Source: Anaerolineales bacterium (GTDB lineage Bacteria > Chloroflexota > Anaerolineae > Anaerolineales > UBA11579). From it: DNA of 64,000 bases. Positions 1 to 64,000 of this stretch are shown piece by piece. The stretch is taken from the NCBI GenBank assembly GCA_019637805.1, contig JAHBVB010000002.1, positions 62,001 to 126,000 on the forward strand, given 5' to 3'. A program made the position numbers and the translations under genes. Every line of letters begins with the position of its first letter. The stretch's first letter is position 1. The notes beneath the pieces are model-generated. The model was not told where the DNA came from. It saw only the letters and a list, made by a program, of their open reading frames with translations, and made no database searches.

Positions 1-1414
1 CCCGGGTTTCCTTCGATTTCTTGACTGAATTCAGGTTGATGCGCACGTTTAGTCCGGCGCCCTGCAGGCTGGCGGCCGCCAGTGCGCCGGCTGTGCCGGC
101 ATCGCTGAGCGTGTTGGTGTTGCCCAGGGCGGCGGACTGCTGCGCCAGGCGCAGGCAGTCGTGCGCCATGCGCGCCACCGCCAGCGGCTGGCGGGCCGCT
201 TCCAGTGTGGCCGCCTCGATCGCCGCTTCACGGCCGGGGGCGTCCTTGGCCAGCTTGAAGGCCGCCATCACTGCGTCAAAGGCGGCCGCATCTTCGCTGA
301 TCGCCCGGGTAAAGGCAGCCCGCAAGCCTTCAGCTTGCGCCAGCACTTCGTTCATTTGGGCTTCCACCGCGGCATATTTCTTCTTGCCGATTGTCAGCCG
401 CGCCACCATCGCCACCAAGGCCGCGGCCAGCGCGCCGGAATGCGCCGCGGCGGACCCGCCGCCGGGCGCCGGCGCCGCGCTGGCCAGCGCCTCGACGAAG
501 TCTTCGGCCGCCGGGGCGGCGGCCGACTGCATGCGCCGTTCCAGCACCTGCTGCGGGTCAAAGCCGTCCAGCTGCAGGTACCAGGCGGCCGCGTCTTCCA
601 TAGCTTGCTGCGGGATCAGGCCGACCAGTTCGGTCTTGACGATGCTGGCTCCGTAGCGGGCCGCCTCGCGGCGGATGGCTTCCACCACCCGCGCCAGCGG
701 CGTCTTTTTGTAATTGGTCAGGTTCATCGAGACCTGCGCCAGCCCATCCACCAGGAAGCCGGCGCCTTTGACGAAGCGAAAGCCGCCGGAGGAATGGCGC
801 ACGGCCTTGCCGATCGCCTTGGCCACTTCCACATCGCCGGTGTTCAAATACACGTTGTAGGCGATCAGCGGCTGGCGCGCCCCAATCGCCACTGCGCCGG
901 CCTTGCCCAGTGCATTGGGCCCATAGTCCGGCTTGCGGCTGGCCTTGCGGCCGATCTCGGCGCGGATGCCTTCGTACTCGCCGCGCCGCACGTTCTCCAG
1001 GTTGCGGCGACTGGCTTTGCTGGCGGCTTCTTCATATAAATACACCGGAATACCCAGTTCGTCGCCCACACGCTGGCCCACGCGCTGGGCCAGCTGCACG
1101 CACTCATCCATGCTGACCCCGGCGATGGGCACAAAAGGCACCACATCGGCAGCACCCATGCGCGGGTGCTCGCCCGTGTGCGTTTCCATATCGATCAGCT
1201 CGGCGGCCTTGGCGATGCTGCGCAAGGCCGCTTCTTCCACCGCCGCCGGCGGGCCGACGAAGGTCAGCACGCTGCGGTTGTGGTCCGCATCGGAGCTGCG
1301 GTCCAGCAGGGTTACGCCGTTCACCGAGGCAATCGCCTCGGCAATCGCATCCACCACTTCGGGACGGCGGCCTTCAGAAAAATTGGGGATACATTCGATA
1401 ATGGGGACTGTCAT
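1..1414 (-). CDS. ftcD: Glutamate formimidoyltransferase / formiminotetrahydrofolate cyclodeaminase, 3' end outside window
   Basis: The minus-strand frame runs from an ATG at 1414 to the left edge with no stop, giving 471 codons. The N-terminal half reads as the glutamate formiminotransferase family (start MTVPIIECIPNFSEGRR, then a stretch with the THTGEHPRMGAADVVPF motif). The C-terminal half reads as cyclodeaminase (APAPGGGSAAAHSGA, then GNTNTLSDAG). Bifunctional FtcD is usually about 540 residues, so only the last part is missing. In the family it transfers the formimino group from formiminoglutamate to tetrahydrofolate and then deaminates it to methenyl-THF, the last step of histidine degradation; it is cytosolic. 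It is divergent from the lipoprotein gene at 1524. A TATAAT box on the same strand ends 8 nt before the ATG. No other histidine-degradation gene is visible. Confidence 0.9.
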   Translation of the reverse strand, partial: MTVPIIECIPNFSEGRRPEVVDAIAEAIASVNGVTLLDRSSDADHNRSVLTFVGPPAAVEEAALRSIAKAAELIDMETHTGEHPRMGAADVVPFVPIAGVSMDECVQLAQRVGQRVGDELGIPVYLYEEAASKASRRNLENVRRGEYEGIRAEIGRKASRKPDYGPNALGKAGAVAIGARQPLIAYNVYLNTGDVEVAKAIGKAVRHSSGGFRFVKGAGFLVDGLAQVSMNLTNYKKTPLARVVEAIRREAARYGASIVKTELVGLIPQQAMEDAAAWYLQLDGFDPQQVLERRMQSAAAPAAEDFVEALASAAPAPGGGSAAAHSGALAAALVAMVARLTIGKKKYAAVEAQMNEVLAQAEGLRAAFTRAISEDAAAFDAVMAAFKLAKDAPGREAAIEAATLEAARQPLAVARMAHDCLRLAQQSAALGNTNTLSDAGTAGALAAASLQGAGLNVRINLNSVKKSKETR

Positions 1415-1422
1415 TGGGATTG

Positions 1423-1428
1423 ATTATA
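1423..1428 (-). promoter_or_regulatory. -10 box of ftcD, 8 nt before the ATG
   Basis: Read on the minus strand this is TATAAT followed by 8 nt and the ftcD start codon. No Shine-Dalgarno sequence lies between them, so the transcript probably has little or no leader. Confidence 0.5.
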
Positions 1429-1523
1429 TACCTTGGGCTTGCCAGCCGAAAATGGCAACTGCGCAAGGAATGGACTGGCAGCTTCCTTGCAACCTTTGTA
1501 TAAACAAAGCCCACCCTCGAACT

Positions 1524-3053
1524 ATGCGCAAACTCACTCCCATGCTCCTTGTAATGCTCGCCAGCCTGGCCTGCAATTTCCCCACCACCACCGTTGGCCC
1601 GCCCGCGGCGGCCAGCGTCCAGCCGCTGCTCTCCGCGGACCCGGCCAGCACGCCGCTGGGCGCGGCTGTGCCGCCGCCGACCCTGCCGCCCACCCGCGAC
1701 CCCAACCTGCCGCTGGCCTCGCCCACACCAGACAGCGCCCACGCGCTGCCTGCCGTGCGCAGCGAGTACAGCGAATATGTCGTGCAGCCCTATGATTTCC
1801 TCAGTGCCATCGCCCAGCGTTTCGGCGTCACGCTCGAGGCGCTGATCGCCGCCAACACTCTGGTCAACCCCAACGCTCTCGAAGTCGGCCAGGTGCTGCG
1901 CATTCCGCCCCAGGCCGCCGCCGGCAGCGGGCCGGACTTCAAGATCCTGCCTGATTCCGAGCTGGTCAACGGGCCTTACGCGCTCTTTTTCGATGTGAAT
2001 GCCTTCGTCCAAGGCCAGCCCGGGTTCTTGAAAAACTACCGCGAAGAATTGGATGCCCGCTTTTTCACTGGCGCGCAGATCGTACAGCGCGTCGCCAGCG
2101 AATATTCGGTCAATCCGAAATTGCTGCTGGCCGTGCTGGAATACCACAGCAGTTGGCTCAGCAATCCCAACCCGCCCACCGCCAGCTTGGACTTCCCCAT
2201 GGGCGTGGCCGACTCTTGGCGCAAGGGGCTCTACCGCCAGCTCTCCTGGGCGGCAGACCGCCTCAACCGCGGCTACTACTCGTGGAAGGCCGGTGAAGCC
2301 GCCGGTTGGACGCTCAAGGACGGGCTTTTCGTCCCCGCCGCGCCGGGCATCAACGCCGGCACGGCCGGCGTACAGGCCATGTTGGCCCCGCTGCATGAGG
2401 AAGGCGCCTGGAGGGCGGCTGCCTCGGAAGGTGGGCTGTTCGCCATCTATCAGCGCCTGTTTGGTTATCCTTTTGACTTGGCCATCGAGCCGCTGCTGCC
2501 CGCCGGGCTGGCCCAGCCCGTCCTGCAGCTGCCCTTCGAACCGGGCGTGCCCTGGGTCTTCAGCGGCGGCCCGCACGGCGGCTGGGGCGACGGCTCGGCC
2601 TGGGCCGCCTTGGACTTTGCGCCGCGCGGCGACATGCTCGGCTGCAACATCAGCCCCGACTGGGTGGTGGCCGCCGCCGATGGCCTTATCGTGCGCTCCG
2701 ACGACGGCGCCGTAGTCCAGGACCTGGACGGTGACGGCTACGAGCAAACCGGCTGGACCGTGCTCTACATGCACATAGCCGAACAAGGCCGCGTGCCGCT
2801 CGGCGCCTGGGTGCGCGCCGGAGAGCGCATCGGCCATCCCTCTTGCGAGGGCGGCATTTCCACCGCCACCCATCTGCACCTGGCCCGCCGCTATAATGGT
2901 GAGTGGATCCCGGCTGCGGGACGGCTGCCTTTTGTGCTGGACGGCTGGGTTTCGGTGAGCGACGGCGTGTTGTACAACGGCGTCATGCAGCGCGACGGTC
3001 GCTCTGTGGAAGCCTGTGAATGCCGTGACCCGGCCAATATGTTGCAACGTTAA
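1524..3053 (+). CDS. LysM lipoprotein with M23A (LasA-type) metallopeptidase domain, paralogue 1
   Basis: 509 residues. The reading frame is open further upstream, but the ATG at 1524 begins a lipoprotein signal (MRKLTPMLLVMLASLAC), so I start there. A proline/threonine-rich linker leads to a LysM domain at about residues 86-130. A central helical region (about 180-330) vaguely resembles lysozyme-like folds. The C-terminal peptidase domain has His351 in GPHGGW, Asp364 in LDFAP, a LYMH histidine, and HLH at 450-452. The 13-residue His-Asp spacing fits the LasA/beta-lytic M23A type rather than HxxxD LytM types. A DLDGDGYEQTGW loop precedes LYMH. M23 enzymes cut peptidoglycan cross-bridges; this one would act outside the membrane. 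The next paralogue follows after 2 nt, so the two are co-transcribed. Confidence 0.85.
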   Translation: MRKLTPMLLVMLASLACNFPTTTVGPPAAASVQPLLSADPASTPLGAAVPPPTLPPTRDPNLPLASPTPDSAHALPAVRSEYSEYVVQPYDFLSAIAQRFGVTLEALIAANTLVNPNALEVGQVLRIPPQAAAGSGPDFKILPDSELVNGPYALFFDVNAFVQGQPGFLKNYREELDARFFTGAQIVQRVASEYSVNPKLLLAVLEYHSSWLSNPNPPTASLDFPMGVADSWRKGLYRQLSWAADRLNRGYYSWKAGEAAGWTLKDGLFVPAAPGINAGTAGVQAMLAPLHEEGAWRAAASEGGLFAIYQRLFGYPFDLAIEPLLPAGLAQPVLQLPFEPGVPWVFSGGPHGGWGDGSAWAALDFAPRGDMLGCNISPDWVVAAADGLIVRSDDGAVVQDLDGDGYEQTGWTVLYMHIAEQGRVPLGAWVRAGERIGHPSCEGGISTATHLHLARRYNGEWIPAAGRLPFVLDGWVSVSDGVLYNGVMQRDGRSVEACECRDPANMLQR

Positions 3054-3055
3054 CC

Positions 3056-4645
3056 ATGCCCACCTCCCGCGCCATCAAACTGCTCTGCTTTGCGGTGTTT
3101 TCCGCCGCGGCCACCATCGTGTGCAGCAGCGGCTATGTCACTCCCGGCAGCCTGGCCGAGACAGAGCAGGCCGAAGGGCACCTGGCTGCCTCCGCCACTG
3201 CCCTGCAGGGCCTGCTGGACCCCGGCCAGCTGCCGCAGCTGCCCACCGCCTCGCTGACCCCGTCCGAAGTTCCCACGGAAGTGTTTGCCACCGCGGCGCC
3301 CACGCCCACCCCGGCCCAGTCGCCCACCGCCAGCCCGCCCTTCATCTACACCGCCCAGGCGGGCGATACGCTCGCCTCACTGGCTCTGCGATTCGGTGTG
3401 GATGCGGCCGAAATTGCTTCGCCGCAAGACATCGCCGCCGGGCTGCTTAACCCCGGCCAGATCCTCACCATCCCCAACCGGGTCGGCGCCAGCGGCCCCA
3501 ACCAGCGCCTGATCCCCGACAGTGATGTCGTGCTCTCTCCATCGTCCATTGATTTCAATACCGCCAGTTATGTCGGCCGTATGGGCGGCTATCTGGCCAG
3601 CTACCGGGAGTACCTGCCCTCCGCCTGGTACAACGGCGCCGCCGTGATCGAGCGGGTGGCCTACGAGCACTCGCTTAACCCGCGCCTGCTGCTCTCCATT
3701 CTGCAGGAGCAGAGCAATTGGGTGTTGGGCGAGCCCTCGGCCAATGCCCCGCTCGACTATCCCCTCGGCCACATCGACGCCATGCAAAAGGGGCTGTACC
3801 AGCAGCTGTCCTGGGCGGCCCGCGAGCTGTCCGTGGGCTATTACGGCTGGCGCGAGGGCACCCTCACCCAGCTGACCTTCCGGGACGGCTATGTGCTGCG
3901 CCTGGCGCCGGACTTGAACGCCGGCAGTGTGGCCGTGCAGTATCTCTTCAGCCTGCTCTATGATTACCCCGGCTGGCAGGAGAAGATGGATCCGGAATTC
4001 GGCTTCGCCTTCACGCACGGCAGGGCCATGTTCCCAGACCCGTGGTTGCGCGCCACCCAGAATGAACCGCTGCTCACCGCAGATTTGACCCAGCCCTATC
4101 TCAACCTGCCCTTTGCCGTCAACCAGGCCTGGTCGTTCACCTCTGGTCCGCACGGCGCCTGGGCGCCCAACGGCGCCCAGGCTTCGCTGGACTTTGCGCC
4201 CGGCAGCTTGCTGCCCGGCTGCGTGCCCTCAGACAGCCGGGTGGTGGCCTCCTCCGCCGGGCTGGTGGTGCGCAGCGGCATGGGCGTGCTGGTCTTGGAT
4301 CTGGATGGGGATGGCTATGAACAGACCGGCTGGGTCTTGCTCTACTTGCATGTCACCAACAAAAGCCACCTGCGCGTTGGTGACTGGGTCAACCGGGGGG
4401 ACTTCCTGGGCAACCCGTCCTGTGAGGGCGGGCAGGCCACTGGCACGCACTTGCACATCGCCCGCAAGTACAACGGCGAGTGGATCGCCGCCGGCGGTCC
4501 GCTGCCCTTCAATTTCAGTGGTTGGGTGGCCAAGTCAGGAGCCGCGCCCTACCTGGGTACGCTGGAGCGCGACGGGAACGTGGTCACCGCCTGCACCTGC
4601 GCCAATGCCGGCACGCGCATTGCGCGCCTGCCGGAAGACCCTTAG
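3056..4645 (+). CDS. LysM lipoprotein-like M23A metallopeptidase, paralogue 2
   Basis: 529 residues, starting 2 nt after the stop of paralogue 1. The N-terminus is hydrophobic with a Cys at residue 23 (IVC), a weak lipobox, so the protein may be a lipoprotein or simply secreted. LysM covers about residues 95-141 (YTAQAGDTLASLALRFG). The peptidase domain keeps all expected metal and catalytic positions: His366 in GPHGAW, Asp379 in LDFAPG, the LYLH histidine, and HLH at 465-467 within GTHLHIARKYNGEW. The central region has the shared motif NPRLLLSILQEQSNW. Its stop overlaps the stop of the convergent SGNH gene by 4 nt (a shared TTAG/CTAA). The role is probably peptidoglycan hydrolysis, by homology only. 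The tandem arrangement points to gene duplication. Confidence 0.85.
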   Translation: MPTSRAIKLLCFAVFSAAATIVCSSGYVTPGSLAETEQAEGHLAASATALQGLLDPGQLPQLPTASLTPSEVPTEVFATAAPTPTPAQSPTASPPFIYTAQAGDTLASLALRFGVDAAEIASPQDIAAGLLNPGQILTIPNRVGASGPNQRLIPDSDVVLSPSSIDFNTASYVGRMGGYLASYREYLPSAWYNGAAVIERVAYEHSLNPRLLLSILQEQSNWVLGEPSANAPLDYPLGHIDAMQKGLYQQLSWAARELSVGYYGWREGTLTQLTFRDGYVLRLAPDLNAGSVAVQYLFSLLYDYPGWQEKMDPEFGFAFTHGRAMFPDPWLRATQNEPLLTADLTQPYLNLPFAVNQAWSFTSGPHGAWAPNGAQASLDFAPGSLLPGCVPSDSRVVASSAGLVVRSGMGVLVLDLDGDGYEQTGWVLLYLHVTNKSHLRVGDWVNRGDFLGNPSCEGGQATGTHLHIARKYNGEWIAAGGPLPFNFSGWVAKSGAAPYLGTLERDGNVVTACTCANAGTRIARLPEDP

Positions 4646-5604
4646 TCGCCCTGCGCGGCGGTCACAGCCTGGCGGAAAGCGTCCAGCGTTTGCAGGGCGG
4701 TCAGGTTGCGCCAGGCCCAGCCGGATTTCATGCGTGCCGGGTCATCAAAGTACGGCCCGGATACGGTCAGATGAAAGCCGTCGTCCTCCACGCCGTTGTT
4801 GGGCAGCCCCTGCACGGCTCGCCAGAAGTTCCATAAAGGCAGATCGTATTCCGCCGCCACAGAGGCAATTTCGGCATTGATGCTGTGGTCGCCTTCCAGG
4901 TTGTCGGCCTTGGTCGCCAGGATCGGCACCACACCCTCGGCGATCAGGTAGTCCACGATCGTGCGCAGGTGCTTGCCATACTCTTCCGCCCCGCGGTCGT
5001 TCCAGTTCTCTTCCAGGCTGACCAGCACCACGCTGGGGTTAAAGTGGCGCACCTCGCACATCAGGGAGTTCTCGGTGGGGTCGCACATTTGCTGGTTGGC
5101 CGCCAGCGGGGAGAGCAGACGGCCCACGTTCAGGCCGCCGGCCACCGCCAGGCTGTCGCGTGAATAGGAGCCAAAATACCAGTCGATGGTCTCCTGCAGG
5201 TAGGCGTACTCTTCCCCCAGGCTGTGGAAGCGCGGGTCTTCCAGCGCGCTCAGGAAATAGGTGGTGATGTTTTGGCAATCGCCGATCTTCGAAAAATGCT
5301 GCGGGTCGTTGCCGTTGGCCACGCCGCGCAGGTAGATTTGGATGGCCGTCTCTGAGAACTCTGGCACCACCGGGTAATCGCGCCAGTCGGCGGGGTGGTT
5401 GCCGCGCGGCAGGCGGGTTTCTGCCGCCGTTGGCTGCGTATTCTCGCTGGCGGCGACTGGCGTCAGGCTGGCCGTATTGCCGCCGGCTGCTTGCGCGCTG
5501 GTCGGGTCCGCGGCGTCTGTAGGCTGGCTGGCAGCCGCCGGGGCGGCACAAGCCGCCAGGCCCAGCAGGCTGACCAGCAACAGGAAAGTGATCTTCTTGA
5601 GCAT
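4642..5604 (-). CDS. SGNH/GDSL-hydrolase-like lipoprotein with Cys at the nucleophile position
   Basis: 320 residues with a clear lipoprotein signal (LLGLAACAAPAAA). After an Ala/Thr/Gln-rich linker, the mature part resembles SGNH hydrolases. A block-I-like segment reads FSKIGDCQN, where the family normally has GDS. SVVLVSLEENWND fits the block with the conserved Asn. DDGFHLT near residue 280 supplies the usual Asp and His. If the alignment is right, Cys replaces the catalytic Ser, so activity may differ or be lost. SGNH lipoproteins act as esterases on extracellular substrates, including acetylated peptidoglycan. The M23 neighbours suggest a wall-related role, which is inference. It lies 22 nt downstream of the small lipoprotein gene on the same strand, so the two probably form an operon. 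Confidence 0.65.
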   Translation of the reverse strand: MLKKITFLLLVSLLGLAACAAPAAASQPTDAADPTSAQAAGGNTASLTPVAASENTQPTAAETRLPRGNHPADWRDYPVVPEFSETAIQIYLRGVANGNDPQHFSKIGDCQNITTYFLSALEDPRFHSLGEEYAYLQETIDWYFGSYSRDSLAVAGGLNVGRLLSPLAANQQMCDPTENSLMCEVRHFNPSVVLVSLEENWNDRGAEEYGKHLRTIVDYLIAEGVVPILATKADNLEGDHSINAEIASVAAEYDLPLWNFWRAVQGLPNNGVEDDGFHLTVSGPYFDDPARMKSGWAWRNLTALQTLDAFRQAVTAAQGD

Positions 5605-5626
5605 CAGCGCTACGCTTGCGGTGCTG

Positions 5627-6022
5627 TTACTGGTAGCCGCACATGCGCCACTCGCCGCCCTCTTGACTGGCGAGATAGCTGCGCAGGCTCAGGTCGATCG
5701 ATTCGGTCTCGCCGCCCGCATAGCTGAACAGGATCTCGCCCTGGCAGGCTACCGTGGCGTTGGAGCCGTCTTGTGTCACTACGTTGCAAGCCGCCCCGCT
5801 CAGGCTGACTTCCACGCCTTCAAAGGCGGCGCCTTCTGCGTTGGCGTTGGCTTCCCAGGCCGCGCAAGACAGGTTGACTGCAGCGACGTTGTCTCCGGCC
5901 ACCAGCGCGTTCAGGTATTGCTCCACAACCGCCTCGGGTGAGCCGGCCGCTTGGCTGCTGCAGGCGCCCAGCAGCAGGGCGATAAGGGCAAGAGCAATGA
6001 GAAAGAAAAATGTGCGATTCAC
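5627..6022 (-). CDS. Small lipoprotein, NTF2/DUF4878-like
   Basis: 131 residues, starting at a GTG preceded by AAAAGG about 10 nt upstream. The signal ends in a good lipobox (ALLLGACSS). The segment SPEAVVEQYLNALVAGD is typical of the helix opening NTF2-like lipoproteins such as DUF4878, and a beta-rich C-terminal part follows. Four cysteines occur in the mature part (besides the lipidated one), which could form disulfides outside the membrane. No enzymatic residues are evident, and the function is unknown. It is followed after 22 nt by the SGNH-like lipoprotein gene and is divergent from the third LysM-M23 gene. Confidence 0.65.
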   Translation of the reverse strand: MNRTFFFLIALALIALLLGACSSQAAGSPEAVVEQYLNALVAGDNVAAVNLSCAAWEANANAEGAAFEGVEVSLSGAACNVVTQDGSNATVACQGEILFSYAGGETESIDLSLRSYLASQEGGEWRMCGYQ

Positions 6023-6122
6023 GAGATTAGACCTTTTCAGTAGAATGAAAACAGTGTACCAGAACGCGCTTTAGTGCTGTCTAAGAGAAGCGGCCAACTA
6101 TGGCGCTGCCCGCTTCTCTCCG

Positions 6123-6128
6123 TATAAT
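6123..6128 (+). promoter_or_regulatory. -10 box of the third LysM-M23 gene, 6 nt before the ATG
   Basis: TATAAT, six nucleotides, then ATG at 6135. There is no room for a leader with a ribosome-binding site, so leaderless initiation is likely. No convincing -35 is seen. Confidence 0.55.
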
Positions 6129-6134
6129 CTCGAC

Positions 6135-7688
6135 ATGCAGATTCGCAGTATCTCGGCGCGGCTGGCCGCCTTGGCCTGCCTGGCCATCTTCTTGGCGGCT
6201 TGCGCCCAACCCCCGCCCGGCCCGCAAGACACAATCCCCAGCCCGGGGGTCACTCCCAGCCTCACCCCCAGTCTGGCGGAAACCCAGCTGCCCACCTCCA
6301 CCCCGCTGCCCACCCGGCCGGCCTATCAGCCGGGCCAACTGGTGGACTATGTCGTCCAGAACGGCGATACGCTGCTGGCCCTCGCCGTGCGCTTCAACAC
6401 CACCGCCCGCGAGATCCGCGCCGCCAATCCGGTCATCCCGGACAACACCACCACCTTGCCGCCCGGTTTGCCGCTCAAGATCCCCATCTATTACCGCGCC
6501 TATTGGGGTTCTGCTTACCCCATCATCCCGGACAGCCAGTTCATCAACGGCCCGGCCGTGCTCGGCTTTGATACCCAGGCCTTTGTCGATACCCACCCCG
6601 GCTGGCTGCGCAACTACCGCGAATACGCTTCTGGCAGCATCCGCACTGGGGCTGGTTTGGTCGACCTGGTGGCGCTCAACTTCAGCGTCAGCCCGCGCCT
6701 GTTGCTGGCCTTGCTGGAATACCAATCCGGTGCGCTGAGCGCCCCTGTACCGGACACGGACGTGACCAACTACCCCATGGGCTACGAGGTCTTCCGCCAT
6801 CGTGGCGTCTACCTCCAGTTGGTTTGGGCGGCCAACCAGCTCAACGATGGCTATTACCAGTGGCGCAATGGCAAGCTGATCGAGTTTGAACGTTCTGACG
6901 GCCTGATCTACCGGCCGGACCCCTGGCAAAACGCGGCCAGCGTCTCCCTGCAGGTCTTCTTCAATCGCACCGAAGATGTCTCCGGCTTCCAGGCCGCGAT
7001 TGGGCCGGAAGGCCTGGCCCAGACCTTTGCCGGATTGTTCGGCGACCCCTGGGCGGCCGACCAGCCGCATCTGCCCGGCAGTTTGACCCAGCCGGAGCTG
7101 CGCCTGCCGTTCCCGCCTGGGCAGGCCTGGGCCTATACCGGCGGCCCGCACACCGCCTGGGGCCAGGCCCAGCCCTACGCCGCGCTGGACTTTGCCCCGG
7201 GCGAGCAGCGCGGCTGCACGCCCAGCCGCCAGTGGTCCACCGCCATGGCGGCGGGCAAGGTGGTGCGCACCGGTGAAGGCATCGTCGTGCTGGACCTGGA
7301 CGGCGACGATGATGAACGCACCGGCTGGGTGCTCTTCTATTTGCATTTGCAGGATGACCAAAAGGTGGCCCTGGGCACGCAGGTGCAGGCCGGCCAGCCG
7401 CTGGGGCATCCCTCCTGTGAGGGCGGCTCGTCTACCGGCACGCACGTGCACGTGGCCCGCAAGTACAACGGCGAATGGATCGATGCGGCCGGCGCGCTGC
7501 CCTTTGTGATGGAAGGCTGGGTGCCGGTGGAGGGCAATGCCGCCTACGCAGGCTTGCTCACCCGCCTGGGTTACCAGGTGCGCGCCTGCACCTGCTCCGA
7601 CGCTGCCAGCGCCATCCTCTCGCAGGCCCCTGCGGTGGCCTTGCCCACCCCGGCCCTGCAAGAGGCAGAAGAAACGCCCAGCAACTAG
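6135..7688 (+). CDS. LysM lipoprotein with M23A metallopeptidase domain, paralogue 3
   Basis: 517 residues. The signal peptide has a strong lipobox (AIFLAACAQ). LysM is at about residues 72-118 (YVVQNGDTLLALAVRF). The M23A-type ligands are His339 in GPHTAW, Asp352 in LDFAPG, the LFYLH histidine, and HVH at 437-439. The central motif SPRLLLALLEYQSG matches paralogues 1 and 2. The acidic loop differs slightly (DLDGDDDERTGW). It is separated from the first two paralogues by the divergent two-gene lipoprotein unit. Its stop shares CTAG with the stop of the convergent OsmC gene (4-nt overlap). The likely job is extracytoplasmic peptidoglycan cleavage or remodelling. Confidence 0.85.
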   Translation: MQIRSISARLAALACLAIFLAACAQPPPGPQDTIPSPGVTPSLTPSLAETQLPTSTPLPTRPAYQPGQLVDYVVQNGDTLLALAVRFNTTAREIRAANPVIPDNTTTLPPGLPLKIPIYYRAYWGSAYPIIPDSQFINGPAVLGFDTQAFVDTHPGWLRNYREYASGSIRTGAGLVDLVALNFSVSPRLLLALLEYQSGALSAPVPDTDVTNYPMGYEVFRHRGVYLQLVWAANQLNDGYYQWRNGKLIEFERSDGLIYRPDPWQNAASVSLQVFFNRTEDVSGFQAAIGPEGLAQTFAGLFGDPWAADQPHLPGSLTQPELRLPFPPGQAWAYTGGPHTAWGQAQPYAALDFAPGEQRGCTPSRQWSTAMAAGKVVRTGEGIVVLDLDGDDDERTGWVLFYLHLQDDQKVALGTQVQAGQPLGHPSCEGGSSTGTHVHVARKYNGEWIDAAGALPFVMEGWVPVEGNAAYAGLLTRLGYQVRACTCSDAASAILSQAPAVALPTPALQEAEETPSN

Positions 7689-8089
7689 GCTGGGCGAATC
7701 TCGAACCGGCTGTCTATCTGCACGGCGTGCTTCAGCATGTTGTAGGCCGGGCAATATTTCTGCGTGGAAAGTTCGATGGCGCGTTCCACGGCCGCAGCTT
7801 CCACTCCCTCCCCGCTGACGATGTATTCCACCAGCACATGCGTCCACACCTTGGGGTATTCTTCGCGCCGCTCGGTGTTGACCCGTACCTGAAAAGCCTG
7901 TACGGGCTGGCGCTTCTTTTGCAGGATCGAGATCACGTCCATGCCGGTGCAGCCCGCCAACGCAAAAGCCATCAGCTCCATCGGCGAAAGGCCCGGGTTG
8001 TCGGCGTTGCCGCTCAGCTCCACGGGCAGCCCGCTCGGCCCCAGGGCGCTAAAGCCCAGGCTGTTCTTCCAATCCACTGCAACTTGCAT
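7685..8089 (-). CDS. OsmC family protein
   Basis: 134 residues from the ATG at 8089. GGAGGT lies 4 nt upstream, which is why this start is preferred to the longer frame reaching 8194. The sequence matches the OsmC/Ohr fold: a first conserved Cys in LMAFALAGCTGMDVI (about residue 50) and a second Cys in STQKYCPAYN (about 114), the pair that reduces organic hydroperoxides in the family. The length is typical for short OsmC-like proteins. A TATAAT box about 25 nt upstream of the start gives a normal leader. It is divergent from sbcC. Confidence 0.85.
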   Translation of the reverse strand: MQVAVDWKNSLGFSALGPSGLPVELSGNADNPGLSPMELMAFALAGCTGMDVISILQKKRQPVQAFQVRVNTERREEYPKVWTHVLVEYIVSGEGVEAAAVERAIELSTQKYCPAYNMLKHAVQIDSRFEIRPA

Positions 8090-8184
8090 GCACACCTCCA
8101 GAGATGGCGCGATTATAGTCCGCCGCCCGGGGCTGGGGTTCGCCGCCAAAAATTTCCCCGTTACAATCGTGCGCGTAGGCCCAC

Positions 8185-10752
8185 ATGATCCCAATTCGTC
8201 TCGCCATCGCCGGCTTTCTCTCCTATCGCAAACCGGTCGAACTGGATTTCACCCAGTTCGACCTGGCCTGCATTTCCGGCCCCAACGGGGCCGGAAAATC
8301 TGCCCTGCTGGACGCCATGACCTTCGCCCTGTTCGGCCAGGCGCGCGCCCGCGGCGATGCGCTGATCAACACCCACCGTGAGGTCAAGGCCGCCGAGGTG
8401 ACCCTGACCTTTGGCTACGAAGGCAACGTCTATCGCGTGCAGCGCATCGCCCAGCGTGACAAGCCCACCCTGCTGGAGTTCCAGATCCAGACCGGCGAAG
8501 ACAAATGGAAGGCGCTCACCGAGCGCACGCTGCGCGACACCGAAGCGCGCATTTATGACACCCTGCGCCTGGACTACGAAACCTTCGTGAACGCCTCGTT
8601 CTTCTTGCAGGGCGCCGCAGATCAGTTCACCCAGCAGCGCCCGGCGGAACGCAAACGCATCCTGGGCAATGTGCTCGGCCTGGAAATTTGGGAGACCTAC
8701 CGCCTGCGCACGGGGGAGCGCCGCAAAGTGGTGGAGAACCAGATCAGCGTGCTGCAAGGCCGCCTGCAGGAGATCAACCAGGAGCTGGACCAGGAACCCC
8801 AGCGCAAAGCGCGCCTGAAAGAGCTGCAGGAACAAGTCAAGGCGCTCAACGAAGCGCGCCTGGCCCAGGAAGCCGTGATGGATGGCCTGCGCATTCGCAC
8901 CACGGCGGTCAAACAGCAGCGCGCCCTGGTGGCCACGCTGGAAGAGCAGCTGCTGCGCCTGCAAACTCAGCTGGAAGAGAACCAGGTCCGCTTGCAGGAG
9001 CGCCAGGCTGAGCAGGCCGAGTACGCCGCCCTGCTGGCCGAGGCCAAAGAGATCGAGGCGGGCTACAAGCAATGGCAGGCCGCCCGCGAGCAGATCGCCC
9101 GTCTGGACCAGGTTGCGGCCCAGTTCCGCGAACAGGAGAGCCGCCGCAACGCGCCCCTGCGCCAGATCGAAACCGAGCAGGCCCGCCTGGAGACCGAGCT
9201 GGAGAACCTGCGCAAAGACGAAGCCAACCTGCAGCAGTTGTTGGCCACCCAGCCGGAGCTGGAGGCCGAAAAGAAGACCGTCGAAGCCGAAGTGACCCGC
9301 ATGCAGGCGCAGTTTGCCAAGCAGAGCGACTGGGACGCGCAGCTGAAGCAGCAGCGCGCCCTGCAAACCAAGGTTGAGACCGAAAACCCGATGTTGCGCG
9401 ATGAGATGGTCAGCCTCAGGGCCAAGATCGACCAGATGGAAAAGGCTGAGGGTTCGGCGGCCTGCCCCACCTGCGGCCAGCCGCTGACCGAGGAGCACCG
9501 CCTGTCGGTCATCGCCGAACTGACCGTGGAAGGCAAGCAGATGGGCGATCGCTACCGGGCCAACAGCCAGGAGCGCCAACAGGTCGCTCAACGCGTGACC
9601 AAATTGGAGAACGACCTGGCCCAGTTGGCCCAGCTGGACGACGTGCTTTCCGGCAAGACCATCCGCCTGGCGGAGCTGAACACGCGCCTGGCCGAGATCG
9701 CCCGCGTGGAAGCCGCCTGGGTCGAGCAGCGCGCCCCGCGCCTGGCCGAGATCGAAGCCGCCCTGCAGCAGGGCAGCTTCGCCGCTGAGGCGCGCGCCGC
9801 CCTGGCCGCGGTGGATGCGGAGCTGAAGCAGACCGGCTATGACGCCGCCGCCCACGATGCGGCCCGGGGGCAGGAGCTGGAGGCCCGCCCGGTGGAGCAG
9901 CGCATGCGCGCCCTGGAGCAAGCCAGGGCTGCCTCCAAGCCGCTGGAGCGCGAGATCAAGGACCTGCTGAAACAGCAGACCGCCCTGGAGAAGGAACGCG
10001 CCGCCCAGCAGCCGGCCCACCAGCAGGCGCTGGAAGCCCTGGCCCCGCTGACCGCCGATCTGCCTGATGTGGATGCGATGGAAAAGGCGATCCTGGAGAG
10101 CCAGCAGCGTGAGAACCAGGCCCGCACCGCCCTGGGCGCCGCCCAGCAGGAGGTGGATGTGCTGGACACCCTGCGCGCCCGCCGCACGGAATACCTGGCC
10201 GAGCGCGAAGCGCTGGCCGGGCAGGTAGCCCAGTTCCAGACGCTGGAGCGCGCCTTCGGCAAAGACGGCGTGCCCGCCATGCTGATCGAACAGGCCTTGC
10301 CGCAGATCGAGAGCAAGGCCAATGAACTGCTGGAACGCCTGAGCGCCGGCACGATGAACATCCGCTTCGTCACCCAGCAAAAGTACAAGGACAGCAAACG
10401 CGAGGACCTGCGCGAAACGCTGGACATCCAGATCAGCGATCGGGCCGGCGAGCGCGAATACGAGATGTTCTCCGGCGGCGAAGCCTTCCGCATCAACTTC
10501 GCCATCCGCCTGGCGCTCTCCGAAGTGCTGGCCCAGCGCGCCGGCGCCCGCCTGCAGACCCTGGTGATCGACGAAGGCTTCGGCAGCCAGGACGAGCCCG
10601 GCCGCCAGCGCCTGGTGGAAGCCATCAGCCAGGTGCGCCAGGACTTCGCCAAGATCCTGGTCATCACCCACATCGACGCCCTCAAAGATGCCTTCCCCAA
10701 CCGCATTGAAGTCGAAAAAGGCCCGGAAGGTTCTACCCTGCACGTAATCTAA
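8185..10752 (+). CDS. sbcC: SbcC/Rad50-type ATPase, exonuclease subunit
   Basis: 855 residues. Walker A is GPNGAGKS at 32-39, and the Q-loop region follows. Two long Gln/Glu/Arg/Leu-rich coiled-coil arms flank a zinc hook CPTC at 427-430. The ABC signature FSGGEAF is at about 762, and Walker B (LVIDEGFGSQDE) is at about 793-804. SbcC pairs with the SbcD nuclease to open hairpins and process double-strand breaks. No sbcD lies beside it, which is unusual because the two are normally adjacent. The start has TACAAT 17 nt upstream and only a weak AGG. It is slightly shorter than E. coli SbcC but complete. Confidence 0.93.
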   Translation: MIPIRLAIAGFLSYRKPVELDFTQFDLACISGPNGAGKSALLDAMTFALFGQARARGDALINTHREVKAAEVTLTFGYEGNVYRVQRIAQRDKPTLLEFQIQTGEDKWKALTERTLRDTEARIYDTLRLDYETFVNASFFLQGAADQFTQQRPAERKRILGNVLGLEIWETYRLRTGERRKVVENQISVLQGRLQEINQELDQEPQRKARLKELQEQVKALNEARLAQEAVMDGLRIRTTAVKQQRALVATLEEQLLRLQTQLEENQVRLQERQAEQAEYAALLAEAKEIEAGYKQWQAAREQIARLDQVAAQFREQESRRNAPLRQIETEQARLETELENLRKDEANLQQLLATQPELEAEKKTVEAEVTRMQAQFAKQSDWDAQLKQQRALQTKVETENPMLRDEMVSLRAKIDQMEKAEGSAACPTCGQPLTEEHRLSVIAELTVEGKQMGDRYRANSQERQQVAQRVTKLENDLAQLAQLDDVLSGKTIRLAELNTRLAEIARVEAAWVEQRAPRLAEIEAALQQGSFAAEARAALAAVDAELKQTGYDAAAHDAARGQELEARPVEQRMRALEQARAASKPLEREIKDLLKQQTALEKERAAQQPAHQQALEALAPLTADLPDVDAMEKAILESQQRENQARTALGAAQQEVDVLDTLRARRTEYLAEREALAGQVAQFQTLERAFGKDGVPAMLIEQALPQIESKANELLERLSAGTMNIRFVTQQKYKDSKREDLRETLDIQISDRAGEREYEMFSGGEAFRINFAIRLALSEVLAQRAGARLQTLVIDEGFGSQDEPGRQRLVEAISQVRQDFAKILVITHIDALKDAFPNRIEVEKGPEGSTLHVI

Positions 10753-10755
10753 CTA

Positions 10756-10933
10756 CTGTGTCGCTCTGAAGCCGAAGGATTCCATAAGTCTTGGATTGCA
10801 CCCCAGCTTGCTTAGGGGGTCAACACAACCATCTGTGTCGCTCTGAAGCCGAAGGATTCCATAAGTCTTGGATTGCACCCCAGCTTGCTTAGGGGTCAAC
10901 ACAACCAACTGTGTCGCTCTGAGCGAAGCGAAG
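10756..10933 (+). repeat. Tandem repeat, two copies of about 77 bp plus a partial third
   Basis: The unit begins CTGTGTCGCTCTGAAGCCG at 10756. It recurs at 10833 (period 77) and again at 10909 (period 76, one G fewer). The third copy diverges after CTGTGTCGCTCTGA. It contains the GCCGAAGGAT core also found at 13787-13815, so it belongs to a dispersed intergenic family. Confidence 0.85.
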
Positions 10934-10989
10934 AGCTTTTGATGCGTTGGTTAAAGAATCATAATGACTGATTAGCATACTGGTTCTTC

Positions 10990-11019
10990 GCGGGACTTGC
11001 AGCCTAGCTGCAAGCCCGC
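10990..11019 (+). repeat. Long inverted repeat upstream of prfA
   Basis: GCGGG-A-CTTGCAG pairs with CTGCAAG-CCCGC around a 5-nt loop, a 12-bp stem with one bulged base. No U-run follows, so it is a structural or repeat element rather than a clear terminator. Confidence 0.6.
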
Positions 11020-11107
11020 TCAGAAACACACGATACTACGTATGCTGTGTAAGCTCCGAATGCTATAATCCTTGGGCTTATCCCAAGAACCGAGACAGAG
11101 TATTTCT

Positions 11108-12166
11108 ATGCTAGACAAAATCGCGGGCATTGAAGCCCGCTACCAGGAAATTGAACGTGAACTGGCCCAGCCCGCTGAGGATTACCAGCGGGTGGTCGAG
11201 CTGTCCAAGGAGCGCTCCGAGCTCGAGCCGCTGATCGCCAAGATGCGCGCCTACCGCGAGGCCCTGCGCCGGCGTGACGAATCGCAGGAGATGGTGGACG
11301 GCGACGACGCCGAGCTGGCCGAGCTGGCCGCCGCCGAGCTGGCCGAACTGGAAGACCAGGTGCCGCAGCTGGAAAACGAGCTCAAGTCCATGCTGCTGCC
11401 CAAAGACCCGCGCGACGGCCGCAACGTCATCATGGAGATCCGCGCCGGCACCGGCGGCGATGAGGCTGGCCTGTTCGCCGCCGACCTGCTGCGCATGTAC
11501 AGCCGCTACGCCGAGCGCCGGGGGTGGAAGACCGAGATCCTCAGCCTTTCGGATACCGGGGTGGGGGGCCTGAAAGAAGCCAACCTGCTGATCAAGGGCC
11601 GCGGCGCCTTCTCGCGCCTCAAGTTCGAATCCGGCGTGCACCGCGTGCAGCGCGTGCCCAGCACCGAGGCCCAGGGCCGCATCCACACCTCCACCGCCAC
11701 CGTGGCCGTGCTGGCCGAAGTGGACGAGGTTGAGATCAACATCCCCGAGGGCGACGTCAAGATGGACGTCTACCGCTCGCAGGGCGCTGGCGGCCAGAAC
11801 GTGCAGAAGAACTCCACCGCCGTGCGCCTCACCCACCTGCCCACCGGCATCGTGGTGCAGTGCCAGGACGAGCGTTCACAGTTGCAGAACCGCTTGCGGG
11901 CCATGTCGATCTTGCGTGCCCGCCTCTACGAGATGGAAGAAGAGAAACGCCGCTCCGAGATGGACTCGACCCGCCGCCTGCAGGTGGGCAGCGGGGCGCG
12001 CTCGGAGAAGGTGCGCACCTACAACTTCCCGCAGTCGCGCCTGACCGACCATCGCATCGGTTACAGCTCGCACAACCTCTTCGCCCAATTGGACGGCGAC
12101 CTGGATGACATGCTCGACGAATTGGCTACCCAGGACGAGGCCGAGCGCCTGGCCAGCGTGGCCTGA
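11108..12166 (+). CDS. prfA: Peptide chain release factor 1
   Basis: 352 residues from the ATG at 11108 (start MLDKIAGIEARYQEIE, the usual RF1 N-terminus). The frame extends 12 codons further upstream without family support. The tripeptide anticodon motif of RF1 is present as PST in RVPSTEAQGRIHTS, where E. coli has PAT; this points to RF1 rather than RF2. The catalytic GGQ sits in GAGGQNVQKNS. It recognises UAA and UAG stops and triggers peptide release. It is followed by prmC, which methylates the GGQ glutamine, and tsaC, a common bacterial order. Confidence 0.96.
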   Translation: MLDKIAGIEARYQEIERELAQPAEDYQRVVELSKERSELEPLIAKMRAYREALRRRDESQEMVDGDDAELAELAAAELAELEDQVPQLENELKSMLLPKDPRDGRNVIMEIRAGTGGDEAGLFAADLLRMYSRYAERRGWKTEILSLSDTGVGGLKEANLLIKGRGAFSRLKFESGVHRVQRVPSTEAQGRIHTSTATVAVLAEVDEVEINIPEGDVKMDVYRSQGAGGQNVQKNSTAVRLTHLPTGIVVQCQDERSQLQNRLRAMSILRARLYEMEEEKRRSEMDSTRRLQVGSGARSEKVRTYNFPQSRLTDHRIGYSSHNLFAQLDGDLDDMLDELATQDEAERLASVA

Positions 12167-12283
12167 TTCCGTATAAAGATCTGTGAAGATGGGGCAGCTC
12201 GCCCTATAACTGGCATCTCCCCTATTCCTGAGCGCATGCAAACCACCAGCGTGCATCACGCCCCAAGCGTTAAACTATCCCCC

Positions 12284-13126
12284 ATGCCCCTGACCGTCTC
12301 CGCCGCCCTAAAAGAAAGCCGGGAGCGTCTGGCTGCAGCCAGCGATAGCGCGGCCCTCGACGCCGAAGTGTGGCTGGCCCATGTGCTGCGCCAGCCGCGC
12401 AGCTGGCTGCTGGCGCACCCGGAAGCCGAGCTGAGCGCAGCGGCCCAGGCCGCCCACGCCGCCGGCCTGCCGCGCCTGGCAGCGGGCGAGCCGCTGCCCT
12501 ATCTGCTCGGCCAGTGGGAGTTCTACGGCCTCATGCTGCAGGTCTCGCCCGCCGTGCTGATCCCGCGGCCGGAGACCGAGCTGCTGGTGGAAGCGGCTCT
12601 GGCTTGGCTGGCAGACCACCCCGGCCGGCGGGCCGCCGCCGATGTCGGCACCGGCTCGGCCTGCATCCCGGTGGCCCTGGCGGTTCATTGCCCAGACCTG
12701 CAGGTGTGGGCCGGCGACATCTCGCCCGAAGCGCTGGCCGTGGCAGCCGCCAACGTCGCCCGGCACGGCCTGGGCGGGCGCCTGCACTGCATCGCCAGCG
12801 ACCTGATGGCGGCGCTGCCCGGCCCCTATGACCTGATCACCGCCAATTTGCCTTACATCCCCGAAGCGCGCCTGCCGCAGCTGGCCGTCAGCCGTTGGGA
12901 GCCGGCCCTGGCCCTGGGCGGCGGGCCGGACGGCCTGCGCCTGATCGAGCCTTTTCTGCAGCAAGCGCGGGCGCGCCTGCTGCCCGGCGGCCTGCTGCTG
13001 GCCGAGATCGACGCCAGCCTGGAAGCCGCCGTATTGGCCCTGGCCGCCGGCCTGTGGCCCGCCGCGGCGGTCGAAGTACGCCCCGACCTGGCCGGCCGGC
13101 CGCGCCTGCTGGTGGTGGGTACATGA
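12284..13126 (+). CDS. prmC: Release factor glutamine methyltransferase
   Basis: 280 residues using the ATG at 12284 (MPLTVSAALKESRERL), which matches the usual PrmC N-terminus; 16 upstream codons are open but look non-native. It has an N-terminal helical domain that recognises the release factor, then the SAM-binding motif ADVGTGSACIPVALA at about 128-142. The substrate-binding motif, normally NPPY, reads NLPY here (ITANLPYIP). PrmC methylates the GGQ glutamine of RF1/RF2, and prfA lies immediately upstream. Its TGA overlaps the ATG of tsaC (ATGA), so translation is coupled. Confidence 0.92.
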   Translation: MPLTVSAALKESRERLAAASDSAALDAEVWLAHVLRQPRSWLLAHPEAELSAAAQAAHAAGLPRLAAGEPLPYLLGQWEFYGLMLQVSPAVLIPRPETELLVEAALAWLADHPGRRAAADVGTGSACIPVALAVHCPDLQVWAGDISPEALAVAAANVARHGLGGRLHCIASDLMAALPGPYDLITANLPYIPEARLPQLAVSRWEPALALGGGPDGLRLIEPFLQQARARLLPGGLLLAEIDASLEAAVLALAAGLWPAAAVEVRPDLAGRPRLLVVGT

Positions 13127-13743
13127 ACACCCGGCGCATGGACGCGGCCGACCCGGCCGCTATCCCGGCAGCGCTGCAAACCCTGGCCGCCGGCGGTTTG
13201 GTGGCTTTCCCCACCGATACCGTCTACGGCCTGGCCGCCCGCGCCTTTGACCCCGCCGGCATCGAGCGCCTCTACGCCGTCAAAGACCGCGCCCAGACCA
13301 AAGCCATCGCGCTGCTTCTGGCCGGCCCGGCCGACTTGCCGCGTGTGGCCGCCGAGGCCAGCCCGGCGGCGCAGAGGCTGGCGGCCCGCTTCTGGCCCGG
13401 CCCGCTGACCCTGGTGCTGCCGCGCCGGCCGGAACTGCCCGCCGCGCTCTCGCCGGACGACACCATCGGCCTGCGCGTCCCGGACCATCCGGTCGCCCTG
13501 GCCCTGCTGGCCGCCGCCGGCCCGTTGGCAGTCACCTCCGCCAACCTCTCTGGCGGCGCCAACACCCTGGACGCGCAGGCCGTCCTGGCCCAGCTGGCCG
13601 GCCGCATTGAGCTGCTGCTGGACGGCGGCCGTACGCCGGGCGAGCAGCCTTCCACTGTCATCGACCTGAGCGGCCCGGTCCCGCGCCTGCTGCGCCCCGG
13701 CCCGATCAGCGAAGCCCAGATCCTGGCGGCGCTGGAAGAATAG
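13123..13743 (+). CDS. tsaC: L-threonylcarbamoyladenylate synthase (Sua5/YrdC/YwlC family)
   Basis: 206 residues. The ATG at 13123 overlaps the prmC stop; a longer in-frame extension lies inside prmC and is not used. The YrdC fold signatures are present: GGLVAFPTDTVYGLAARA, then KDRAQTKAIALLLA (the usual KxR…K nucleotide-binding residues) and PLAVTSANLSG. The length fits short TsaC/YrdC proteins without the Sua5 C-terminal domain. It makes threonylcarbamoyl-AMP, the donor for t6A37 of ANN-decoding tRNAs. The transferase partner tsaD lies about 5 kb away beyond the AT-rich insertion. Confidence 0.93.
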   Translation: MNTRRMDAADPAAIPAALQTLAAGGLVAFPTDTVYGLAARAFDPAGIERLYAVKDRAQTKAIALLLAGPADLPRVAAEASPAAQRLAARFWPGPLTLVLPRRPELPAALSPDDTIGLRVPDHPVALALLAAAGPLAVTSANLSGGANTLDAQAVLAQLAGRIELLLDGGRTPGEQPSTVIDLSGPVPRLLRPGPISEAQILAALEE

Positions 13744-13786
13744 GCGACCCGGTAAGGGCGGCTTGCTGGCCACGCAAGTATTGCCC

Positions 13787-13815
13787 TTCATCCTGAGGCG
13801 CAGCCGAAGGATCCC
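13787..13815 (+). repeat. Dispersed intergenic repeat with GCCGAAGGAT core
   Basis: The segment TCATCCTGAGGCGCAGCCG continues into AAGGATCCC. It shares its core with the tandem copies at 10756-10933. Confidence 0.6.
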
Positions 13816-13948
13816 ACGTCTAACATTGAAGTGCTTTTAGGTAAGGAATCCCCGAACCGCACGTCTATTAATCCAAGCCTAACCCTGTACTTAGCCCTTC
13901 CTTAGCTTGCCGGGCTAAGATACAGGCAATTGAGATCTCCTCCTCACA

Positions 13949-13988
13949 CCAAAGGAGCGTTTGTCCAGCCAGCCAAACGCTCCTTTGG
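13949..13988 (+). terminator. Strong inverted repeat downstream of tsaC
   Basis: CCAAAGGAGCGTTTG pairs perfectly with CAAACGCTCCTTTGG around a 10-nt loop (15-bp stem). The U-run is weak (GTTTAA), so it may be a palindromic repeat element rather than a terminator. Confidence 0.55.
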
Positions 13989-14009
13989 GTTTAAGGGAGA
14001 AGTTGTAGA

Positions 14010-14039
14010 GAAGCGTCGTTGCGCCAGCAACGCAGCTTC
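14010..14039 (+). terminator. Hairpin followed by a T-run
   Basis: GAAGC-GT-CGTTG pairs with CAACG-CA-GCTTC, and TTTTAG follows. A second short hairpin (GTGGTGC/GCACCAC) follows at 14045-14061. Confidence 0.5.
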
Positions 14040-14061
14040 TTTTAGTGGTGCGTAGCACCAC

Positions 14062-14163
14062 AAGCCTGCCAGGAGCCGTTTGATTTAAGGAATTCATGGG
14101 GGGACCGCAAGCGCTGTGCTGTAACGCAAAAGCCTGCTAGGTGCGGTTTGAGGCAAATCATGA
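14062..14163 (+). repeat. Imperfect direct repeat, two copies of about 35 bp
   Basis: Both copies follow the pattern AAGCCTGCnAGGnGCnGTTTGA, a short spacer, then TCATG (near 14062-14098 and 14130-14162). I do not recognise it. A structured RNA or a relic of a mobile element is possible. Confidence 0.5.
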
Positions 14164-14207
14164 AAAAGGAATTTGGATTCCTAAGTGCAAATAGGTTAAA
14201 TAAGTTG

Positions 14208-15260
14208 TTACTGTGTTTTAGAAATTAGCTCTGCAAAATTATTGAATACAACTTCATATACTTCCCCTCTCTGACTATGTTCCCTATCAACAAGGTAGCT
14301 ATTTGGCGTGGGATATTCTATGTGAATATCTGGATGCATTTGTTTTGCAAAAAAGAGGCCGACCGTTTGCATTTTGCTTCCACTGGCAACACAGATGATT
14401 CTTTCAAAAACACCATGTTTATTGTGTAATTTATCTAGCACTTTTATTGTGTCTCTATAATCTATCAAGCTACTTTTATTTTTTAGTCTCCCTGTTTTAT
14501 CTAACTCATTGTCAGCCGGATATTCTTTTATCAGACCTTGATTGATTTCTTGCATTGCTAACTCCCGCCACTTATCTTCATGGTTATTAGGAATGCCATT
14601 TACGAGGATTAGCCGATGAGGAGTTATCGTTCCAAGCATATGTCGAATTAACTGCTCGTTGAAAGAGGTAAATGCCACAAGAGTCACAGGCTGTCCCTGC
14701 ATTTTGGTACTGCTCAAGAAGCGTGCTCTTACAATAGATCCGACGCCGCGGCTTGGATATGTGGAGACCAGCTTCATATTCTTTTTTGATCTTTCATAAA
14801 CGCTTTGGGATGGCAGGTAAGGTTTTTGGGTTGTATAAGCGAGCCGTAAAATCCCCTTAAAACCGCGTAATGCATTTAGGGTAGCGAGGATTAAAAGCTT
14901 TGTCATAGCTGATATATCAACTACTATTTCTACAAAGTCATTTTGATCCTCTAGAGCTTCTAGCATAATATCTTCCGCTTCATGGGGGCTTTTGGTATCA
15001 TACGGTAATTCTTTTATTGCGAAGTTACTACTACCCAGATTGCTCAATAGAGCATTAAGTTCTTTAACCAGATTTGTCCCTTTCGGATTCTTATAGGAAA
15101 CAATCCTTGCATCGTCCAGGATGCCGCTATTGTTCTCCTGAAACCCAGCCCAACCTAAAGAACGCGGTTCGAAGCCGTGAGCCGCGATAAAGAGGCGACC
15201 AGGAGAGACTTGAGCCCTAAACGCTTTTTCCACGCTTGGTAAATTTTCAATTTCAATCAT
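14208..15260 (-). CDS. Unrecognised protein with two similar halves; third gene of AT-rich operon
   Basis: 350 residues from the ATG at 15260 (MIEIENLPSVEKAF), which overlaps the end of the kinase-ATPase gene by 8 nt; the open frame upstream of it is inside that gene. I do not recognise the family. The N-terminal half has RLFIAAHGFEPRS, then a predicted strand and VDISAMTKLLILATLNAL, then RLAYTTQKPY. The C-terminal half repeats this layout: VTLVAFTSFNEQL, then ICVASGSKMQTVGLFFAK, then IEYPTPNSYL. Each half thus has a strand, a small-residue/Lys turn and a helix, like Rossmann-type or CARF-type ligand-binding folds ([ST]G-x-K). That resemblance is inference. No membrane segment or nuclease motif is visible. 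It is very AT-rich compared with the window. As the last gene it could be a sensor or effector. Confidence 0.6.
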   Translation of the reverse strand: MIEIENLPSVEKAFRAQVSPGRLFIAAHGFEPRSLGWAGFQENNSGILDDARIVSYKNPKGTNLVKELNALLSNLGSSNFAIKELPYDTKSPHEAEDIMLEALEDQNDFVEIVVDISAMTKLLILATLNALRGFKGILRLAYTTQKPYLPSQSVYERSKKNMKLVSTYPSRGVGSIVRARFLSSTKMQGQPVTLVAFTSFNEQLIRHMLGTITPHRLILVNGIPNNHEDKWRELAMQEINQGLIKEYPADNELDKTGRLKNKSSLIDYRDTIKVLDKLHNKHGVFERIICVASGSKMQTVGLFFAKQMHPDIHIEYPTPNSYLVDREHSQRGEVYEVVFNNFAELISKTQ

Positions 15261-17784
15261 TAAATAACTCCAATTGACCAGGGGGAGGACCTTTTTTCCT
15301 TTTCCAGTCTTCAACAAACTTCTTGGGGTTTAACAACAAGTCCTGGAACTGGGAACTCTTTAGTTGAATGTTATCTCTGGATGAAAAAGTTAAATTGCTA
15401 AAAGGGATAAGTGCTCGATTTAAGTACATCCTTGGCGTCATAAAACCGCGCACACTTTTACCTCGCCAATCTTGAAGAAATAGGTGGTGTCTGAGCAATC
15501 CATCAAGAAGCTGCCTAGCCTGATTGTCTAGTTCAAGTTTATCAATAATCTCTAAACGAAATGCTTGCTTTGGAACCAAGGCTTCCTCATTTTTGACTAA
15601 ATGCCCTTTTAACATTTCATACTTTGAAATTGCTGTAAATGCCTCAACTATGCTCTTTAACGCTTCACCGTATTCCTCAGGTTTAGGAGAGGAAGACATC
15701 TTACTCTTAATCGGCAAAGATGCATTTCCTTTTTTATTGTATTGAGATAAATCATACTCTGGCGTTTGAGCTGAACTTATTGACTCCAGTAATTCGCCAC
15801 CTATTGATCTAAAGACTGCGTCTTGAATATGTGCTTTTATTGGCATAGCAAACTTCCCCGCTTTGTTTTTTAATTTTTCTTCTGCATCTGTAAGTATTAG
15901 ATTCAGTATTTTTATCATTATGCGTATATCGCTAGACCACATATTCACAAATGTGTCGGCACCGTGATAATAAATCCTTTTTTTTGTTTTGTTTTTCGAT
16001 TTTTCTCGCATGAGTGTTGCTAGTTCATTTCCCGATTTCTTTGACCCACCGAGAATGTCGAGAAGCGTATAGTTTTCACCTTGAAAACGATTATGTCTTT
16101 TAATTCTAGGCCTAAACACACTCTCTAGAAAAGCAACTCTGGTTGCTTCACTGTGATGTAGGCATTCGGAAGCGAGATCCAACAAATCAAAGTCGTGATT
16201 CACTTCCAAATGCTTTCCTTTAGAGGTGGTTCGAACAAAGCTTCTGTTCGATTCCGATGAGACTTTAAAAACCACATTGCTTTTTCGCTCAAAGATAATG
16301 TCATTTAAGATCCGTTGTATACCTGGTGTAACAATTGGAACTGTATAGTCGTCTAGAAAAAGATACATAGGTTTACTGCGCATCCAGGGGATGTTCTTTT
16401 CTAGTAGTTCTTGTATTTCATCTAGAAAATCTCTCCGGGCCAACTGCCAATGTGTTAATCCCTTAAGTTTTCCGAGCTTAGTGAGTCGAACTTTTTCTTT
16501 TTGTTCGTCTAGAAACGCTCGAATTCTATTTATAGTTAATCCGCCGTCGGGCAACCGAAAATACTCTTCTTGGAATCGAAGAACTAAGTATTTGTCGAAC
16601 CAAGAGAAATCAAGGGGCTCTTGTTCGCTGTAAAGCGCTAAGGTTTTTGTGATTTCACTTAACCATGCTAAATGAAAAAAATGAATCAATTGCTGCTGGG
16701 CTCCCTCATTAAGATCTTTCGGAATCCAGGTATAAGGTTCGACCAACTCGCGGCAGTTCAAATAAAATCCTATAAAAGTATCAGCGCCCTTTACACCAGA
16801 TGGCTGATCAACAAGTTTGTCCATAAAGGCTGTTAACCTTCGGAAAGTCATTGTCTTTCCACACCCCCTTGCTCCTGTGAGTACAGTTGTAGTTCTTTTC
16901 AGTAGCTTTTCTGGGGAGAGGAATTCGGGTACAAATAAAGCCCTCCACTCTTCGACTCTAAGCCCCAGCATTTCTGTGGAAGGGAAATCGCCAGCGGTCG
17001 AAAAGTCTGAAACGGTCCCACCCATTGCCGCTTCCACTTCAGCAACTTTTTGAAACTCATTGAGTTGACTAATTAGTTGTTCAGGACTTCTGATTGTTAT
17101 CCCCTGAGTGGGATTAGTTTCATGTAAGTTTTTAAGAAATTCTTCAAATTTGTAATACATGTTTTTATCGCGTGGGCTAAGATCTGAAGGATTGACCCGA
17201 TCAGTTAGCCTTTTTAGGATTGTATATAGTTGTCGGAAATCCTCTCTGGCGTCTTGATCTCCCTCTGGGCCACCATAACCGAAATCTGCTAGATAAATCT
17301 CAATAGGATTGCCAATCACTCTTTCATCTGGGGATGAAATTAAAATATTACCTTCGTGGATATCACCATGAACTACCCCGACTTTTTTACAGGAATAAAG
17401 TACACGTAAAATTGTGATTGCCAACAATTCGATGAAAGCCATATCTATTGGATAACGTGCATCCGATAGATACCTTTTTAAATCCACCCCAGGTATCAAA
17501 TCCCATGCAATCCAAACGAAGGGATTGTCTTCCTTATCCACTCCACTTCCATAAGTGTGATAAGGGACCACATTTTTTATGCCCTTGAGCTTTACAACTT
17601 TATCAATTTCTTTTTGCCATCCCTCTTTCAGCCGCTTGTTCGGAATAACTTTGATTGCTACGATGTCTTCGGCGCGACTCGTATGTTCAGCTTTATAAAC
17701 CGCACCAATTTTGCCAAATCCAATCTTTTCAGTTAGCATGTAATTGTTATAGACTGTTACGCCAATATAGTTATCCGTGTTCAT
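15253..17784 (-). CDS. Protein kinase fused to Orc1/Cdc6-like AAA ATPase; second gene of AT-rich operon
   Basis: 843 residues. Residues 15-220 form a Ser/Thr-type kinase: glycine loop IGFGKIGAV (21-29), VAIK lysine 45, catalytic loop HGDIHEGN (139-146, HGD instead of HRD) and DFG at 167-169. A linker leads to a P-loop NTPase with Walker A GARGCGKT (304-311) and Walker B YLFLDD (474-479). A sensor-like strand VVFKVSSES follows, and then a long C-terminal helical region that could include a winged helix. The layout resembles Orc1/Cdc6-like or STAND ATPases used as switches in conflict systems. Its ATG overlaps the methyltransferase TGA (ATGA), and its end overlaps the next start by 8 nt. The kinase looks catalytically complete. 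Target unknown. Confidence 0.8.
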   Translation of the reverse strand: MNTDNYIGVTVYNNYMLTEKIGFGKIGAVYKAEHTSRAEDIVAIKVIPNKRLKEGWQKEIDKVVKLKGIKNVVPYHTYGSGVDKEDNPFVWIAWDLIPGVDLKRYLSDARYPIDMAFIELLAITILRVLYSCKKVGVVHGDIHEGNILISSPDERVIGNPIEIYLADFGYGGPEGDQDAREDFRQLYTILKRLTDRVNPSDLSPRDKNMYYKFEEFLKNLHETNPTQGITIRSPEQLISQLNEFQKVAEVEAAMGGTVSDFSTAGDFPSTEMLGLRVEEWRALFVPEFLSPEKLLKRTTTVLTGARGCGKTMTFRRLTAFMDKLVDQPSGVKGADTFIGFYLNCRELVEPYTWIPKDLNEGAQQQLIHFFHLAWLSEITKTLALYSEQEPLDFSWFDKYLVLRFQEEYFRLPDGGLTINRIRAFLDEQKEKVRLTKLGKLKGLTHWQLARRDFLDEIQELLEKNIPWMRSKPMYLFLDDYTVPIVTPGIQRILNDIIFERKSNVVFKVSSESNRSFVRTTSKGKHLEVNHDFDLLDLASECLHHSEATRVAFLESVFRPRIKRHNRFQGENYTLLDILGGSKKSGNELATLMREKSKNKTKKRIYYHGADTFVNMWSSDIRIMIKILNLILTDAEEKLKNKAGKFAMPIKAHIQDAVFRSIGGELLESISSAQTPEYDLSQYNKKGNASLPIKSKMSSSPKPEEYGEALKSIVEAFTAISKYEMLKGHLVKNEEALVPKQAFRLEIIDKLELDNQARQLLDGLLRHHLFLQDWRGKSVRGFMTPRMYLNRALIPFSNLTFSSRDNIQLKSSQFQDLLLNPKKFVEDWKRKKGPPPGQLELFND

Positions 17785-18902
17785 TGTTCCCGCCTTCGGA
17801 AGATGATTATAGTTTCTTCTATGCTACCCTTGTAGCTTCTTCTTATTCTTCGAGATTGAGGTATTTCTTCGGTAAAAAGCGCTGCTAACTGAAACTTAGT
17901 ATTTTGAGCTGTCGCTAGGTCAACAATCAACTCCGGCAGTTGTTTCTTGTGATTCTTGCTTTCCATATTACCGACTACTAAGATGCAATGGCCACCTTCT
18001 CGAACTTGCTCAGACCAATTTTGGAAGCATAGTTGGATAACATTTAAAAATGCATTTTCATCTGGAGAGACTCTCTGGTCTAAAGCTTCCCATTCTGATA
18101 TTCCAAGCATCCATAAACGCAATCTATTGTCACGAGCATAATCAAGATTTCGCATATATGGAGGGCTAGTTAATATCAAATCCACCTTGTCCTCTAATTT
18201 TAAAAGCTCGGCTTTTTCATTGCTAATTGTTCTTGATAGCGTGTAGTCCAGATTCGGGACTCTTCGAAACGCCCTTTCAATTTTCTTTCGAAGTCTGCTC
18301 GAAACATCTCTATAGGTGTATAGCTCAGGATAGTCATGAATCGGGAATTTCTTGTTACGCAAATAGGGAACTGCGTGACTGCTTGGAAACGATAAAAATC
18401 CTGGTCTTTGATGGTGCAAAATGCCCAAAAGACATGCGAGCAGAAAGTATGATTTTTCGTTGAGTAAAAATTTCCTCCAAACAAGGATTTCTCTTAAAGT
18501 TTCATTGTTAAAGAACAGTCTAACCCAACGAGGTACTGTCCTTAGATCAATAGATTCTCCACTTCCGGCAATTATGTTTTGAAGGTTTTCAAACTCTGTT
18601 AAAGCATCTGAGAGATTGCGCGGGGGTGATAACTTTGCTCGGGTAAGGCAAACTGCATATGGATTTAAATCGTTAGCAAATACTCTTCTTCCAAGAGCCC
18701 AGCCTTCAAAGGCAACTGTCCCGCTTCCAGAAAAAGGATCGCAGATGAAATCACCTGGTTTGGAGAAAGTTGTAATTAGGCTATTTGCCATTTGGGATTT
18801 CATTTTTCCCAAATATGGCGAAAGCTGGTGGATAGTTGATTCCTTGCCAACAGTGCTCCCCTTCCAGGATGGCAATAAATAGTCCAATTTTCTATTATGC
18901 AT
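17781..18902 (-). CDS. Site-specific DNA methyltransferase (N4-cytosine/N6-adenine type); first gene of AT-rich operon
   Basis: 373 residues. The SAM-binding motif I DPFSGSGTVAFE is at 55-66, an acidic motif II is near D78 (FANDLNP), and the catalytic motif IV TSPPY is at 245-249, giving the order I then IV. The roughly 180 residues between them could hold the target-recognition domain. SPPY is common in N4C and some N6A enzymes. No restriction nuclease is visible in it or next to it, so it may be the self-marking partner of the following kinase-ATPase and 350-residue proteins. The start codon ATG at 18902 lies 44 nt after the tsaD stop on the same strand, with its own promoter in between. 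AT-rich composition marks it as acquired. Confidence 0.85.
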   Translation of the reverse strand: MHNRKLDYLLPSWKGSTVGKESTIHQLSPYLGKMKSQMANSLITTFSKPGDFICDPFSGSGTVAFEGWALGRRVFANDLNPYAVCLTRAKLSPPRNLSDALTEFENLQNIIAGSGESIDLRTVPRWVRLFFNNETLREILVWRKFLLNEKSYFLLACLLGILHHQRPGFLSFPSSHAVPYLRNKKFPIHDYPELYTYRDVSSRLRKKIERAFRRVPNLDYTLSRTISNEKAELLKLEDKVDLILTSPPYMRNLDYARDNRLRLWMLGISEWEALDQRVSPDENAFLNVIQLCFQNWSEQVREGGHCILVVGNMESKNHKKQLPELIVDLATAQNTKFQLAALFTEEIPQSRRIRRSYKGSIEETIIIFRRREQ

Positions 18903-18931
18903 AAGATGACCACCCCTTGAGGTGATTATTT

Positions 18932-18961
18932 ATTATATTTGACAAGCTACATACTATCCAA
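18932..18961 (-). promoter_or_regulatory. Promoter of the AT-rich operon
   Basis: Read on the minus strand: TTGGAT, an 18-nt spacer, then TATAAT, about 30 nt before the methyltransferase ATG. The -35 overlaps the end of tsaD. A short palindrome (CACCTCAAGGGGTG) lies between the -10 and the start and could be an operator. Confidence 0.5.
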
Positions 18962-20023
18962 TCCCAACCCAGGCTCAATATCTATATCCAATTCATCAGC
19001 CTGCCCTTTAATCTCATGGCGGAAGTAGCCCGCCGCGGCGATCATCGCCGCGTTGTCTGTGCAAAGCGGCATGGGGGGGAAGTGCACCGGCCGCGGGCTG
19101 TCGCCAAACGCCGCCCTTAGGGCGGCGTTTGCGCTCACCCCGCCGGCCACCAGGATCTCAGCCGCGCCGAACTCCTCGGCGGCGCGCAGGGTCTTGCCCA
19201 CCAGCACGTCCACCACGGCCTGCTGGAAGCTGGCCGCCAAATCGGCGGCCTGCCCGCCACTCGGCAGGCGCGCCTCGCCGATCTGCAGGTCCTGCCCGAT
19301 GGTCAGCTCACGCACCACGTGCAGCACATTGGTCTTCAGTCCGCTGAACGAGAAATCCCAGCTGTCCGGCAGCCAGGCCCGCGCCAGCTTGAAGGCCGCC
19401 GGGTTGCCGCCCTCTGCCGCCTGCTGGATGGCCGGGCCGCCGGGGTAGCCCAGGCCGATCAGCCGCGCCACCTTGTCGAAGGCTTCGCCGGCGGCGTCGT
19501 CCAACGTGCCGCCCAGGCGCTGGTAGTGCAAATGGTCCTTCATCAGCACCAGCTCGGTGTGTCCGCCGGAGACGATCAGGGCGAGCAGCGGGAACTGCGG
19601 GCCGGGGTCTTCGGCGGCCGCTTCGCCCAGCTGCACCCAGGCTGAATACAAATGACCTTCCAGGTGGTTAATGCCGTACAGCGGCAGGCCGGAACCCAGC
19701 GCCAGGCCCTTGGCCATGTTCAAGCCCACCAACAGCGAGCCGGGCAGGCCGGGGCCGCGCGTCACTGCAATGGCGTCCACATCGCCCAGCTCCAGGTGTG
19801 CCTGGGCCAGCGCTTCTTCCACCACAGCGTCGATGACTTTGATGTGCTGGCGCGAGGCCACTTCAGGGAACACGCCGCCGTATTTGGCGTGCATCTGGGC
19901 TTGGGAGGCCACCACATTGGAGAGCGCCAGGCGGCCATTCTCCACCACCGCCGCGGCGGTCTCGTCGCAGGAGGTTTCGATGCCCAAGATGCGGGCAGGG
20001 CCTAACTTTTTGCGACGCGCCAT
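18947..20023 (-). CDS. tsaD: tRNA N6-adenosine threonylcarbamoyltransferase
   Basis: 358 residues from the ATG at 20023 (MARRKKLGPARILGIETSCDE); a longer frame to 20044 would overlap the -10 box. Family marks are ILGIETSCDETAAAVV, the metal-binding histidines HLEGHLYSAW at about 110-120, VSGGHTELVL, and GGVSANAALR near the C-terminus. It transfers the threonylcarbamoyl group made by TsaC to A37 of tRNAs, together with TsaB and TsaE (not seen here). tsaC lies convergent on the far side of the AT-rich island. A TATAAT box ends 6 nt before the ATG, suggesting a leaderless mRNA. Confidence 0.95.
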   Translation of the reverse strand: MARRKKLGPARILGIETSCDETAAAVVENGRLALSNVVASQAQMHAKYGGVFPEVASRQHIKVIDAVVEEALAQAHLELGDVDAIAVTRGPGLPGSLLVGLNMAKGLALGSGLPLYGINHLEGHLYSAWVQLGEAAAEDPGPQFPLLALIVSGGHTELVLMKDHLHYQRLGGTLDDAAGEAFDKVARLIGLGYPGGPAIQQAAEGGNPAAFKLARAWLPDSWDFSFSGLKTNVLHVVRELTIGQDLQIGEARLPSGGQAADLAASFQQAVVDVLVGKTLRAAEEFGAAEILVAGGVSANAALRAAFGDSPRPVHFPPMPLCTDNAAMIAAAGYFRHEIKGQADELDIDIEPGLGLDSM

Positions 20024-20029
20024 GCAGAG

Positions 20030-20035
20030 ATTATA
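20030..20035 (-). promoter_or_regulatory. -10 box of tsaD, 6 nt before the ATG
   Basis: TATAAT on the minus strand, then CTCTGC and ATG. There is no space for a ribosome-binding site. Confidence 0.55.
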
Positions 20036-20107
20036 GCGGCGCAAAAGCGGCGCATAGCGATTGTCGCTGCCACTATAATTCGTCCATTCTTGCTATTGGA
20101 GGGAACT

Positions 20108-20482
20108 ATGTTGGGGAAACTGTTGGGCTTGGCTTCCGAAGTAAGTGCCGAGGAGGTCAAGAATCAATTCGGCCCTATTCTGCTTGACGATGAAGAAGTT
20201 CAGATCGGTTTTCGAGTTATTCGAGACATCTTTATTTTCACAGACCGGCGGCTCTTGCTGATCGATAAGCAAGGGCTAACCGGACGCAAAGCAGAGTATC
20301 ACACCATCCCATACTCATCTATTACGCACTTTTCCACGGAGAGCGCTGGCACCTTTGATATGGATGCGGAGCTAAAGATCTGGATCAAAGGCATGGACAA
20401 GCCTATCCAGAAAGAGCTCAAAAAAGGCATCAATATCATCGGCCTGCAAAAGACACTGGCCCATTTTGTGACCAAGAAGTAA
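20108..20482 (+). CDS. PH domain-containing protein (YvbH/bPH type)
   Basis: 124 residues from the ATG at 20108, preceded by TTGGAGGGAACT; an upstream TTG-initiated frame would include the ribosome-binding site. The sequence reads as a bacterial pleckstrin-homology domain: EEVQIGFRVIRDIFIFTDRRLLLIDKQ, a basic loop, then IPYSSITHFSTESAGTFD and a C-terminal helix. The family is small, cytosolic and of uncertain function. It stands alone: TATAAT about 35 nt upstream and a strong terminator downstream. Confidence 0.8.
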   Translation: MLGKLLGLASEVSAEEVKNQFGPILLDDEEVQIGFRVIRDIFIFTDRRLLLIDKQGLTGRKAEYHTIPYSSITHFSTESAGTFDMDAELKIWIKGMDKPIQKELKKGINIIGLQKTLAHFVTKK

Positions 20483-20498
20483 GTTTGCCTCAGCCGTT

Positions 20499-20533
20499 CA
20501 AAAAAGCCCGCCGATTTCTCAGGCGGGCTTTTT
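20499..20533 (+). terminator. Bidirectional terminator
   Basis: AAAAAGCCCGCC, a 9-nt loop, then GGCGGGCTTTTT. It serves both the PH-domain gene and the convergent M24 peptidase gene. Confidence 0.85.
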
Positions 20534-20540
20534 GTGTCCG

Positions 20541-21773
20541 CTATTTCAGCGGGATCACCAGATCCAGCGGGTAGGGCGCCAGCACTTCCGGCGCGCCGTC
20601 CGGTCGCATGTACACCGCGTTCTCCAGGCGCATGCCCAGGCCGCGCTCTGGGTAATACAGGCCGGGCTCGATCGTCACCACCGCGCCGCGCTTGAGGATG
20701 TCCTTGCCGCTGGCGTCACGGCCAAAGGTGGGGCGCTCGTGAATGTCCAGCCCCAGGCCGTGGGCCAGCGAGTGCACATAGCCGTCCTTGGTGGCCGGGT
20801 CTTCCGCCACGGTGGGGTGGCCGCGTTCTTTGAAGATCTCGCATACGCGCATCTGGTAGCCGGCGCAGGGTGTATCCGGCTTCAGTTCGCTCATGATCGT
20901 TTCGTAGGCGTAATGCACATCCTCATACAGCGCCAGGGCGCCGTCGCTGGCATGGCCCAGGCACCAGGTGCGCGTAAAGTCGGCCCAGTAGCCGCCGCCG
21001 GCTTCCACCGGGAAGATGTCGAAGACGATCGGCTCGCCCAGGCGCAGCAGGCTGTCTGGCCGGCCGGTGTTGTGCGGCACGGCCCCCTCCGCCCCGGGGG
21101 CGAAGATCGTGCCGTGCGGGTTGTCCAGGCCGCGCTCGGCCAGCCACAGGTTGATCTTGGACTTCACCACGCCCACCGTCACTGGTTGGCCCTCGGCGTC
21201 GACCAGCACGCCGTCTTTGGCTTTCTGGCGGCTGAGGAAGTCGGCGGTCTGGCCCACCACCTCGGTGGTCTGCGTCAGGATCGCCCGCAGGCGTTCCACT
21301 TCCTGCTGGTCCTTGGTGGCCCGCGCTTCCTGCAGCATCGAGTCCTTGATCTCGCCGACGAACTCGATGCCGGGCATCAGTTCGCCCAGCGCGCTCAGCA
21401 GGCCAAAGCTCGCCCCCGCGTCGCGCTGCCCGTAGACCACCACCCGGCCGGCGGTCAGGCCGGCGTCGGTCAGCATGCGCTGGTGCAGGCGCGCCTCGGC
21501 CAGGGTGTGGTCGCCGCCGCAATCCTTGAGGATGGCGGGGTAGTTGTATTCGGTGATGTTGCGCGTGGCCAGGCCGCTGGCGGCGGCTTCTTCGCGCTCC
21601 ATCGCATGGCAGTACAGCACAGGCTCTTGGCCGCGGCGCAGCACCAGCATGCCGCTGGTGACATGCACCACGCCGGTGAAGTAAACCATGGCCGGGTTGT
21701 GCAGCGCATCGCCAAAGACCACCAGGGCGTCCAGGTTGCGTTCCTCCATCAGGGCAGGCAGGTCAGATTTCAT
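20541..21773 (-). CDS. M24 family metallopeptidase (Xaa-Pro aminopeptidase/dipeptidase type)
   Basis: 410 residues from the ATG at 21773 (MKSDLPALMEERNLDALVV), preceded by GAAAGG; the longer frame adds 21 low-complexity residues. It has an N-terminal creatinase-like domain and a C-terminal pita-bread domain. The five metal ligands are recognisable: Asp in VFDIFP, Asp in WADFTRTW, His in HGLGLDIHE, Glu in TIEPGLYY and Glu in GMRLEN. Members cleave X-Pro bonds using two Mn or Co ions in the cytosol. It lies 20 nt downstream of the small membrane protein gene on the same strand. Confidence 0.88.
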   Translation of the reverse strand: MKSDLPALMEERNLDALVVFGDALHNPAMVYFTGVVHVTSGMLVLRRGQEPVLYCHAMEREEAAASGLATRNITEYNYPAILKDCGGDHTLAEARLHQRMLTDAGLTAGRVVVYGQRDAGASFGLLSALGELMPGIEFVGEIKDSMLQEARATKDQQEVERLRAILTQTTEVVGQTADFLSRQKAKDGVLVDAEGQPVTVGVVKSKINLWLAERGLDNPHGTIFAPGAEGAVPHNTGRPDSLLRLGEPIVFDIFPVEAGGGYWADFTRTWCLGHASDGALALYEDVHYAYETIMSELKPDTPCAGYQMRVCEIFKERGHPTVAEDPATKDGYVHSLAHGLGLDIHERPTFGRDASGKDILKRGAVVTIEPGLYYPERGLGMRLENAVYMRPDGAPEVLAPYPLDLVIPLK

Positions 21774-21793
21774 CGAATACCTTTCGAAGTGGA

Positions 21794-22186
21794 CTAAGGT
21801 TCCCAGCGGGCGCGCTCGCGCAGCCGCAGGAACCACTCAATGGCGAAGAAGGCCGCCGCCAGCAGCAAGACCAGGGCCACGTTCAGCACCTGGCCCACGC
21901 GCAGCCAGGCCAGCGTGCCGGCGAATACGCCGGCCCACAGCGCCTGGCGCATGATCACTCGTACCGTGGCCGGAGGCTCGCCGGGGAAACGATAGTTAAT
22001 GAAGGAGACCACCGGCAGGGCGGTGCCGGTGAAGGCCACCACCACCAGGAAGAAGAACAGCCAGCGCGGCCCCAGCGTGGGTTCCGTGGAATTGAGCAGG
22101 GTGAACAGGCCGCCCCAGCCCAGCCCCATGAACACCACGGTGCTGGGCAGAAAGGCCAGGGGCGAGGGCGTGCGGGCCGGGATCAT
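21794..22186 (-). CDS. Small integral membrane protein, unknown
   Basis: 130 residues with about four hydrophobic segments (near residues 10-30, 40-65, 83-95 and 98-118). There are no cysteine or charged motifs inside the membrane, and the C-terminus is basic (RLRERARW). I do not recognise a family. The ATG at 22186 follows a TATAAT box by 9 nt. It precedes the M24 peptidase gene on the same strand, so the two may be co-transcribed. Function unknown. Confidence 0.65.
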   Translation of the reverse strand: MIPARTPSPLAFLPSTVVFMGLGWGGLFTLLNSTEPTLGPRWLFFFLVVVAFTGTALPVVSFINYRFPGEPPATVRVIMRQALWAGVFAGTLAWLRVGQVLNVALVLLLAAAFFAIEWFLRLRERARWEP

Positions 22187-22195
22187 ACAGGGCTG

Positions 22196-22201
22196 ATTAT
22201 A
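22196..22201 (-). promoter_or_regulatory. -10 box of the small membrane protein gene, 9 nt before the ATG
   Basis: TATAAT on the minus strand, then CAGCCCTGT and ATG. The leader is very short or absent. Confidence 0.45.
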
Positions 22202-22220
22202 CGATGCATCAACTATCTAC

Positions 22221-22250
22221 TTGACAGGCTTGCCCGGCCCGTAGTAAGCT
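22221..22250 (+). promoter_or_regulatory. Promoter for the leader-peptide/GNAT unit
   Basis: TTGACA, an 18-nt spacer, then TAAGCT. The -35 is perfect and the -10 is weak. Transcription would begin near 22257, just before the small open reading frame. Confidence 0.45.
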
Positions 22251-22282
22251 GGTGGCACTCTATGAAAGGAGGCGCACAAGGC

Positions 22283-22387
22283 ATGTTGGCAAACCAATTC
22301 ATCATCCGCACCCGCATTCAGCCCGCAACCGCACTGCCGGGTTCCGCTGGTCTGCCTTCGCGTATTGCGCCTCCTGATCGTCCCTAG
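22283..22387 (+). CDS. Possible 34-residue leader peptide before a terminator and GNAT gene
   Basis: ATG at 22283 with an excellent AAAGGAGG 10 nt upstream, ending at TAG 22385-22387. The peptide starts MLANQFIIRTRIQP and ends RIAPPDRP, with prolines at the end that slow ribosomes. The ribosome-binding site AGGAGGCGCA (22267-22276) is perfectly complementary to TGCGCCTCCT (22366-22375) at the end of the frame. A strong terminator follows 25 nt later, and the GNAT gene begins beyond it. This is the layout of an attenuation leader. Whether the peptide is made is inference. Confidence 0.5.
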   Translation: MLANQFIIRTRIQPATALPGSAGLPSRIAPPDRP

Positions 22388-22412
22388 AGTACACCCTCAC
22401 TCACTGAAGTAG

Positions 22413-22450
22413 ACGGCCACGGCGCAAACAGCCCGTGGCCGTTTTGTTTT
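22413..22450 (+). terminator. Terminator or attenuator between the leader peptide and GNAT gene
   Basis: ACGGCCACGG, a 10-nt loop, CCGTGGCCGT, then TTTGTTTT. It stands 70 bp before the GNAT start in the same direction, so it could regulate read-through. Confidence 0.75.
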
Positions 22451-22520
22451 CACGGCGGCCCGGGCGCAATCCCTCGGGCCGTTTCGGTTCGAGAAACTAT
22501 CAAGAACTTATGGAGAAGAC

Positions 22521-23546
22521 ATGTTAAACAAAACCGAAGACAGCCAGATGGATTTCAGCCTGCGGGCTCCCCAGCTCAGCGACTTGCAAGCTGTGGTCGA
22601 CCTGCACAACGAGTGTTCGCGCCAGCTGGACGCCAAAGACGAGATCACGTCGGCGGAAATGGCCAATTTCTGGGAAACGCCGGATATCAGCCTGCCGGAT
22701 GACCTTCGCCTGGCGCAGGCCAGCGACGGCCGCCTGCTGGGTTATGTTGAGGCGCTGACCTATGGCAATCCCGGGGCCAATCCCTACATCCATATTCGCG
22801 TCCTGCCGGCTGCGGCCCAGGCCGGAGTGGCCGCCGCCCTGATGGACTGGGCCTTGGCTCGCTGTGAACAGGTGCTGGCGCGTGTCCCGGCGGAGCTGCG
22901 CGTCTGCATCAGTCTGCACCAACTCAGCACTGACGAAACCATGCCCGCCGTGCTCGCCGAGCGCGGATTTCAGCTGGTGCGCCACAGCTTTTTTATGGGT
23001 GTGGACCTGAACCAGCAGCTCTCCGCGCCGCAATGGCCGCAGAATGTCGAACTGCGCCCCTTCAAGCTCGAGTCGGATGCGGAACCGGTCTACCGCGCTC
23101 TGGTGGATGCCTTCAAGGACCATTACGGCTTCCTGGAAGAGCCGTTCGAACAGGGCTTTCCGCGTTGGAAACACGCCATGATCGAGGACGAAGAAGCCTA
23201 CATCCCGGAGCTGTGGTTCATCGCCTGGGAGGGCGACCAGGTCGCCGGCATCGCTCTCTGCAAAGAGCTGCCAGAAGATGGCAAGAAGATCGGCTGGGTG
23301 GAAGACTTAGGCGTGCGCCGCGCCTGGCGCAAGCGCGGCTTGGGCAAGGCGCTGCTATTGCAAAGCTTTCAAGCCTTTCAGCAGCGCGGCCTGTCCTCGG
23401 CGGGCTTGTTTGTGGACGCCAGCAATCTGACCGGTGCCCTGCGTTTGTACGAAGGGGCAGGAATGCGTATGCGGCGGCAATACGACCGCTACGAGAAGGA
23501 ACTCCGTCCTGGAAAGGAGGTGAGGACCACTGAACTAACGGCCTAG
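22521..23546 (+). CDS. GNAT acetyltransferase with two GNAT domains
   Basis: 341 residues from an ATG with GGAG 8 nt upstream. Two GNAT folds lie in tandem, like mycothiol-synthase-type proteins. The N-terminal one (about 1-160) is degenerate, with no clear acetyl-CoA loop. The C-terminal one (about 170-330) has WVEDLGVRRAWRKRGLGKALL, containing the R-x-x-G-x-G pyrophosphate loop, and ends with a usual beta6-beta7 (VDASNLTGALRLYEGAGM). It transfers an acetyl group to an unknown amine. It is preceded by a leader-peptide-like unit, which suggests inducible expression, perhaps by an antibiotic or ribosome stress (inference). Confidence 0.8.
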   Translation: MLNKTEDSQMDFSLRAPQLSDLQAVVDLHNECSRQLDAKDEITSAEMANFWETPDISLPDDLRLAQASDGRLLGYVEALTYGNPGANPYIHIRVLPAAAQAGVAAALMDWALARCEQVLARVPAELRVCISLHQLSTDETMPAVLAERGFQLVRHSFFMGVDLNQQLSAPQWPQNVELRPFKLESDAEPVYRALVDAFKDHYGFLEEPFEQGFPRWKHAMIEDEEAYIPELWFIAWEGDQVAGIALCKELPEDGKKIGWVEDLGVRRAWRKRGLGKALLLQSFQAFQQRGLSSAGLFVDASNLTGALRLYEGAGMRMRRQYDRYEKELRPGKEVRTTELTA

Positions 23547-23558
23547 AGGGCCAGACCC

Positions 23559-23599
23559 AAAAAGAAAACGCCTGCTACCGACGCAGGCGTTTTCTTTTT
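23559..23599 (+). terminator. Rho-independent terminator after GNAT gene
   Basis: AAAAAGAAAACGCCTGC, a 7-nt loop, then GCAGGCGTTTTCTTTTT, a 17-bp stem with a T-run. Confidence 0.9.
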
Positions 23600-23608
23600 G
23601 TGGCGCGC

Positions 23609-23614
23609 TACAAT
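23609..23614 (+). promoter_or_regulatory. -10 box of HAD gene, 7 nt before the ATG
   Basis: TACAAT, seven nucleotides, then ATG at 23622. It is likely leaderless. Confidence 0.45.
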
Positions 23615-23621
23615 GCGTATC

Positions 23622-24218
23622 ATGGACATTCAAGCAGTCATCTGGGATTTTGGCGGTGTGCTGGTGCGCACCGCAGACCACACCGAGCGCGAACGCCTGG
23701 CGCAAAAATTGGGCATCAGCCGCCAGGAGCTCGAAACCCGTATTTTCGATGGCGACAACCGCCGCCGGGCGCAGTTTGGCGAGGTGGACGGGGATGCCTA
23801 TTTGCAGGAAGTCGCTGCCGAGTTCGGCGTGCCCGTGGAAGGGCTGACCGCCGCCTTCTTCGGCGCCGACACGCTGGATGAGACCCTGATGGCCTACATC
23901 CGCGGCCTGCGCCCGCGCTACAAGACGGGCTTGCTCAGCAACGCCATGAACAATTTGCGCGCGCTGCTGGTTACGCGCTATCCCGTGTATGATGCCTTCG
24001 ATGAGGTCATTATCTCCGCCGAGGTGGGACTGATGAAGCCGGACATCGCCATCTATTCGCTGGCGGTCGCCCGCCTGAGCGTGCAGTCACAACGCGCCGT
24101 GTTTGTGGATGATTTCCTGCCCAATGTCGAAGGCGCCCGCCAAGCCGGCTTGCAGGGCATCCATTTCCAAAGCCGCGAACAGACCCTGGCGGAATTGGCT
24201 GCGCTGGGCGTAGCATGA
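23622..24218 (+). CDS. HAD-superfamily hydrolase (HAD-IA, YihX-like)
   Basis: 198 residues from the ATG at 23622 (MDIQAVIWDFGGVL); the upstream ATG at 23613 overlaps the -10 box. Motif I is WDFGGVL with the nucleophilic Asp but Gly at the acid-base position, as in YihX-type sugar-phosphate phosphatases. Motif II is GLLSNAM, the motif III Lys is in GLMKPD, and motif IV is VFVDDFLPN. A helical cap lies between. Cytosolic phosphatase of unknown substrate. Its TGA overlaps the ATG of the phosphoesterase gene by 4 nt, so the two are coupled. Confidence 0.85.
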   Translation: MDIQAVIWDFGGVLVRTADHTERERLAQKLGISRQELETRIFDGDNRRRAQFGEVDGDAYLQEVAAEFGVPVEGLTAAFFGADTLDETLMAYIRGLRPRYKTGLLSNAMNNLRALLVTRYPVYDAFDEVIISAEVGLMKPDIAIYSLAVARLSVQSQRAVFVDDFLPNVEGARQAGLQGIHFQSREQTLAELAALGVA

Positions 24219-24787
24219 CCCGCCTGACCCTGGGCCTGGTGGCGGACACGCACGTGCCCGACCGCCGCCGCAGGCTGCACCCGGCTCTGCTGCCCGCTTT
24301 GCGAGCGGCCGGCGTCAGCCAGATCCTGCATGCCGGCGACATCTCCCGGCCGCGCGTGCTGGCGGAATTGGCCCAGGTGGCGCCGGTGCTGGCCGTGCGC
24401 GGCAACCGCGACTGGTTCCGTTCCGATGATCTGCCGCTGACCCGCTGCCTGACCGCGGGCGGGGTGCGCGTGGGGCTCACCCACGGCCACGGCGGCTGGC
24501 GCGCCTACCTGGCGGACCGGCTGCGCTATCTGGTGATGGGGCCGCAGTCCTTCGAATTTTTTGCGGAACGAGCGGTGGCCATGCTGCCCGATGCGCAGGT
24601 GGTGGTCTTCGGCCACAGCCACGAGCCGATGATCACTCAGCTGGGGAATTGCCTGGTGATCAACCCGGGTTCGGCATGCTGTCAGGCCCTCCCGGGGCGG
24701 GGGCCGACTTTCGCTCTTCTGCACATCGAAGGAAAGAAATTCGAGGCTGAGATTGTCTCTATGGATATACAGCCTGCCAAACAGTGA
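24215..24787 (+). CDS. YfcE/MJ0936-type metallophosphoesterase
   Basis: 190 residues. The calcineurin-like metal-binding motifs are in order: DTH in LVADTHVPD (10-12), GD in LHAGDISRP, GNRD in VRGNRDW, GH in THGHGGW, and GHSH in VFGHSHEP. The small size and lack of extra domains fit YfcE-type phosphodiesterases. Substrates of the family include cyclic or bis-phosphate compounds in vitro, but the natural one is unknown. It is translationally coupled to the upstream HAD phosphatase, which suggests a shared pathway. Confidence 0.88.
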   Translation: MTRLTLGLVADTHVPDRRRRLHPALLPALRAAGVSQILHAGDISRPRVLAELAQVAPVLAVRGNRDWFRSDDLPLTRCLTAGGVRVGLTHGHGGWRAYLADRLRYLVMGPQSFEFFAERAVAMLPDAQVVVFGHSHEPMITQLGNCLVINPGSACCQALPGRGPTFALLHIEGKKFEAEIVSMDIQPAKQ

Positions 24788-24878
24788 TATTTGCCCCTCT
24801 GGCCTCGTTAGCAGGTGTGTCAAACTATGTATATCCAATCATCTGCCCGCAAGCGTAGCGGGTGGGAAGGAGCACACA

Positions 24879-25343
24879 ATGCCTGCAAAAGCTGTCCTTA
24901 AAGGGGACTCCCTGACTGAAGAAAAACAGGTGCTGATTGAGCGCCTCAACGAAGACCTGGCGGGTGAGCTTGGCGCCATCATCCAGTACGTGACCTACGC
25001 CGCCAAGGTCACCGGGCCTTACCGCCCGCAATTGGTCGAATTCTTCCTGGGTGAAGTGCCGGACGAACAGCGCCATGCCCAGTTCCTGGCCAACAAGATC
25101 GTCGCCTTGGGCGGCGAACCCACTACCGAGGCACGCCCGGTGGTGCCGGCGTACAGCAACCACGAAATGCTGGCCGCCGTACTTGAGGCAGAGCAGCGCG
25201 CCGTGCGTGATTACACCCAGCGCGCCCTGGACGCCGACGAGTTCGGCGACAAAGGCCTGGTGGTGGAACTCGAGAACATCATTAGCGACGAAACCACCCA
25301 CGCCGAAGAGACCGAGCGCATCTTGCGCGATTGGCCTCTCTAA
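24879..25343 (+). CDS. Ferritin-like/bacterioferritin-type protein
   Basis: 154 residues from the ATG at 24879, preceded by GAAGGAG. The four-helix ferritin-like fold is suggested by repeated Glu-x-x-His pairs: EDLAGELGAIIQYV, then DEQRHAQFL, then EAEQRAVRDY, and finally DETTHAEE. These are the carboxylate and histidine ligands of a di-iron centre. The length matches bacterioferritin or Dps-like proteins, but it lacks the Dps N-terminal ligand pattern. The likely role is iron storage or oxidative-stress protection in the cytosol. It stands alone, with two hairpins downstream. Confidence 0.75.
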   Translation: MPAKAVLKGDSLTEEKQVLIERLNEDLAGELGAIIQYVTYAAKVTGPYRPQLVEFFLGEVPDEQRHAQFLANKIVALGGEPTTEARPVVPAYSNHEMLAAVLEAEQRAVRDYTQRALDADEFGDKGLVVELENIISDETTHAEETERILRDWPL

Positions 25344-25358
25344 AATTTCGGTCTACCC

Positions 25359-25425
25359 GCAGCTTGCGTAAGCAAGCTGCACAATCTCCTCCTCCAAGAG
25401 CCGCCGTAGGACACTACGGCGGCTC
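25359..25425 (+). terminator. Two successive hairpins after the ferritin-like gene
   Basis: GCAGCTTGC-GTAA-GCAAGCTGC (25359-25380), then GAGCCGCCGTAG-4 nt-CTACGGCGGCTC (25398-25425). Neither has a strong T-run, so termination by them is uncertain. Confidence 0.5.
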
Positions 25426-25487
25426 GCATTTAAGGCCGCCGTGGTTTGCGACTATAATTCGGCCACCCACCTCCGGAGGAGATCCAC

Positions 25488-26414
25488 ATGGCTGGCAAAC
25501 GCGTCAAACTCATCATCAATCCCAATGCAGACATGGGCGCCGCTTGGCGGCACGCCAGCGCACTGCGCCCATTGGCAGACCAATACGGCGGCGCTGACTG
25601 GGCCGGCACGGTCTACCCCGGGCACGCCATGGAGTTGGCGCGCCAGGCCGGCGAAGACGGCTACGAACTGGTCGTCGCCATTGGCGGGGACGGCACCGTA
25701 CACGAAGTCATCAACGGCCTGATGCAGGTACCCAAAGCCAAGCGCCCCAAGTTCGGCGTGGTGCCACTGGGCTCCGGCAATGACTTTGCCCACGCCATTG
25801 GCGTAGACCCGCGCCCCGAAGTGGCGCTGACCCAGATCTTCACCGAAGGCAGCCGCCGGATCGATCTGGGCGTGATCGAAGACGAGCACGGCCGTGTCGA
25901 GTATTGGAACAACACCATCAATATCGGCTTCGGCGGCTCGGTCAATATTTATTCGCACAACCTGCCCGTGGTGCGCGGCTTCCTCATGTATTTTGTCGCC
26001 GTGCTGATGACCATCATCCGCAACTACAACATTCTGGAAATGGACATCACCACGGACAAAGAGAAGTGGTCCGAAGGCATGATCATGCTGGCAGTGTGCA
26101 ATGGCCACCGCGAGGGCGGCGGCTTTATTACCGCTCCAGAGGCCAAGATGGATGATGGCCTGCTCAACTACACCGCGGCCGGCGCCGTTTCGCGCTTGTT
26201 CATGTTCCGCATGATCCCGGAATTCATGCGCGGCACCCAGGGCAAGTTCTCACAGGTCAAGATGGGCACTCTGAAAGAAATGAAAATTCAGTGCAAGCAG
26301 CCCATGTCGCTGCATACCGATGGCGAAATTTGGGCCGGCTTTGGCAGCAATGTGCGCCAGTTGAAGATCCGCATCCTGCCCGCTGAGCTGGAGATCGTGG
26401 CCCCCCAGCCCTAG
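25488..26414 (+). CDS. Diacylglycerol/lipid kinase family protein (DagK/YegS type)
   Basis: 308 residues with GGAGGAG 7 nt upstream of the ATG. It opens with KLIINPNADMG, and the nucleotide-binding GGDGTVHEV is at about 66-74, followed by PLGSGNDFA. The C-terminal beta-sandwich ends with MSLHTDGEIW. These are the hallmarks of bacterial lipid kinases that phosphorylate diacylglycerol or related lipids at the membrane. TATAAT lies about 35 nt upstream. It is followed after 7 nt by the large unknown gene and then otsB, all on the same strand. Confidence 0.88.
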   Translation: MAGKRVKLIINPNADMGAAWRHASALRPLADQYGGADWAGTVYPGHAMELARQAGEDGYELVVAIGGDGTVHEVINGLMQVPKAKRPKFGVVPLGSGNDFAHAIGVDPRPEVALTQIFTEGSRRIDLGVIEDEHGRVEYWNNTINIGFGGSVNIYSHNLPVVRGFLMYFVAVLMTIIRNYNILEMDITTDKEKWSEGMIMLAVCNGHREGGGFITAPEAKMDDGLLNYTAAGAVSRLFMFRMIPEFMRGTQGKFSQVKMGTLKEMKIQCKQPMSLHTDGEIWAGFGSNVRQLKIRILPAELEIVAPQP

Positions 26415-26421
26415 GACTGCC

Positions 26422-28053
26422 ATGCCCGGCCTGGCGCAGAGCCTGCACGCACACGACCTGGGCCACTTGCGCATAGTGGCCCAGCAATGGGGCTTGGCGC
26501 TGCCCACCAGCGGGCGTTCACAGGCCTTAGACTTTCTCGAAGCACAACTGCCCGCTCAGCTGGCCGGCGGCCTAGCCGCCCTGCCGGCTGAAGTGCAGGC
26601 TGCCCTGGCGGCGCTGGCCGAGGCGGGCGGCCGCATGCCCTGGGCGCAGTTCACGCGGCGCTTTGGCGAGCTGCGTGAACTGGGGCCGGCCCGCCGCGAC
26701 AAAGAACGCCCTGACCTGCATCCCATCTCCACCACCGAGCAGCTCTGGTATCGAGGACTGCTGGGCCGGGCCTTTCTGGACACCGCTGCCGGGCCGCAGG
26801 AGCACGCTTATCTGCCCGATGAACTGATCCCCCTGGCGCCGCAAGCGGCCGCTCCGGACGCACAGCCCTTTGGCCGCCCGGCGCGACCGGAAGAGCGTGC
26901 CGTCCCCCAGCTTGCCACAGACCACATCCTGGACCAGGCCACCACCTTGCTGGCGGGCTTGCGCATCGGCCTCTCGGCTGAGGCGCTGCTGGCGGCCGAG
27001 CCTTGGCTGCTGCCGCCGCCCACGCTGGCCGCTTTGCTGGCCGCGGCCGGCCTGCTCGACGCCGGCGGGCAGCCGCGGCCGGAGGCGGCCCGCGAGTTCT
27101 TGGAGGCGCCCCGCAGCCAGGCGCTGGCCCAGCTGGTGCGCGCCTGGCGGGGCAGCCAGCAGTTCAATGAACTGCGCCTGATGCCGGGCGTGCAGGCCGA
27201 GGGCGCCTGGGAGAACGATACCCGCCGCACTCGAGAACGCGCCTTGGGCTTTGCCCACAGCGCCGCGCCAGGGCAGTGGTGGAGCCTGCTGGCCCTGGTT
27301 GCTGATGTAAAAACGCGCCAGCCGGATTTTCAACGCCCCAATGGCGACTATGACTCCTGGTACCTGCGGTCTGACCAGGGCGGCGACTATTTGCGCGGCT
27401 TTGCGCACTGGGACGCGGTGGACGGCGCGCTGCTTACCTATCTGTTCAGCGCACCCATGCACGCCCTGGGTCTGCTGGATTTGGCCCGGCCGGCTGCAGA
27501 TGGCCCGGTAACCGCCTTCCGCTGGAGCTCCTGGGGGCCGGCTTTGCTGCACAACACCCCCGCCGGTGGCTTCAAAAAAGAAACGCAAATGTTTAAAGTG
27601 GACTCGCAGGGCAAGCTGCTGGTGCCGGCTCTGGCACCCCGCCGGGCGCGCTACTTGTTGGCCCGCTTTTGCGACTGGCTGCCCAAACCCAAAGAAGGCT
27701 ATGCCTACCAGATCAGCGCAGCCGGCCTCGGCCGCGCTGCGGCACAGGGCCTGGAAGTGCGCCAGCTGGCCGCCTTGCTGAAGAAATACAGCGAGGGCGA
27801 ACTGCCGCCCAACCTGGGGCAAGCCTTGCGCCGCTGGAACGCCCAGGGCGGCCAGGCGCGTTTGGGACAAGCCCTGGTGCTGCGCGTGGCCTCCGCCGCG
27901 GTGCTAAGGGCGCTGCGCGCCTCACGCGCAGCCCGTTACCTGGGCGAGCCGCTGGGTCCGACCAGCATCCTGGTGCAGCCCGGGGCCGGGCCGCAGGTCT
28001 TGCGCGCCCTGCTGGAACTGGGTTACCTGGGTGAATTGGAAGAGGACGGTTGA
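26422..28053 (+). CDS. Helicase_C_3-like conserved protein, function unknown
   Basis: 543 residues. I recognise only a resemblance to the helicase-associated (XPB/Ssl2 N-terminal-like, Helicase_C_3) family: winged-helix-like segments near the N-terminus (LAALAEAGGRMPWAQFTRRF) and the C-terminal pattern VLRVASAAVLRALRAS, LGPTSILVQPGAGPQVLRAL. No Walker motifs or nuclease residues are seen, so it is not a helicase itself. It is Ala/Leu/Arg-rich. It sits between a lipid kinase and otsB with spacings of 7 nt and a stop-start overlap, so it is co-transcribed with them. I cannot assign a function. Confidence 0.55.
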   Translation: MPGLAQSLHAHDLGHLRIVAQQWGLALPTSGRSQALDFLEAQLPAQLAGGLAALPAEVQAALAALAEAGGRMPWAQFTRRFGELRELGPARRDKERPDLHPISTTEQLWYRGLLGRAFLDTAAGPQEHAYLPDELIPLAPQAAAPDAQPFGRPARPEERAVPQLATDHILDQATTLLAGLRIGLSAEALLAAEPWLLPPPTLAALLAAAGLLDAGGQPRPEAAREFLEAPRSQALAQLVRAWRGSQQFNELRLMPGVQAEGAWENDTRRTRERALGFAHSAAPGQWWSLLALVADVKTRQPDFQRPNGDYDSWYLRSDQGGDYLRGFAHWDAVDGALLTYLFSAPMHALGLLDLARPAADGPVTAFRWSSWGPALLHNTPAGGFKKETQMFKVDSQGKLLVPALAPRRARYLLARFCDWLPKPKEGYAYQISAAGLGRAAAQGLEVRQLAALLKKYSEGELPPNLGQALRRWNAQGGQARLGQALVLRVASAAVLRALRASRAARYLGEPLGPTSILVQPGAGPQVLRALLELGYLGELEEDG

Positions 28054-28865
28054 TGATCATGCATTGGAGTGAAGCCCAAGATACCTTGCAGCGGTTGGCG
28101 ACCGAGCCGCGTTTCGGTGTGTTCAGCGATTTCGATGGCACCCTGGCCCCCTTGGCCGCCACGGCGGGCCAGGTGCAGCCCAGCCAGCGGGTCTTGCAGC
28201 TGCTCAGCGACCTGCGGGAGCAGCTGCCCATCGTGGCGCTGATCTCCGGGCGGCGCGTGGCTGCGCTGCATGCGAAAGTCAACCTGCCCGGGCTGGTCTA
28301 TGTGGGCAACCACGGCCTGGAAACGCTGGAAGCTGGCGAGGTGCGGGCCAACCCGGCCGTGCAAGCCTATCGGCCCGCCCTGCAGTCCGCTCTGCAGGCC
28401 TTGCAAGCGCTAAACGAGGAGGGTACCCACACCGAAGACAAAGGGCTGACCCTCACCGTGCATTACCGGCAGGCCGCCGACCCCCAGGCTTTCGCCCGCC
28501 AGCACGAGCAAAGCGTGCGGCGCATTGCCGCCGAACAGGGCTTGGAATTCTTCACCGGCAAAATGGTCTTTGAACTGCGCCCACCCCTGGAGATTGACAA
28601 AGGTGTCGTCTTACGCGAGCTGGTGCAGGCTCACGACATTAAGGCGGCCCTATTCCTGGGGGACGATGTGACCGATATCAGTGCCTTGCGCATGGCGGGG
28701 CAAATGCGCGAGGCTGGCGAGTGCGCCGCTTGGGGTGTGGCGGTTCAGGCGCCGGATGCGCCGGAGGAGCTGGAAGCCGCCGCCGATTGGCGCGCTTCGG
28801 GCGTGGAGGATGTGGAGGACCTGCTGGCCTGGCTGCTGGCGGCCCGCAAGGCGTCATCCACCTGA
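28053..28865 (+). CDS. otsB: Trehalose-6-phosphate phosphatase
   Basis: 270 residues from the ATG at 28053, whose A is the last base of the upstream TGA; a TTG three bases earlier and an ATG at 28059 are alternatives. HAD motifs are FSDFDGTLAP (two catalytic Asp), LISGRR, and LGDDVTD near residue 205. The pattern YVGNHGLE is characteristic of OtsB. It removes phosphate from trehalose-6-phosphate to give trehalose, a compatible solute. Its last 121 bp overlap the 3' end of the convergent otsA gene. Confidence 0.9.
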   Translation: MIMHWSEAQDTLQRLATEPRFGVFSDFDGTLAPLAATAGQVQPSQRVLQLLSDLREQLPIVALISGRRVAALHAKVNLPGLVYVGNHGLETLEAGEVRANPAVQAYRPALQSALQALQALNEEGTHTEDKGLTLTVHYRQAADPQAFARQHEQSVRRIAAEQGLEFFTGKMVFELRPPLEIDKGVVLRELVQAHDIKAALFLGDDVTDISALRMAGQMREAGECAAWGVAVQAPDAPEELEAAADWRASGVEDVEDLLAWLLAARKASST

Positions 28866-30295
28866 GCGGCAAACCACTCGCGTACATCCGCCTGAGTGAC
28901 GATGCTGCGCAGCGCCGCGGCGCGCTGCTTGCGCTCGGCGGCCGGCATGGTCAAGGCTTGGTGCATGGCTTCGGCCGTGCCGTACACATCGAACGGCGAG
29001 ACGATCAGGGCGTGCTCGCCCAGTTCAAAGAAGGCCCCCGCATATTCAGACAGCACCAGCACGCCGTCCTTGTTGTTGACCAGCACACCCTCTTTGGCCA
29101 CCAGGTTCATGCCGTCCGCCAGCGGGTTGACCAGCAGCACGTCGTACATTTGCATGGCGGCGATGGCGCGCATGTAGTTGTCGCCGACGATGATGCGCAC
29201 CGGCTCCCAGACCGTGCCGCTGTATTGCGCATTGATCGTGCCCGCCTCCGCCATGATCTCGCCGAGATAATCCCGGTATTCGCCCACTTCCATTCGTGAA
29301 GGCACCAGCAGGGCCAACAACTGCACCTTGCCCAAGTGTTCAGGATATTTTTCCAACAGGGCGCGGTACGCTTGCATGCCGCGCAGGTTGTTTTTGCTGG
29401 GCTCCACCCGGTCCACACGCAGGATCACCTGGCGGTCGCCCACCGACGTGTGCAGATGGCTGCGCTCCAATTCAGTGACCTGCATGCCGGAGAGCTGCTG
29501 CAGCTTTTCCACATCGATCGAAATGGGGTAGGTGACTGCGCCCACATCCCGGCCCTGGTACTCGACCGCATTCCGGCGGCCGAAGGCGTGCGCCCCCAGG
29601 TAAAAGCGGCAGGTCTGCACGAAGTTGAAGGCGTCTTTCTCGGTTTGGAAGCCGACCCGGTTGGCTTCCAGCAGGCTTTCCAGCAGGGTGTCGCGCATGG
29701 CCGGCGGCAGAATGCGCCAGGCGTCCGGCCCGGGCCAGGGGATGTGCACGAAGGGTTGGATCTGCACCTGCTCGCCTACCAGGGCGCGCAGGTAGTGGGG
29801 CACCATGTACAAGTGGTAGTCCTGAGGCAGCACGATCACCTGGCGTTGGCTGTCCTTGACCACGGCGGCAATCGCTTCGGCAAAGCGCTGGTTGACCCGC
29901 AGATATCCCGCGTCCCAGGCCTGCCAGGTGTCCGCTGTGATACTGGGTGTGCGCGGCGTATCCCACAACTGGTGTTGGATGAACCACAGCAGCGGGTTAG
30001 AGATCTCGTTGTAGTAGCCTTCGTATTCTTCCGGCTGGTGTTCCACCAGCTTTAGGCGAATACCTTCGACCTTTTGCACCTGGCCCTTGTTGTGCTGGGA
30101 CCAGGCGCGGTCGTCGTCACTCATCGCCGAGGCGACCCACAGCACGTCGTGGCGCTCGGCCAGCGCCCCCAGGGCGGTCACCAGGCCGCCAGCGCCGCGC
30201 TCCACCTGGAAGCCGCGGCCGTGCTTTTTAAAGGAAAAGGGGCCGCGATTAGAGGCAATAACGATCAGTGGATTGGTCTGGCTTTCTGAACTCAA
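28745..30295 (-). CDS. otsA: Trehalose-6-phosphate synthase
   Basis: About 516 residues starting at a TTG (30295) that has AGGAG 5 nt upstream; an ATG at 30325 is the alternative. GT20 features are LIVIASNRGPF, GGLVTALG, then VLPQDYHLYMVP, FVHIPWPGPDAW, RVDRVEPSKNNLRG and LLVNPLADGMNLVAKEG. It joins UDP- or other NDP-glucose to glucose-6-phosphate. The protein ends in a Ser/Ala-rich tail (about 30 residues) that lies antisense to the end of otsB, so this tail is probably a recent read-through of an ancestral stop. OtsA and OtsB are convergent rather than co-transcribed, which is unusual. Confidence 0.9.
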   Translation of the reverse strand: MSSESQTNPLIVIASNRGPFSFKKHGRGFQVERGAGGLVTALGALAERHDVLWVASAMSDDDRAWSQHNKGQVQKVEGIRLKLVEHQPEEYEGYYNEISNPLLWFIQHQLWDTPRTPSITADTWQAWDAGYLRVNQRFAEAIAAVVKDSQRQVIVLPQDYHLYMVPHYLRALVGEQVQIQPFVHIPWPGPDAWRILPPAMRDTLLESLLEANRVGFQTEKDAFNFVQTCRFYLGAHAFGRRNAVEYQGRDVGAVTYPISIDVEKLQQLSGMQVTELERSHLHTSVGDRQVILRVDRVEPSKNNLRGMQAYRALLEKYPEHLGKVQLLALLVPSRMEVGEYRDYLGEIMAEAGTINAQYSGTVWEPVRIIVGDNYMRAIAAMQMYDVLLVNPLADGMNLVAKEGVLVNNKDGVLVLSEYAGAFFELGEHALIVSPFDVYGTAEAMHQALTMPAAERKQRAAALRSIVTQADVREWFAAQVDDALRAASSQASRSSTSSTPEARQSAAASSSSGASGA

Positions 30296-30480
30296 AAGTA
30301 CTCCTGCCCCTGCTGCGACCCTCATGATGCAAGCTAAGGTTGGCATCGCGAGGCGAACTAGATCGATTATACAGGATGGCCCTTAGAGGGCTTAGGGTGG
30401 GTAGTGGTAAAATCTCAAAAAGCAGTTCCAAGTCCCATTTTAATCATGCAAGAGACAGTTTCGTTGCCAGGAGGCCAGTC

Positions 30481-31038
30481 GTGATTTCCGATTTGATCAA
30501 GGAAACCAAAAATCGTATGCAGAGTTCGGTGCAGTCGCTGAAAGATGATCTGGGAGCGATCCGCACCGGGCGTGCCACCCCGGCGTTGGTTGAGAAGCTG
30601 TCTGTGGAGTATTACGGCCAGCCCACGCCCTTAATGCAGCTGGCCAGCATTAGTGTGCCGGAGCCGCGTCAATTGCTGATCAAACCCTTTGACCCTGCCG
30701 GGGTCAAAGATATTGAGCGCGCTTTGCAAACCTCTGACATCGGTTTGACGCCCAACAGTGACGGCAAAGTCATCCGCCTCAATTTGCCTGCCCTCACCCA
30801 GGAACGCCGCCTGGATATAGTCAAAACGGTGAATGCCCGCAAAGAAGAAGCCTATGTGGCCGTACGCAACATCCGCCGGGACGCCATCAAAGACCTGCGT
30901 GAGTTTGAGACGGAGAAGATGATCACCGAAGACGAGCTGAAGCGCGGCGAGGATGATGTGCAGAAACTCACCGACGAGATCATCAGCCAGATCGACCAGA
31001 TCGGGCAGGCCAAAGAAAAAGAGGTCATGGAGGTCTGA
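30481..31038 (+). CDS. frr: Ribosome recycling factor
   Basis: 185 residues, the standard length, from a GTG at 30481 with AGGAGG 6 nt upstream. Family features: LGAIRTGRATPALV, YYGQPTPLMQLASISVPE, PFDP, NSDGKVIRLNLPALTQERR, and a C-terminal helical KMITEDELKRGEDDVQKLTDE. It splits post-termination ribosomes together with EF-G. pyrH, the usual upstream neighbour, is absent. It opens the frr-uppS-cdsA run, with uppS 7 nt downstream. A TAAAAT box lies near 30410. Confidence 0.96.
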   Translation: MISDLIKETKNRMQSSVQSLKDDLGAIRTGRATPALVEKLSVEYYGQPTPLMQLASISVPEPRQLLIKPFDPAGVKDIERALQTSDIGLTPNSDGKVIRLNLPALTQERRLDIVKTVNARKEEAYVAVRNIRRDAIKDLREFETEKMITEDELKRGEDDVQKLTDEIISQIDQIGQAKEKEVMEV

Positions 31039-31045
31039 GGCGTTG

Positions 31046-31768
31046 ATGGCCAAAACCGATCCGCCCGCAGACCATTCGATCCCCCAGCATATCGCCATCA
31101 TTATGGATGGCAATGGGCGCTGGGCCCGCGCCCGCGGCCTGCCGCGCCTGGCAGGCCACCGCGCCGGCACGGAGAATTTGCGCCGCATCATTGAGGCCTG
31201 CGTGGAGGTGGGGGTCAAGTACCTGACCATTTACGCCTTCTCCACGGAGAACTGGGGCCGCCCACAGGACGAAGTGCAGGGCCTGATGGGCATCTTTGAC
31301 GAAGTCTTTGAGCGCGAACTGGCCGAATTGCATCGCCAGGGCGCCCGGCTGAACCACATCGGCCGGCTGGAAGGCATGCGTCCTTCCCTGCGCGAGAAGG
31401 TGCTCAAGGGCATGCAGATCACCAAAGACAATGATCGCTTGGTGCTCAATGTCGCCTTCAACTACGGCGGCCGCGACGAGATCGTGGATGCGATCAAGGC
31501 CATCATTGCGGCAGGTACCCCGGCTGAGCAGGTGAACGCGGAGTTGGTCTCCCAGCACCTGTACACGGCCGGCATCCCCGACCCGGACTTGATCATCCGC
31601 ACCTCTGGCGAGCAACGCATCAGCAACTTCCTGCTTTGGCAGGCGGCCTACGCCGAGTGGATCTTCCCTGAAACCTTCTGGCCGGACTTTGGCCGCGAGC
31701 AATTGCTGGCCGCCATTGAGCAATACGGCCAGCGTGAGCGGCGCTATGGCAAGGTTTTGGAGTCATGA
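31046..31768 (+). CDS. uppS: Undecaprenyl diphosphate synthase (cis-prenyltransferase)
   Basis: 240 residues from the ATG at 31046. Signatures: IAIIMDGNGRWARARGLPRLAGH with the catalytic Asp, YAFSTENWGRP, and the C-terminal DLIIRTSGEQRISNFLLWQ followed by YAEW. It condenses eight isopentenyl diphosphates onto farnesyl diphosphate to make the C55 carrier lipid for peptidoglycan. Cytosolic and membrane-associated. Its TGA overlaps the cdsA ATG by 4 nt. The longer open frame reaching back into frr is not used. Confidence 0.96.
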   Translation: MAKTDPPADHSIPQHIAIIMDGNGRWARARGLPRLAGHRAGTENLRRIIEACVEVGVKYLTIYAFSTENWGRPQDEVQGLMGIFDEVFERELAELHRQGARLNHIGRLEGMRPSLREKVLKGMQITKDNDRLVLNVAFNYGGRDEIVDAIKAIIAAGTPAEQVNAELVSQHLYTAGIPDPDLIIRTSGEQRISNFLLWQAAYAEWIFPETFWPDFGREQLLAAIEQYGQRERRYGKVLES

Positions 31769-32592
31769 GCAACTTAGTTAAACGGGTTCTGTTCACCGTG
31801 GTGGCTTTGCCCACCGGCATTTTCCTCATCTTTTTGGGGGCATGGCCTTACGCCATCTTCATCAGCCTGATCCTGGCCCGCGCCATTTGGGAGTATGCCG
31901 ATCTGTTCGGCCTGCCGCCCAGCAAACCGGCGCGCTGGTTAATGGTGGCCAGTGTCCTCGGCATTTTGTTTGTGCGCTTCTTGTTCGGCACCGGCCACGA
32001 CCACTGGGTCTTGGCGCTGATTTGCGCCATCATCGTGGGGTACCAGCTGGTCCAATACGAACGAGGCAATGACAAAGCCGGCAGTGGCTTTGCGATCATG
32101 CTCAGTGGCGTTCTGTACATTGGGCTGATGGGCAGCTACATGATGCTGCTGCGCGAGACGCCGGTATTTGGCGAGTGGTGGCTGCTGCTGACCGTCTTTG
32201 CGGTCATCCTGACCGACACCATGGCGTATTTCCTGGGCACACGCTTTGGCCGGCATCGCATGACCCCCCGGCTGAGCCCTAAGAAGAGTTGGGAGGGTTT
32301 CGCGGCCGGCGCCATCTTTTCGGCCTTGGGCACTCCATTGTTCGGCCTGCTCTTCCACGTCTTTGGCATGCCGCGCGATCCACAGTTCAGCCTGGTCAAT
32401 GTCTTTGTCCTCGGTTTGTGTGTGGGTGTCTTGTCCCCGCTGGGTGACCTGGGCATCAGCATGATCAAACGCGAAGTGCACCTCAAAGACACCGGTGATA
32501 TTTTGCCCGGCCACGGCGGCGTATTGGACCGCGCAGATTCCTGGCTGTGGGCTTTCCCTATCGGGTATTACCTGGCGCTGATCTTTCAATAA
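31765..32592 (+). CDS. cdsA: Phosphatidate cytidylyltransferase
   Basis: 275 residues with about eight membrane segments. The CDP-DAG synthase signature is complete: SPLGDLGISMIKREVHLKD, then LPGHGGVLDRADS near the C-terminus. It makes CDP-diacylglycerol from phosphatidate and CTP at the inner membrane, the branch point of phospholipid synthesis. Its start overlaps the uppS stop. The GT39-like gene begins at the base after its stop, so it is in the same transcription unit. Confidence 0.95.
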   Translation: MSNLVKRVLFTVVALPTGIFLIFLGAWPYAIFISLILARAIWEYADLFGLPPSKPARWLMVASVLGILFVRFLFGTGHDHWVLALICAIIVGYQLVQYERGNDKAGSGFAIMLSGVLYIGLMGSYMMLLRETPVFGEWWLLLTVFAVILTDTMAYFLGTRFGRHRMTPRLSPKKSWEGFAAGAIFSALGTPLFGLLFHVFGMPRDPQFSLVNVFVLGLCVGVLSPLGDLGISMIKREVHLKDTGDILPGHGGVLDRADSWLWAFPIGYYLALIFQ

Positions 32593-34617
32593 ATGAACCC
32601 AATGCCCAAGCACATAGGGTTGGTGTTGCTGTTCCTGGTTTTTCTCTTCGCCTTATTTTCCGGTATGGCTGGGGTGGACTTTGGCAGCCAGTGGGATCAG
32701 AATCTGATCAAGGGGCAGGTAAACAAATTTGTACGCACGGGCAATCTGCTGACCGGTGAGTATCACTATCCGCCGGTATCGAGCTATATCGCCACCAGCA
32801 CCACACTGCCCTATGCCGCTCCCTTTGTGGCCCGTTACGGCACCAACTGGGTGCCTACACAGAATTATCTGCTAAACGAAGTCCTCAAGAATCCCAATCA
32901 GGCCTTCCTGCTCAACTTGCGGCGGGTCTTTGTGTTTTTCACCACGCTGGCCGTGCTCTGGGTAGGCCTGGCGGCCGGCCAGCGCAAATGGCTGGCCGGC
33001 TTGGCGGCGGGGATTGTGTTGGCCTTTTCCTGGGAGATCAACTACCAGTCGCGGTTTGTGCACCCGGATGGGCCGACCATGCAGTTTGTGGCCCTGACGC
33101 TCTTGTTCTGCCTGTTGGCCTTCTATAAGAAGAGGCCTTTTTCTTCCGCTACCTGGCTTCATTTCGGAGCGGCCGCCGCCGCGGCGGCCACGGCAACCAA
33201 ATACACTGCCGGGCTTTCCCTGCTGAGCGTATTGCTTGTGGCCGTGTTGCTCTGGAAACAGGCAGGCCAGCCTTGGCCGCGCCTTTTGCTGCGTTTGGCA
33301 GGCTTGGGCTTGGTCTATGGCTTGGTTTTTGTGTTGTTGGTCCCCGGCGTGCTGTTTGAAACCAGCATTTTCTGGGACCAGGTCATCAGAGATCAAACCA
33401 TCTATGCTTCCGGACATGGCAGGCAAACTGTTGAGGCGGGCTGGGACTACTTCAGCCGGGTGCTTATTTATCTGTTTGGCGTAGCTTTTTCGCCTTATCC
33501 TGTGCTGGCCCTCGGGGTGAGCGGCTTTGCCCTGGCAGGGGTGTATGCTTTGCTGCGCTCTCCTGACCGGGCTGAACGCTGGCTGGGTGCGGTGCTGGTG
33601 GGCGTGCCCGCCCTGTACTTGTTGTTCCTCGCCACGCATCGCGTACTGTTTGTGCGCAACTTGCTGCAAGTGCTGCCCAGCTTGGCCTTGTTTGCCGGCT
33701 TTGGGTTCCAATGGTTGTTCGAAAGACTGGGCCAGGCGCCTCACAAGCGGCTGCGCTTCATCCCTGTGGCGCTGTTGGCTCTGGTCTTGGGGTTCAACGC
33801 CCATTGGATCCTCAGCAGTGTTCAAACGATCCAGGCGCGTGATACCGATGCCTTTATTCACCAGGCGCTTAACCACATTGCCGCGCATCCGGAGCAGCCG
33901 GTCTACATGACCGCGGCGGCCGGCCAGCTGCTGGCTGGCTACGACCTGCCCGCCCACCTGACGGCAGACAAAAGCGGGTCTCAAGACCTGGTGCTGTTTG
34001 CCTACCTGGCAGATGCCTTCGATGAGGAAGAAGGCAACTGGCCGGTGAATGAGATCGGCGCCTCTCCGCTGATCTTTGGGCCGCGTGAGATCAACATGGA
34101 TTGGTATGCCAGCTGGCCGGGCGTGGAACGTTTGGTGCTTGCCGCACCCGATGTGGCTTGGGAAGCTGGCCGGCAGTTCACGGGTCACGCCGCCGCGCCG
34201 GAAGAGCTTCCAATGCAAACTTACACAGGCCTGTTAACCATCGATGGGCAGCAGTTTATGCTGGAGAATGTGGGCCAGCCGCCCCTGTTCATCATGAATT
34301 CGGCCCATCCCCAGGTGGTGCTAAGCTTGAGACCCTTGCTGGATACACAAGTTTCCCTATCGGCCCGTCCATACAATCAATGGCGGTTGGAAGATGTCTA
34401 CCTCTCCGCGGTCAATGGGTTCAGCATACTCGATGAGAAAAGCCTGCAGACCGAATACAACTTCAGTCGCTTCTCGCTCAATCGTTCAGAAGCAGAGTTG
34501 CAGTGTGTGCGCTCCGCGGTGGGCGAAGCAAACTACCGGACCTTGGTGGACCATGCCTATGGCTTTATGGAGTTTCCGGATGAGCAGCTTGCCCAGGCGG
34601 CTCAGTGTTTGCAATGA
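32593..34617 (+). CDS. GT39/ArnT-like integral membrane glycosyltransferase
   Basis: 674 residues. The N-terminal signal-like helix is followed by VDFGSQWDQNLI, where the Asp in the first extracytoplasmic loop fits the GT-C/PMT catalytic position. Some 10-11 membrane segments run to about residue 410, followed by a soluble extracytoplasmic domain of roughly 260 residues. The family uses polyprenyl-phosphate sugars to glycosylate lipids or proteins. The exact acceptor is unknown. It starts at the base after the cdsA stop, so it is coupled to the UppS/CdsA lipid-carrier genes, consistent with use of an undecaprenyl-linked donor (inference). Confidence 0.75.
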   Translation: MNPMPKHIGLVLLFLVFLFALFSGMAGVDFGSQWDQNLIKGQVNKFVRTGNLLTGEYHYPPVSSYIATSTTLPYAAPFVARYGTNWVPTQNYLLNEVLKNPNQAFLLNLRRVFVFFTTLAVLWVGLAAGQRKWLAGLAAGIVLAFSWEINYQSRFVHPDGPTMQFVALTLLFCLLAFYKKRPFSSATWLHFGAAAAAAATATKYTAGLSLLSVLLVAVLLWKQAGQPWPRLLLRLAGLGLVYGLVFVLLVPGVLFETSIFWDQVIRDQTIYASGHGRQTVEAGWDYFSRVLIYLFGVAFSPYPVLALGVSGFALAGVYALLRSPDRAERWLGAVLVGVPALYLLFLATHRVLFVRNLLQVLPSLALFAGFGFQWLFERLGQAPHKRLRFIPVALLALVLGFNAHWILSSVQTIQARDTDAFIHQALNHIAAHPEQPVYMTAAAGQLLAGYDLPAHLTADKSGSQDLVLFAYLADAFDEEEGNWPVNEIGASPLIFGPREINMDWYASWPGVERLVLAAPDVAWEAGRQFTGHAAAPEELPMQTYTGLLTIDGQQFMLENVGQPPLFIMNSAHPQVVLSLRPLLDTQVSLSARPYNQWRLEDVYLSAVNGFSILDEKSLQTEYNFSRFSLNRSEAELQCVRSAVGEANYRTLVDHAYGFMEFPDEQLAQAAQCLQ

Positions 34618-34636
34618 CCTATAAGGAATGGTGTGA

Positions 34637-35623
34637 ATGAACAACCGAGAACCTTCGCGTAATTTGGCTATGGAGCTGGTGCGGGTGACTGAAGCCGCGG
34701 CCCTGTCTGCCGCCCGTTTTATGGGCCGGGACGATAAAGCCGCCGGCGATCAAGCCGCGGTGGACGGCATGCGTCTGGTCTTGAACAGCATTGAGATGGA
34801 TGGGATCATTGTGATCGGCGAGGGCGAAAAGGACGAAGCGCCCATGCTGTTCAACGGTGAAACCATGGGCACCGGCGATGCCCCGCATGTCGACATTGCT
34901 GTGGATCCGATTGATGGCACGCGTCCCCTGGCAGAAGGCCGGCTGAACTCAATTGCCACGGTGGCTGTGGCGCCGCGCGGCACTATGTTTGACCCCGGCC
35001 CTTTCGTATACATGAACAAGATCGCGGTGGGCCCGGCAGCCAAGGGCACTATTCATGTCGAGTGGCCGGTGGAAGACAACTTGAATGCGATCGCCAAGGC
35101 AACCGGTAAGCGCATTCAAGACCTGGTGGTCGTCATGCTGGACCGGCCGCGCCACAATGAGCTCAAGGCTGAAGTGCGCCGCTGTGGGGCGCGCATCCGC
35201 ATGATCGACGACGGGGACGTGGCCGGCGCGCTGATGACTGCCTGGCCGGATGCCGGCATTGACGTCTTGCTGGGCATTGGCGGCACGCCGGAAGGCGTGC
35301 TGGCGGCCTGTGCCCTGCGCGCCATGGGCGGCGAGATCCAGGGCAAACTGTATGCCCGCAACGATGACGAACTCAAGCGCGGCCGTGAGATGGGCTATGA
35401 CTTCGAAAAGATCCTGACCATGGATGATTTCGTCTCTTCGGAGGATGTGTTCTTTGCCGCCACCGGCATCACTGATGGTGAGCTGCTGGATGGGGTCAAG
35501 TACTATCCCAAGGGGGCACGCACGCACAGTTTGGTGGTGCGCGGTATGACCGGCACGGTGCGCCAGGTGATCGCCACCCACAGCCTCGAGAAGCTGGAAA
35601 AGATCAGCCCCTTGGATTATTAG
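34637..35623 (+). CDS. glpX: Class II fructose-1,6-bisphosphatase
   Basis: 328 residues. GlpX signatures are present: GRDDKAAGDQAAVDGMR near the N-terminus, IVIGEGEKDEAPM, the metal-binding VDIAVDPIDGTRPLAEG, and GIGGTPEGVLAACALR. It hydrolyses fructose-1,6-bisphosphate with Mn or Mg, giving gluconeogenic flux. It is followed 8 nt later by acs, so acetate activation and gluconeogenesis share a transcript, which suits growth on acetate or fatty acids. The start is an ATG with AAGGA about 11 nt upstream. Confidence 0.94.
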   Translation: MNNREPSRNLAMELVRVTEAAALSAARFMGRDDKAAGDQAAVDGMRLVLNSIEMDGIIVIGEGEKDEAPMLFNGETMGTGDAPHVDIAVDPIDGTRPLAEGRLNSIATVAVAPRGTMFDPGPFVYMNKIAVGPAAKGTIHVEWPVEDNLNAIAKATGKRIQDLVVVMLDRPRHNELKAEVRRCGARIRMIDDGDVAGALMTAWPDAGIDVLLGIGGTPEGVLAACALRAMGGEIQGKLYARNDDELKRGREMGYDFEKILTMDDFVSSEDVFFAATGITDGELLDGVKYYPKGARTHSLVVRGMTGTVRQVIATHSLEKLEKISPLDY

Positions 35624-35631
35624 GAGCCCGC

Positions 35632-37566
35632 ATGCCCGCGCCCAAGAAGCCTGCCAAGACCTCACCCGCCTCCAAGACACACAAGCTCAAGGGTGAGGTG
35701 TATTACCCGACCCAGCACGCGGTGGCGCAAGCCAATCTGCAAGATTGGGACAAGATTGCGCGCCGAGCAGACAAGGACTTTATCGGGTTTTGGGAAGGGG
35801 AAGCCGCCCAGCTGGAGTGGTACAAGCCCTGGAAGAAAACGCTGGACGATAGCAAGGCGCCTTTCTATAAGTGGTTCGTGGGCGGCAAGGTCAATATTGT
35901 TCACAACTGCATCGACCGCCACCTGAATACGCCGCGCAAGAATAAGCTGGCGCTGATCTGGGAGAGCGAGGATGGCAAGCAAGACCGCTCGTTCTCTTTC
36001 CATGCCCTCAACCGCGAAGTCTCGCGCATGGCCAGCATCATCCACGCCCTGGGCGTCAAGAAGGGCGACCGGGTCACGATCTACATGGGCCGCGTGCCGG
36101 AGATCATCTTCGCCATGTTGGCCTGCGCCAAGATCGGCGCCGTGCACTCGGTGGTCTTCGGCGGCTTTTCCGTCGCCGCACTGCAGGGCCGGGTGCAGGA
36201 CAGCCAGTCCAAGCTGGTGATCACCTGCGACGGCAGCTACCAGAACGGCAAACTGATCGAGCTCAAGCGCATCACCGACGAAGCCGTCCGCCAGGCGCCG
36301 ACCGTGGAGAACGTGCTGGTCGTACAGCGCAGCGGGCACGAAGTGCCCTTCCAGCCTGGGCGGGACCACTGGTATCACGAAATGCTGGAAAGCCCGGTGG
36401 CTAAGGACCGCTTTCCCACCCAGCCAATGGACGCCGAGGACCCGCTGTTCATCCTCTACACTTCCGGCTCCACCGGGCGGCCCAAGGCCATTCTGCACAC
36501 CCACGGCGGGTATATGGTGGGCACCTACAGCACGCTCAAGTATGTCTTTGACATCAAGGACGAGGACCGTTATTGGTGCGCCGCCGACCCGGGCTGGATC
36601 ACCGGCCATTCCTATATTGTCTACGGCCCGCTGCTGAATGGGGCCACCAGCTTTTTATACGAGGGCGGCCCCACCTTCCCCAACCCGGGTCGCTGGTGGC
36701 AGTTGATCGAGCGCTACGGCATCACCATCCTCTACACGGCGCCCACTGCCATCCGCGGGCTGATGCGCTTTGGTGAAGACTGGCCGGCCCAATACGACCT
36801 TTCCAGCCTGCGGCTGTTGGGCTCGGTGGGTGAGCCGATCAACCCGGAGGCCTGGCGCTGGTATTACCGCGTGATCGGCAAAGGCCGGGCGCCGATCATG
36901 GATACCTGGTGGCAGACCGAGACCGGCATGTTCATGATCACGCCCACCCCAGTGGTACCGCTCAAGCCGGGTTCCGGCACGCGGCCCTTCTTCGGCCAGC
37001 GCGCCGAGATCCTAAACGAGGCGGGGGTGCCGGTCAAAGACGGCGAAGAAGGCTACCTGGTGCTGACCCGTCCCTGGCCCTCCATGCTGCGCTCGATCTA
37101 TGGGGATGCGGAGCTCTACAAGCGCCAGTACTGGTCCAAGTACCCGGGCAAGTACATGACCGGCGATTCCGCCCGGCGCGACGAGGACGGCTATTACTGG
37201 ATCATCGGCCGTGTGGATGATGTGATCAATGTCTCCGGGCACCGCCTGGGCACCGCCGAGATCGAGTCGGCGCTGATCACGCACCCGGCGGTAGCCGAGT
37301 CGGCCGCCATTGGCCTGCCGCATGAGGTCAAGGGCCAAGCGGTGCATTGCTTTGTGCTGCTGAAGCAGGAACACTCGCCCAGCTCTGAATTGGCCGAGGA
37401 ATTGCGCCAGCATGTCGCCGCGGTGATTGGCGGCATCGCCCGTCCCGAGGAAGTCGCTTTTGTGGACAAGCTGCCCAAAACGCGTTCGGGCAAGATCATG
37501 CGGCGCGTATTGAAGGCGCGTGCTCAGGGACTGCCCGAAGGCGACCTGAGCACGCTGGAGGACTGA
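35632..37566 (+). CDS. acs: Acetyl-CoA synthetase, AMP-forming
   Basis: 644 residues, the full family length. The N-terminal part (FYKWFVGGKVNIVHNCIDRH) is typical of Acs. The phosphate-binding loop is LYTSGSTGRPKAI (about 280). The acetate-pocket Trp lies in WWQTETGMFM. The C-terminal lid carries the regulatory lysine in PKTRSGKIMRRVLKA, the site acetylated in other bacteria. It makes acetyl-CoA from acetate, ATP and CoA. It is preceded by glpX (8 nt) and followed after 1 nt by a VOC-family gene. The first 20 residues are Lys/Ala/Pro-rich and probably disordered. Confidence 0.95.
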   Translation: MPAPKKPAKTSPASKTHKLKGEVYYPTQHAVAQANLQDWDKIARRADKDFIGFWEGEAAQLEWYKPWKKTLDDSKAPFYKWFVGGKVNIVHNCIDRHLNTPRKNKLALIWESEDGKQDRSFSFHALNREVSRMASIIHALGVKKGDRVTIYMGRVPEIIFAMLACAKIGAVHSVVFGGFSVAALQGRVQDSQSKLVITCDGSYQNGKLIELKRITDEAVRQAPTVENVLVVQRSGHEVPFQPGRDHWYHEMLESPVAKDRFPTQPMDAEDPLFILYTSGSTGRPKAILHTHGGYMVGTYSTLKYVFDIKDEDRYWCAADPGWITGHSYIVYGPLLNGATSFLYEGGPTFPNPGRWWQLIERYGITILYTAPTAIRGLMRFGEDWPAQYDLSSLRLLGSVGEPINPEAWRWYYRVIGKGRAPIMDTWWQTETGMFMITPTPVVPLKPGSGTRPFFGQRAEILNEAGVPVKDGEEGYLVLTRPWPSMLRSIYGDAELYKRQYWSKYPGKYMTGDSARRDEDGYYWIIGRVDDVINVSGHRLGTAEIESALITHPAVAESAAIGLPHEVKGQAVHCFVLLKQEHSPSSELAEELRQHVAAVIGGIARPEEVAFVDKLPKTRSGKIMRRVLKARAQGLPEGDLSTLED

Positions 37567-37567
37567 G

Positions 37568-37939
37568 ATGGCCGTTTCTGGCCTGCATCACATCGTCCTG
37601 TTTTGCGCCGACACCGAGATCTCCCGGGGATTCTACGAATCTCTGGGCTTTGCCTACCTGCGCGGCTATGAAGGCATGCACTGGTTTGCTCTGGGGGAAG
37701 CTGAACTGATGTTGCATCCGGCCGACCCCGGCCAGAAAGCCGGCCTGCCGGTGATCCATTTCGCCACGCCGGATGTGGATGCGCTGTTCGCCCAGGCGCT
37801 CGCCGCCGGCCTGCAGCCCTTCGACCATCAGAACCCCGGCACCCCGCTGACTGGGCCTGTGCTGCGCCCGTGGGGCGACTTGGAATTTGAACTGGTCGAC
37901 CCCGATGGGCAGTGGCTGGCGTTCACCCAATCTGGCTGA
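37568..37939 (+). CDS. VOC (glyoxalase/bleomycin-resistance) family protein
   Basis: 123 residues starting 1 nt after the acs stop. It contains paired beta-alpha-beta-beta-beta units: GLHHIVLFCADTEISRGFYESLGF at the start and the second half from VIHFATPDVDALF, ending in the metal-ligand Glu of DLEFELVDPDG. The metal ligands look like His8 and Glu near 112. Members isomerise or cleave small molecules or bind antibiotics; the substrate here is unknown. Its stop abuts the stop of the convergent lipocalin-like gene without a gap. Confidence 0.8.
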   Translation: MAVSGLHHIVLFCADTEISRGFYESLGFAYLRGYEGMHWFALGEAELMLHPADPGQKAGLPVIHFATPDVDALFAQALAAGLQPFDHQNPGTPLTGPVLRPWGDLEFELVDPDGQWLAFTQSG

Positions 37940-38719
37940 TTACTCCAACCGGGTCCACTGGTCGGGCGGGAAGTCCAGCGGGGGCAGCGATGCTTCAAAG
38001 CGCCCGGCCTGCACCTCCTCCAATTTGAACGTTTCGTGTTTGCGAACGTCATAGCCCGCTACTTGCCCGATCATTGGCCAATGGTCAAAACTGCCGGCTG
38101 TCTCCAAGCGGGCGCCGGCGTTGGCCCCGAAGCTTTCCGCCAGCGGCAAGAGCTGTTCTGCCGTCAGCTTGGCCCAGTCGCCCTGGGGGGCGGGGCGGCT
38201 GGCCTCTGAGCGCATCACTGCGTAATGACCCTCGCAAGCCAGGTACAACCAGTTTCCCAGAAGATTTTCGGTTTGCCAGGCGCCGCAGAGCGGCGTGCCG
38301 CCCGCCGCGCTGAGCCTCCGCCAGGTTTCCTGACGGTCGTCGCTGTCGATGGTTGCACTATCCGCGCTGATGTGCAGCATGCGCCCGAAGTCCTGGCCCA
38401 GCAAAGCGGGATTGGCGGCCATCTCTATGCGGTGTTGGCCCAGCCAGCCTCCATCTGCTGGCTGCCAGTGGCTGCGCCCGGCGATGCCATAAAAGCTGCC
38501 GAACATGGCGGCCAGCTCGGCATCCGTGGGCGGCCAGCCTGCCGGCAACTGCATCTGGCTGAGAACGCGAAGTTCAATGAAGTAGGTTTGGGTGTAGAGC
38601 ACGAACCCTGCTCGGGAGCGCAGATTGGTGGTGGTGTTCCGGCAAGGTCGGATGTCTTCCTGGGCATCTGGGGCGAGGACTTGCCAAAATCCTCGCCAAG
38701 GCGTTTGTTGGTCGCTCAT
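37940..38719 (-). CDS. Lipocalin-like protein divergent from a WYL regulator
   Basis: 259 residues from the ATG at 38719, preceded by AAAGGAGC. The stretch around 78-126 (FYGIAGRSHWQ, then GQHRIEMAANPALLGQDFGRMLHISAD) follows the pattern of bacterial lipocalin-like domains, which have H-x-x-E…NP…G…R before a final strand. A second related half may follow. It is cytosolic, with no signal peptide. Divergent from the WYL regulator at 38797, with a palindrome between them, so it is the likely target of that regulator. The ligand is unknown. Confidence 0.55.
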   Translation of the reverse strand: MSDQQTPWRGFWQVLAPDAQEDIRPCRNTTTNLRSRAGFVLYTQTYFIELRVLSQMQLPAGWPPTDAELAAMFGSFYGIAGRSHWQPADGGWLGQHRIEMAANPALLGQDFGRMLHISADSATIDSDDRQETWRRLSAAGGTPLCGAWQTENLLGNWLYLACEGHYAVMRSEASRPAPQGDWAKLTAEQLLPLAESFGANAGARLETAGSFDHWPMIGQVAGYDVRKHETFKLEEVQAGRFEASLPPLDFPPDQWTRLE

Positions 38720-38759
38720 TCAAAAGCTCCTTTGTCATACAGACCATAGCGTTAAATGA

Positions 38760-38774
38760 TGACAGATACTGTCA
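38760..38774 (+). promoter_or_regulatory. Palindromic operator between the lipocalin-like gene and the WYL regulator
   Basis: TGACAG-ATA-CTGTCA, a perfect 6-bp inverted repeat. It sits at the -35 position for the regulator (whose -10 TACACT is at 38785) and in the upstream region of the divergent gene. It is suited to repression of both. Confidence 0.6.
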
Positions 38775-38784
38775 CTATTTAAAG

Positions 38785-38790
38785 TACACT
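38785..38790 (+). promoter_or_regulatory. -10 box of the WYL regulator, 6 nt before the ATG
   Basis: TACACT, then AGGCCC and ATG at 38797. It is probably leaderless. Confidence 0.45.
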
Positions 38791-38796
38791 AGGCCC

Positions 38797-39744
38797 ATGC
38801 GTTCGGACCGGTTGATCTCTCTTGTCTTGCGCTTGCAGCACGCGGGTTTTGTTGCGGTGGATGTGCTGGCCAGTGAGTTTGGCGTTTCCCGCCGCACCAT
38901 ACTGCGCGATGTGGAAAGCTTGTCATTGGCCGGAATACCCATATATAGCCAACCCGGGCCGGGTGGGGGTCTGGCCCTGATGGAAGGTTATCGCCTGTCT
39001 CTGTCCAACCTGAATGAGGATGAGCTGCGCGCCTTCTATCTGGCGGGCAATTTGAAAAAGCTGGCAGACTTGGGTTTGGATAGCGCCGCAGAGAGCGTGC
39101 TGGCCAAGATCGGCGCCAATCTGTCGCCGCCGCAGTTTGCGGTGCTTCAGAAGGTGCAGCAGCGTGTTTTCATTGACTCCACTTGGTGGATCGACGACTC
39201 GCCTCCCCCATTTCTCGAGCTGCTCTTGGGGGCGGTGAACGAAGACCGCTGCCTGTCCGTCCTGTATGCGGCCAGCGGCCAAGCGCCGCGCAAGAGGCGC
39301 CTGGAAGCCTACGGACTGGTGTCCAAAGGCGGCAACTGGTATTTGGTGGCGCGGCGGGATGGCGAATTTCGTACTTACCGCGTCTCGCGTTTCCAGTCGG
39401 TGGCTGTGCTGGATGAGCGCTTTGAACGCCAAGTGGATTTTGACTTGCGCGCCTATTGGCTCAGCAGCGTGCAAGCGCTGATGCACTCGCTCTTGAGCTA
39501 TCGCTATAGCCTGCGTATCCACAAGCGCAAACAAGACTTTGTGCGCCGTCATGCCACCGGCAGCTACCAAATCACAGAGCCGGATAAGCAGGGCTGGTTT
39601 GTAGCCGAATTCTCGGCAGAAGACCAGGAAACGGCCATGATGTTGGTGCTGGGTTTGGGCCCCGATGCGCAGATTCTTGGTCCGCCGGATTTGCTGGAGG
39701 CGGTGCAGCAGCGCATTGCCCTTTTGGCGGCGCGGCCAAATTGA
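38797..39744 (+). CDS. HTH-WYL transcriptional regulator (YafY type)
   Basis: 315 residues. The N-terminal winged helix (MRSDRLISLVLRLQHAGFV, then ASEFGVSRRTILRDVESLSLAGIPIY) is the DeoR-like HTH of YafY proteins. The WYL domain is at about 135-210 (RRLEAYGLVSKGGNWYLVARR, RTYRVSRFQSV), where the usual WYL residues read WYL in GNWYLVAR. A WCX-like extension follows. It binds DNA and senses a ligand or nucleic acid through the WYL domain. The palindrome at 38760 and the divergent neighbour suggest local autoregulation. Confidence 0.9.
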   Translation: MRSDRLISLVLRLQHAGFVAVDVLASEFGVSRRTILRDVESLSLAGIPIYSQPGPGGGLALMEGYRLSLSNLNEDELRAFYLAGNLKKLADLGLDSAAESVLAKIGANLSPPQFAVLQKVQQRVFIDSTWWIDDSPPPFLELLLGAVNEDRCLSVLYAASGQAPRKRRLEAYGLVSKGGNWYLVARRDGEFRTYRVSRFQSVAVLDERFERQVDFDLRAYWLSSVQALMHSLLSYRYSLRIHKRKQDFVRRHATGSYQITEPDKQGWFVAEFSAEDQETAMMLVLGLGPDAQILGPPDLLEAVQQRIALLAARPN

Positions 39745-39769
39745 CATTGACTTTTGCTGGTGGTATAGT
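39741..39769 (+). promoter_or_regulatory. Promoter of the SAM riboswitch-metK unit
   Basis: A perfect TTGACA at 39741-39746, a 17-nt spacer, then TATAGT at 39764-39769. The -35 overlaps the stop codon of the WYL regulator gene. Confidence 0.85.
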
Positions 39770-39837
39770 GTCCGGCGACAACCGAATAGCAGCCCCGTGG
39801 GATTTTGTGTTGCCGTATGGCGGCATGAAATTCTGCA

Positions 39838-39940
39838 CTTATCCAGAGAGGCGAAGGGATCCGGCCCTATGAAGCCTCGGCAACCGCGTGAAGAACGAAT
39901 GGTGCCAACTCCGGCAGAAGAAACTTCTGGAAGATGAGAG
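39838..39940 (+). ncRNA. SAM-I riboswitch (S-box)
   Basis: The aptamer matches the S-box consensus in order: CTTATCCAGAGAGGCG, AAGGGAtcCGGCCCtATGAAGCC, CGGCAACC, GGTGCCAACTCC, and GATGAGAG closing P1 with CTTATC. The 3' P1 strand ATGAGAGGG (39934-39942) can instead pair with CCCTTTCAT (39962-39970) of the terminator, giving a clean antiterminator. It should turn off metK when S-adenosylmethionine is plentiful. Confidence 0.92.
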
Positions 39941-39960
39941 GGTGTACAAGGAATCTTTGT

Positions 39961-39990
39961 GCCCTTTCATGCTGTGAAAGGGCATTTTTT
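39961..39990 (+). terminator. Riboswitch-controlled terminator before metK
   Basis: GCCCTTTCA, a 5-nt loop, TGAAAGGGC, then a run of T. It forms the expression platform of the S-box. Confidence 0.9.
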
Positions 39991-40012
39991 ATACACGGAG
40001 GTAATTGCAACA

Positions 40013-41224
40013 ATGAGTAGCACGTTCATGCAGGCAGAGAAACTGCTGTTCACCTCGGAGTCGGTGACCGAAGGCCATCCCGACAAGATCTGCGACCAGG
40101 TCAGCGATGCGATACTCGATGCCTGCTTCGCGCAGGACCCGCACTCTCGCGTAGCCTGCGAAACTGCGGTGAAGACCGGTTTCGTGATGCTGCTGGGGGA
40201 GATCACCACCAAAGCCAACATCAACTACGATGAGTTGGTGCGCTCGGTGGTCAAAGACATCGGCTACACCAGCAGTGACTACGGCTTTGACGGCGAGAGC
40301 TGCGGCGTGCAAGTCGCCATCGCCCAACAGTCCAACGACATTGCCATGGGCGTGGACAAGGCCCTGGAAGCCAAGTCCGGGGAGATGTCCGAGCAGGAGA
40401 TCGAAGCCGTGGGCGCTGGCGACCAGGGCATGATGTTCGGCTTCGCCTGCAATGAAACCGAAGCGCTGATGCCACTGCCGATCTACCTGGCCCACAACCT
40501 GACCCGCCGCCTGAGCGAAGTGCGCAAGAACGGCACGCTGCCCTGGCTGCGCCCGGATGGCAAGAGCCAGGTGACCGTCGAGTATTCGCAGGGCAAGCCC
40601 AAGCGCATTGACAGCGTGCTGATCAGTACTCAGCATGCCCCCGAGATCTCCGAAGAGGAGATTCGTAAGGCGATCATCGAGCAGGTCATCAACCCCACGC
40701 TGCCTAAGGAGCTGGTGGATGGTGACCTGAAGATCTACGTCAACCCCACCGGCCGCTTCGTCATCGGCGGCCCGATGGGCGATGCCGGCCTGACCGGCCG
40801 CAAGATCATCGTGGATACCTACGGCGGCATGGGCCGCCACGGCGGCGGCGCTTTCAGCGGCAAGGACCCCACAAAGGTGGACCGCTCCGCCGCTTACGCC
40901 GCCCGCTGGGTGGCCAAGAACGTGGTGGCCGCCGGCCTGGCCGACCGCTGCGAGATCCAGGTGGCCTACGCCATTGGCGTGGCTCGCCCGCTGAGCGTGA
41001 ACGTGGAGACCTTTGGCACCGGCAAGATCGCCGATGACAAGATCGCCGCCCTGGTCGATGAGCACTTCGACCTGCGCCCCGGCGCCATCATCCGTGATCT
41101 GGACCTGCGTCGCCCGATCTACCGCAAGACGGCCGCCTACGGCCACTTTGGCCGGGAGGATGTCGATCTCCCCTGGGAGAGCACCGACCGGGCCAAGGAA
41201 TTGGCCAAGGCCGCCGGTCTCTAA
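40013..41224 (+). CDS. metK: S-adenosylmethionine synthetase
   Basis: 403 residues from the ATG at 40013, with GGAGGT 10 nt upstream; the longer frame reaches back into the riboswitch terminator and is rejected. Signatures: [18 protein letters not shown] at the N-terminus, the [10 protein letters not shown] hexapeptide region, and [19 protein letters not shown]. It makes SAM from methionine and ATP in the cytosol. It is controlled by the S-box riboswitch upstream and followed by a bidirectional terminator. SAM serves the methyltransferases nearby, including PrmC. Confidence 0.97.
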
Positions 41225-41239
41225 CCCGCCCGCCGGACC

Positions 41240-41271
41240 AAAAAGCCCCGCCAACTGGCGGGGCTTTTTTA
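41240..41271 (+). terminator. Bidirectional terminator between metK and trx
   Basis: AAAAAGCCCCGCC-AACT-GGCGGGGCTTTTTT. It is placed between convergent genes. Confidence 0.9.
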
Positions 41272-41595
41272 TTGCTGATGGGCTGCGAGCTTCTCCCAAA
41301 GTTTTTGTTTGGGCTGCAATCCGACGATGCGTTCCACTTCCTGCCCGTCCTTGAACAAAATCGTGGTCGGCACGCTGAGCACGCCATAGCGAGCGGTGAT
41401 CTCCGTGGCCTGGTCCACATCCAGCTTGGCGAAGGTGAAGTGCCCTTCCCAGTCTTCAGCCAGCTGCTCCAGCAGCGGCTCCAGCACGCGGCAGGGCTGG
41501 CACCACTCTGCGCCAAACTCCAGCAGCACAGGCTGGTTGGCCTGGAGTACATCGCTGTCGAACGTGTCGCTGGTAACGGGGTGTAGTTTACTCAT
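41269..41595 (-). CDS. Thioredoxin
   Basis: 108 residues from the ATG at 41595, which sits 6 nt after a -10 box; a longer frame running through the tRNA gene is an artefact. The fold matches thioredoxin: LLEFGAEWCQPCRVLEPLLEQL with the active site WCQPC (Gln replaces the usual Gly), FAKLDVDQ, the cis-Pro in LSVPTTILFKDG, and a C-terminal helix. The C-Q-P-C active site may shift its redox potential. Cytosolic disulfide reductase. It is divergent from tRNA-Lys. Confidence 0.92.
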   Translation of the reverse strand: MSKLHPVTSDTFDSDVLQANQPVLLEFGAEWCQPCRVLEPLLEQLAEDWEGHFTFAKLDVDQATEITARYGVLSVPTTILFKDGQEVERIVGLQPKQKLWEKLAAHQQ

Positions 41596-41601
41596 GAGCG
41601 T

Positions 41602-41631
41602 ATGGTAGCAAGCGTCTGCCGTGGCTGTCAA
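41602..41631 (-). promoter_or_regulatory. Leaderless promoter of the thioredoxin gene
   Basis: On the minus strand: TTGACA, an 18-nt spacer, TACCAT, six nucleotides, ATG. This is the clearest leaderless case in the window because the -35 is perfect. Confidence 0.7.
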
Positions 41632-41637
41632 GTTGGA

Positions 41638-41665
41638 TTGACCGGCTGGGCGGGCGTGATAAAAT
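41638..41665 (+). promoter_or_regulatory. Promoter of tRNA-Lys
   Basis: TTGACC, a 16-nt spacer, then TAAAAT, 10 nt before the tRNA. It is back to back with the thioredoxin promoter. Confidence 0.6.
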
Positions 41666-41675
41666 CTGTCCCTGC

Positions 41676-41747
41676 GGGCGCGTAGCTCAATGGCAGAGCA
41701 GTGGCCTTTTAAGCCAACGGTTGAAGGTTCGAGTCCTTCCGCGCTCA
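41676..41747 (+). tRNA. tRNA-Lys (anticodon TTT)
   Basis: The acceptor stem GGGCGCG pairs with CGCGCTC (one G-U pair). D-arm GCTC/GAGC, anticodon loop CTTTTAA with TTT at 34-36, variable loop of 5, T-arm GAAGG-TTCGAGT-CCTTC. The anticodon stem has four pairs and a G-A mismatch at 27-43. CCA is not encoded. It lies at the left edge of an AT-rich segment. Confidence 0.95.
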
Positions 41748-41893
41748 CTGAAATTATTTAGAGATTATCTTAGGGGCTTCGATGATTCGTTGACGGGATC
41801 AAGTTACACACCCTAATGTGAGCTGTAAGATGAAGTAATAGATACGCCTCCTCAATAGATTTTCTGGTTTCTAACTATGTAAGGGGCTTTTGC
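41748..41893 (+). other. AT-rich spacer after tRNA-Lys
   Basis: 146 bp with no gene and no recognisable tRNA-derived attachment repeat. Base composition falls sharply right after the tRNA. Confidence 0.5.
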
Positions 41894-42217
41894 ATGGAGA
41901 GTATCAGTACACGAGCTATTACGTTCTTGGGCATGGGCTTGGCTTTCGCAGTTTTCTTAGGTGCGAGTTGGGCCATAGAGCAATCCTTGGGCTTGAATAC
42001 ACCAATAGAAATGGTGATACTCCTAATCACACTTGTCTGTTTAATTGCCGCATTCCCTGGAGTTATCTTCATTAGGCGAAAGGAAAGTCCCTCTAAATCC
42101 CTGACTAAGTATATTCATGGTAGTGCAGCGATCCTAAGCGGGATTGGCTGGATCTTTTTTTGGTTATCTCCAGCCTTAATGGCAATAACCTACTATATCG
42201 GGAGGCTGTCTCACTAG
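41894..42217 (+). CDS. Small membrane protein in AT-rich segment, unknown
   Basis: 107 residues from an ATG with AAGGGG 9 nt upstream. Three hydrophobic segments are visible (about 8-30, 38-58 and 78-100), with a basic loop RRKESPSKS between the second and third. I do not recognise it. Its AT-rich codons differ from the surrounding genes, and it lies just after tRNA-Lys, so it was probably acquired. The interrupted gene follows 20 nt later. Confidence 0.6.
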   Translation: MESISTRAITFLGMGLAFAVFLGASWAIEQSLGLNTPIEMVILLITLVCLIAAFPGVIFIRRKESPSKSLTKYIHGSAAILSGIGWIFFWLSPALMAITYYIGRLSH

Positions 42218-42236
42218 GGTTTATACAATTTGAAAT

Positions 42237-42764
42237 ATGAAGACAATTCTAACAATAATATCCTCTTTAGTAATCATTCTTGTATTGGTGCTTGCGTACA
42301 TTAGTATTCCAACTGTAATCGATATCCCATTTCTGATCACTAAAATGCGCGGACAGAGTTACGAGAAATTGTTGATTGAGCAAATTAACTTGTACAACGC
42401 TGGCTAAGTTGAGTACATTGACCTTGCTAATATCCCAAGCGTGACTTGGGATACTGTTTACTTTTTCGAAGGTTATATAACGCCAAACGAGATAAACTCA
42501 ATCTTAAACAAAGAATGGAGAGGTGCAGAACTTACCGGCATACAATACAACGAGCATTTCACCTTACTCGTTTTCTTGAGGGATCAAAACGTGGTTCAGC
42601 ATTTGATGTTTCGGAATTCGATTGCTTCTTTTTACACTGCTGTTACAGAGGGAGGCTATTACACCGACGCTAGAGAGGAGGGTTTTTCTGCCGGGGAGGC
42701 TCAATTTATATTGCTTCCAATGATGAGCGACTATCCTGAAGTTAAGCAAGATCCTAGTAAATAA
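42237..42764 (+). pseudogene. Signal-anchored protein gene interrupted by an in-frame stop
   Basis: One continuous frame of 175 codons is broken by a single TAA at 42405-42407. The first part (56 codons) begins with a hydrophobic anchor (MKTILTIISSLVIILVLVLAY) and runs to YNAG. The second part continues in the same frame as VEYIDLANIPSVTWDTVYFF, with an aromatic-rich soluble domain to YPEVKQDPSK. One base (AAG to TAA would need two; AAA to TAA needs one) could convert a Lys codon into the stop. It may be a pseudogene or two proteins. I do not recognise the family. AT-rich. Confidence 0.6.
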
Positions 42765-43063
42765 CGAGCGGGCAGGATTGCTCACAGTGCTCGAAGAGCT
42801 TTGAGGATTATGATACACGAGTCTTGACTTGCCGGAGCGTGACCGTTGTGTACGACGGCTTGGGTCGCATGCACCCAAGATCAATAGATCTTTTGTCCTT
42901 TCTGCCTTAACAAACATCACAGGTGCTGGTTGGCACCCAACGTTTGCGCTACTTGGTGCCATTTCTACGGGTAGTTGTTCCATAGACGTACATAGACATA
43001 TGGTCGCCTCGGGAGTATCATCTTCGTATAGATCACCGGCCTTTATATAGGAGACTTGGCTGC
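42765..43063 (+). other. Non-coding stretch before deoC
   Basis: 299 bp. I see only weak open frames (for example minus-strand 42564-43094 and plus-strand 42829-43050) without codon bias or family likeness, and nothing else certain. AGGAG before deoC ends it. Confidence 0.5.
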
Positions 43064-43765
43064 ATGCAAAACGCCCTCGTCCTGACCCGCCCACAACTCG
43101 CCGCCAAATTGCAATCCACCCTCATGCGTCCGGATGTGACCCGCCAGCAGGTGGCGGCCCATATTGAAGCCTGCGCCGAGCACAGCTTCCACGCCGCCAT
43201 GATCCCCATGGCCGACGTGCCCCTGGCCCGCGCCATTCTGCAGGGTACAAAGGTCAAAGTCGCCACGGCGATCTGCTTCGGCACCGGCTACGAGAGCGTG
43301 GCTGGCAAAGTGGCGCTTGTCCATGAGTGCCGCACCCTGGGCGCCGACGAGGTCGACTATGGCCCCAATATGTCGCTCTTCCTTTCGGGAGAGCTTGAGG
43401 CCTTTCGTGATGAAAGCGCCGCCCTGGTGGAGGCTGCCGGGGACATGACCCTTAAGGCCATGCTTGAATTGCATTTCATCGAAACCGACGACGAGCAAAA
43501 ACACGCCGCGCGGCTCTTGGAAGAGGCGGGCGTGCCTTGGATCAAGAATTCCAGTGGCGGCGGCCCACGCCCTGGGCAGGCCACACCCGCCGCCATCCAG
43601 CTGCTGCGGGCGGCGCTGAAACCTGAAACGCACATCAAAGCCTCAGGCGGCATCAAAAGCCACGCCGGCGCGCTGGAACTCATTCACGCCGGCGCGGAAC
43701 TGCTGGGCACCAGCGCCGCCCTTGCCATCCTCGAGGGGGTCGAGGCGGGTGATACGAGCTACTAA
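43064..43765 (+). CDS. deoC: Deoxyribose-phosphate aldolase-like protein
   Basis: 233 residues, ATG with AGGAG 10 nt upstream. It matches class I DeoC aldolases: the TIM-barrel VKVATAICFG, DEVDYGPNMSL, then the Schiff-base lysine in PWIKNSSGGG and HIKASGGIKSHAGALELIHAGAELLGTS. The catalytic region reads KNSSG where many members have KTSTG, so it is a divergent member and the symbol is tentative. It cleaves 2-deoxyribose-5-phosphate into acetaldehyde and glyceraldehyde-3-phosphate in nucleoside salvage. It stands alone, GC-rich again after the AT-rich segment. Confidence 0.85.
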   Translation: MQNALVLTRPQLAAKLQSTLMRPDVTRQQVAAHIEACAEHSFHAAMIPMADVPLARAILQGTKVKVATAICFGTGYESVAGKVALVHECRTLGADEVDYGPNMSLFLSGELEAFRDESAALVEAAGDMTLKAMLELHFIETDDEQKHAARLLEEAGVPWIKNSSGGGPRPGQATPAAIQLLRAALKPETHIKASGGIKSHAGALELIHAGAELLGTSAALAILEGVEAGDTSY

Positions 43766-43989
43766 GCTTCCCGACTTCCCACCTGTTGTCCTGCTCGGCG
43801 AAACTTACCAGCCTCATCCGGATAATAAGTCTGCAAGGGGCTATACAGCTTGTGCTGCTGCCACCGCTGCAGCGTCCACAGAACCCGTGAAAAAGGGTTC
43901 TGTTCGTGTGATGCCGGACATAGACGATAGAATGTAAGCACTACCACTCCCAGGAGCCATTATTTTCTGAAGAGAGGACACTAAACTCC
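43766..43989 (+). other. Intergenic region with one hairpin
   Basis: 224 bp. It holds an inverted repeat AGAACCC-8 nt-GGGTTCT near 43880 and a TAGAAT box near 43929, about 55 nt before the next start. No gene is evident. Confidence 0.5.
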
Positions 43990-45060
43990 ATGAACCGTCA
44001 CGATTTAGCTTTGCTACAGCAAATGCGTGGGTACCCGGCAGTCACCATCACTTTAAGCACCCATAGAACCTCCCCTGAGAACAAGCAGGATCCCATCCGC
44101 CTGAAGAATCTTCTCAATCAGGCCAGCGAAAGACTATTGTCCGAATTTTCCAAAAAAGAGGTCGCATCCTTATTAGACCGCCTAATTGCATTGGGCGAAG
44201 AAGTTGATTTTGTGAATGCCAAAGACGGCCTGGTGCTTTTTGCCAACCAGGATTTCGGACGCCTGGTGTATTTGCCCTTCAAACTTAAAGAACGCGTGGT
44301 TATTGACGAAACCTTCTTCACGCGAGATTTGGTCTTTGCTCTCAACCGCACGCCGCGCTATTGGGTTTTGGTGCTAAGTGAAAAGCCGACGCGTTTGTAT
44401 GAGGGCACCAAGCAAGATTTGCTTGAAATGAAAGAGAAAGGCTTTCCGCTTACGCATACTGGTCCAGGTGGCGAGGCCCCTCTGCCTGGGGGCTTCGGCA
44501 TAAGCCGGTCCGCCCATCGGGATGAACGTCATCGCCAGTTTTTCCGCCAGATAGATGCGGCTTTAAGCAAATTCATGGCAGATGATCCGCTCCCCTTGGC
44601 CGTAGTGGGGGTGGACCGCTTCCTGGCCTTCTTCAATGAAGTCAGTCAGCACAAGAATGCGGTGGTGGCCATACTCACCGGAAATCACGACAATACCGGC
44701 CCACATGAATTGGCTAAACTGGTCTGGCCGTTGGTGAAAGAAGGCCTGGCCGCTCAGCGCCAGCAAGTCTTTGAAGATTTGGAAAAAGCTATAGGTGAAC
44801 GCCGGGTAACTTCGACGATTGGGGAAGTGTGGCGAAAAGCTGCCGACGGCCGCGGACATTTGCTGCTTGTGGAAGAAGATTTTCATTATCCCGCAGTAGT
44901 CGATGAAACTGGTCGCCATCTGCAGGCGGCAGATGATCCCATTGCGCCCGGGGTAATTGATGATGCCGTTGATGATGTGATTGAAGAAGTACTGCGTAAA
45001 CAGGGCAGGTTGTCTTTGTGGATCCTGGCAGTCTGGGTGTTCACCAGCGGATTGCCATGA
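43990..45060 (+). CDS. baeRF3-type (bacterial archaeo-eukaryotic release factor-like) protein with 3' frameshift
   Basis: The annotated frame is 356 residues. It opens PAVTITLSTHRTSPENKQDP, and the body (RLIALGEEVDF, DGLVLFANQ, YWVLVLSEKPTRLYEG) fits the baeRF3 family related to eRF1/pelota and linked to ribosome hibernation or rescue. The last 20 residues of this frame look wrong (LWILAVWVFTSGLP). In the +1 frame the same DNA reads VVFVDPGSLGVHQRIAMILRY and a TAG at 45072-45074, the normal family ending. One base is therefore missing at about 45003-45008. RBS: GAGAGGA. The terminator follows at 45085. Confidence 0.8.
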   Translation: MNRHDLALLQQMRGYPAVTITLSTHRTSPENKQDPIRLKNLLNQASERLLSEFSKKEVASLLDRLIALGEEVDFVNAKDGLVLFANQDFGRLVYLPFKLKERVVIDETFFTRDLVFALNRTPRYWVLVLSEKPTRLYEGTKQDLLEMKEKGFPLTHTGPGGEAPLPGGFGISRSAHRDERHRQFFRQIDAALSKFMADDPLPLAVVGVDRFLAFFNEVSQHKNAVVAILTGNHDNTGPHELAKLVWPLVKEGLAAQRQQVFEDLEKAIGERRVTSTIGEVWRKAADGRGHLLLVEEDFHYPAVVDETGRHLQAADDPIAPGVIDDAVDDVIEEVLRKQGRLSLWILAVWVFTSGLP

Positions 45061-45084
45061 TATTAAGATACTAGCTCGATTTAA

Positions 45085-45117
45085 GAAAAAAGAATCCCCA
45101 CTGGGGGATTCTTTTTG
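45085..45117 (+). terminator. Bidirectional terminator
   Basis: AAAAAAGAATCCCC-ACT-GGGGGATTCTTTTT, between the baeRF3-type gene and the convergent DsbA-like gene. Confidence 0.9.
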
Positions 45118-45127
45118 ATTGCGGTGC

Positions 45128-45772
45128 TTAGGCTGAATGCACTTCTTCCCAGACCTGCTGCAGCGCCCGGTTGAAGGCCTCGGCCCCTTGTGCGCCGGAG
45201 ATGGCGTATTTGCCCTCAAAGATGAAGAAGGGCACGCCGTGAATGCCCAGCTGGGCCGCCCGGCTGATGTCGGCTTGCACTTCGGCAGCGTATTGGTCTG
45301 AGGCCAGCATGGCGCGGGTTTGCTCTGCGTCCAGGCCGGCTTCGCTGGCCAGCCTGACCAGCGTCTCCACATCCGCCGTGTTCTCGCCGTCCGTGAAATA
45401 GGCCTTGAACAGGCGTGGCAGCACAGCCTCCTGCTGGCCCTGGCTGGCGGCGAAGTGCACCAGGCGATGGGCGTCGAAGGTGTTTACTGGCTGGGCTTCT
45501 TTGTAATTCATGCTCAAGCCAGAGGCTTCAAAGGCCTTGGCCACTTGTTGGTTCATCGCCTCGGCCTGCTCCACGGGGATGCCGCGCTTGTTGGCCAGCA
45601 TTTCCACCACGCGCATATCGGTTTGGCGCGGGGCGTTGGGGTCCAGCTGGAAGCTGTGGTGGCTGATCTCCACACGCTCCCGGTGCTCAAACCCGGCCAA
45701 GGCTTCATTCAATTGGGTGGTGCCCAGGTAACAGAACGGGCAGCCAATGTCACTCCAAATGTCAATTTTCAT
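45128..45772 (-). CDS. DsbA-family (FrnE-like) oxidoreductase
   Basis: 214 residues. It begins MKIDIWSDIGCPFCYLG: the thioredoxin-like CPFC motif at 11-14 and no signal peptide. The helical insertion and the cis-Pro segment LGIHGVPFFIFEGKYAISGAQ match FrnE/2-hydroxychromene-isomerase-like cytosolic DsbA proteins. The family functions in disulfide exchange and oxidative-stress tolerance, and the FrnE branch takes its name from a polyketide pathway. The substrate here is unknown. It is on the minus strand, convergent with the baeRF3-type gene. Confidence 0.88.
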   Translation of the reverse strand: MKIDIWSDIGCPFCYLGTTQLNEALAGFEHRERVEISHHSFQLDPNAPRQTDMRVVEMLANKRGIPVEQAEAMNQQVAKAFEASGLSMNYKEAQPVNTFDAHRLVHFAASQGQQEAVLPRLFKAYFTDGENTADVETLVRLASEAGLDAEQTRAMLASDQYAAEVQADISRAAQLGIHGVPFFIFEGKYAISGAQGAEAFNRALQQVWEEVHSA

Positions 45773-45821
45773 GGATTTGCCTTTCTTGAAGTGCTAGACG
45801 CTGTGTGGAGCGCACAACTTT

Positions 45822-46178
45822 CTATAGATTGCTGATCAAGCCGCCAAGCGCCATCAGGCCGAAGCCGCCCAGCAGCCACAGCAGTGGGCGCACCCAGGCT
45901 TTGAAGAGCGCGCCTCGGGCCTGCTTGTGGTTTGCCGGCTGTTCAGAGTGGGTCAGCGCCTCTGCAGCCGAGACCACAAAGCGCCAGCCGCCCCAAACAA
46001 AGGCCGCGCAGCCTGCCAGTACAAGCGGGATGCCGATCAGGTTGGCCACCAGCGCTGCCCAGCGCTCGGCGCGGGCCAGCGGCAGCAGGGTTTCGTGCAG
46101 GATGGACCAGAAGATGCTGCCCAGGAACAGGAAGATGGCGATCAAAACCATCACTTTGCGGGAGGAGAGGCTTTGCAT
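45822..46178 (-). CDS. Small membrane protein, unknown
   Basis: 118 residues from the ATG at 46178, which follows a -10 box by 7 nt; a longer frame to 46214 would include the promoter. There are three hydrophobic segments (about 8-28, 38-65 and 95-116), with a soluble loop SAAEALTHSEQPANHKQARG between the last two. No recognisable family. It is upstream of the DsbA-like gene on the same strand (49 nt), so the two may share a transcript. Confidence 0.55.
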   Translation of the reverse strand: MQSLSSRKVMVLIAIFLFLGSIFWSILHETLLPLARAERWAALVANLIGIPLVLAGCAAFVWGGWRFVVSAAEALTHSEQPANHKQARGALFKAWVRPLLWLLGGFGLMALGGLISNL

Positions 46179-46185
46179 GGGCCAA

Positions 46186-46191
46186 ACTATA
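46186..46191 (-). promoter_or_regulatory. -10 box of the small membrane protein gene, 7 nt before the ATG
   Basis: TATAGT on the minus strand, TTGGCCC, then ATG. It is likely leaderless. Confidence 0.5.
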
Positions 46192-46350
46192 ACAGTTGCT
46201 AATGACCCCATCACACCTGTAACCTATTTACGTTCTCCCCGTACATTATGTAGAACTTGTAAGGATTGGGAGACTCGCATCGTCTAACAGTTTGTGATTT
46301 TTAGCACTTCTGCTAGAATCCTGCCAACGCAAAGCGATATCGCGGAGACT

Positions 46351-47040
46351 ATGGAACGAACAAAGATCGGCGCATTAGTACCCTGCTACAACGAAGCCCA
46401 GCGCATTTCTGGGGTGCTTAGTATTCTGCTCACAACCCCAGGGATTGACGAGGTCTGGTGTGTGGATGACGGTTCCACGGATGGCACTGCCGAGGTGGTG
46501 CGCAATCGCTTCCCGCATGTGCGCCTGGTGAGCCTGCCGCACAACCGCGGCAAGGCGGGTGCGGTTCTGGCCGGCACCGAGCAAATGGTGGACTGTGATT
46601 ACGTTTTGTTGGTGGATGCAGACCTGCAGGAGCTTAATCCGCAGCAGTTGCAGGCCGGCGTGTCTAAAATGACCGCCCAGAACCGCATTGATATGCTGAT
46701 CTTCTTCCGCACCGCCGAGGCCTGGTGGGCGATGGCCGTGCGCGCCAACGACTTGTTCAGCGGCGAGCGCATCGTGCGCCGCAGCGATCTGCTGGATGTG
46801 CTGCGCAGCGAAGAGGTGGAAGGCTACCAGCTGGAAGTCGCCATAAACAGCTATATGATCGAGAATAAACGCAATGTGGAGCGCAGCCCGCTGTACTGCC
46901 GCTCCGTGTTGACCGCCGAGAAGGTGGGTTGGCAGGCGGGCATGGAGAAAGAGTCCAAGATGTTCCGATCCATCTTTGACTATTTGGGGCTGACCGGCCT
47001 GGTTCGCCAAATGCTGTGGTTCCCGCCATTGCGCTTCTAA
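46351..47040 (+). CDS. Family 2 glycosyltransferase
   Basis: 229 residues from the ATG at 46351 with GGAG upstream. GT-A fold features: IGALVPCYNEAQRI, WCVDDGSTDGTAEVV (nucleotide binding), RGKAGAVLAG, and DYVLLVDADLQEL with the DxD-like metal site. It has a single domain without membrane helices, in contrast to DPM-type fusions. It transfers a nucleotide-activated sugar, perhaps to a polyprenyl phosphate. It is followed 40 nt later by the membrane-anchored hexapeptide acyltransferase gene, so both may serve surface polysaccharide or lipid modification (inference). Confidence 0.85.
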   Translation: MERTKIGALVPCYNEAQRISGVLSILLTTPGIDEVWCVDDGSTDGTAEVVRNRFPHVRLVSLPHNRGKAGAVLAGTEQMVDCDYVLLVDADLQELNPQQLQAGVSKMTAQNRIDMLIFFRTAEAWWAMAVRANDLFSGERIVRRSDLLDVLRSEEVEGYQLEVAINSYMIENKRNVERSPLYCRSVLTAEKVGWQAGMEKESKMFRSIFDYLGLTGLVRQMLWFPPLRF

Positions 47041-47080
47041 CCCCCAAAAATTTCTGATTCATTGGTAAGCTGACCCGCAT

Positions 47081-47782
47081 ATGGACAAGAGATTGCTGGG
47101 TCTGTACCCCTATGCCTCTTTGCTGGCCCAGCTGCTGGTCGGCCTGCTGCTGGGCCTCGCCTTGCTGCCCAGCCTGGTGTGGTTGCGCTGGGTTTGGCAA
47201 CGCCTGGCCGGCATCCAGGGTTTGTGGCCGCTACTGGCCCTGTGCCTGGCCGCCGGGTTGGCCTTCATCCTCTTCGGCAACACGCTTCTAATGCTGATCG
47301 TGGTGGTGCGCCGGCTATTCCGTCTCGGCAATCAAGAACAGCGCGCCGAGCTGGTGTCATGGGCGGGCCTGCGCGCTGCGCTATTCAATCTGCTGCTTCA
47401 CACCGCCGGCATGTTCTACCAGCCGCTGTTGAAGAGTGGCTATTTCAATGTGGTCTTCTACCGGGCCATGGGGGCCAAGGTGGGCAAGGGCACCATGATC
47501 GCCACTGACCGGCTGTGGGACTGCGACCTGATCGAAATTGGCGATGAGTGCGTGATCGGCGGCAATTCGTCCATCTCCGCGCATTATGTGCTGGGCCGCC
47601 GCGCCCGCTTGCGCAAAGTGCGCATTGGCAACCGCGTGACCATCGGCGGCAACACCTCGGTCATGCCCGGGGTGGTGATCGAAGACGATGTGGTCGTGGG
47701 CGGCAACAGCTTGGTGCCGATTGGCATGCGCCTGAAGAGCGGCGGGGTTTACCTGGGCGTGCCCGTCAAAAAGATCAATTAG
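47081..47782 (+). CDS. Membrane-anchored hexapeptide-repeat acetyltransferase
   Basis: 233 residues. Two or three hydrophobic segments lie in the first 110 residues. The C-terminal half is a left-handed beta-helix: KGTMIATDRLWDCDLIEIGDE, CVIGGNSSISAHYV, VRIGNRVTIGGNTSVMPGVVIEDDVVVGGNS, and GVPVKKI at the end, as in NeuD/CysE-type acetyltransferases. The N-terminal part resembles the linker of large non-ribosomal-peptide-associated acetyltransferases. It probably O- or N-acetylates a sugar at the membrane face. Its stop abuts the stop of the convergent YdcF-type gene. Confidence 0.75.
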   Translation: MDKRLLGLYPYASLLAQLLVGLLLGLALLPSLVWLRWVWQRLAGIQGLWPLLALCLAAGLAFILFGNTLLMLIVVVRRLFRLGNQEQRAELVSWAGLRAALFNLLLHTAGMFYQPLLKSGYFNVVFYRAMGAKVGKGTMIATDRLWDCDLIEIGDECVIGGNSSISAHYVLGRRARLRKVRIGNRVTIGGNTSVMPGVVIEDDVVVGGNSLVPIGMRLKSGGVYLGVPVKKIN

Positions 47783-48367
47783 CTAATAGCCCAACAAGTA
47801 GCCTGAATAGTAGGCCGTTTCGCGCAGCAGAAACCACAACTGAGTGGGGATTGAAGCATAGCGGCTGGTGGTGGTGGGCGAGGAGTAGGCCTCTATCCCT
47901 AGGTCGTCTGCCAGGGCCATGGCGCGCATCATGTGCATCGGGTCTGAGACGATCAGCGCGCTTTGCAGCCCCAGAGCCTGCATCAGGCGTTGTGCTTCGC
48001 TCAGGTTCTGCTGGGTATTGGTGGAGTTGGCCTCAATATACAGCGCTTCCAGCGGCAGCCCGGCTTGCAGGGCGTATTCACGAGCGGTTTCCGACTCAGA
48101 CAGCAGGTCATTGCGCCCGTAGCCGCCGGTGAAGATGATCGCATCCACCACGCCGTCCTGGAACAGGGCGATAGCGTGGTTAATGCGCTCGCGCAGCACG
48201 GGCGAAGGGCGGTCACGCCAGGCGGCCGCCCCCAGAACGATGGCGACATCGGCGGGGCGCGTCTCATCTTGCTGGGCAAAGCTGTAGATGCTGCTGGCTG
48301 CATACAGGCACCAGGCCAGCACGACAGCCAACCCGATGCGGGTCAGGCGAATGAGGAATTTGGTCAA
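47783..48367 (-). CDS. YdcF/SanA-type DUF218 protein
   Basis: 194 residues from a TTG at 48367 with AAAGGA upstream. One N-terminal membrane anchor, then the DUF218 core: VAIVLGAAAWRDRPSPVLRERINHAIALF, GGYGRNDLLSESE, EANSTNTQQNLSEA and IVSDPMHMMRAMALA. The family is linked to envelope integrity and vancomycin exclusion (SanA) and lies outside the membrane. It is 28 nt downstream of the alpha/beta-hydrolase lipoprotein gene in the same direction and likely co-transcribed with it. Confidence 0.85.
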   Translation of the reverse strand: MTKFLIRLTRIGLAVVLAWCLYAASSIYSFAQQDETRPADVAIVLGAAAWRDRPSPVLRERINHAIALFQDGVVDAIIFTGGYGRNDLLSESETAREYALQAGLPLEALYIEANSTNTQQNLSEAQRLMQALGLQSALIVSDPMHMMRAMALADDLGIEAYSSPTTTSRYASIPTQLWFLLRETAYYSGYLLGY

Positions 48368-48395
48368 TCGTCGGTCCTTTGCGCTGGGCTGGGCT

Positions 48396-49454
48396 TTATG
48401 GCCCGCCCTTTACATATTGGTCGAAGAAGGCGATGGAACGCAGCATGGCGCTGGTAAAGAAGTGCGAGAGGTTGTGGTCATCTCCCGCGTACTCATACAA
48501 TTCCGCCACTCCGCCAGCCTGGCGGACCTGCACGGCCAGCTGCGAGGAAAACCCGGCCGGCACGCTGTGGTCTGCGCTGCCGTGGTGCAGCTGCAGCGGC
48601 CCAGGCAGCTGGTCTAAATAGCTGTTGGCGGAAATGGAGGCCCACAGTTCAGGGTTGCTTTCGGGCGGGCCAAAGGTCTCCAGCAGGCCGCGGCTGCCGA
48701 AGCGCGGCCGCCCGCCGATGTCCACCATGTCGGCATAGGCGGCTACTACGCCGGCCCAGATCACACCGGCTTTGATATCTGCGTCGGCCAGCATCGCCCG
48801 CAGGGTGATGTACCCGCCCATCGAGTGCCCCCACATGCCCAGGCGGCCAGGATCTGCCTCGGGGAAAGCTTTTAGCGCCGCCACTGCGTTGAGCACATCG
48901 ATCACATAGTCCGGCCGCCCATAGGCGCCGCGCGCCTCTCCTTCTGAGTTGGCATGGCCGCGGTAATCGGGCCGAAAGACGATATAGCCGCTGCGCGCAA
49001 ACCCGTCCACATAAGCTACGTAGCGTTCGGTGGTTTGATACACCTCTGGGGCGATATACCCGTGGTTGAAAATGATCACCGGCCAGCCGGAGGGCGGCTT
49101 TTCCCCAAAGGGAACGGTAAGCAACCCGTACTGTTTCAATCCATCGGAGAAATAGGAAGCGATGTAGCGAAAATAGTTTGGTCCGTTGTCCAGGACCTGC
49201 TCGATCACCAATTCTGTGGCCGGATACTCGCGGGAGCGCAGGTAGTCAATGCTGAGCGGGTGCAGCTGCGGTGTGGGGGTCAGGCTGGGGGTTGGGCTGG
49301 AAGCCTGCGTGGGAGTATGGGTCACACTCGGCACGGCCGTGAGTGCCAATTGGGGTGCAGGCAAGTCCGCCACAGCCGCAGGGGAGAGGCTGCAAGCGGC
49401 TAACAGGGCGCACAGCCCGGCCTGGATGAGGGTGCGGCGAATTTTCACCGGCAT
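48396..49454 (-). CDS. Alpha/beta-hydrolase lipoprotein
   Basis: 352 residues. The lipoprotein signal ends ALLAACSLSP, followed by a Thr/Ser/Pro linker. The hydrolase domain has VIIFNHGYIAP (oxyanion region), the nucleophile elbow GHSMGGYITL (about 203-212), an acid in GSADHSVPAG and the base in GDDHNLSHFF. The arrangement resembles dienelactone-hydrolase or acyl-peptidase-like lipases. It acts outside the membrane on an unknown ester or peptide. It is the first gene of a unit with the YdcF-type gene. Confidence 0.82.
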   Translation of the reverse strand: MPVKIRRTLIQAGLCALLAACSLSPAAVADLPAPQLALTAVPSVTHTPTQASSPTPSLTPTPQLHPLSIDYLRSREYPATELVIEQVLDNGPNYFRYIASYFSDGLKQYGLLTVPFGEKPPSGWPVIIFNHGYIAPEVYQTTERYVAYVDGFARSGYIVFRPDYRGHANSEGEARGAYGRPDYVIDVLNAVAALKAFPEADPGRLGMWGHSMGGYITLRAMLADADIKAGVIWAGVVAAYADMVDIGGRPRFGSRGLLETFGPPESNPELWASISANSYLDQLPGPLQLHHGSADHSVPAGFSSQLAVQVRQAGGVAELYEYAGDDHNLSHFFTSAMLRSIAFFDQYVKGGP

Positions 49455-49531
49455 AGTTTACCCAGCCTGCAGGATTGTGTGCCAAGTTCAGACAATTGCT
49501 GTAATATCTTTTTAAGAAAGCGATTTTGTGC

Positions 49532-50794
49532 ATGTGGACCAGAATTTGGCTTGTTGTTTCCGCCTTTGCCCTCAGCGCTTGTGCGCCGGTTCAGCCTGTC
49601 GCCCAACCGGCGGCGGCTGCCACGCAGCCCGCAGAGGCCGGCGTAGCGGCCAGCCCCAGCGCCCAGCTCACCAGCCCGCCCGCTGGTGACGGCCAGCCGC
49701 GGCTGGCGCTGCGCGTGGAGCTGGCAGAGGGCGATGCTATCCAAGTCATCGACCTGGGCAGCGAGCAGGTTATGGCTGACTTTCCCCTTGGCGGCGCCAC
49801 AGGCGATTCTGATCTGTTCGCGCTCTCGCCGGATGGCCAGCTGCTGTTCTACGCAGCGCAGTCTGAACCCAGCACACTCTATGATCTCTCCAGTGGGGAC
49901 AAGCGCGAAATTGACCTGTGGGCTCACCTGCACCCAGACGAGCGCTTGAACGGCCTGGCCTGGTCGCCCAGCCAGAGCTGGGTGAGCGTAGCTACTTACC
50001 GCAACCAGGGCGGCAATTCTCTCTGGCTGTACAACCAGGCCTCAGATGAGTTGATCTATGTAGCTGAGATCACTGGTCTGCCGCGCTGGGCTGGAGAGGC
50101 AGACCACTTGTGGTTTGAGCGCCAGGCCGGTTCAGCGCTGATTTACGACCCGGCAACGGGTGAGGAAACTGCCTGGCCAGCGCTCTCGGATGCCCAGATA
50201 ACTGGGCTGCTGACACAAGATGGTCAGGCGCCGGATGGGTTTACCTGCGCTATCTGCAATTATCCTGAACTGGGGCGGGTCAGTGCATACACTTCGTATG
50301 CCAACGGGGCTGACCGCTTGTATTACCAGCTCATCGACAACCAGGCCCGATCTGCCGCCCCGCTGGCGGTCTTCCACACCCAGCGAGATGTGCCCTTGGA
50401 CTACAACCTGGATGTGCAAGGGCTGCTGTTACTGCCAACCCGCGGCGACTATCTGCTCTTTGTGCATGAGCGCTTTGACGGCTTAAGCGACAATCCGCAG
50501 GAGCATTTCTTCGCGGCCTGGAGCGCTGACGGCCAGCCGCCGTTTGCGCTTGTCGAGGGAGAGGCAACCAATAAGCTCTCGAACATCATGCCGGCTGCCC
50601 TCAGCCCGGATGGAACCCGCTTTGTGGGCTACCGCATTGCTGAGCAGGACTTTATCCCCTGGTTTGTCAGTGTGGTTGTAGTGGATATAGCCAGCCGTGA
50701 AGTGCTGTACGAATATTCGCTGCCAGCCCAAACGGCTGGCTTCTTCCCGCCGCTGACCGTCTATGGCGCTGACCTGGTCTGGCCTGCGCCGTGA
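49532..50794 (+). CDS. Lipoprotein with predicted beta-propeller, unknown
   Basis: 420 residues from the ATG at 49532; a TTG 6 nt earlier is the alternative. The lipobox is FALSACAPV, then an Ala/Pro-rich linker. The mature part has repeated short strands with DGQLLFYAAQSEPSTLYDLS, GLAWSPSQSWVSVATY and LSPDGTRFVGYRI, the pattern of WD40/TolB-like propellers. No catalytic motif. An ordinary lipoprotein of unknown partner. It is divergent from the alpha/beta-hydrolase lipoprotein gene and convergent with the large membrane protein gene. Confidence 0.7.
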   Translation: MWTRIWLVVSAFALSACAPVQPVAQPAAAATQPAEAGVAASPSAQLTSPPAGDGQPRLALRVELAEGDAIQVIDLGSEQVMADFPLGGATGDSDLFALSPDGQLLFYAAQSEPSTLYDLSSGDKREIDLWAHLHPDERLNGLAWSPSQSWVSVATYRNQGGNSLWLYNQASDELIYVAEITGLPRWAGEADHLWFERQAGSALIYDPATGEETAWPALSDAQITGLLTQDGQAPDGFTCAICNYPELGRVSAYTSYANGADRLYYQLIDNQARSAAPLAVFHTQRDVPLDYNLDVQGLLLLPTRGDYLLFVHERFDGLSDNPQEHFFAAWSADGQPPFALVEGEATNKLSNIMPAALSPDGTRFVGYRIAEQDFIPWFVSVVVVDIASREVLYEYSLPAQTAGFFPPLTVYGADLVWPAP

Positions 50795-50800
50795 GCCAAG

Positions 50801-53053
50801 CTAGCCCTCCGCGCTGACCAGCGCCGGGCACTGCGCCGCCAGCGCGGCGGAGTGCCACAGGTAAAGACGCGTATCGCCCAAGGCATGCTGCACCGGGCAG
50901 CCGGTTTTGCCAAGGTCTCGCAGCGCGGCGTTGGCGGCCTGCATATCTTCCTCCGGCAAGCGCGCATCCACCAACACCAGGGTCTCTGCGCCAGCGGCGA
51001 TTTGCTGCTGGCCGCCCGTCTGCAGCTCGGCAGGCGTGATACCCCGCACTTGATCCTCCGAATAAGACACTTGATAGATGGCCAGGATCTCGGTTAACGA
51101 ATCGATGTGCAAGGTCTCTGGCTGGTGCACGATTAGGATCGGCGCATCAGGGTGTGACTGCCAGAAATCCCGGCTGGTCCTGAGAAACAAGCCCTCAAAG
51201 CCCTGGTAGCCGGTCATGCGCTGCTGGGCCAGCGGATGTGCCTGGTAGAAATTTAGGCCGAGGATTAGCAGGGCCAACAGGCCGGCGGCTGGTGGCAGCC
51301 AGCTTGAACGAAGTGTGAGCTGGCTGAGACGCAGTTTGAGCCAAGCCAGCGCCAGGCAAGCCAACACCGCAAGGAAGGGCAGCAGCAGGAACATGCGCGT
51401 GCTGGGGGGAAACTGGCGGTCGTGGCTCATGCCGGCCAGGAAGAACACCAGGCCGAAGGCGGCCAACCAGAACAGCAGGAACCGGCTGCGCCAAAAGGTC
51501 GCCAGAAGCAGGGCGAGGCCCAGGAACGAGAGCATTGCAGTCAGCGGGTCCAGATACCCCCCGGCCACAAAGTGGCGTTCTTCGATGGCGAACAGCGGCG
51601 AAAGCAGGGAATAGACAAAATTGCTGTTGAAGTGGCTTAGCGTGTGCGCAGAGTCTTCCACCAAGGTGGGCGTGTAAGCCAGTGTCCCGGCCACCTTCGA
51701 GTCCCAGTAGTCGGGCTGCATCAGAAGCGGCAGCAACAACAGGATCAAGGCGCCCAGGCTCAGCGCCCAGCGTTGCACCGCGCCACTATTAAAGGGCGGA
51801 TCGTAAAGCAGCAAAAGCAGGTAGGGCAGCGGCGCCACGTACAACGCCGCCGGATAGACGTAAAAGCAAAACGCCTGGGCCAGGCCCAGCGCCAGGTGAG
51901 CCCCCGGGCTGCGGGTGCGCAGCGCCCAGGCGGCGGCCGCCAACACCAGGGCGAAGGCCAGCAGGGCTTGCAGATTGTTGTAGCCCACCTTGCCAAAAGC
52001 GGCCAAATAATGCGAAGTGGCCAATAGGAACGTGGCGGCCAGTGCGTAGCGCTTTTGGAGGACGGTTTGGAAAAAGTAGTGGAAGAAAAACAATGAAACT
52101 GCCGCATAGAACAAGCTGCTCATGCGCCAGGCAAAGTTGCTGTCTCCAAAGACTTTAAAAAACACGGCTTGCAGCAGGGTGGAGAGAAAAGGGTGAGCCG
52201 AATAGACGTAGTTGCCTTTAAAGAAGTTCTCAATCACCAGCCTGAACGGCGCGTCATATACTATGAAACGCGCCTCGCGGTAAAAGGCGAATTCATCGCC
52301 CACCGCCACCAGCCACCAGGCATTGATATCCCAGCTGAAGAACACCACAGCCCCAGCGACCAGCCAGAACACGAGCGGTACCTGGGCGCGGTAGCGCCAC
52401 AGGTTGAGCGCGGCCAGCAGCATCAGCCCGGCTGTTAGCCAAACCGGCAGCCAGGATGAATACAGGGAAGCCAGTAAAGCCAACAGGCCCAGCAGAGCCA
52501 AGCCCATGGCGCCCCAAGGCCCTGCCTGCTGCCGCCAGGCGGTCTGCACCTGCTTCCACGGCAGCAGCAGGCCCAGCAGGCCGCACAGGATGCCCAGCGC
52601 CGCCAGCCCCCAATCCAGCCCCAGAAGCTGCTCCGCCGCCAGAGCGCGCACCGTCAGCAGGGCCGTCGCCAGCACGGCCACGCCGATCAGCCCAGTGGCC
52701 CAGCGGCGCTGCCTGGGTGAAACAGGGCGATAGGTTCGGGGTGGTTGGTGGAGGGGAACCAGGAATTCCTGGGCTAAGGTAGTGGATTGCGCGGCCAGCA
52801 CGGCCAGCAGCAGCAAACCCACCAGGCAGGCGATCACAAGGCCGATGTAGGCGGGCAGCCCCAAGCTTTCCACGCCAGCCAGAAGCCCGCCGCCGACTTC
52901 CCGCAGCCATTGCAGCTCCTGCCGCCGGCCCGCCCAGCGGTCCGCCATTAGCAGCGCGGCGGGCAGCCCGATCAGCGCCAGGGCGGCGCCCAGTTCCAGC
53001 CGGTTAAGCCAGCTGGCTGCCCGGCTTACGCTTGGGGAACCTGGTGTCGCCAA
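50801..53053 (-). CDS. Large integral membrane protein, GT39-like glycosyltransferase
   Basis: 750 residues starting at a TTG (53053) with an AGGA upstream; no ATG occurs in-frame before the first 36 residues. There are about 14 hydrophobic segments. The extracytoplasmic loop reads SWDINAWWLVAVGDEFAFYREAR: acidic residues at the position expected for GT-C enzymes. The C-terminal ~170 residues are soluble and outside, ending before residue 750. The family uses polyprenyl-linked sugars. Acceptor unknown. It is a single-gene unit between a convergent lipoprotein gene and the acyl-CoA dehydrogenase gene. Confidence 0.65.
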   Translation of the reverse strand: MATPGSPSVSRAASWLNRLELGAALALIGLPAALLMADRWAGRRQELQWLREVGGGLLAGVESLGLPAYIGLVIACLVGLLLLAVLAAQSTTLAQEFLVPLHQPPRTYRPVSPRQRRWATGLIGVAVLATALLTVRALAAEQLLGLDWGLAALGILCGLLGLLLPWKQVQTAWRQQAGPWGAMGLALLGLLALLASLYSSWLPVWLTAGLMLLAALNLWRYRAQVPLVFWLVAGAVVFFSWDINAWWLVAVGDEFAFYREARFIVYDAPFRLVIENFFKGNYVYSAHPFLSTLLQAVFFKVFGDSNFAWRMSSLFYAAVSLFFFHYFFQTVLQKRYALAATFLLATSHYLAAFGKVGYNNLQALLAFALVLAAAAWALRTRSPGAHLALGLAQAFCFYVYPAALYVAPLPYLLLLLYDPPFNSGAVQRWALSLGALILLLLPLLMQPDYWDSKVAGTLAYTPTLVEDSAHTLSHFNSNFVYSLLSPLFAIEERHFVAGGYLDPLTAMLSFLGLALLLATFWRSRFLLFWLAAFGLVFFLAGMSHDRQFPPSTRMFLLLPFLAVLACLALAWLKLRLSQLTLRSSWLPPAAGLLALLILGLNFYQAHPLAQQRMTGYQGFEGLFLRTSRDFWQSHPDAPILIVHQPETLHIDSLTEILAIYQVSYSEDQVRGITPAELQTGGQQQIAAGAETLVLVDARLPEEDMQAANAALRDLGKTGCPVQHALGDTRLYLWHSAALAAQCPALVSAEG

Positions 53054-53089
53054 GATTGCACGGTCCTGTCTTTTCCCCCGCAGGATGCG

Positions 53090-54262
<1,173 letters not shown>

Positions 54263-54331
54263 GCACTGGCCTCCAAATGGCGGATGGAATTGTGATTTTT
54301 GGATTATAGCAGAGGGCAAAACTCGCGATGG

Positions 54332-54337
54332 TATACT
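54332..54337 (+). promoter_or_regulatory. -10 box of gatC, 6 nt before the ATG
   Basis: TATACT, then GCCCCA and ATG at 54344. There is no room for a ribosome-binding site. Confidence 0.5.
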
Positions 54338-54343
54338 GCCCCA

Positions 54344-54664
54344 ATGGCCGAGGAAATTACCCCCGAACTCTTTAATCACCTGGTTGAACTGGCTGCTTTG
54401 GAGCTGACGCCCCAAGAGGGCGAGTACCTGCGTGGCGAGTTGAACAACCAGCTCAAATCCATTGACGAATTGGCAGCCATCCAAATCCCCGAAGGCACGC
54501 CGCTGGCCGCCCATGGCGTGCCTTTCCCGCCTGAGCTGCGCCCAGCCGCCCGCCCGGATGAAGCCCAGCCCTCCGGCCTGAACGCTGAGATCGTGGCCGG
54601 CGCCCCGGAAACCGCCGAGGGCTACCTGCATGTGCCCGGCATCCCCCACCAGGAGCTGGACTAG
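54344..54664 (+). CDS. gatC: Asp-tRNA(Asn)/Glu-tRNA(Gln) amidotransferase subunit C
   Basis: 106 residues from the ATG at 54344 (MAEEITPELFNHLVELAALELT). It reads as the GatC family: an N-terminal helix, a helix-rich ELNNQLKSIDELAAIQI with the usual D-x-L, and a proline-rich C-terminal tail. GatC holds GatA and GatB together so that ammonia can be channelled. gatA follows after 2 nt; gatB is not in this window. It is divergent from the acyl-CoA dehydrogenase gene. Confidence 0.9.
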   Translation: MAEEITPELFNHLVELAALELTPQEGEYLRGELNNQLKSIDELAAIQIPEGTPLAAHGVPFPPELRPAARPDEAQPSGLNAEIVAGAPETAEGYLHVPGIPHQELD

Positions 54665-54666
54665 GC

Positions 54667-56256
54667 ATGACCCATCTGGCTGATCTGTCCGCCCACGAAC
54701 TGGCCCGGCGCATCCGCGCCGGGGAAGTCACCGCCGTGCAAGCGCTGGAGGCGGCTTTGGAGCGCATCCAGGCCGTAGATGGTGCGCCCGGCCGCCTGGG
54801 CGGCGACCGCAACGAAGGCAGCGACAAGGTGCATGCCTTTGTGACCCTGACCGAGGCGCGCGCCCGCGCCCAAGCCGAAGCGGTGGATGCCCAACTGGCC
54901 CGCGGCGAAGACCCCGGCCCGCTGGGCGGCGTGCCTTATACGGCTAAAGATATTTTTACGGTCAAAGATGTGATTTCGACCGCCGCCTCGCGTATCTTGT
55001 CCAATTTCAAGCCTCCCTACACGGCCACGGTGGTGGAGCGTATGGAAGCCGCCGGGGCGGTTATGCTCGGCAAGGTCAACCTGGACGAGTTCACCTACGG
55101 CTCCTCCAATGAGTCTTCGGCCTACCAGCCTTCCACGCGCAACCCCTGGGATCCCAGCCGCGTGCCCGGCGGCTCCTCCGGCGGCAGCGCCGCGGCGGTG
55201 GCGGCGGGTGAGGGCGCCATCTCGCTGGGCACCGATACCGGTGGCTCCATCCGCCAGCCGGCTTCGTTCTGCGGCGTGGTCGGCCTCAAGCCGACCTACG
55301 GGCGCGTTTCGCGCTATGGGCTGATCGCTTTCGGTTCCTCGCTGGATTGTCCTGGCCCGGTGACGCGCAACGTGCGTGATGCGGCGCTGACGATGAACGC
55401 TATCGCCGGCCCGGACCGCCGTGACAGCACCGCCGCCACGGCGCCCGTGCCCGATTACACCGCCGGGCTGGACGGCGGCGTCCAAGGCTTGCGCATTGGC
55501 CTCTCGCCGGATTACGATAAGCTGACCTTCTTTAACCACGACAGCGGCAAGATGGAAAGCCGCCAAATGCCGGAAGAGATCTCCAAGGCCGTGCTGGACG
55601 CGGCTGAAGCACTGGCCAAGCAAGGCGCCGAGATCGTGGAAGGCGTGCCCATGGCGCACACACGCTACGGCATTCCCTGCTATACGGTCATCTCGCGCGT
55701 CGAAGCCGCCTCCAACCTGCACCGCTACGACGGCGTCAAGTTCGGCTACCGCAGCGCCGCCAAGGCCAAAGACCTGCGTGAGTTGTATCGCCGTTCACGC
55801 AGTGAAGGCTTTGGCCAAGAGCCCAAGCTGCGCATTCTGATGGGTATGTACGTCAGCGCCGCCCAATACAGCGAGCAGTACTACCGACGGGCGCTGCAGG
55901 TGCGCTCGCTGATCCGCGACGATTTTGATGCGGCCTTTGATGCCAAAGGCGCCTACAAGTTGGACGCGCTGCTGACTGCCACCACGCCCACCACCGCATT
56001 CGGAATGGCCTCCATGTATGGCGATTCGGTGCTGATGCAGTTCGCCGACCAGCTGACCGTCACCGCCAACCATGCCGGCGTGCCGGCCCTCTCGCTGCCC
56101 GGCGGATTGAGCGCCGAGCGCCTGCCGATTGGCATCCAGCTCATCGGACCGGATTTCAGCGAAGCGGCCTTGCTGCGCATCGCGCAGTCTTACGAAACCG
56201 CCACGGCCGACGCGGCTTGGCGCGTCGAACGCCCGGCGGTGCTGGCCGGCGCGTAG
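54667..56256 (+). CDS. gatA: Asp-tRNA(Asn)/Glu-tRNA(Gln) amidotransferase subunit A
   Basis: 529 residues. The amidase signature runs from GGVPYTAKDIFTVKDV (catalytic Lys) through RVPGGSSGGSAAAVAAGEGA to LGTDTGGSIRQPASFCG, giving the Lys-Ser-Ser triad. It hydrolyses glutamine and delivers ammonia to the GatB-bound misacylated tRNA. Members run 470-490 residues; the extra length here falls in insertions, including a stretch near 45-70. It starts 2 nt after gatC. Confidence 0.95.
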   Translation: MTHLADLSAHELARRIRAGEVTAVQALEAALERIQAVDGAPGRLGGDRNEGSDKVHAFVTLTEARARAQAEAVDAQLARGEDPGPLGGVPYTAKDIFTVKDVISTAASRILSNFKPPYTATVVERMEAAGAVMLGKVNLDEFTYGSSNESSAYQPSTRNPWDPSRVPGGSSGGSAAAVAAGEGAISLGTDTGGSIRQPASFCGVVGLKPTYGRVSRYGLIAFGSSLDCPGPVTRNVRDAALTMNAIAGPDRRDSTAATAPVPDYTAGLDGGVQGLRIGLSPDYDKLTFFNHDSGKMESRQMPEEISKAVLDAAEALAKQGAEIVEGVPMAHTRYGIPCYTVISRVEAASNLHRYDGVKFGYRSAAKAKDLRELYRRSRSEGFGQEPKLRILMGMYVSAAQYSEQYYRRALQVRSLIRDDFDAAFDAKGAYKLDALLTATTPTTAFGMASMYGDSVLMQFADQLTVTANHAGVPALSLPGGLSAERLPIGIQLIGPDFSEAALLRIAQSYETATADAAWRVERPAVLAGA

Positions 56257-56305
56257 GGTCATTGCGAGCGCTGGACGCATGGAATGCGGCCAAGCGCAGC
56301 AATCC
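56257..56305 (+). repeat. Dispersed intergenic repeat, TCATTGCGAG type
   Basis: TCATTGCGAGCGCTGGACGC continues, through GCGGCCAAG, to CGCAGCAATCCCC. The ends can pair (ATTGCGAGCGC with GCGCAGCAAT), so it is a hairpin element after gatA. Confidence 0.6.
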
Positions 56306-56340
56306 CCAGCGCAGGCTTGAAAGCCACCGAATTTTTGTTC

Positions 56341-56346
56341 TATAAT
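56341..56346 (+). promoter_or_regulatory. -10 box of the YcaQ-like gene, 7 nt before the ATG
   Basis: TATAAT, TGTGGCG, then ATG at 56354. It is likely leaderless. Confidence 0.5.
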
Positions 56347-56353
56347 TGTGGCG

Positions 56354-57604
56354 ATGTCTGAACGCATCGTCGTGGACAAAGCCCAGGCCCGGCGCTTTCT
56401 GCTGGGCCACCAACACCTGCTGCCGCCGCGCAAGCTCAGCGGCAAGCAAGGTGTCCTTGACTTCATCCGTAAGCTCAACTGCATCCAGTACGACCCCATC
56501 AACGTAGTCGGCCAGAACCCGCACCTGGTGCTGCAGTCGCGCGTGCGCAGCTACAAGCCCGCTATGCTGAATGCCCTGCTCTACGCAGACCGGGCGCTGG
56601 TGGACGGTTTTGACAAGCAAATGGCGATTTACCCGGCCGAAGATTGGCCGGATTTTGCCTATCACCGCAGCCATATGGCCAAAACCTACATGGAGGCCTC
56701 CAGTACCGCTCCGGCGGTCAAGCTGGTTGAGGCGATCCGCCAGGCCATAGAGCAGCGCGGCCCGCTGTCTTCGCTGGAATTTGAAGACAAAACCAAGATG
56801 GATTGGTGGTTGACTGGCTCTGCCCGCGCGGCCCGGATCGCCATGGACATCTTGTTTTACAGCGGAGCCACGCTGGTTCACCATCGCGTCGGCACCCGGC
56901 GCTATTTTGATCTTAGTCACCGACTGTTGCCTGCGGCCCATAGCCAATTGCGCCAACATGCTTCACATGAAGACTACCTGGAATGGCACGTCTTACGCCG
57001 GGCGGGTGGCATTGGCCTGTTGCACGATAAGACCACCGCGGAATATGGCGGGCTTGTGGGTTGGGCGGCTGGCAAGGTCAAGGCGGCCGTGACGCGTCTG
57101 TTGCACAAGGGGCACTTGTTGCCAGTTGAGGTCCAAGGTGTCTCACGCCGGGTGTTCTATATTCGCCCAGCAGACCTGCCGGCGCTGGAGGCGGCGGCCA
57201 AGCCGCCCAAGGGGAAGCCAGGCGCCGCCCTGATCGCCCCGCTGGACAACTTAATGTGGAACCGCGATCTGGTCAGGTCCCTTTTCGATTTTGATTACAC
57301 CTGGGAAGTGTACGTCCCTGAGCCCAAACGCAAGTATGGCTATTATGTGTTGCCGGTTTTGTATGGGGATCGGTTGGTGGCGCGCATGGATCCCGAGTTT
57401 GAGCGCAGCAGCAAAGCTTTCGGCATCAAGAACTGGTGGTGGCAGGAGGGCGTGGACCAGAAAGATGAGGCGATGCTCTCCGCCATTGCGGAGTGCCTGG
57501 CGGCCTTTGGCAAGTATCTGGGCGCCAACCAGATTCGCTTGGGAGATAATGCCCGGGTGGACGCGGGACTGAAACGGGCGATTGCCGCAGCCAACAAGGG
57601 CTAG
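56354..57604 (+). CDS. YcaQ/AlkX-like winged-helix DNA glycosylase
   Basis: 416 residues from the ATG at 56354; a GTG 6 nt earlier is the alternative. It belongs to the HTH_42/YcaQ family: three winged helices and a beta-barrel. The motif LNCIQYDPINVVGQN has the Q-aromatic-D triplet that characterises the YcaQ (AlkX) branch, as opposed to Q-x-Q in AlkZ. Further features: FDKQMAIYP, TWEVYVPEPKRKYGYYVLPVLYGDRLVAR. AlkX/AlkZ enzymes remove alkylated or interstrand-cross-linked bases. It begins an operon with an AlkD-like and an MmcQ/YjbR-type gene. Confidence 0.85.
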   Translation: MSERIVVDKAQARRFLLGHQHLLPPRKLSGKQGVLDFIRKLNCIQYDPINVVGQNPHLVLQSRVRSYKPAMLNALLYADRALVDGFDKQMAIYPAEDWPDFAYHRSHMAKTYMEASSTAPAVKLVEAIRQAIEQRGPLSSLEFEDKTKMDWWLTGSARAARIAMDILFYSGATLVHHRVGTRRYFDLSHRLLPAAHSQLRQHASHEDYLEWHVLRRAGGIGLLHDKTTAEYGGLVGWAAGKVKAAVTRLLHKGHLLPVEVQGVSRRVFYIRPADLPALEAAAKPPKGKPGAALIAPLDNLMWNRDLVRSLFDFDYTWEVYVPEPKRKYGYYVLPVLYGDRLVARMDPEFERSSKAFGIKNWWWQEGVDQKDEAMLSAIAECLAAFGKYLGANQIRLGDNARVDAGLKRAIAAANKG

Positions 57605-57609
57605 CCGTA

Positions 57610-58302
57610 ATGACGCGAGCGCTGGATGCAATTCTTGCAGAGCTAAAGCAACATGGCAGCCAAACCGACCGGGCCGGCATGGCGCGCTTCGGCATCGCTA
57701 CCGAGCGTGCCTTCGGCGTCAAGCATCCGCTGCTGAAGCAAATCGCCCGCCGCCACCGCAAAGACCATCCGCTGGCCTTGGAACTCTGGGACAGCGGCTA
57801 TCACGAAGCCCGCCTACTCGCCACGCTGGTCGCCGACCCGGCGCAGGTCAGCGAAGTGCAGCTGGAAGCCTGGTTGGCCGATATCAATTCCTGGGACCTC
57901 TGCGATGGCTTCACCGGCAACCTGGTCGACAAAACGCCTTTCGCCTACGCCAAGGCAGTCGAATGGGCGCGGCGCGCCGCGGAATTTGAACGCCGCGCCG
58001 GTTTCGCCTTGATGGCTTGGCTGGCGGTGCACGACAAACAGGCGCCCAATGAAAAGTTTGCGCCGTTCTTCGATCTCATCCAGCAGCAAGCTGCGGATGA
58101 GCGTAATTACGTCAAGAAAGCCGTGAACTGGGCGCTGCGCCAGTTGGGCAAGCGCAACCGCGCCCTGAATGCGCAGGCCATTGCGGTTGCCCAGCGCATT
58201 GCACAGCAAGGCAGTAAATCGGCGCGTTGGATCGCCGCCGATGCCTTGCGCGAGCTGCAGAGCGAGGCGGTGGCCGCACGCCTGGCGGCAAAGGAGCTAT
58301 AG
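57610..58302 (+). CDS. AlkD-like DNA alkylation repair protein
   Basis: 230 residues starting 5 nt after the YcaQ-like gene. HEAT-like repeats throughout match AlkD: GIATERAFGVKHPLLKQIAR near residue 25-45, then INSWDLCD at about 95-102, where the Trp and Asp align with the catalytic Trp109 and Asp113 of Bacillus AlkD. The C-terminal Trp-containing helices complete the DNA-backbone clamp. AlkD excises N3/N7-alkylated purines without base flipping. Co-transcription with a YcaQ-like glycosylase gives two unrelated alkyl-base repair enzymes in one unit. Confidence 0.85.
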   Translation: MTRALDAILAELKQHGSQTDRAGMARFGIATERAFGVKHPLLKQIARRHRKDHPLALELWDSGYHEARLLATLVADPAQVSEVQLEAWLADINSWDLCDGFTGNLVDKTPFAYAKAVEWARRAAEFERRAGFALMAWLAVHDKQAPNEKFAPFFDLIQQQAADERNYVKKAVNWALRQLGKRNRALNAQAIAVAQRIAQQGSKSARWIAADALRELQSEAVAARLAAKEL

Positions 58303-58304
58303 CA

Positions 58305-58661
58305 ATGGCACAGGATTGGCGAAAAGTGCTGCTCAGCAAGCCGGGGGCCGAGGCCAGCTACCCCTTCGGTCCCGGCGCGTTGGTCTTCAAGGTGGGCGGG
58401 CGCATGTTCGCCCTGCTGGGCGAAGGGGAGCAGATCGAGAACCTAAACCTCAAGTGCGATCCCCAGGATGCGCTGGCCCTGCGGGCGGCCCACAAAGCCA
58501 TCACGCCCGGCTACCACATGAACAAGCAGCATTGGAACACGCTGCTGCTGGACGGCAGCTTGGCGGATGATCTGGTGTTGGAGTTGATCGACCACTCTTA
58601 CGACCTGGTCACGGCCAAACTTCCCAAGGCCAAGCGCAAAGAGCTCGGTCTCGAGCTTTAG
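58305..58661 (+). CDS. MmcQ/YjbR family protein
   Basis: 118 residues from the ATG at 58305, which follows the AlkD-like gene by 2 nt with AAGGAG overlapping its end. Sequence: a CyaY-like fold with PGAEASYPFGPGALVFKVGGRMFALL, LKCDP, HMNKQHWNTLLLDG and a C-terminal DHSYDLVTAKLPKAKR helix. Proteins of this family bind DNA and appear near repair or regulator genes. Its 3' end abuts that of the DUF2071 gene. Its place behind two glycosylases suggests an accessory repair role (inference). Confidence 0.8.
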   Translation: MAQDWRKVLLSKPGAEASYPFGPGALVFKVGGRMFALLGEGEQIENLNLKCDPQDALALRAAHKAITPGYHMNKQHWNTLLLDGSLADDLVLELIDHSYDLVTAKLPKAKRKELGLEL

Positions 58662-59447
58662 CTAGACTGCCGCCGGTGGCAGATAGATCGTGAATTCCGT
58701 TTCCGGCTGGACCAGCAAGCTGTAAGGCTGCTGTTGCTCCTCAATATCAACAATGCCCATGCGTTCAAGCACATCAAAGCGCGCCGCCAGCAGCCGCGCC
58801 GGTTGCATGTGCAGCCGGTCGTGCCAGATCGAGTAACTGCCCAGCCGTCCGTCCCGGCGGTAATAGTAGCCAGTCAGCGGATGGGTCAGGGTTACCAGCG
58901 CGCTCTCCTCGTCGGGAAATCCGGGGTGGTTTTGCGTCAAGCCAGGCTCCTGGCGCAGTTCCAGGCGGGCCTCGGCCCAGCGTGAGTGCGTCTTGAGCTG
59001 GTACTGCGTATACTGCCCATCTTGCAAAGTGCAGTCGAACTGCATGCGGCCGTAGTGCCAGGGTAGTTTCCACAAATAGCGCGGCACCACCACCGTCGGC
59101 GAATCCAACAGGCTGCCGATGAACCATACGCAAGGCTCACCGGTTTGGCGGTCAGTCACATAGAAGCGGTAGTTGGTTTGGTTGAAACGAAATTGCGGTG
59201 AGGGGTAGGCGGCCAGACGAAAGTCCAGTTCACAGAACGGCACGATCGAAAGCAGGGCGCGCGGCTGGCCGCCGGCTTGGATGGTCAGCAGTTCAAAGCG
59301 CTCGTCCACCCAGGGCCGCAGGCGCGCCGGGTCCACTGCGTAAGTGCAGATGGCGAAGTGGCGCAACGTGCTGACCACGTCGATCCCGCTGGGCCGCGGG
59401 CGCGGCCGCTCGTAGTCGGCGAAGCGCAGCACTTGCGGAGCGGCCAT
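58662..59447 (-). CDS. DUF2071 (YqjF) family protein
   Basis: 261 residues. It matches DUF2071/YqjF proteins: FAICTYAVDPARLRPWVDERFEL, LSIVPFCELDFRL, FNQTNYRFYV and a set of short strands ending near HPLTGYYYRRDGRLGSYSIWHD. The family resembles acetoacetate-decarboxylase-like folds. No catalytic motif is certain. It starts 1 nt after the xseB stop, so it belongs to the xseA-xseB transcript. It has no signal peptide. Confidence 0.75.
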   Translation of the reverse strand: MAAPQVLRFADYERPRPRPSGIDVVSTLRHFAICTYAVDPARLRPWVDERFELLTIQAGGQPRALLSIVPFCELDFRLAAYPSPQFRFNQTNYRFYVTDRQTGEPCVWFIGSLLDSPTVVVPRYLWKLPWHYGRMQFDCTLQDGQYTQYQLKTHSRWAEARLELRQEPGLTQNHPGFPDEESALVTLTHPLTGYYYRRDGRLGSYSIWHDRLHMQPARLLAARFDVLERMGIVDIEEQQQPYSLLVQPETEFTIYLPPAAV

Positions 59448-59448
59448 C

Positions 59449-59670
59449 TCAGCTAAGCGGGTTCAGGCTGCCGTCTGGCCCCAACTGCTGTACGCGTTGT
59501 TCGGCCTGCGCCAACAGTTGGGCGCAGTGGGCGGCCAGCTGCTGGCCGCGGGCGTACAGGTTGACTGAGGCGTCCAGGTTGCCCAGCTCGCCTTCCAGCT
59601 GGCGCACCACGGCCTCCAACTCTTGCAGGGCTTGTTCGTAGCTCAGGGTCTCGATTGGCGTTTCGCTCAT
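59449..59670 (-). CDS. xseB: Exonuclease VII small subunit
   Basis: 73 residues, the usual length, from an ATG with AAAGGAAG just upstream. The sequence LSYEQALQELEAVVRQLEGEL, then LYARGQQLAAHCAQLLAQAEQRV is the helical hairpin of XseB. It stabilises the XseA nuclease, which degrades single-stranded DNA in both directions. It is 8 nt downstream of xseA and 1 nt upstream of the DUF2071 gene. Confidence 0.94.
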   Translation of the reverse strand: MSETPIETLSYEQALQELEAVVRQLEGELGNLDASVNLYARGQQLAAHCAQLLAQAEQRVQQLGPDGSLNPLS

Positions 59671-59678
59671 CGCTTCCT

Positions 59679-60836
59679 TTAGGGTTTCGGGTTCACTGTC
59701 AGGCCCAGGCGGCCGTCGCGCAGGCGCGCCTCCAACGCTTCCCCGGGCTGCGCCTGGCTGGCGCTGGACAGCACCGCGCCGTCCGGCCGGGCCAGAATGG
59801 CATAGCCGCGCTGCAAGACCGCTTCAGGGTTCAACGCCGTCAGGTGGGTTTCAGCGGTATTCAGGCTGGCGCGTACTTGCTGCAGGCGGCCGCCCAGCGC
59901 CCGGCTGGCCCGCAGGGCCAGCTCGTCCAGGCGTTGCTGCTGGCGCGCAATTTGTGCTGCCGGTGAATAGCGCCCCAATTGCTGGCGCACGGCTTCCAGC
60001 TGGGCGACCAGATCCGCCTGGCTGGGTGTGGCCAGTTCGGCGGCGGCTGTTGGGGTCGGCGCACGCAGATCAGCGGCAAAATCGGCCAGGGTGAAGTCGG
60101 TCTCATGACCCACGCCGCTGACCACCGGCGCGGCCGAAGCGGTCACGGCGCGCACCAGACGTTCGCTGTTGAAGGCGGCCAGGTCTTGCGGTGAGCCGCC
60201 GCCGCGCGCCAGCAAGATCACATCCGGCTGGGCGAATTGGTTGAGCGCTGCCAGGGCGCGCAATATCTCCGTCGCGGCTTCTTCGCCCTGCACAGCCGCG
60301 GGAGCCAGCACGACCTCGGCCATGGGAAAGCGGCGCGCCAAAGTTTGCAGCACGTCGTGCAGGGCAGCCCCGCTGGGCGAAGTAACGATGCCGATGCGCT
60401 GCGGCCAGGCCGGCAGGGCGCGCTTGCGCGCCGGGTCAAACAGGCCTTCGGCTTCCAGCTTGGCCTTGAGCTGCATAAAACGTTGGTAGAGCGCGCCTTC
60501 GCCGTCGGTGCGGATCTCATCCACATACAGTTGGTAGCGGCCGCCGGCTTCGTACACGCTCAGGCCGCCGTGCACTTCCAGCTGATCACCGTCCTTGGGG
60601 ACCTGTGCTTGCAACTCGGCGGTGCTGCGCCACATCACGCACGGCAACTGGGCATTGTGGTCCTTGAGGGTGAAATACCAGTGACCGGACTTGGGTCGTG
60701 AAAAATTGGAGATCTCGCCGCGGATCCACACATCTTGCAGCATGCCTTCCGATTCAACCAGGGCGCGCAGCAGCCGGGAAATATCGGTCACTGTCAGGGT
60801 GGGGCGCGGCCCTCTGAACATGGACAACTGTTCCAT
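59679..60836 (-). CDS. xseA: Exonuclease VII large subunit
   Basis: 385 residues. It has an N-terminal OB fold (VTDISRLLRALVESEGMLQDVWIRGEISNF, SGHWYFTLKD), and a nuclease domain with RIGIVTSPSGAALHD, then DVILLARGGGSPQDLAAFNSE, SGVGHETDFTLAD and the C-terminal NPEAVLQRGYAIL. A helical region and the XseB-binding end follow. It is slightly shorter than E. coli XseA. Cytosolic ssDNA exonuclease for mismatch and damage repair. A TAGTAT box lies 9 nt before the ATG. It leads the xseA-xseB-DUF2071 unit. Confidence 0.95.
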   Translation of the reverse strand: MEQLSMFRGPRPTLTVTDISRLLRALVESEGMLQDVWIRGEISNFSRPKSGHWYFTLKDHNAQLPCVMWRSTAELQAQVPKDGDQLEVHGGLSVYEAGGRYQLYVDEIRTDGEGALYQRFMQLKAKLEAEGLFDPARKRALPAWPQRIGIVTSPSGAALHDVLQTLARRFPMAEVVLAPAAVQGEEAATEILRALAALNQFAQPDVILLARGGGSPQDLAAFNSERLVRAVTASAAPVVSGVGHETDFTLADFAADLRAPTPTAAAELATPSQADLVAQLEAVRQQLGRYSPAAQIARQQQRLDELALRASRALGGRLQQVRASLNTAETHLTALNPEAVLQRGYAILARPDGAVLSSASQAQPGEALEARLRDGRLGLTVNPKP

Positions 60837-60894
60837 GATCTGAGGATACTACAGATCGTACAGGGGCGGTCTGCTACAATGGGTGTGGAGCCCC

Positions 60895-61383
60895 ATGAAG
60901 CGTCTCTTTTCTCCTTGGCGCAAGCCGTACATCGAACGCGAAAAGACCCAAGAGCAAGCTTGCGTCTTTTGCTTGGCCCTGCAGCAGACGGACGGGCCGG
61001 ATAATCTGATCGTGCACCGCGGTCAGCACGCCTTTGTGATGCTCAATCGCTTTCCCTATACCAGCGGCCATCTGATGACCCTGCCCAACACGCATCTGGC
61101 TGATTTGGAAGAGCTTACCCCGGCGGCCCGGGCCGAACTGTTTGAGCTGGCCAACACGGCGATTGGCGTGCTGCGCGGCGTGTATGCCCCCGGCGGATTT
61201 AACCTGGGCGCCAACCTGGGCGCGGCGGCCGGTGCCGGCATTGCCGAGCACCTGCACCTGCATGTGCTGCCGCGCTGGAACGGCGACACCAACTTCATTT
61301 CCACTCTGGGCCAGACCCGGGTACTGCCTGAAGAGCTGGAAGATACCTGGCGGCGGGTCAGCGCCGCCTGGCCGCAGACATAG
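60895..61383 (+). CDS. HIT family protein (AP4A-phosphorylase-like)
   Basis: 162 residues from the ATG at 60895 with GGAG close by. The N-terminal CVFC is part of a Zn site with downstream histidines in many members. The core is NRFPYTSGHLMTLPNTHLADLEEL and GAAAGAGIAEHLHLHVLPRW, with the HxHxH nucleotide-binding triad. This sequence and its C-terminal extension fit the AP4A-phosphorylase/FHIT-like branch. It would cleave dinucleoside polyphosphates. A TACAAT box is about 14 nt before the start. It is divergent from xseA. Confidence 0.88.
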   Translation: MKRLFSPWRKPYIEREKTQEQACVFCLALQQTDGPDNLIVHRGQHAFVMLNRFPYTSGHLMTLPNTHLADLEELTPAARAELFELANTAIGVLRGVYAPGGFNLGANLGAAAGAGIAEHLHLHVLPRWNGDTNFISTLGQTRVLPEELEDTWRRVSAAWPQT

Positions 61384-61441
61384 CCACGCTTTATAATTCA
61401 GGAGTTCTTCCCGAACACTCTCTTTCCTCAAAGGAAGGTCC

Positions 61442-62656
61442 ATGTCCAATTCCAACTCGCAGAACCAACCGATCATCCTTAGCGCGGTGCGCACGCCGAT
61501 CGGAAAATTTCTCAGCAGCCTCAGCAGCCTCAGTGCCCCGCAGCTCGGCGCGGTGGCGGTGCGCGCGGCGGTGCAGCGCGCCGGCCTGACCGGCGAGGCG
61601 CCCTTTGACGAGATCATCATGGGCAATGTCGTCTCCGCCGGGCTGGGCCAAGCCCCGGCCCGCCAGGCCGGTATTTTTGGCGGCGTGCAGGCCGCCAGCG
61701 GCGCCACCACCATCAACAAAGTGTGTGGCTCCGGGCTCAAGGCAGCTATGCTGGCCAGCCAGGCGATCAAGGCCGGCGACGGGGAGCTGTTCATTGCCGG
61801 CGGCATGGAGAGCATGAGCAAGGCGCCCTTCCTGGTGGACGGCCGCGGCGGCGGGCTGCGCTACGGCAACGCCCAACTGACCGATGCGCTGCAATACGAT
61901 GGTCTGTGGGATCCTTTTGAGAACTGGATTATGGGTGAGGCGGCCGAGTTCATTGCTGAAGAATATGAAGTCACGCGCCAGGCCATGGACGAATACGCCC
62001 TTAAGAGCCATGAAAAAGCGATCGCTGCCATCGACGGCGGCAAGTTCAAGCACGAAATTGCTCCCGTGGAAATTACGGACAAGAAGGGCAAAGTTACCCT
62101 GGTCGATACTGACGAGAGCCCGCGGCGCGATACTTCGCTGGAGGTGCTGGCCAAGCTGCCGCCGGCTTTCAAGGCCGACGGCCGCGTGACCGCCGGCAAT
62201 GCGCCCGGCCTCAACGACGGCGCATCGGCCGCCGTGCTGGCCAGCCGCGCCAAGGCCGAACAACTCGGCCTCAAGCCGCTGGCCCGCGTGGTGGGCTATG
62301 CCCAGGCGGCCGTGGATCCCAAGTATATTTTCATTGCTCCCGCCCGCGCTATCCCGGTGCTGTTGGATAAGGTCGGCTGGACGCTGAAAGACGTGGATCT
62401 GATCGAGCTCAACGAAGCTTACGCCGCCCAGGTGCTGGCCGACGGCTATGCCCTGGCCGATCAGGGCTGGGATTGGGACAAGGTCAACGTGAACGGCGGC
62501 GCCATCGCTCTGGGCCACCCGCTGGGGGCCAGCGGCACCCGCGTGCTGGCTACGCTGATCTACGCACTGAAAGACCGCGGCCTGAAGCGCGGCATCGCTT
62601 CGCTGTGTCTGGGCGGGGCCGAAGCGGTGGCCATGGCCATCGAGATCGAGGACTGA
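61442..62656 (+). CDS. Acetyl-CoA C-acetyltransferase (thiolase)
   Basis: 404 residues from an ATG with AAAGGAAGG. Thiolase signatures: the nucleophile Cys in TINKVCGSGLKA (about 95), NVNGGAIALGHPLGASG, and the second Cys in SLCLGGAEAV. It condenses or cleaves acetoacetyl-CoA in the cytosol. It is followed by a DinB-like gene (1 nt gap) and a 3-hydroxybutyryl-CoA dehydrogenase gene. Together they cover the last two steps of beta-oxidation or the first two of butyrate formation, with the acyl-CoA dehydrogenase at 53090 as a further step. TATAAT lies about 45 nt upstream. Confidence 0.93.
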   Translation: MSNSNSQNQPIILSAVRTPIGKFLSSLSSLSAPQLGAVAVRAAVQRAGLTGEAPFDEIIMGNVVSAGLGQAPARQAGIFGGVQAASGATTINKVCGSGLKAAMLASQAIKAGDGELFIAGGMESMSKAPFLVDGRGGGLRYGNAQLTDALQYDGLWDPFENWIMGEAAEFIAEEYEVTRQAMDEYALKSHEKAIAAIDGGKFKHEIAPVEITDKKGKVTLVDTDESPRRDTSLEVLAKLPPAFKADGRVTAGNAPGLNDGASAAVLASRAKAEQLGLKPLARVVGYAQAAVDPKYIFIAPARAIPVLLDKVGWTLKDVDLIELNEAYAAQVLADGYALADQGWDWDKVNVNGGAIALGHPLGASGTRVLATLIYALKDRGLKRGIASLCLGGAEAVAMAIEIED

Positions 62657-62657
62657 G

Positions 62658-63146
62658 ATGGACGCGAATGAGCGCAACCAATTGATCGAAGCCTATCGCA
62701 CGGCTTTTGATGAGTTTGAGCAAGCCCTGGCAAGTATCCCGCAGGAAGCTTGGCAGTTTCGGCCAGCGCCGGGCGAGTGGAGCGTGCACGAGGTGATCAT
62801 CCACCTGGCCGACAGTGAGACCAACAGCTACCTGCGGGCGCGCCGTTTGGCCGTGGATCCGGAACTGCCGCTGATGGCCTACGACCAGGACGCCTGGGCC
62901 GCCAAGCTGGACTATCACAGCCAGGACACCGACACTGCGCTAGCACTTACGCGTTTGGCGCGCGCAGCGACCTATGATTTCATCAAAGATCTACCCGATG
63001 AGGTCTGGGCGCATGTGGGCGTTCACCCTGAATACAAAGATCCCTATACCTTTGAGCGCTGGCTGAGCATTTATGCCAACCACCCGCGCCAGCACACAGA
63101 GCAGATCTTGAACAATTACGCCGCCTGGCAGGCGGGGCAGGAGTAG
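62658..63146 (+). CDS. DinB-superfamily protein
   Basis: 162 residues, beginning 1 nt after the thiolase stop. Its four-helix DinB fold has the metal-binding histidines in EVIIHLADSETNSY (His near 50) and in HPRQHTEQI near the C-terminus. PAPGEWSVHEVI is the typical DinB_2 start. Enzymes of the fold include thiol-dependent transferases such as maleylpyruvate isomerase and bacillithiol transferases. Its place between a thiolase and a 3-hydroxyacyl-CoA dehydrogenase gene is unexplained. Confidence 0.82.
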   Translation: MDANERNQLIEAYRTAFDEFEQALASIPQEAWQFRPAPGEWSVHEVIIHLADSETNSYLRARRLAVDPELPLMAYDQDAWAAKLDYHSQDTDTALALTRLARAATYDFIKDLPDEVWAHVGVHPEYKDPYTFERWLSIYANHPRQHTEQILNNYAAWQAGQE

Positions 63147-63149
63147 CGC

Positions 63150-63995
63150 ATGGCGATCGAGCATATCTTCGTTGTAGGCGCCGGCACGATGGGCAACGGC
63201 ATCGCCCAAACCGCGGCCGTCTCCGGCTATCAGGTGACCATGATGGACGTGGCCGCTGAGCAGGTGCAGCGCGGCAAGGCCGCCATCGAAAAATCTGCCG
63301 CCAAGCTGGCCGAAAAAGGCAAGCTCAGCGCCGAGCAGCAGGCGGCCGCCGGCGCCATTGCCATCACCACCCAACTGGCCGGAGTGGCTGAGGCAGACTT
63401 GGTTATCGAAGCCGCCACCGAAAACCCGGAGCTCAAGTTCAAGCTCTTTCAGGATCTGGACGCCATCGCCCGCCCCGGTGTCATCCTGGCCTCCAATACC
63501 TCTTCGATCAGCATCACCAAACTGGCGGCTGCCACCGGGCGCCCGGGTGAAGTGATCGGTATGCACTTCTTCAACCCGGTGCCGCTGATGAGCCTGCTGG
63601 AAGTGGTGCGTGGCTCGGCCACCGCGGACATGACTGTGTCTGCCATACTGGAAGCCGGCGCCCAAATGGGCAAGACGGCCGTGGTGGTCAAAGACTCGCC
63701 GGGCTTTATCTCCAATCGCATTCTTTGCCCCATGATCAACGAAGCCATCCTGGCTTTTGAAGAAGGCGTCGCCGACGCCGAAGGCATCGATACCATCATG
63801 CGCCTGGGCATGGCCCATCCCATGGGACCGCTGACCTTGGCAGACCTGATCGGCCTCGATGTGGTGCTCTTCATCATGGAAGTGCTGCACCGCGACTTTG
63901 CCGACGACAAATACAAGCCGGCTGAACTGCTGCGCCAGATGGTGGCTGCCGGCGAACTGGGCCGCAAAAGCGGCAAAGGCTTTTACAGCTACTGA
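63150..63995 (+). CDS. 3-hydroxybutyryl-CoA dehydrogenase
   Basis: 281 residues, 3 nt after the DinB-like gene. The NAD-binding motif is IFVVGAGTMGNGIAQ; VIEAATENPELKFKLF, LASNTSSISIT, then GMHFFNPVPLMSLLEVV holds the catalytic His, and DSPGFISNRILCPMINEAI continues to the C-terminal domain with GMAHPMGPLTLADLIGLD. Full-length for the single-domain Hbd/PaaH type. It reduces acetoacetyl-CoA to 3-hydroxybutyryl-CoA or works in the other direction. It ends 6 nt before the window edge. Confidence 0.95.
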   Translation: MAIEHIFVVGAGTMGNGIAQTAAVSGYQVTMMDVAAEQVQRGKAAIEKSAAKLAEKGKLSAEQQAAAGAIAITTQLAGVAEADLVIEAATENPELKFKLFQDLDAIARPGVILASNTSSISITKLAAATGRPGEVIGMHFFNPVPLMSLLEVVRGSATADMTVSAILEAGAQMGKTAVVVKDSPGFISNRILCPMINEAILAFEEGVADAEGIDTIMRLGMAHPMGPLTLADLIGLDVVLFIMEVLHRDFADDKYKPAELLRQMVAAGELGRKSGKGFYSY

Positions 63996-64000
63996 TCGCA

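Follow-up and report, generated by a model that had tools for sequence, protein, structure and literature searches.

The window, a stretch of 64,000 nucleotides of Anaerolineales DNA, carries a gene which, by its sequence, encodes a ribosome-hibernation factor of the Balon type (baeRF family 3) and is homologous to the solved Balon. In the assembly this gene lacks one base near its 3′ end, which puts the last 21 amino acids in the wrong frame (Table 1). We think it probable (roughly 60%) that the base dropped out during sequencing or when the consensus was built, and prefer such an assembly error over a recent mutation. Whichever of the two applies, the frame break is an ordinary event.

Table 1. 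Coordinates of the gene, its frame break and its surroundings, numbered from the first letter of the window.
Feature	Position	Strand	Evidence
baeRF family 3 / Balon-type gene as assembled, 356 aa	43990..45060	+	ORF list, PF18845, PDB Balon match
Zone one base short versus relatives	45001..45009	+	Alignments to relatives
Out-of-frame family C-terminus, 21 codons and stop TAG at 45072-45074	45009..45074	+	
Likely intrinsic terminator, 13-pair stem and T run	45087..45116	+	Folding; terminator-like scan, core 45095-45107
Upstream neighbour, deoxyribose-phosphate aldolase-like	43064..43765	+	PDB 5dbu, E 3.3e-30
Downstream neighbour, opposite strand, DsbA-like	45128..45772	-	PF01323, E 3.3e-41

Frame 0, entered at 43990, runs to a stop at 45058-45060. 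Residues 1-340 of the 356-residue product are family sequence and the last ~16 are out of frame; its translation ends in ...KQGRLSLWILAVWVFTSGLP, or, in a longer view of the C-terminal end, ...GRLSLWILAVWVFTSGLP. The normal family end, VVFVDPGSLGVHQRIAMILRY followed by a stop, is encoded from 45009, one base back from frame 0, and the likely terminator sits 3′ of both stops. A sequence-only reading had described this family tail with its own stop at 45072-45074, as the translation from 45009 and the ends of homologues bear out, but had called the second frame +1, where it is in fact −1 (equal to +2). Scoring of the tails of three relatives along both strands of the window (127,874 frame positions) gave its best value, 84, at this stretch, the next best being 31 (mean −20, sd 9.6); chance is not a reasonable source of the out-of-frame tail. 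Frame-aware alignment of four intact loci (L003, L004, L005, L007) to the window turned up a single event in every case, the −1 step at this place, with no stop codons. The loss of a single base, proposed near 45003-45008, stands; its location can be resolved only to 45001-45009, because the relatives differ there and the step falls at 45005 or 45011 depending on the alignment.

Homologues were read to their stops at 32 loci, five from one relatives search and 27 from a class search of 396 genomes (matches kept at E ≤ 1e-60). At 31 of these loci a single frame carries the gene through to a terminal R[YF]; the 32nd, L209, shows no stop in its stretch, and its match goes no further than residue 277. 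In a second collection of 24 loci, L021 among them, every gene continues in frame into the family tail, with R[YF] at the end or one residue before it in 22; L042 and L043 close with ...VLR, and the locus of L038 ends before a stop is reached. Distant loci L008, L010, L011, L014, and L016 end otherwise than the close family (L010 in AALLSG), and none of these five has an ending like that of the window. Alignment with homologues had been named beforehand as the comparison that could overturn the frameshift, and the current-frame ending was found in none of the 32 loci (31 complete) or of the 24; nor did any locus of either set share the one-base shift.

The family named from the letters alone, baeRF3-type, was confirmed by a match to PF18845 (baeRF family 3) at 163.8 bits against a gathering cut-off of 31.5 (E 6.1e-48, profile positions 1-168 of 168), from which the gene departs solely by the frame break near its end. 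Balon of Psychrobacter urativorans (PDB 8rd8/8rdv/8rdw; PMC10901736) matches window protein residues 6-340 (8rd8 chain B, E 5.9e-41), differing in that its matching last 21 residues are not in frame in the assembled window sequence. The intact relative L021, which carries the same gene as L003, matches the same chain over residues 6-361, to the very last residue and with a similar ending (E 1.3e-43). Chain B of 8rd8 is named 'Methyl-accepting chemotaxis protein' in an entry for the P. urativorans ribosome with Balon and RaiA. The predicted model of L021 (mean pLDDT 87) resembles the three-domain fold of solved Balon with a Z of 24.7 and an rmsd of 8.8 over 346 aligned positions, values that describe the fold of the relative only. 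Neither GGQ nor NIKS occurs as a string in the 356-residue translation, an absence given as a Balon feature in the available text of PMC10901736. At a candidate site for the HP motif of the decoding-centre loop the window has THRTSPENKQDP and Balon THREHPANDQDP, with P kept and H lost (the motif residues are putative). Balon binds the ribosomal A site and touches EF-Tu via its C-terminal domain, according to the available text of the same article; by analogy, the intact protein would bind the A site as Balon does. The available part of PMC6514570 covers the baeRF-1 clade of bacterial archaeo-eukaryotic release factors.

The surroundings of the gene differ from those of Balon: the neighbours are aldolase-like (no Pfam match at 0.001) and DsbA-like, versus the stress genes or RaiA of the available text of PMC10901736. 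The hibernation factor HPF was rejected as an adjacent gene, its one match in the genome lying at C2:441768, ~335 kb from the Balon-type gene. No known RNA family was found in 43600-45400 at the gathering threshold. A search for a second intact baeRF family 3 copy returned none, with one match in the genome (five contigs, 95% complete).

Read in the restored frame, the tail retains the pattern of a coding sequence under selection. Mismatches at first, second, and third codon positions number 4/4/15 against G003 (22 codons), 5/5/12 against G005, and 5/6/15 against G036, and third positions exceed a one-third share with P values of 0.002, 0.03, and 0.009, respectively, in three comparisons that share the row of the window and hence are not independent. 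Over the 339 codons of the body, mismatches with G003 are 50/22/182. Residue identity in tail and body is 17/21 and 286/339 (G003), 14/21 and 255/339 (G005), and 13/21 and 232/339 (G036), the tail being slightly less similar than the body in all three comparisons, on few residues. In the body, the window has not gained residue changes faster than its sister G003: unique changes number 15 and 20, respectively, with G005 as outgroup (by codon position, 25, 9, 69 and 21, 9, 66) and 14 and 22 with G036. Further lesions or relaxed selection, as marks of a pseudogene, were not seen, with one frame event and no stop against four relatives; at the level of sequence, nothing points to decay of the gene. 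Under a simple Poisson model, which presupposes that a gene without its tail is under no constraint at all, an unconstrained last 15% of the branch has P 0.015 (second positions) or 0.038 (first plus second), and an unconstrained last 10% has P 0.07 or 0.16. If the gene was inactivated, the event probably falls in roughly the final 15% of its branch.

Frameshifts were also surveyed on the contig by placing genes of relatives on G000 C2:1-400000, and the reverse, with a third-codon-position filter and hand sorting. The filter was added since longest-ORF picking takes shadow ORFs, which made the first surveys noisy; the sorting was unblinded, genome identity being known to the sorter. Genes of G005 on this region (205 kept, 46 dropped as not coding-like) gave 9 raw shifts, of which C2:107005 (the Balon-type gene), 47794, and 396356 are clear and 319560 is doubtful. 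Site 396356 is close to the N-terminus, yet both its flanks are coding-like; C2:97646, 125152, 276041, 306818, and 382626 were discarded as N-terminal or with one flank not coding-like. Genes of G003 on G000 (44 kept, 20 dropped) gave 4 raw shifts, and only 47794 was retained; the Balon-type gene is missing from that list because a shadow ORF displaced it in the G003 set, and its shift does appear once the G003 gene is aligned directly. In the reverse direction, G000 genes on G005 (180 kept, 53 dropped) gave 8 raw shifts, none clear (nearest 1806095); on G003 (49 kept, 13 dropped) there were 6 raw shifts, of which one mirrors 47794. Break rates of 3/205 on the window contig and 0/180 on G005 do not differ significantly (Fisher P 0.25; 0.13 including the doubtful 319560), and the survey is therefore compatible with either cause.

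Two of these breaks lie outside the window. C2:47794 (L067:7794) splits a histidine kinase between HisKA and HATPase_c and is one base short versus G003 and G005, and C2:396356 (L084:16356) has one base more than G005 near a T run, where the conserved frame breaks. Within the window, a LysM ORF of 706 residues (933-3050) has a sub-threshold M23-peptidase match; the colinear G003 DNA requires a pair of one-base shifts in opposite directions, separated by 32 bases, and contains one stop, so one of the two records may contain a double slip.

We infer a technical origin for the base loss, favoured on general grounds and by the lack of decay. In their available text, PMC3711429 expects lone BLASTp-confirmed frameshifts to be sequencing errors and not genuine indels, PMC11017572 attributes many putative bacterial pseudogenes to assembly errors (metagenome assemblies being outside that study), and PMC8103633 gives indels as the most abundant nanopore error type. 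Like the singleton frameshifts of prokaryotic genomes treated in the available parts of PMC3711429 and PMC11017572, the present case is a lone one-base break with intact homologues, and no difference from them is visible here; the one-base slips at 47794 and 396356 also count in favour of assembly error. Against it stand the sequence around 45001-45009, which is no long homopolymer, a break rate not clearly higher than that of G005, and the enrichment of frameshifts at the 3′ ends of genes reported in the available text of PMC3711429. A genuine, very recent one-base deletion in the lineage or strain is a possible cause that we hold only tentatively. The gene is patchy, present in 3 of 11 genomes of the genus (2 of the 8 at least 90% complete) and, at class level, in 30 of 396 at E ≤ 1e-60, the window genome included. 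No match was found in 8 of the 11 (6 of the 8), so a real loss would be tolerable, and because absence is common in the group this explanation stays alive; Balon-deficient Psychrobacter arcticus strains grow, according to the available text of PMC10901736. Relaxed selection in the body and loss of the third-position bias in the tail, on the other hand, are not seen, and the Poisson model makes inactivation throughout the last 15% of the branch unlikely, while leaving room for 10%.

Model confidence at the end of the window protein also counts toward a real deletion. The assembled frame is without family residues 341-361, which are present out of frame, and its C-terminal domain, corresponding to the EF-Tu-contacting domain of Balon, is incomplete. 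In the L021 model the last two beta strands span 340-344 and 355-359; the frame is lost from residue 341, and 45009..45074 covers most of both strands. Mean pLDDT in the window model is 58 at 341-350 and 43 at 351-356, versus 88 at 341-350 and 93 at 351-360 in the intact relative. This drop is only suggestive, because the window model still has two strands here, at 340-344 and, a short one, at 349-351, the two alignments behind the models differ, and prediction programs are weak on changed ends. A product translated from the assembled sequence would be missing the final part of the C-terminal domain, its last two strands included; this is the domain that contacts EF-Tu in Balon.

Of the three causes listed in the sequence-only reading, assembly error and true mutation both stand as candidates, and programmed −1 ribosomal frameshifting, by which the 356-residue product and a family-length form would both be made, has become very unlikely, because no heptamer is present, no relative has the shift, and the hairpin is not kept. 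The mark of selection on the shifted-frame tail would suit such a mechanism, as would a stable hairpin 3′ of the site (45010-45075, −23 kcal/mol, z −2.63). This hairpin is missing in all four relatives folded (G003, G005, G036, and G033; z 0.36, 0.03, −0.08, and −1.73), the longer piece 44970-45075 of the window reaches a z of only −0.83, and the shift is absent from the 32 and 24 loci read. A scan of 44980-45060 confined to in-frame X XXY YYZ heptamers found none, with four half matches only; PRFect, in the available part of its description, has other motif types. A non-canonical −1 slip aided by the lineage-specific hairpin (~45022-45061) might make both ends, so that some of the organism's Balon, made without the C-terminal strands, would be unable to engage EF-Tu and hibernation would be tuned; we regard this as highly improbable. 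Equally hard to credit is that the frame-0 end is a true alternative C-terminus, selected for in the lineage: frame 0 is open, with its own stop and then a terminator-like hairpin, but no homologue read has such an ending and the third-position pattern tracks the other frame.

If the base was lost by assembly error, as we prefer, the living organism would make the normal 361-residue protein. In annotation, the gene is best called a hibernation factor of the Balon type and its frame break flagged; it should not be listed as a variant that has gained a new C-terminus. A real deletion would be an example of Balon damaged very recently, within a genus in which 8 of 11 genomes gave no match to the gene.
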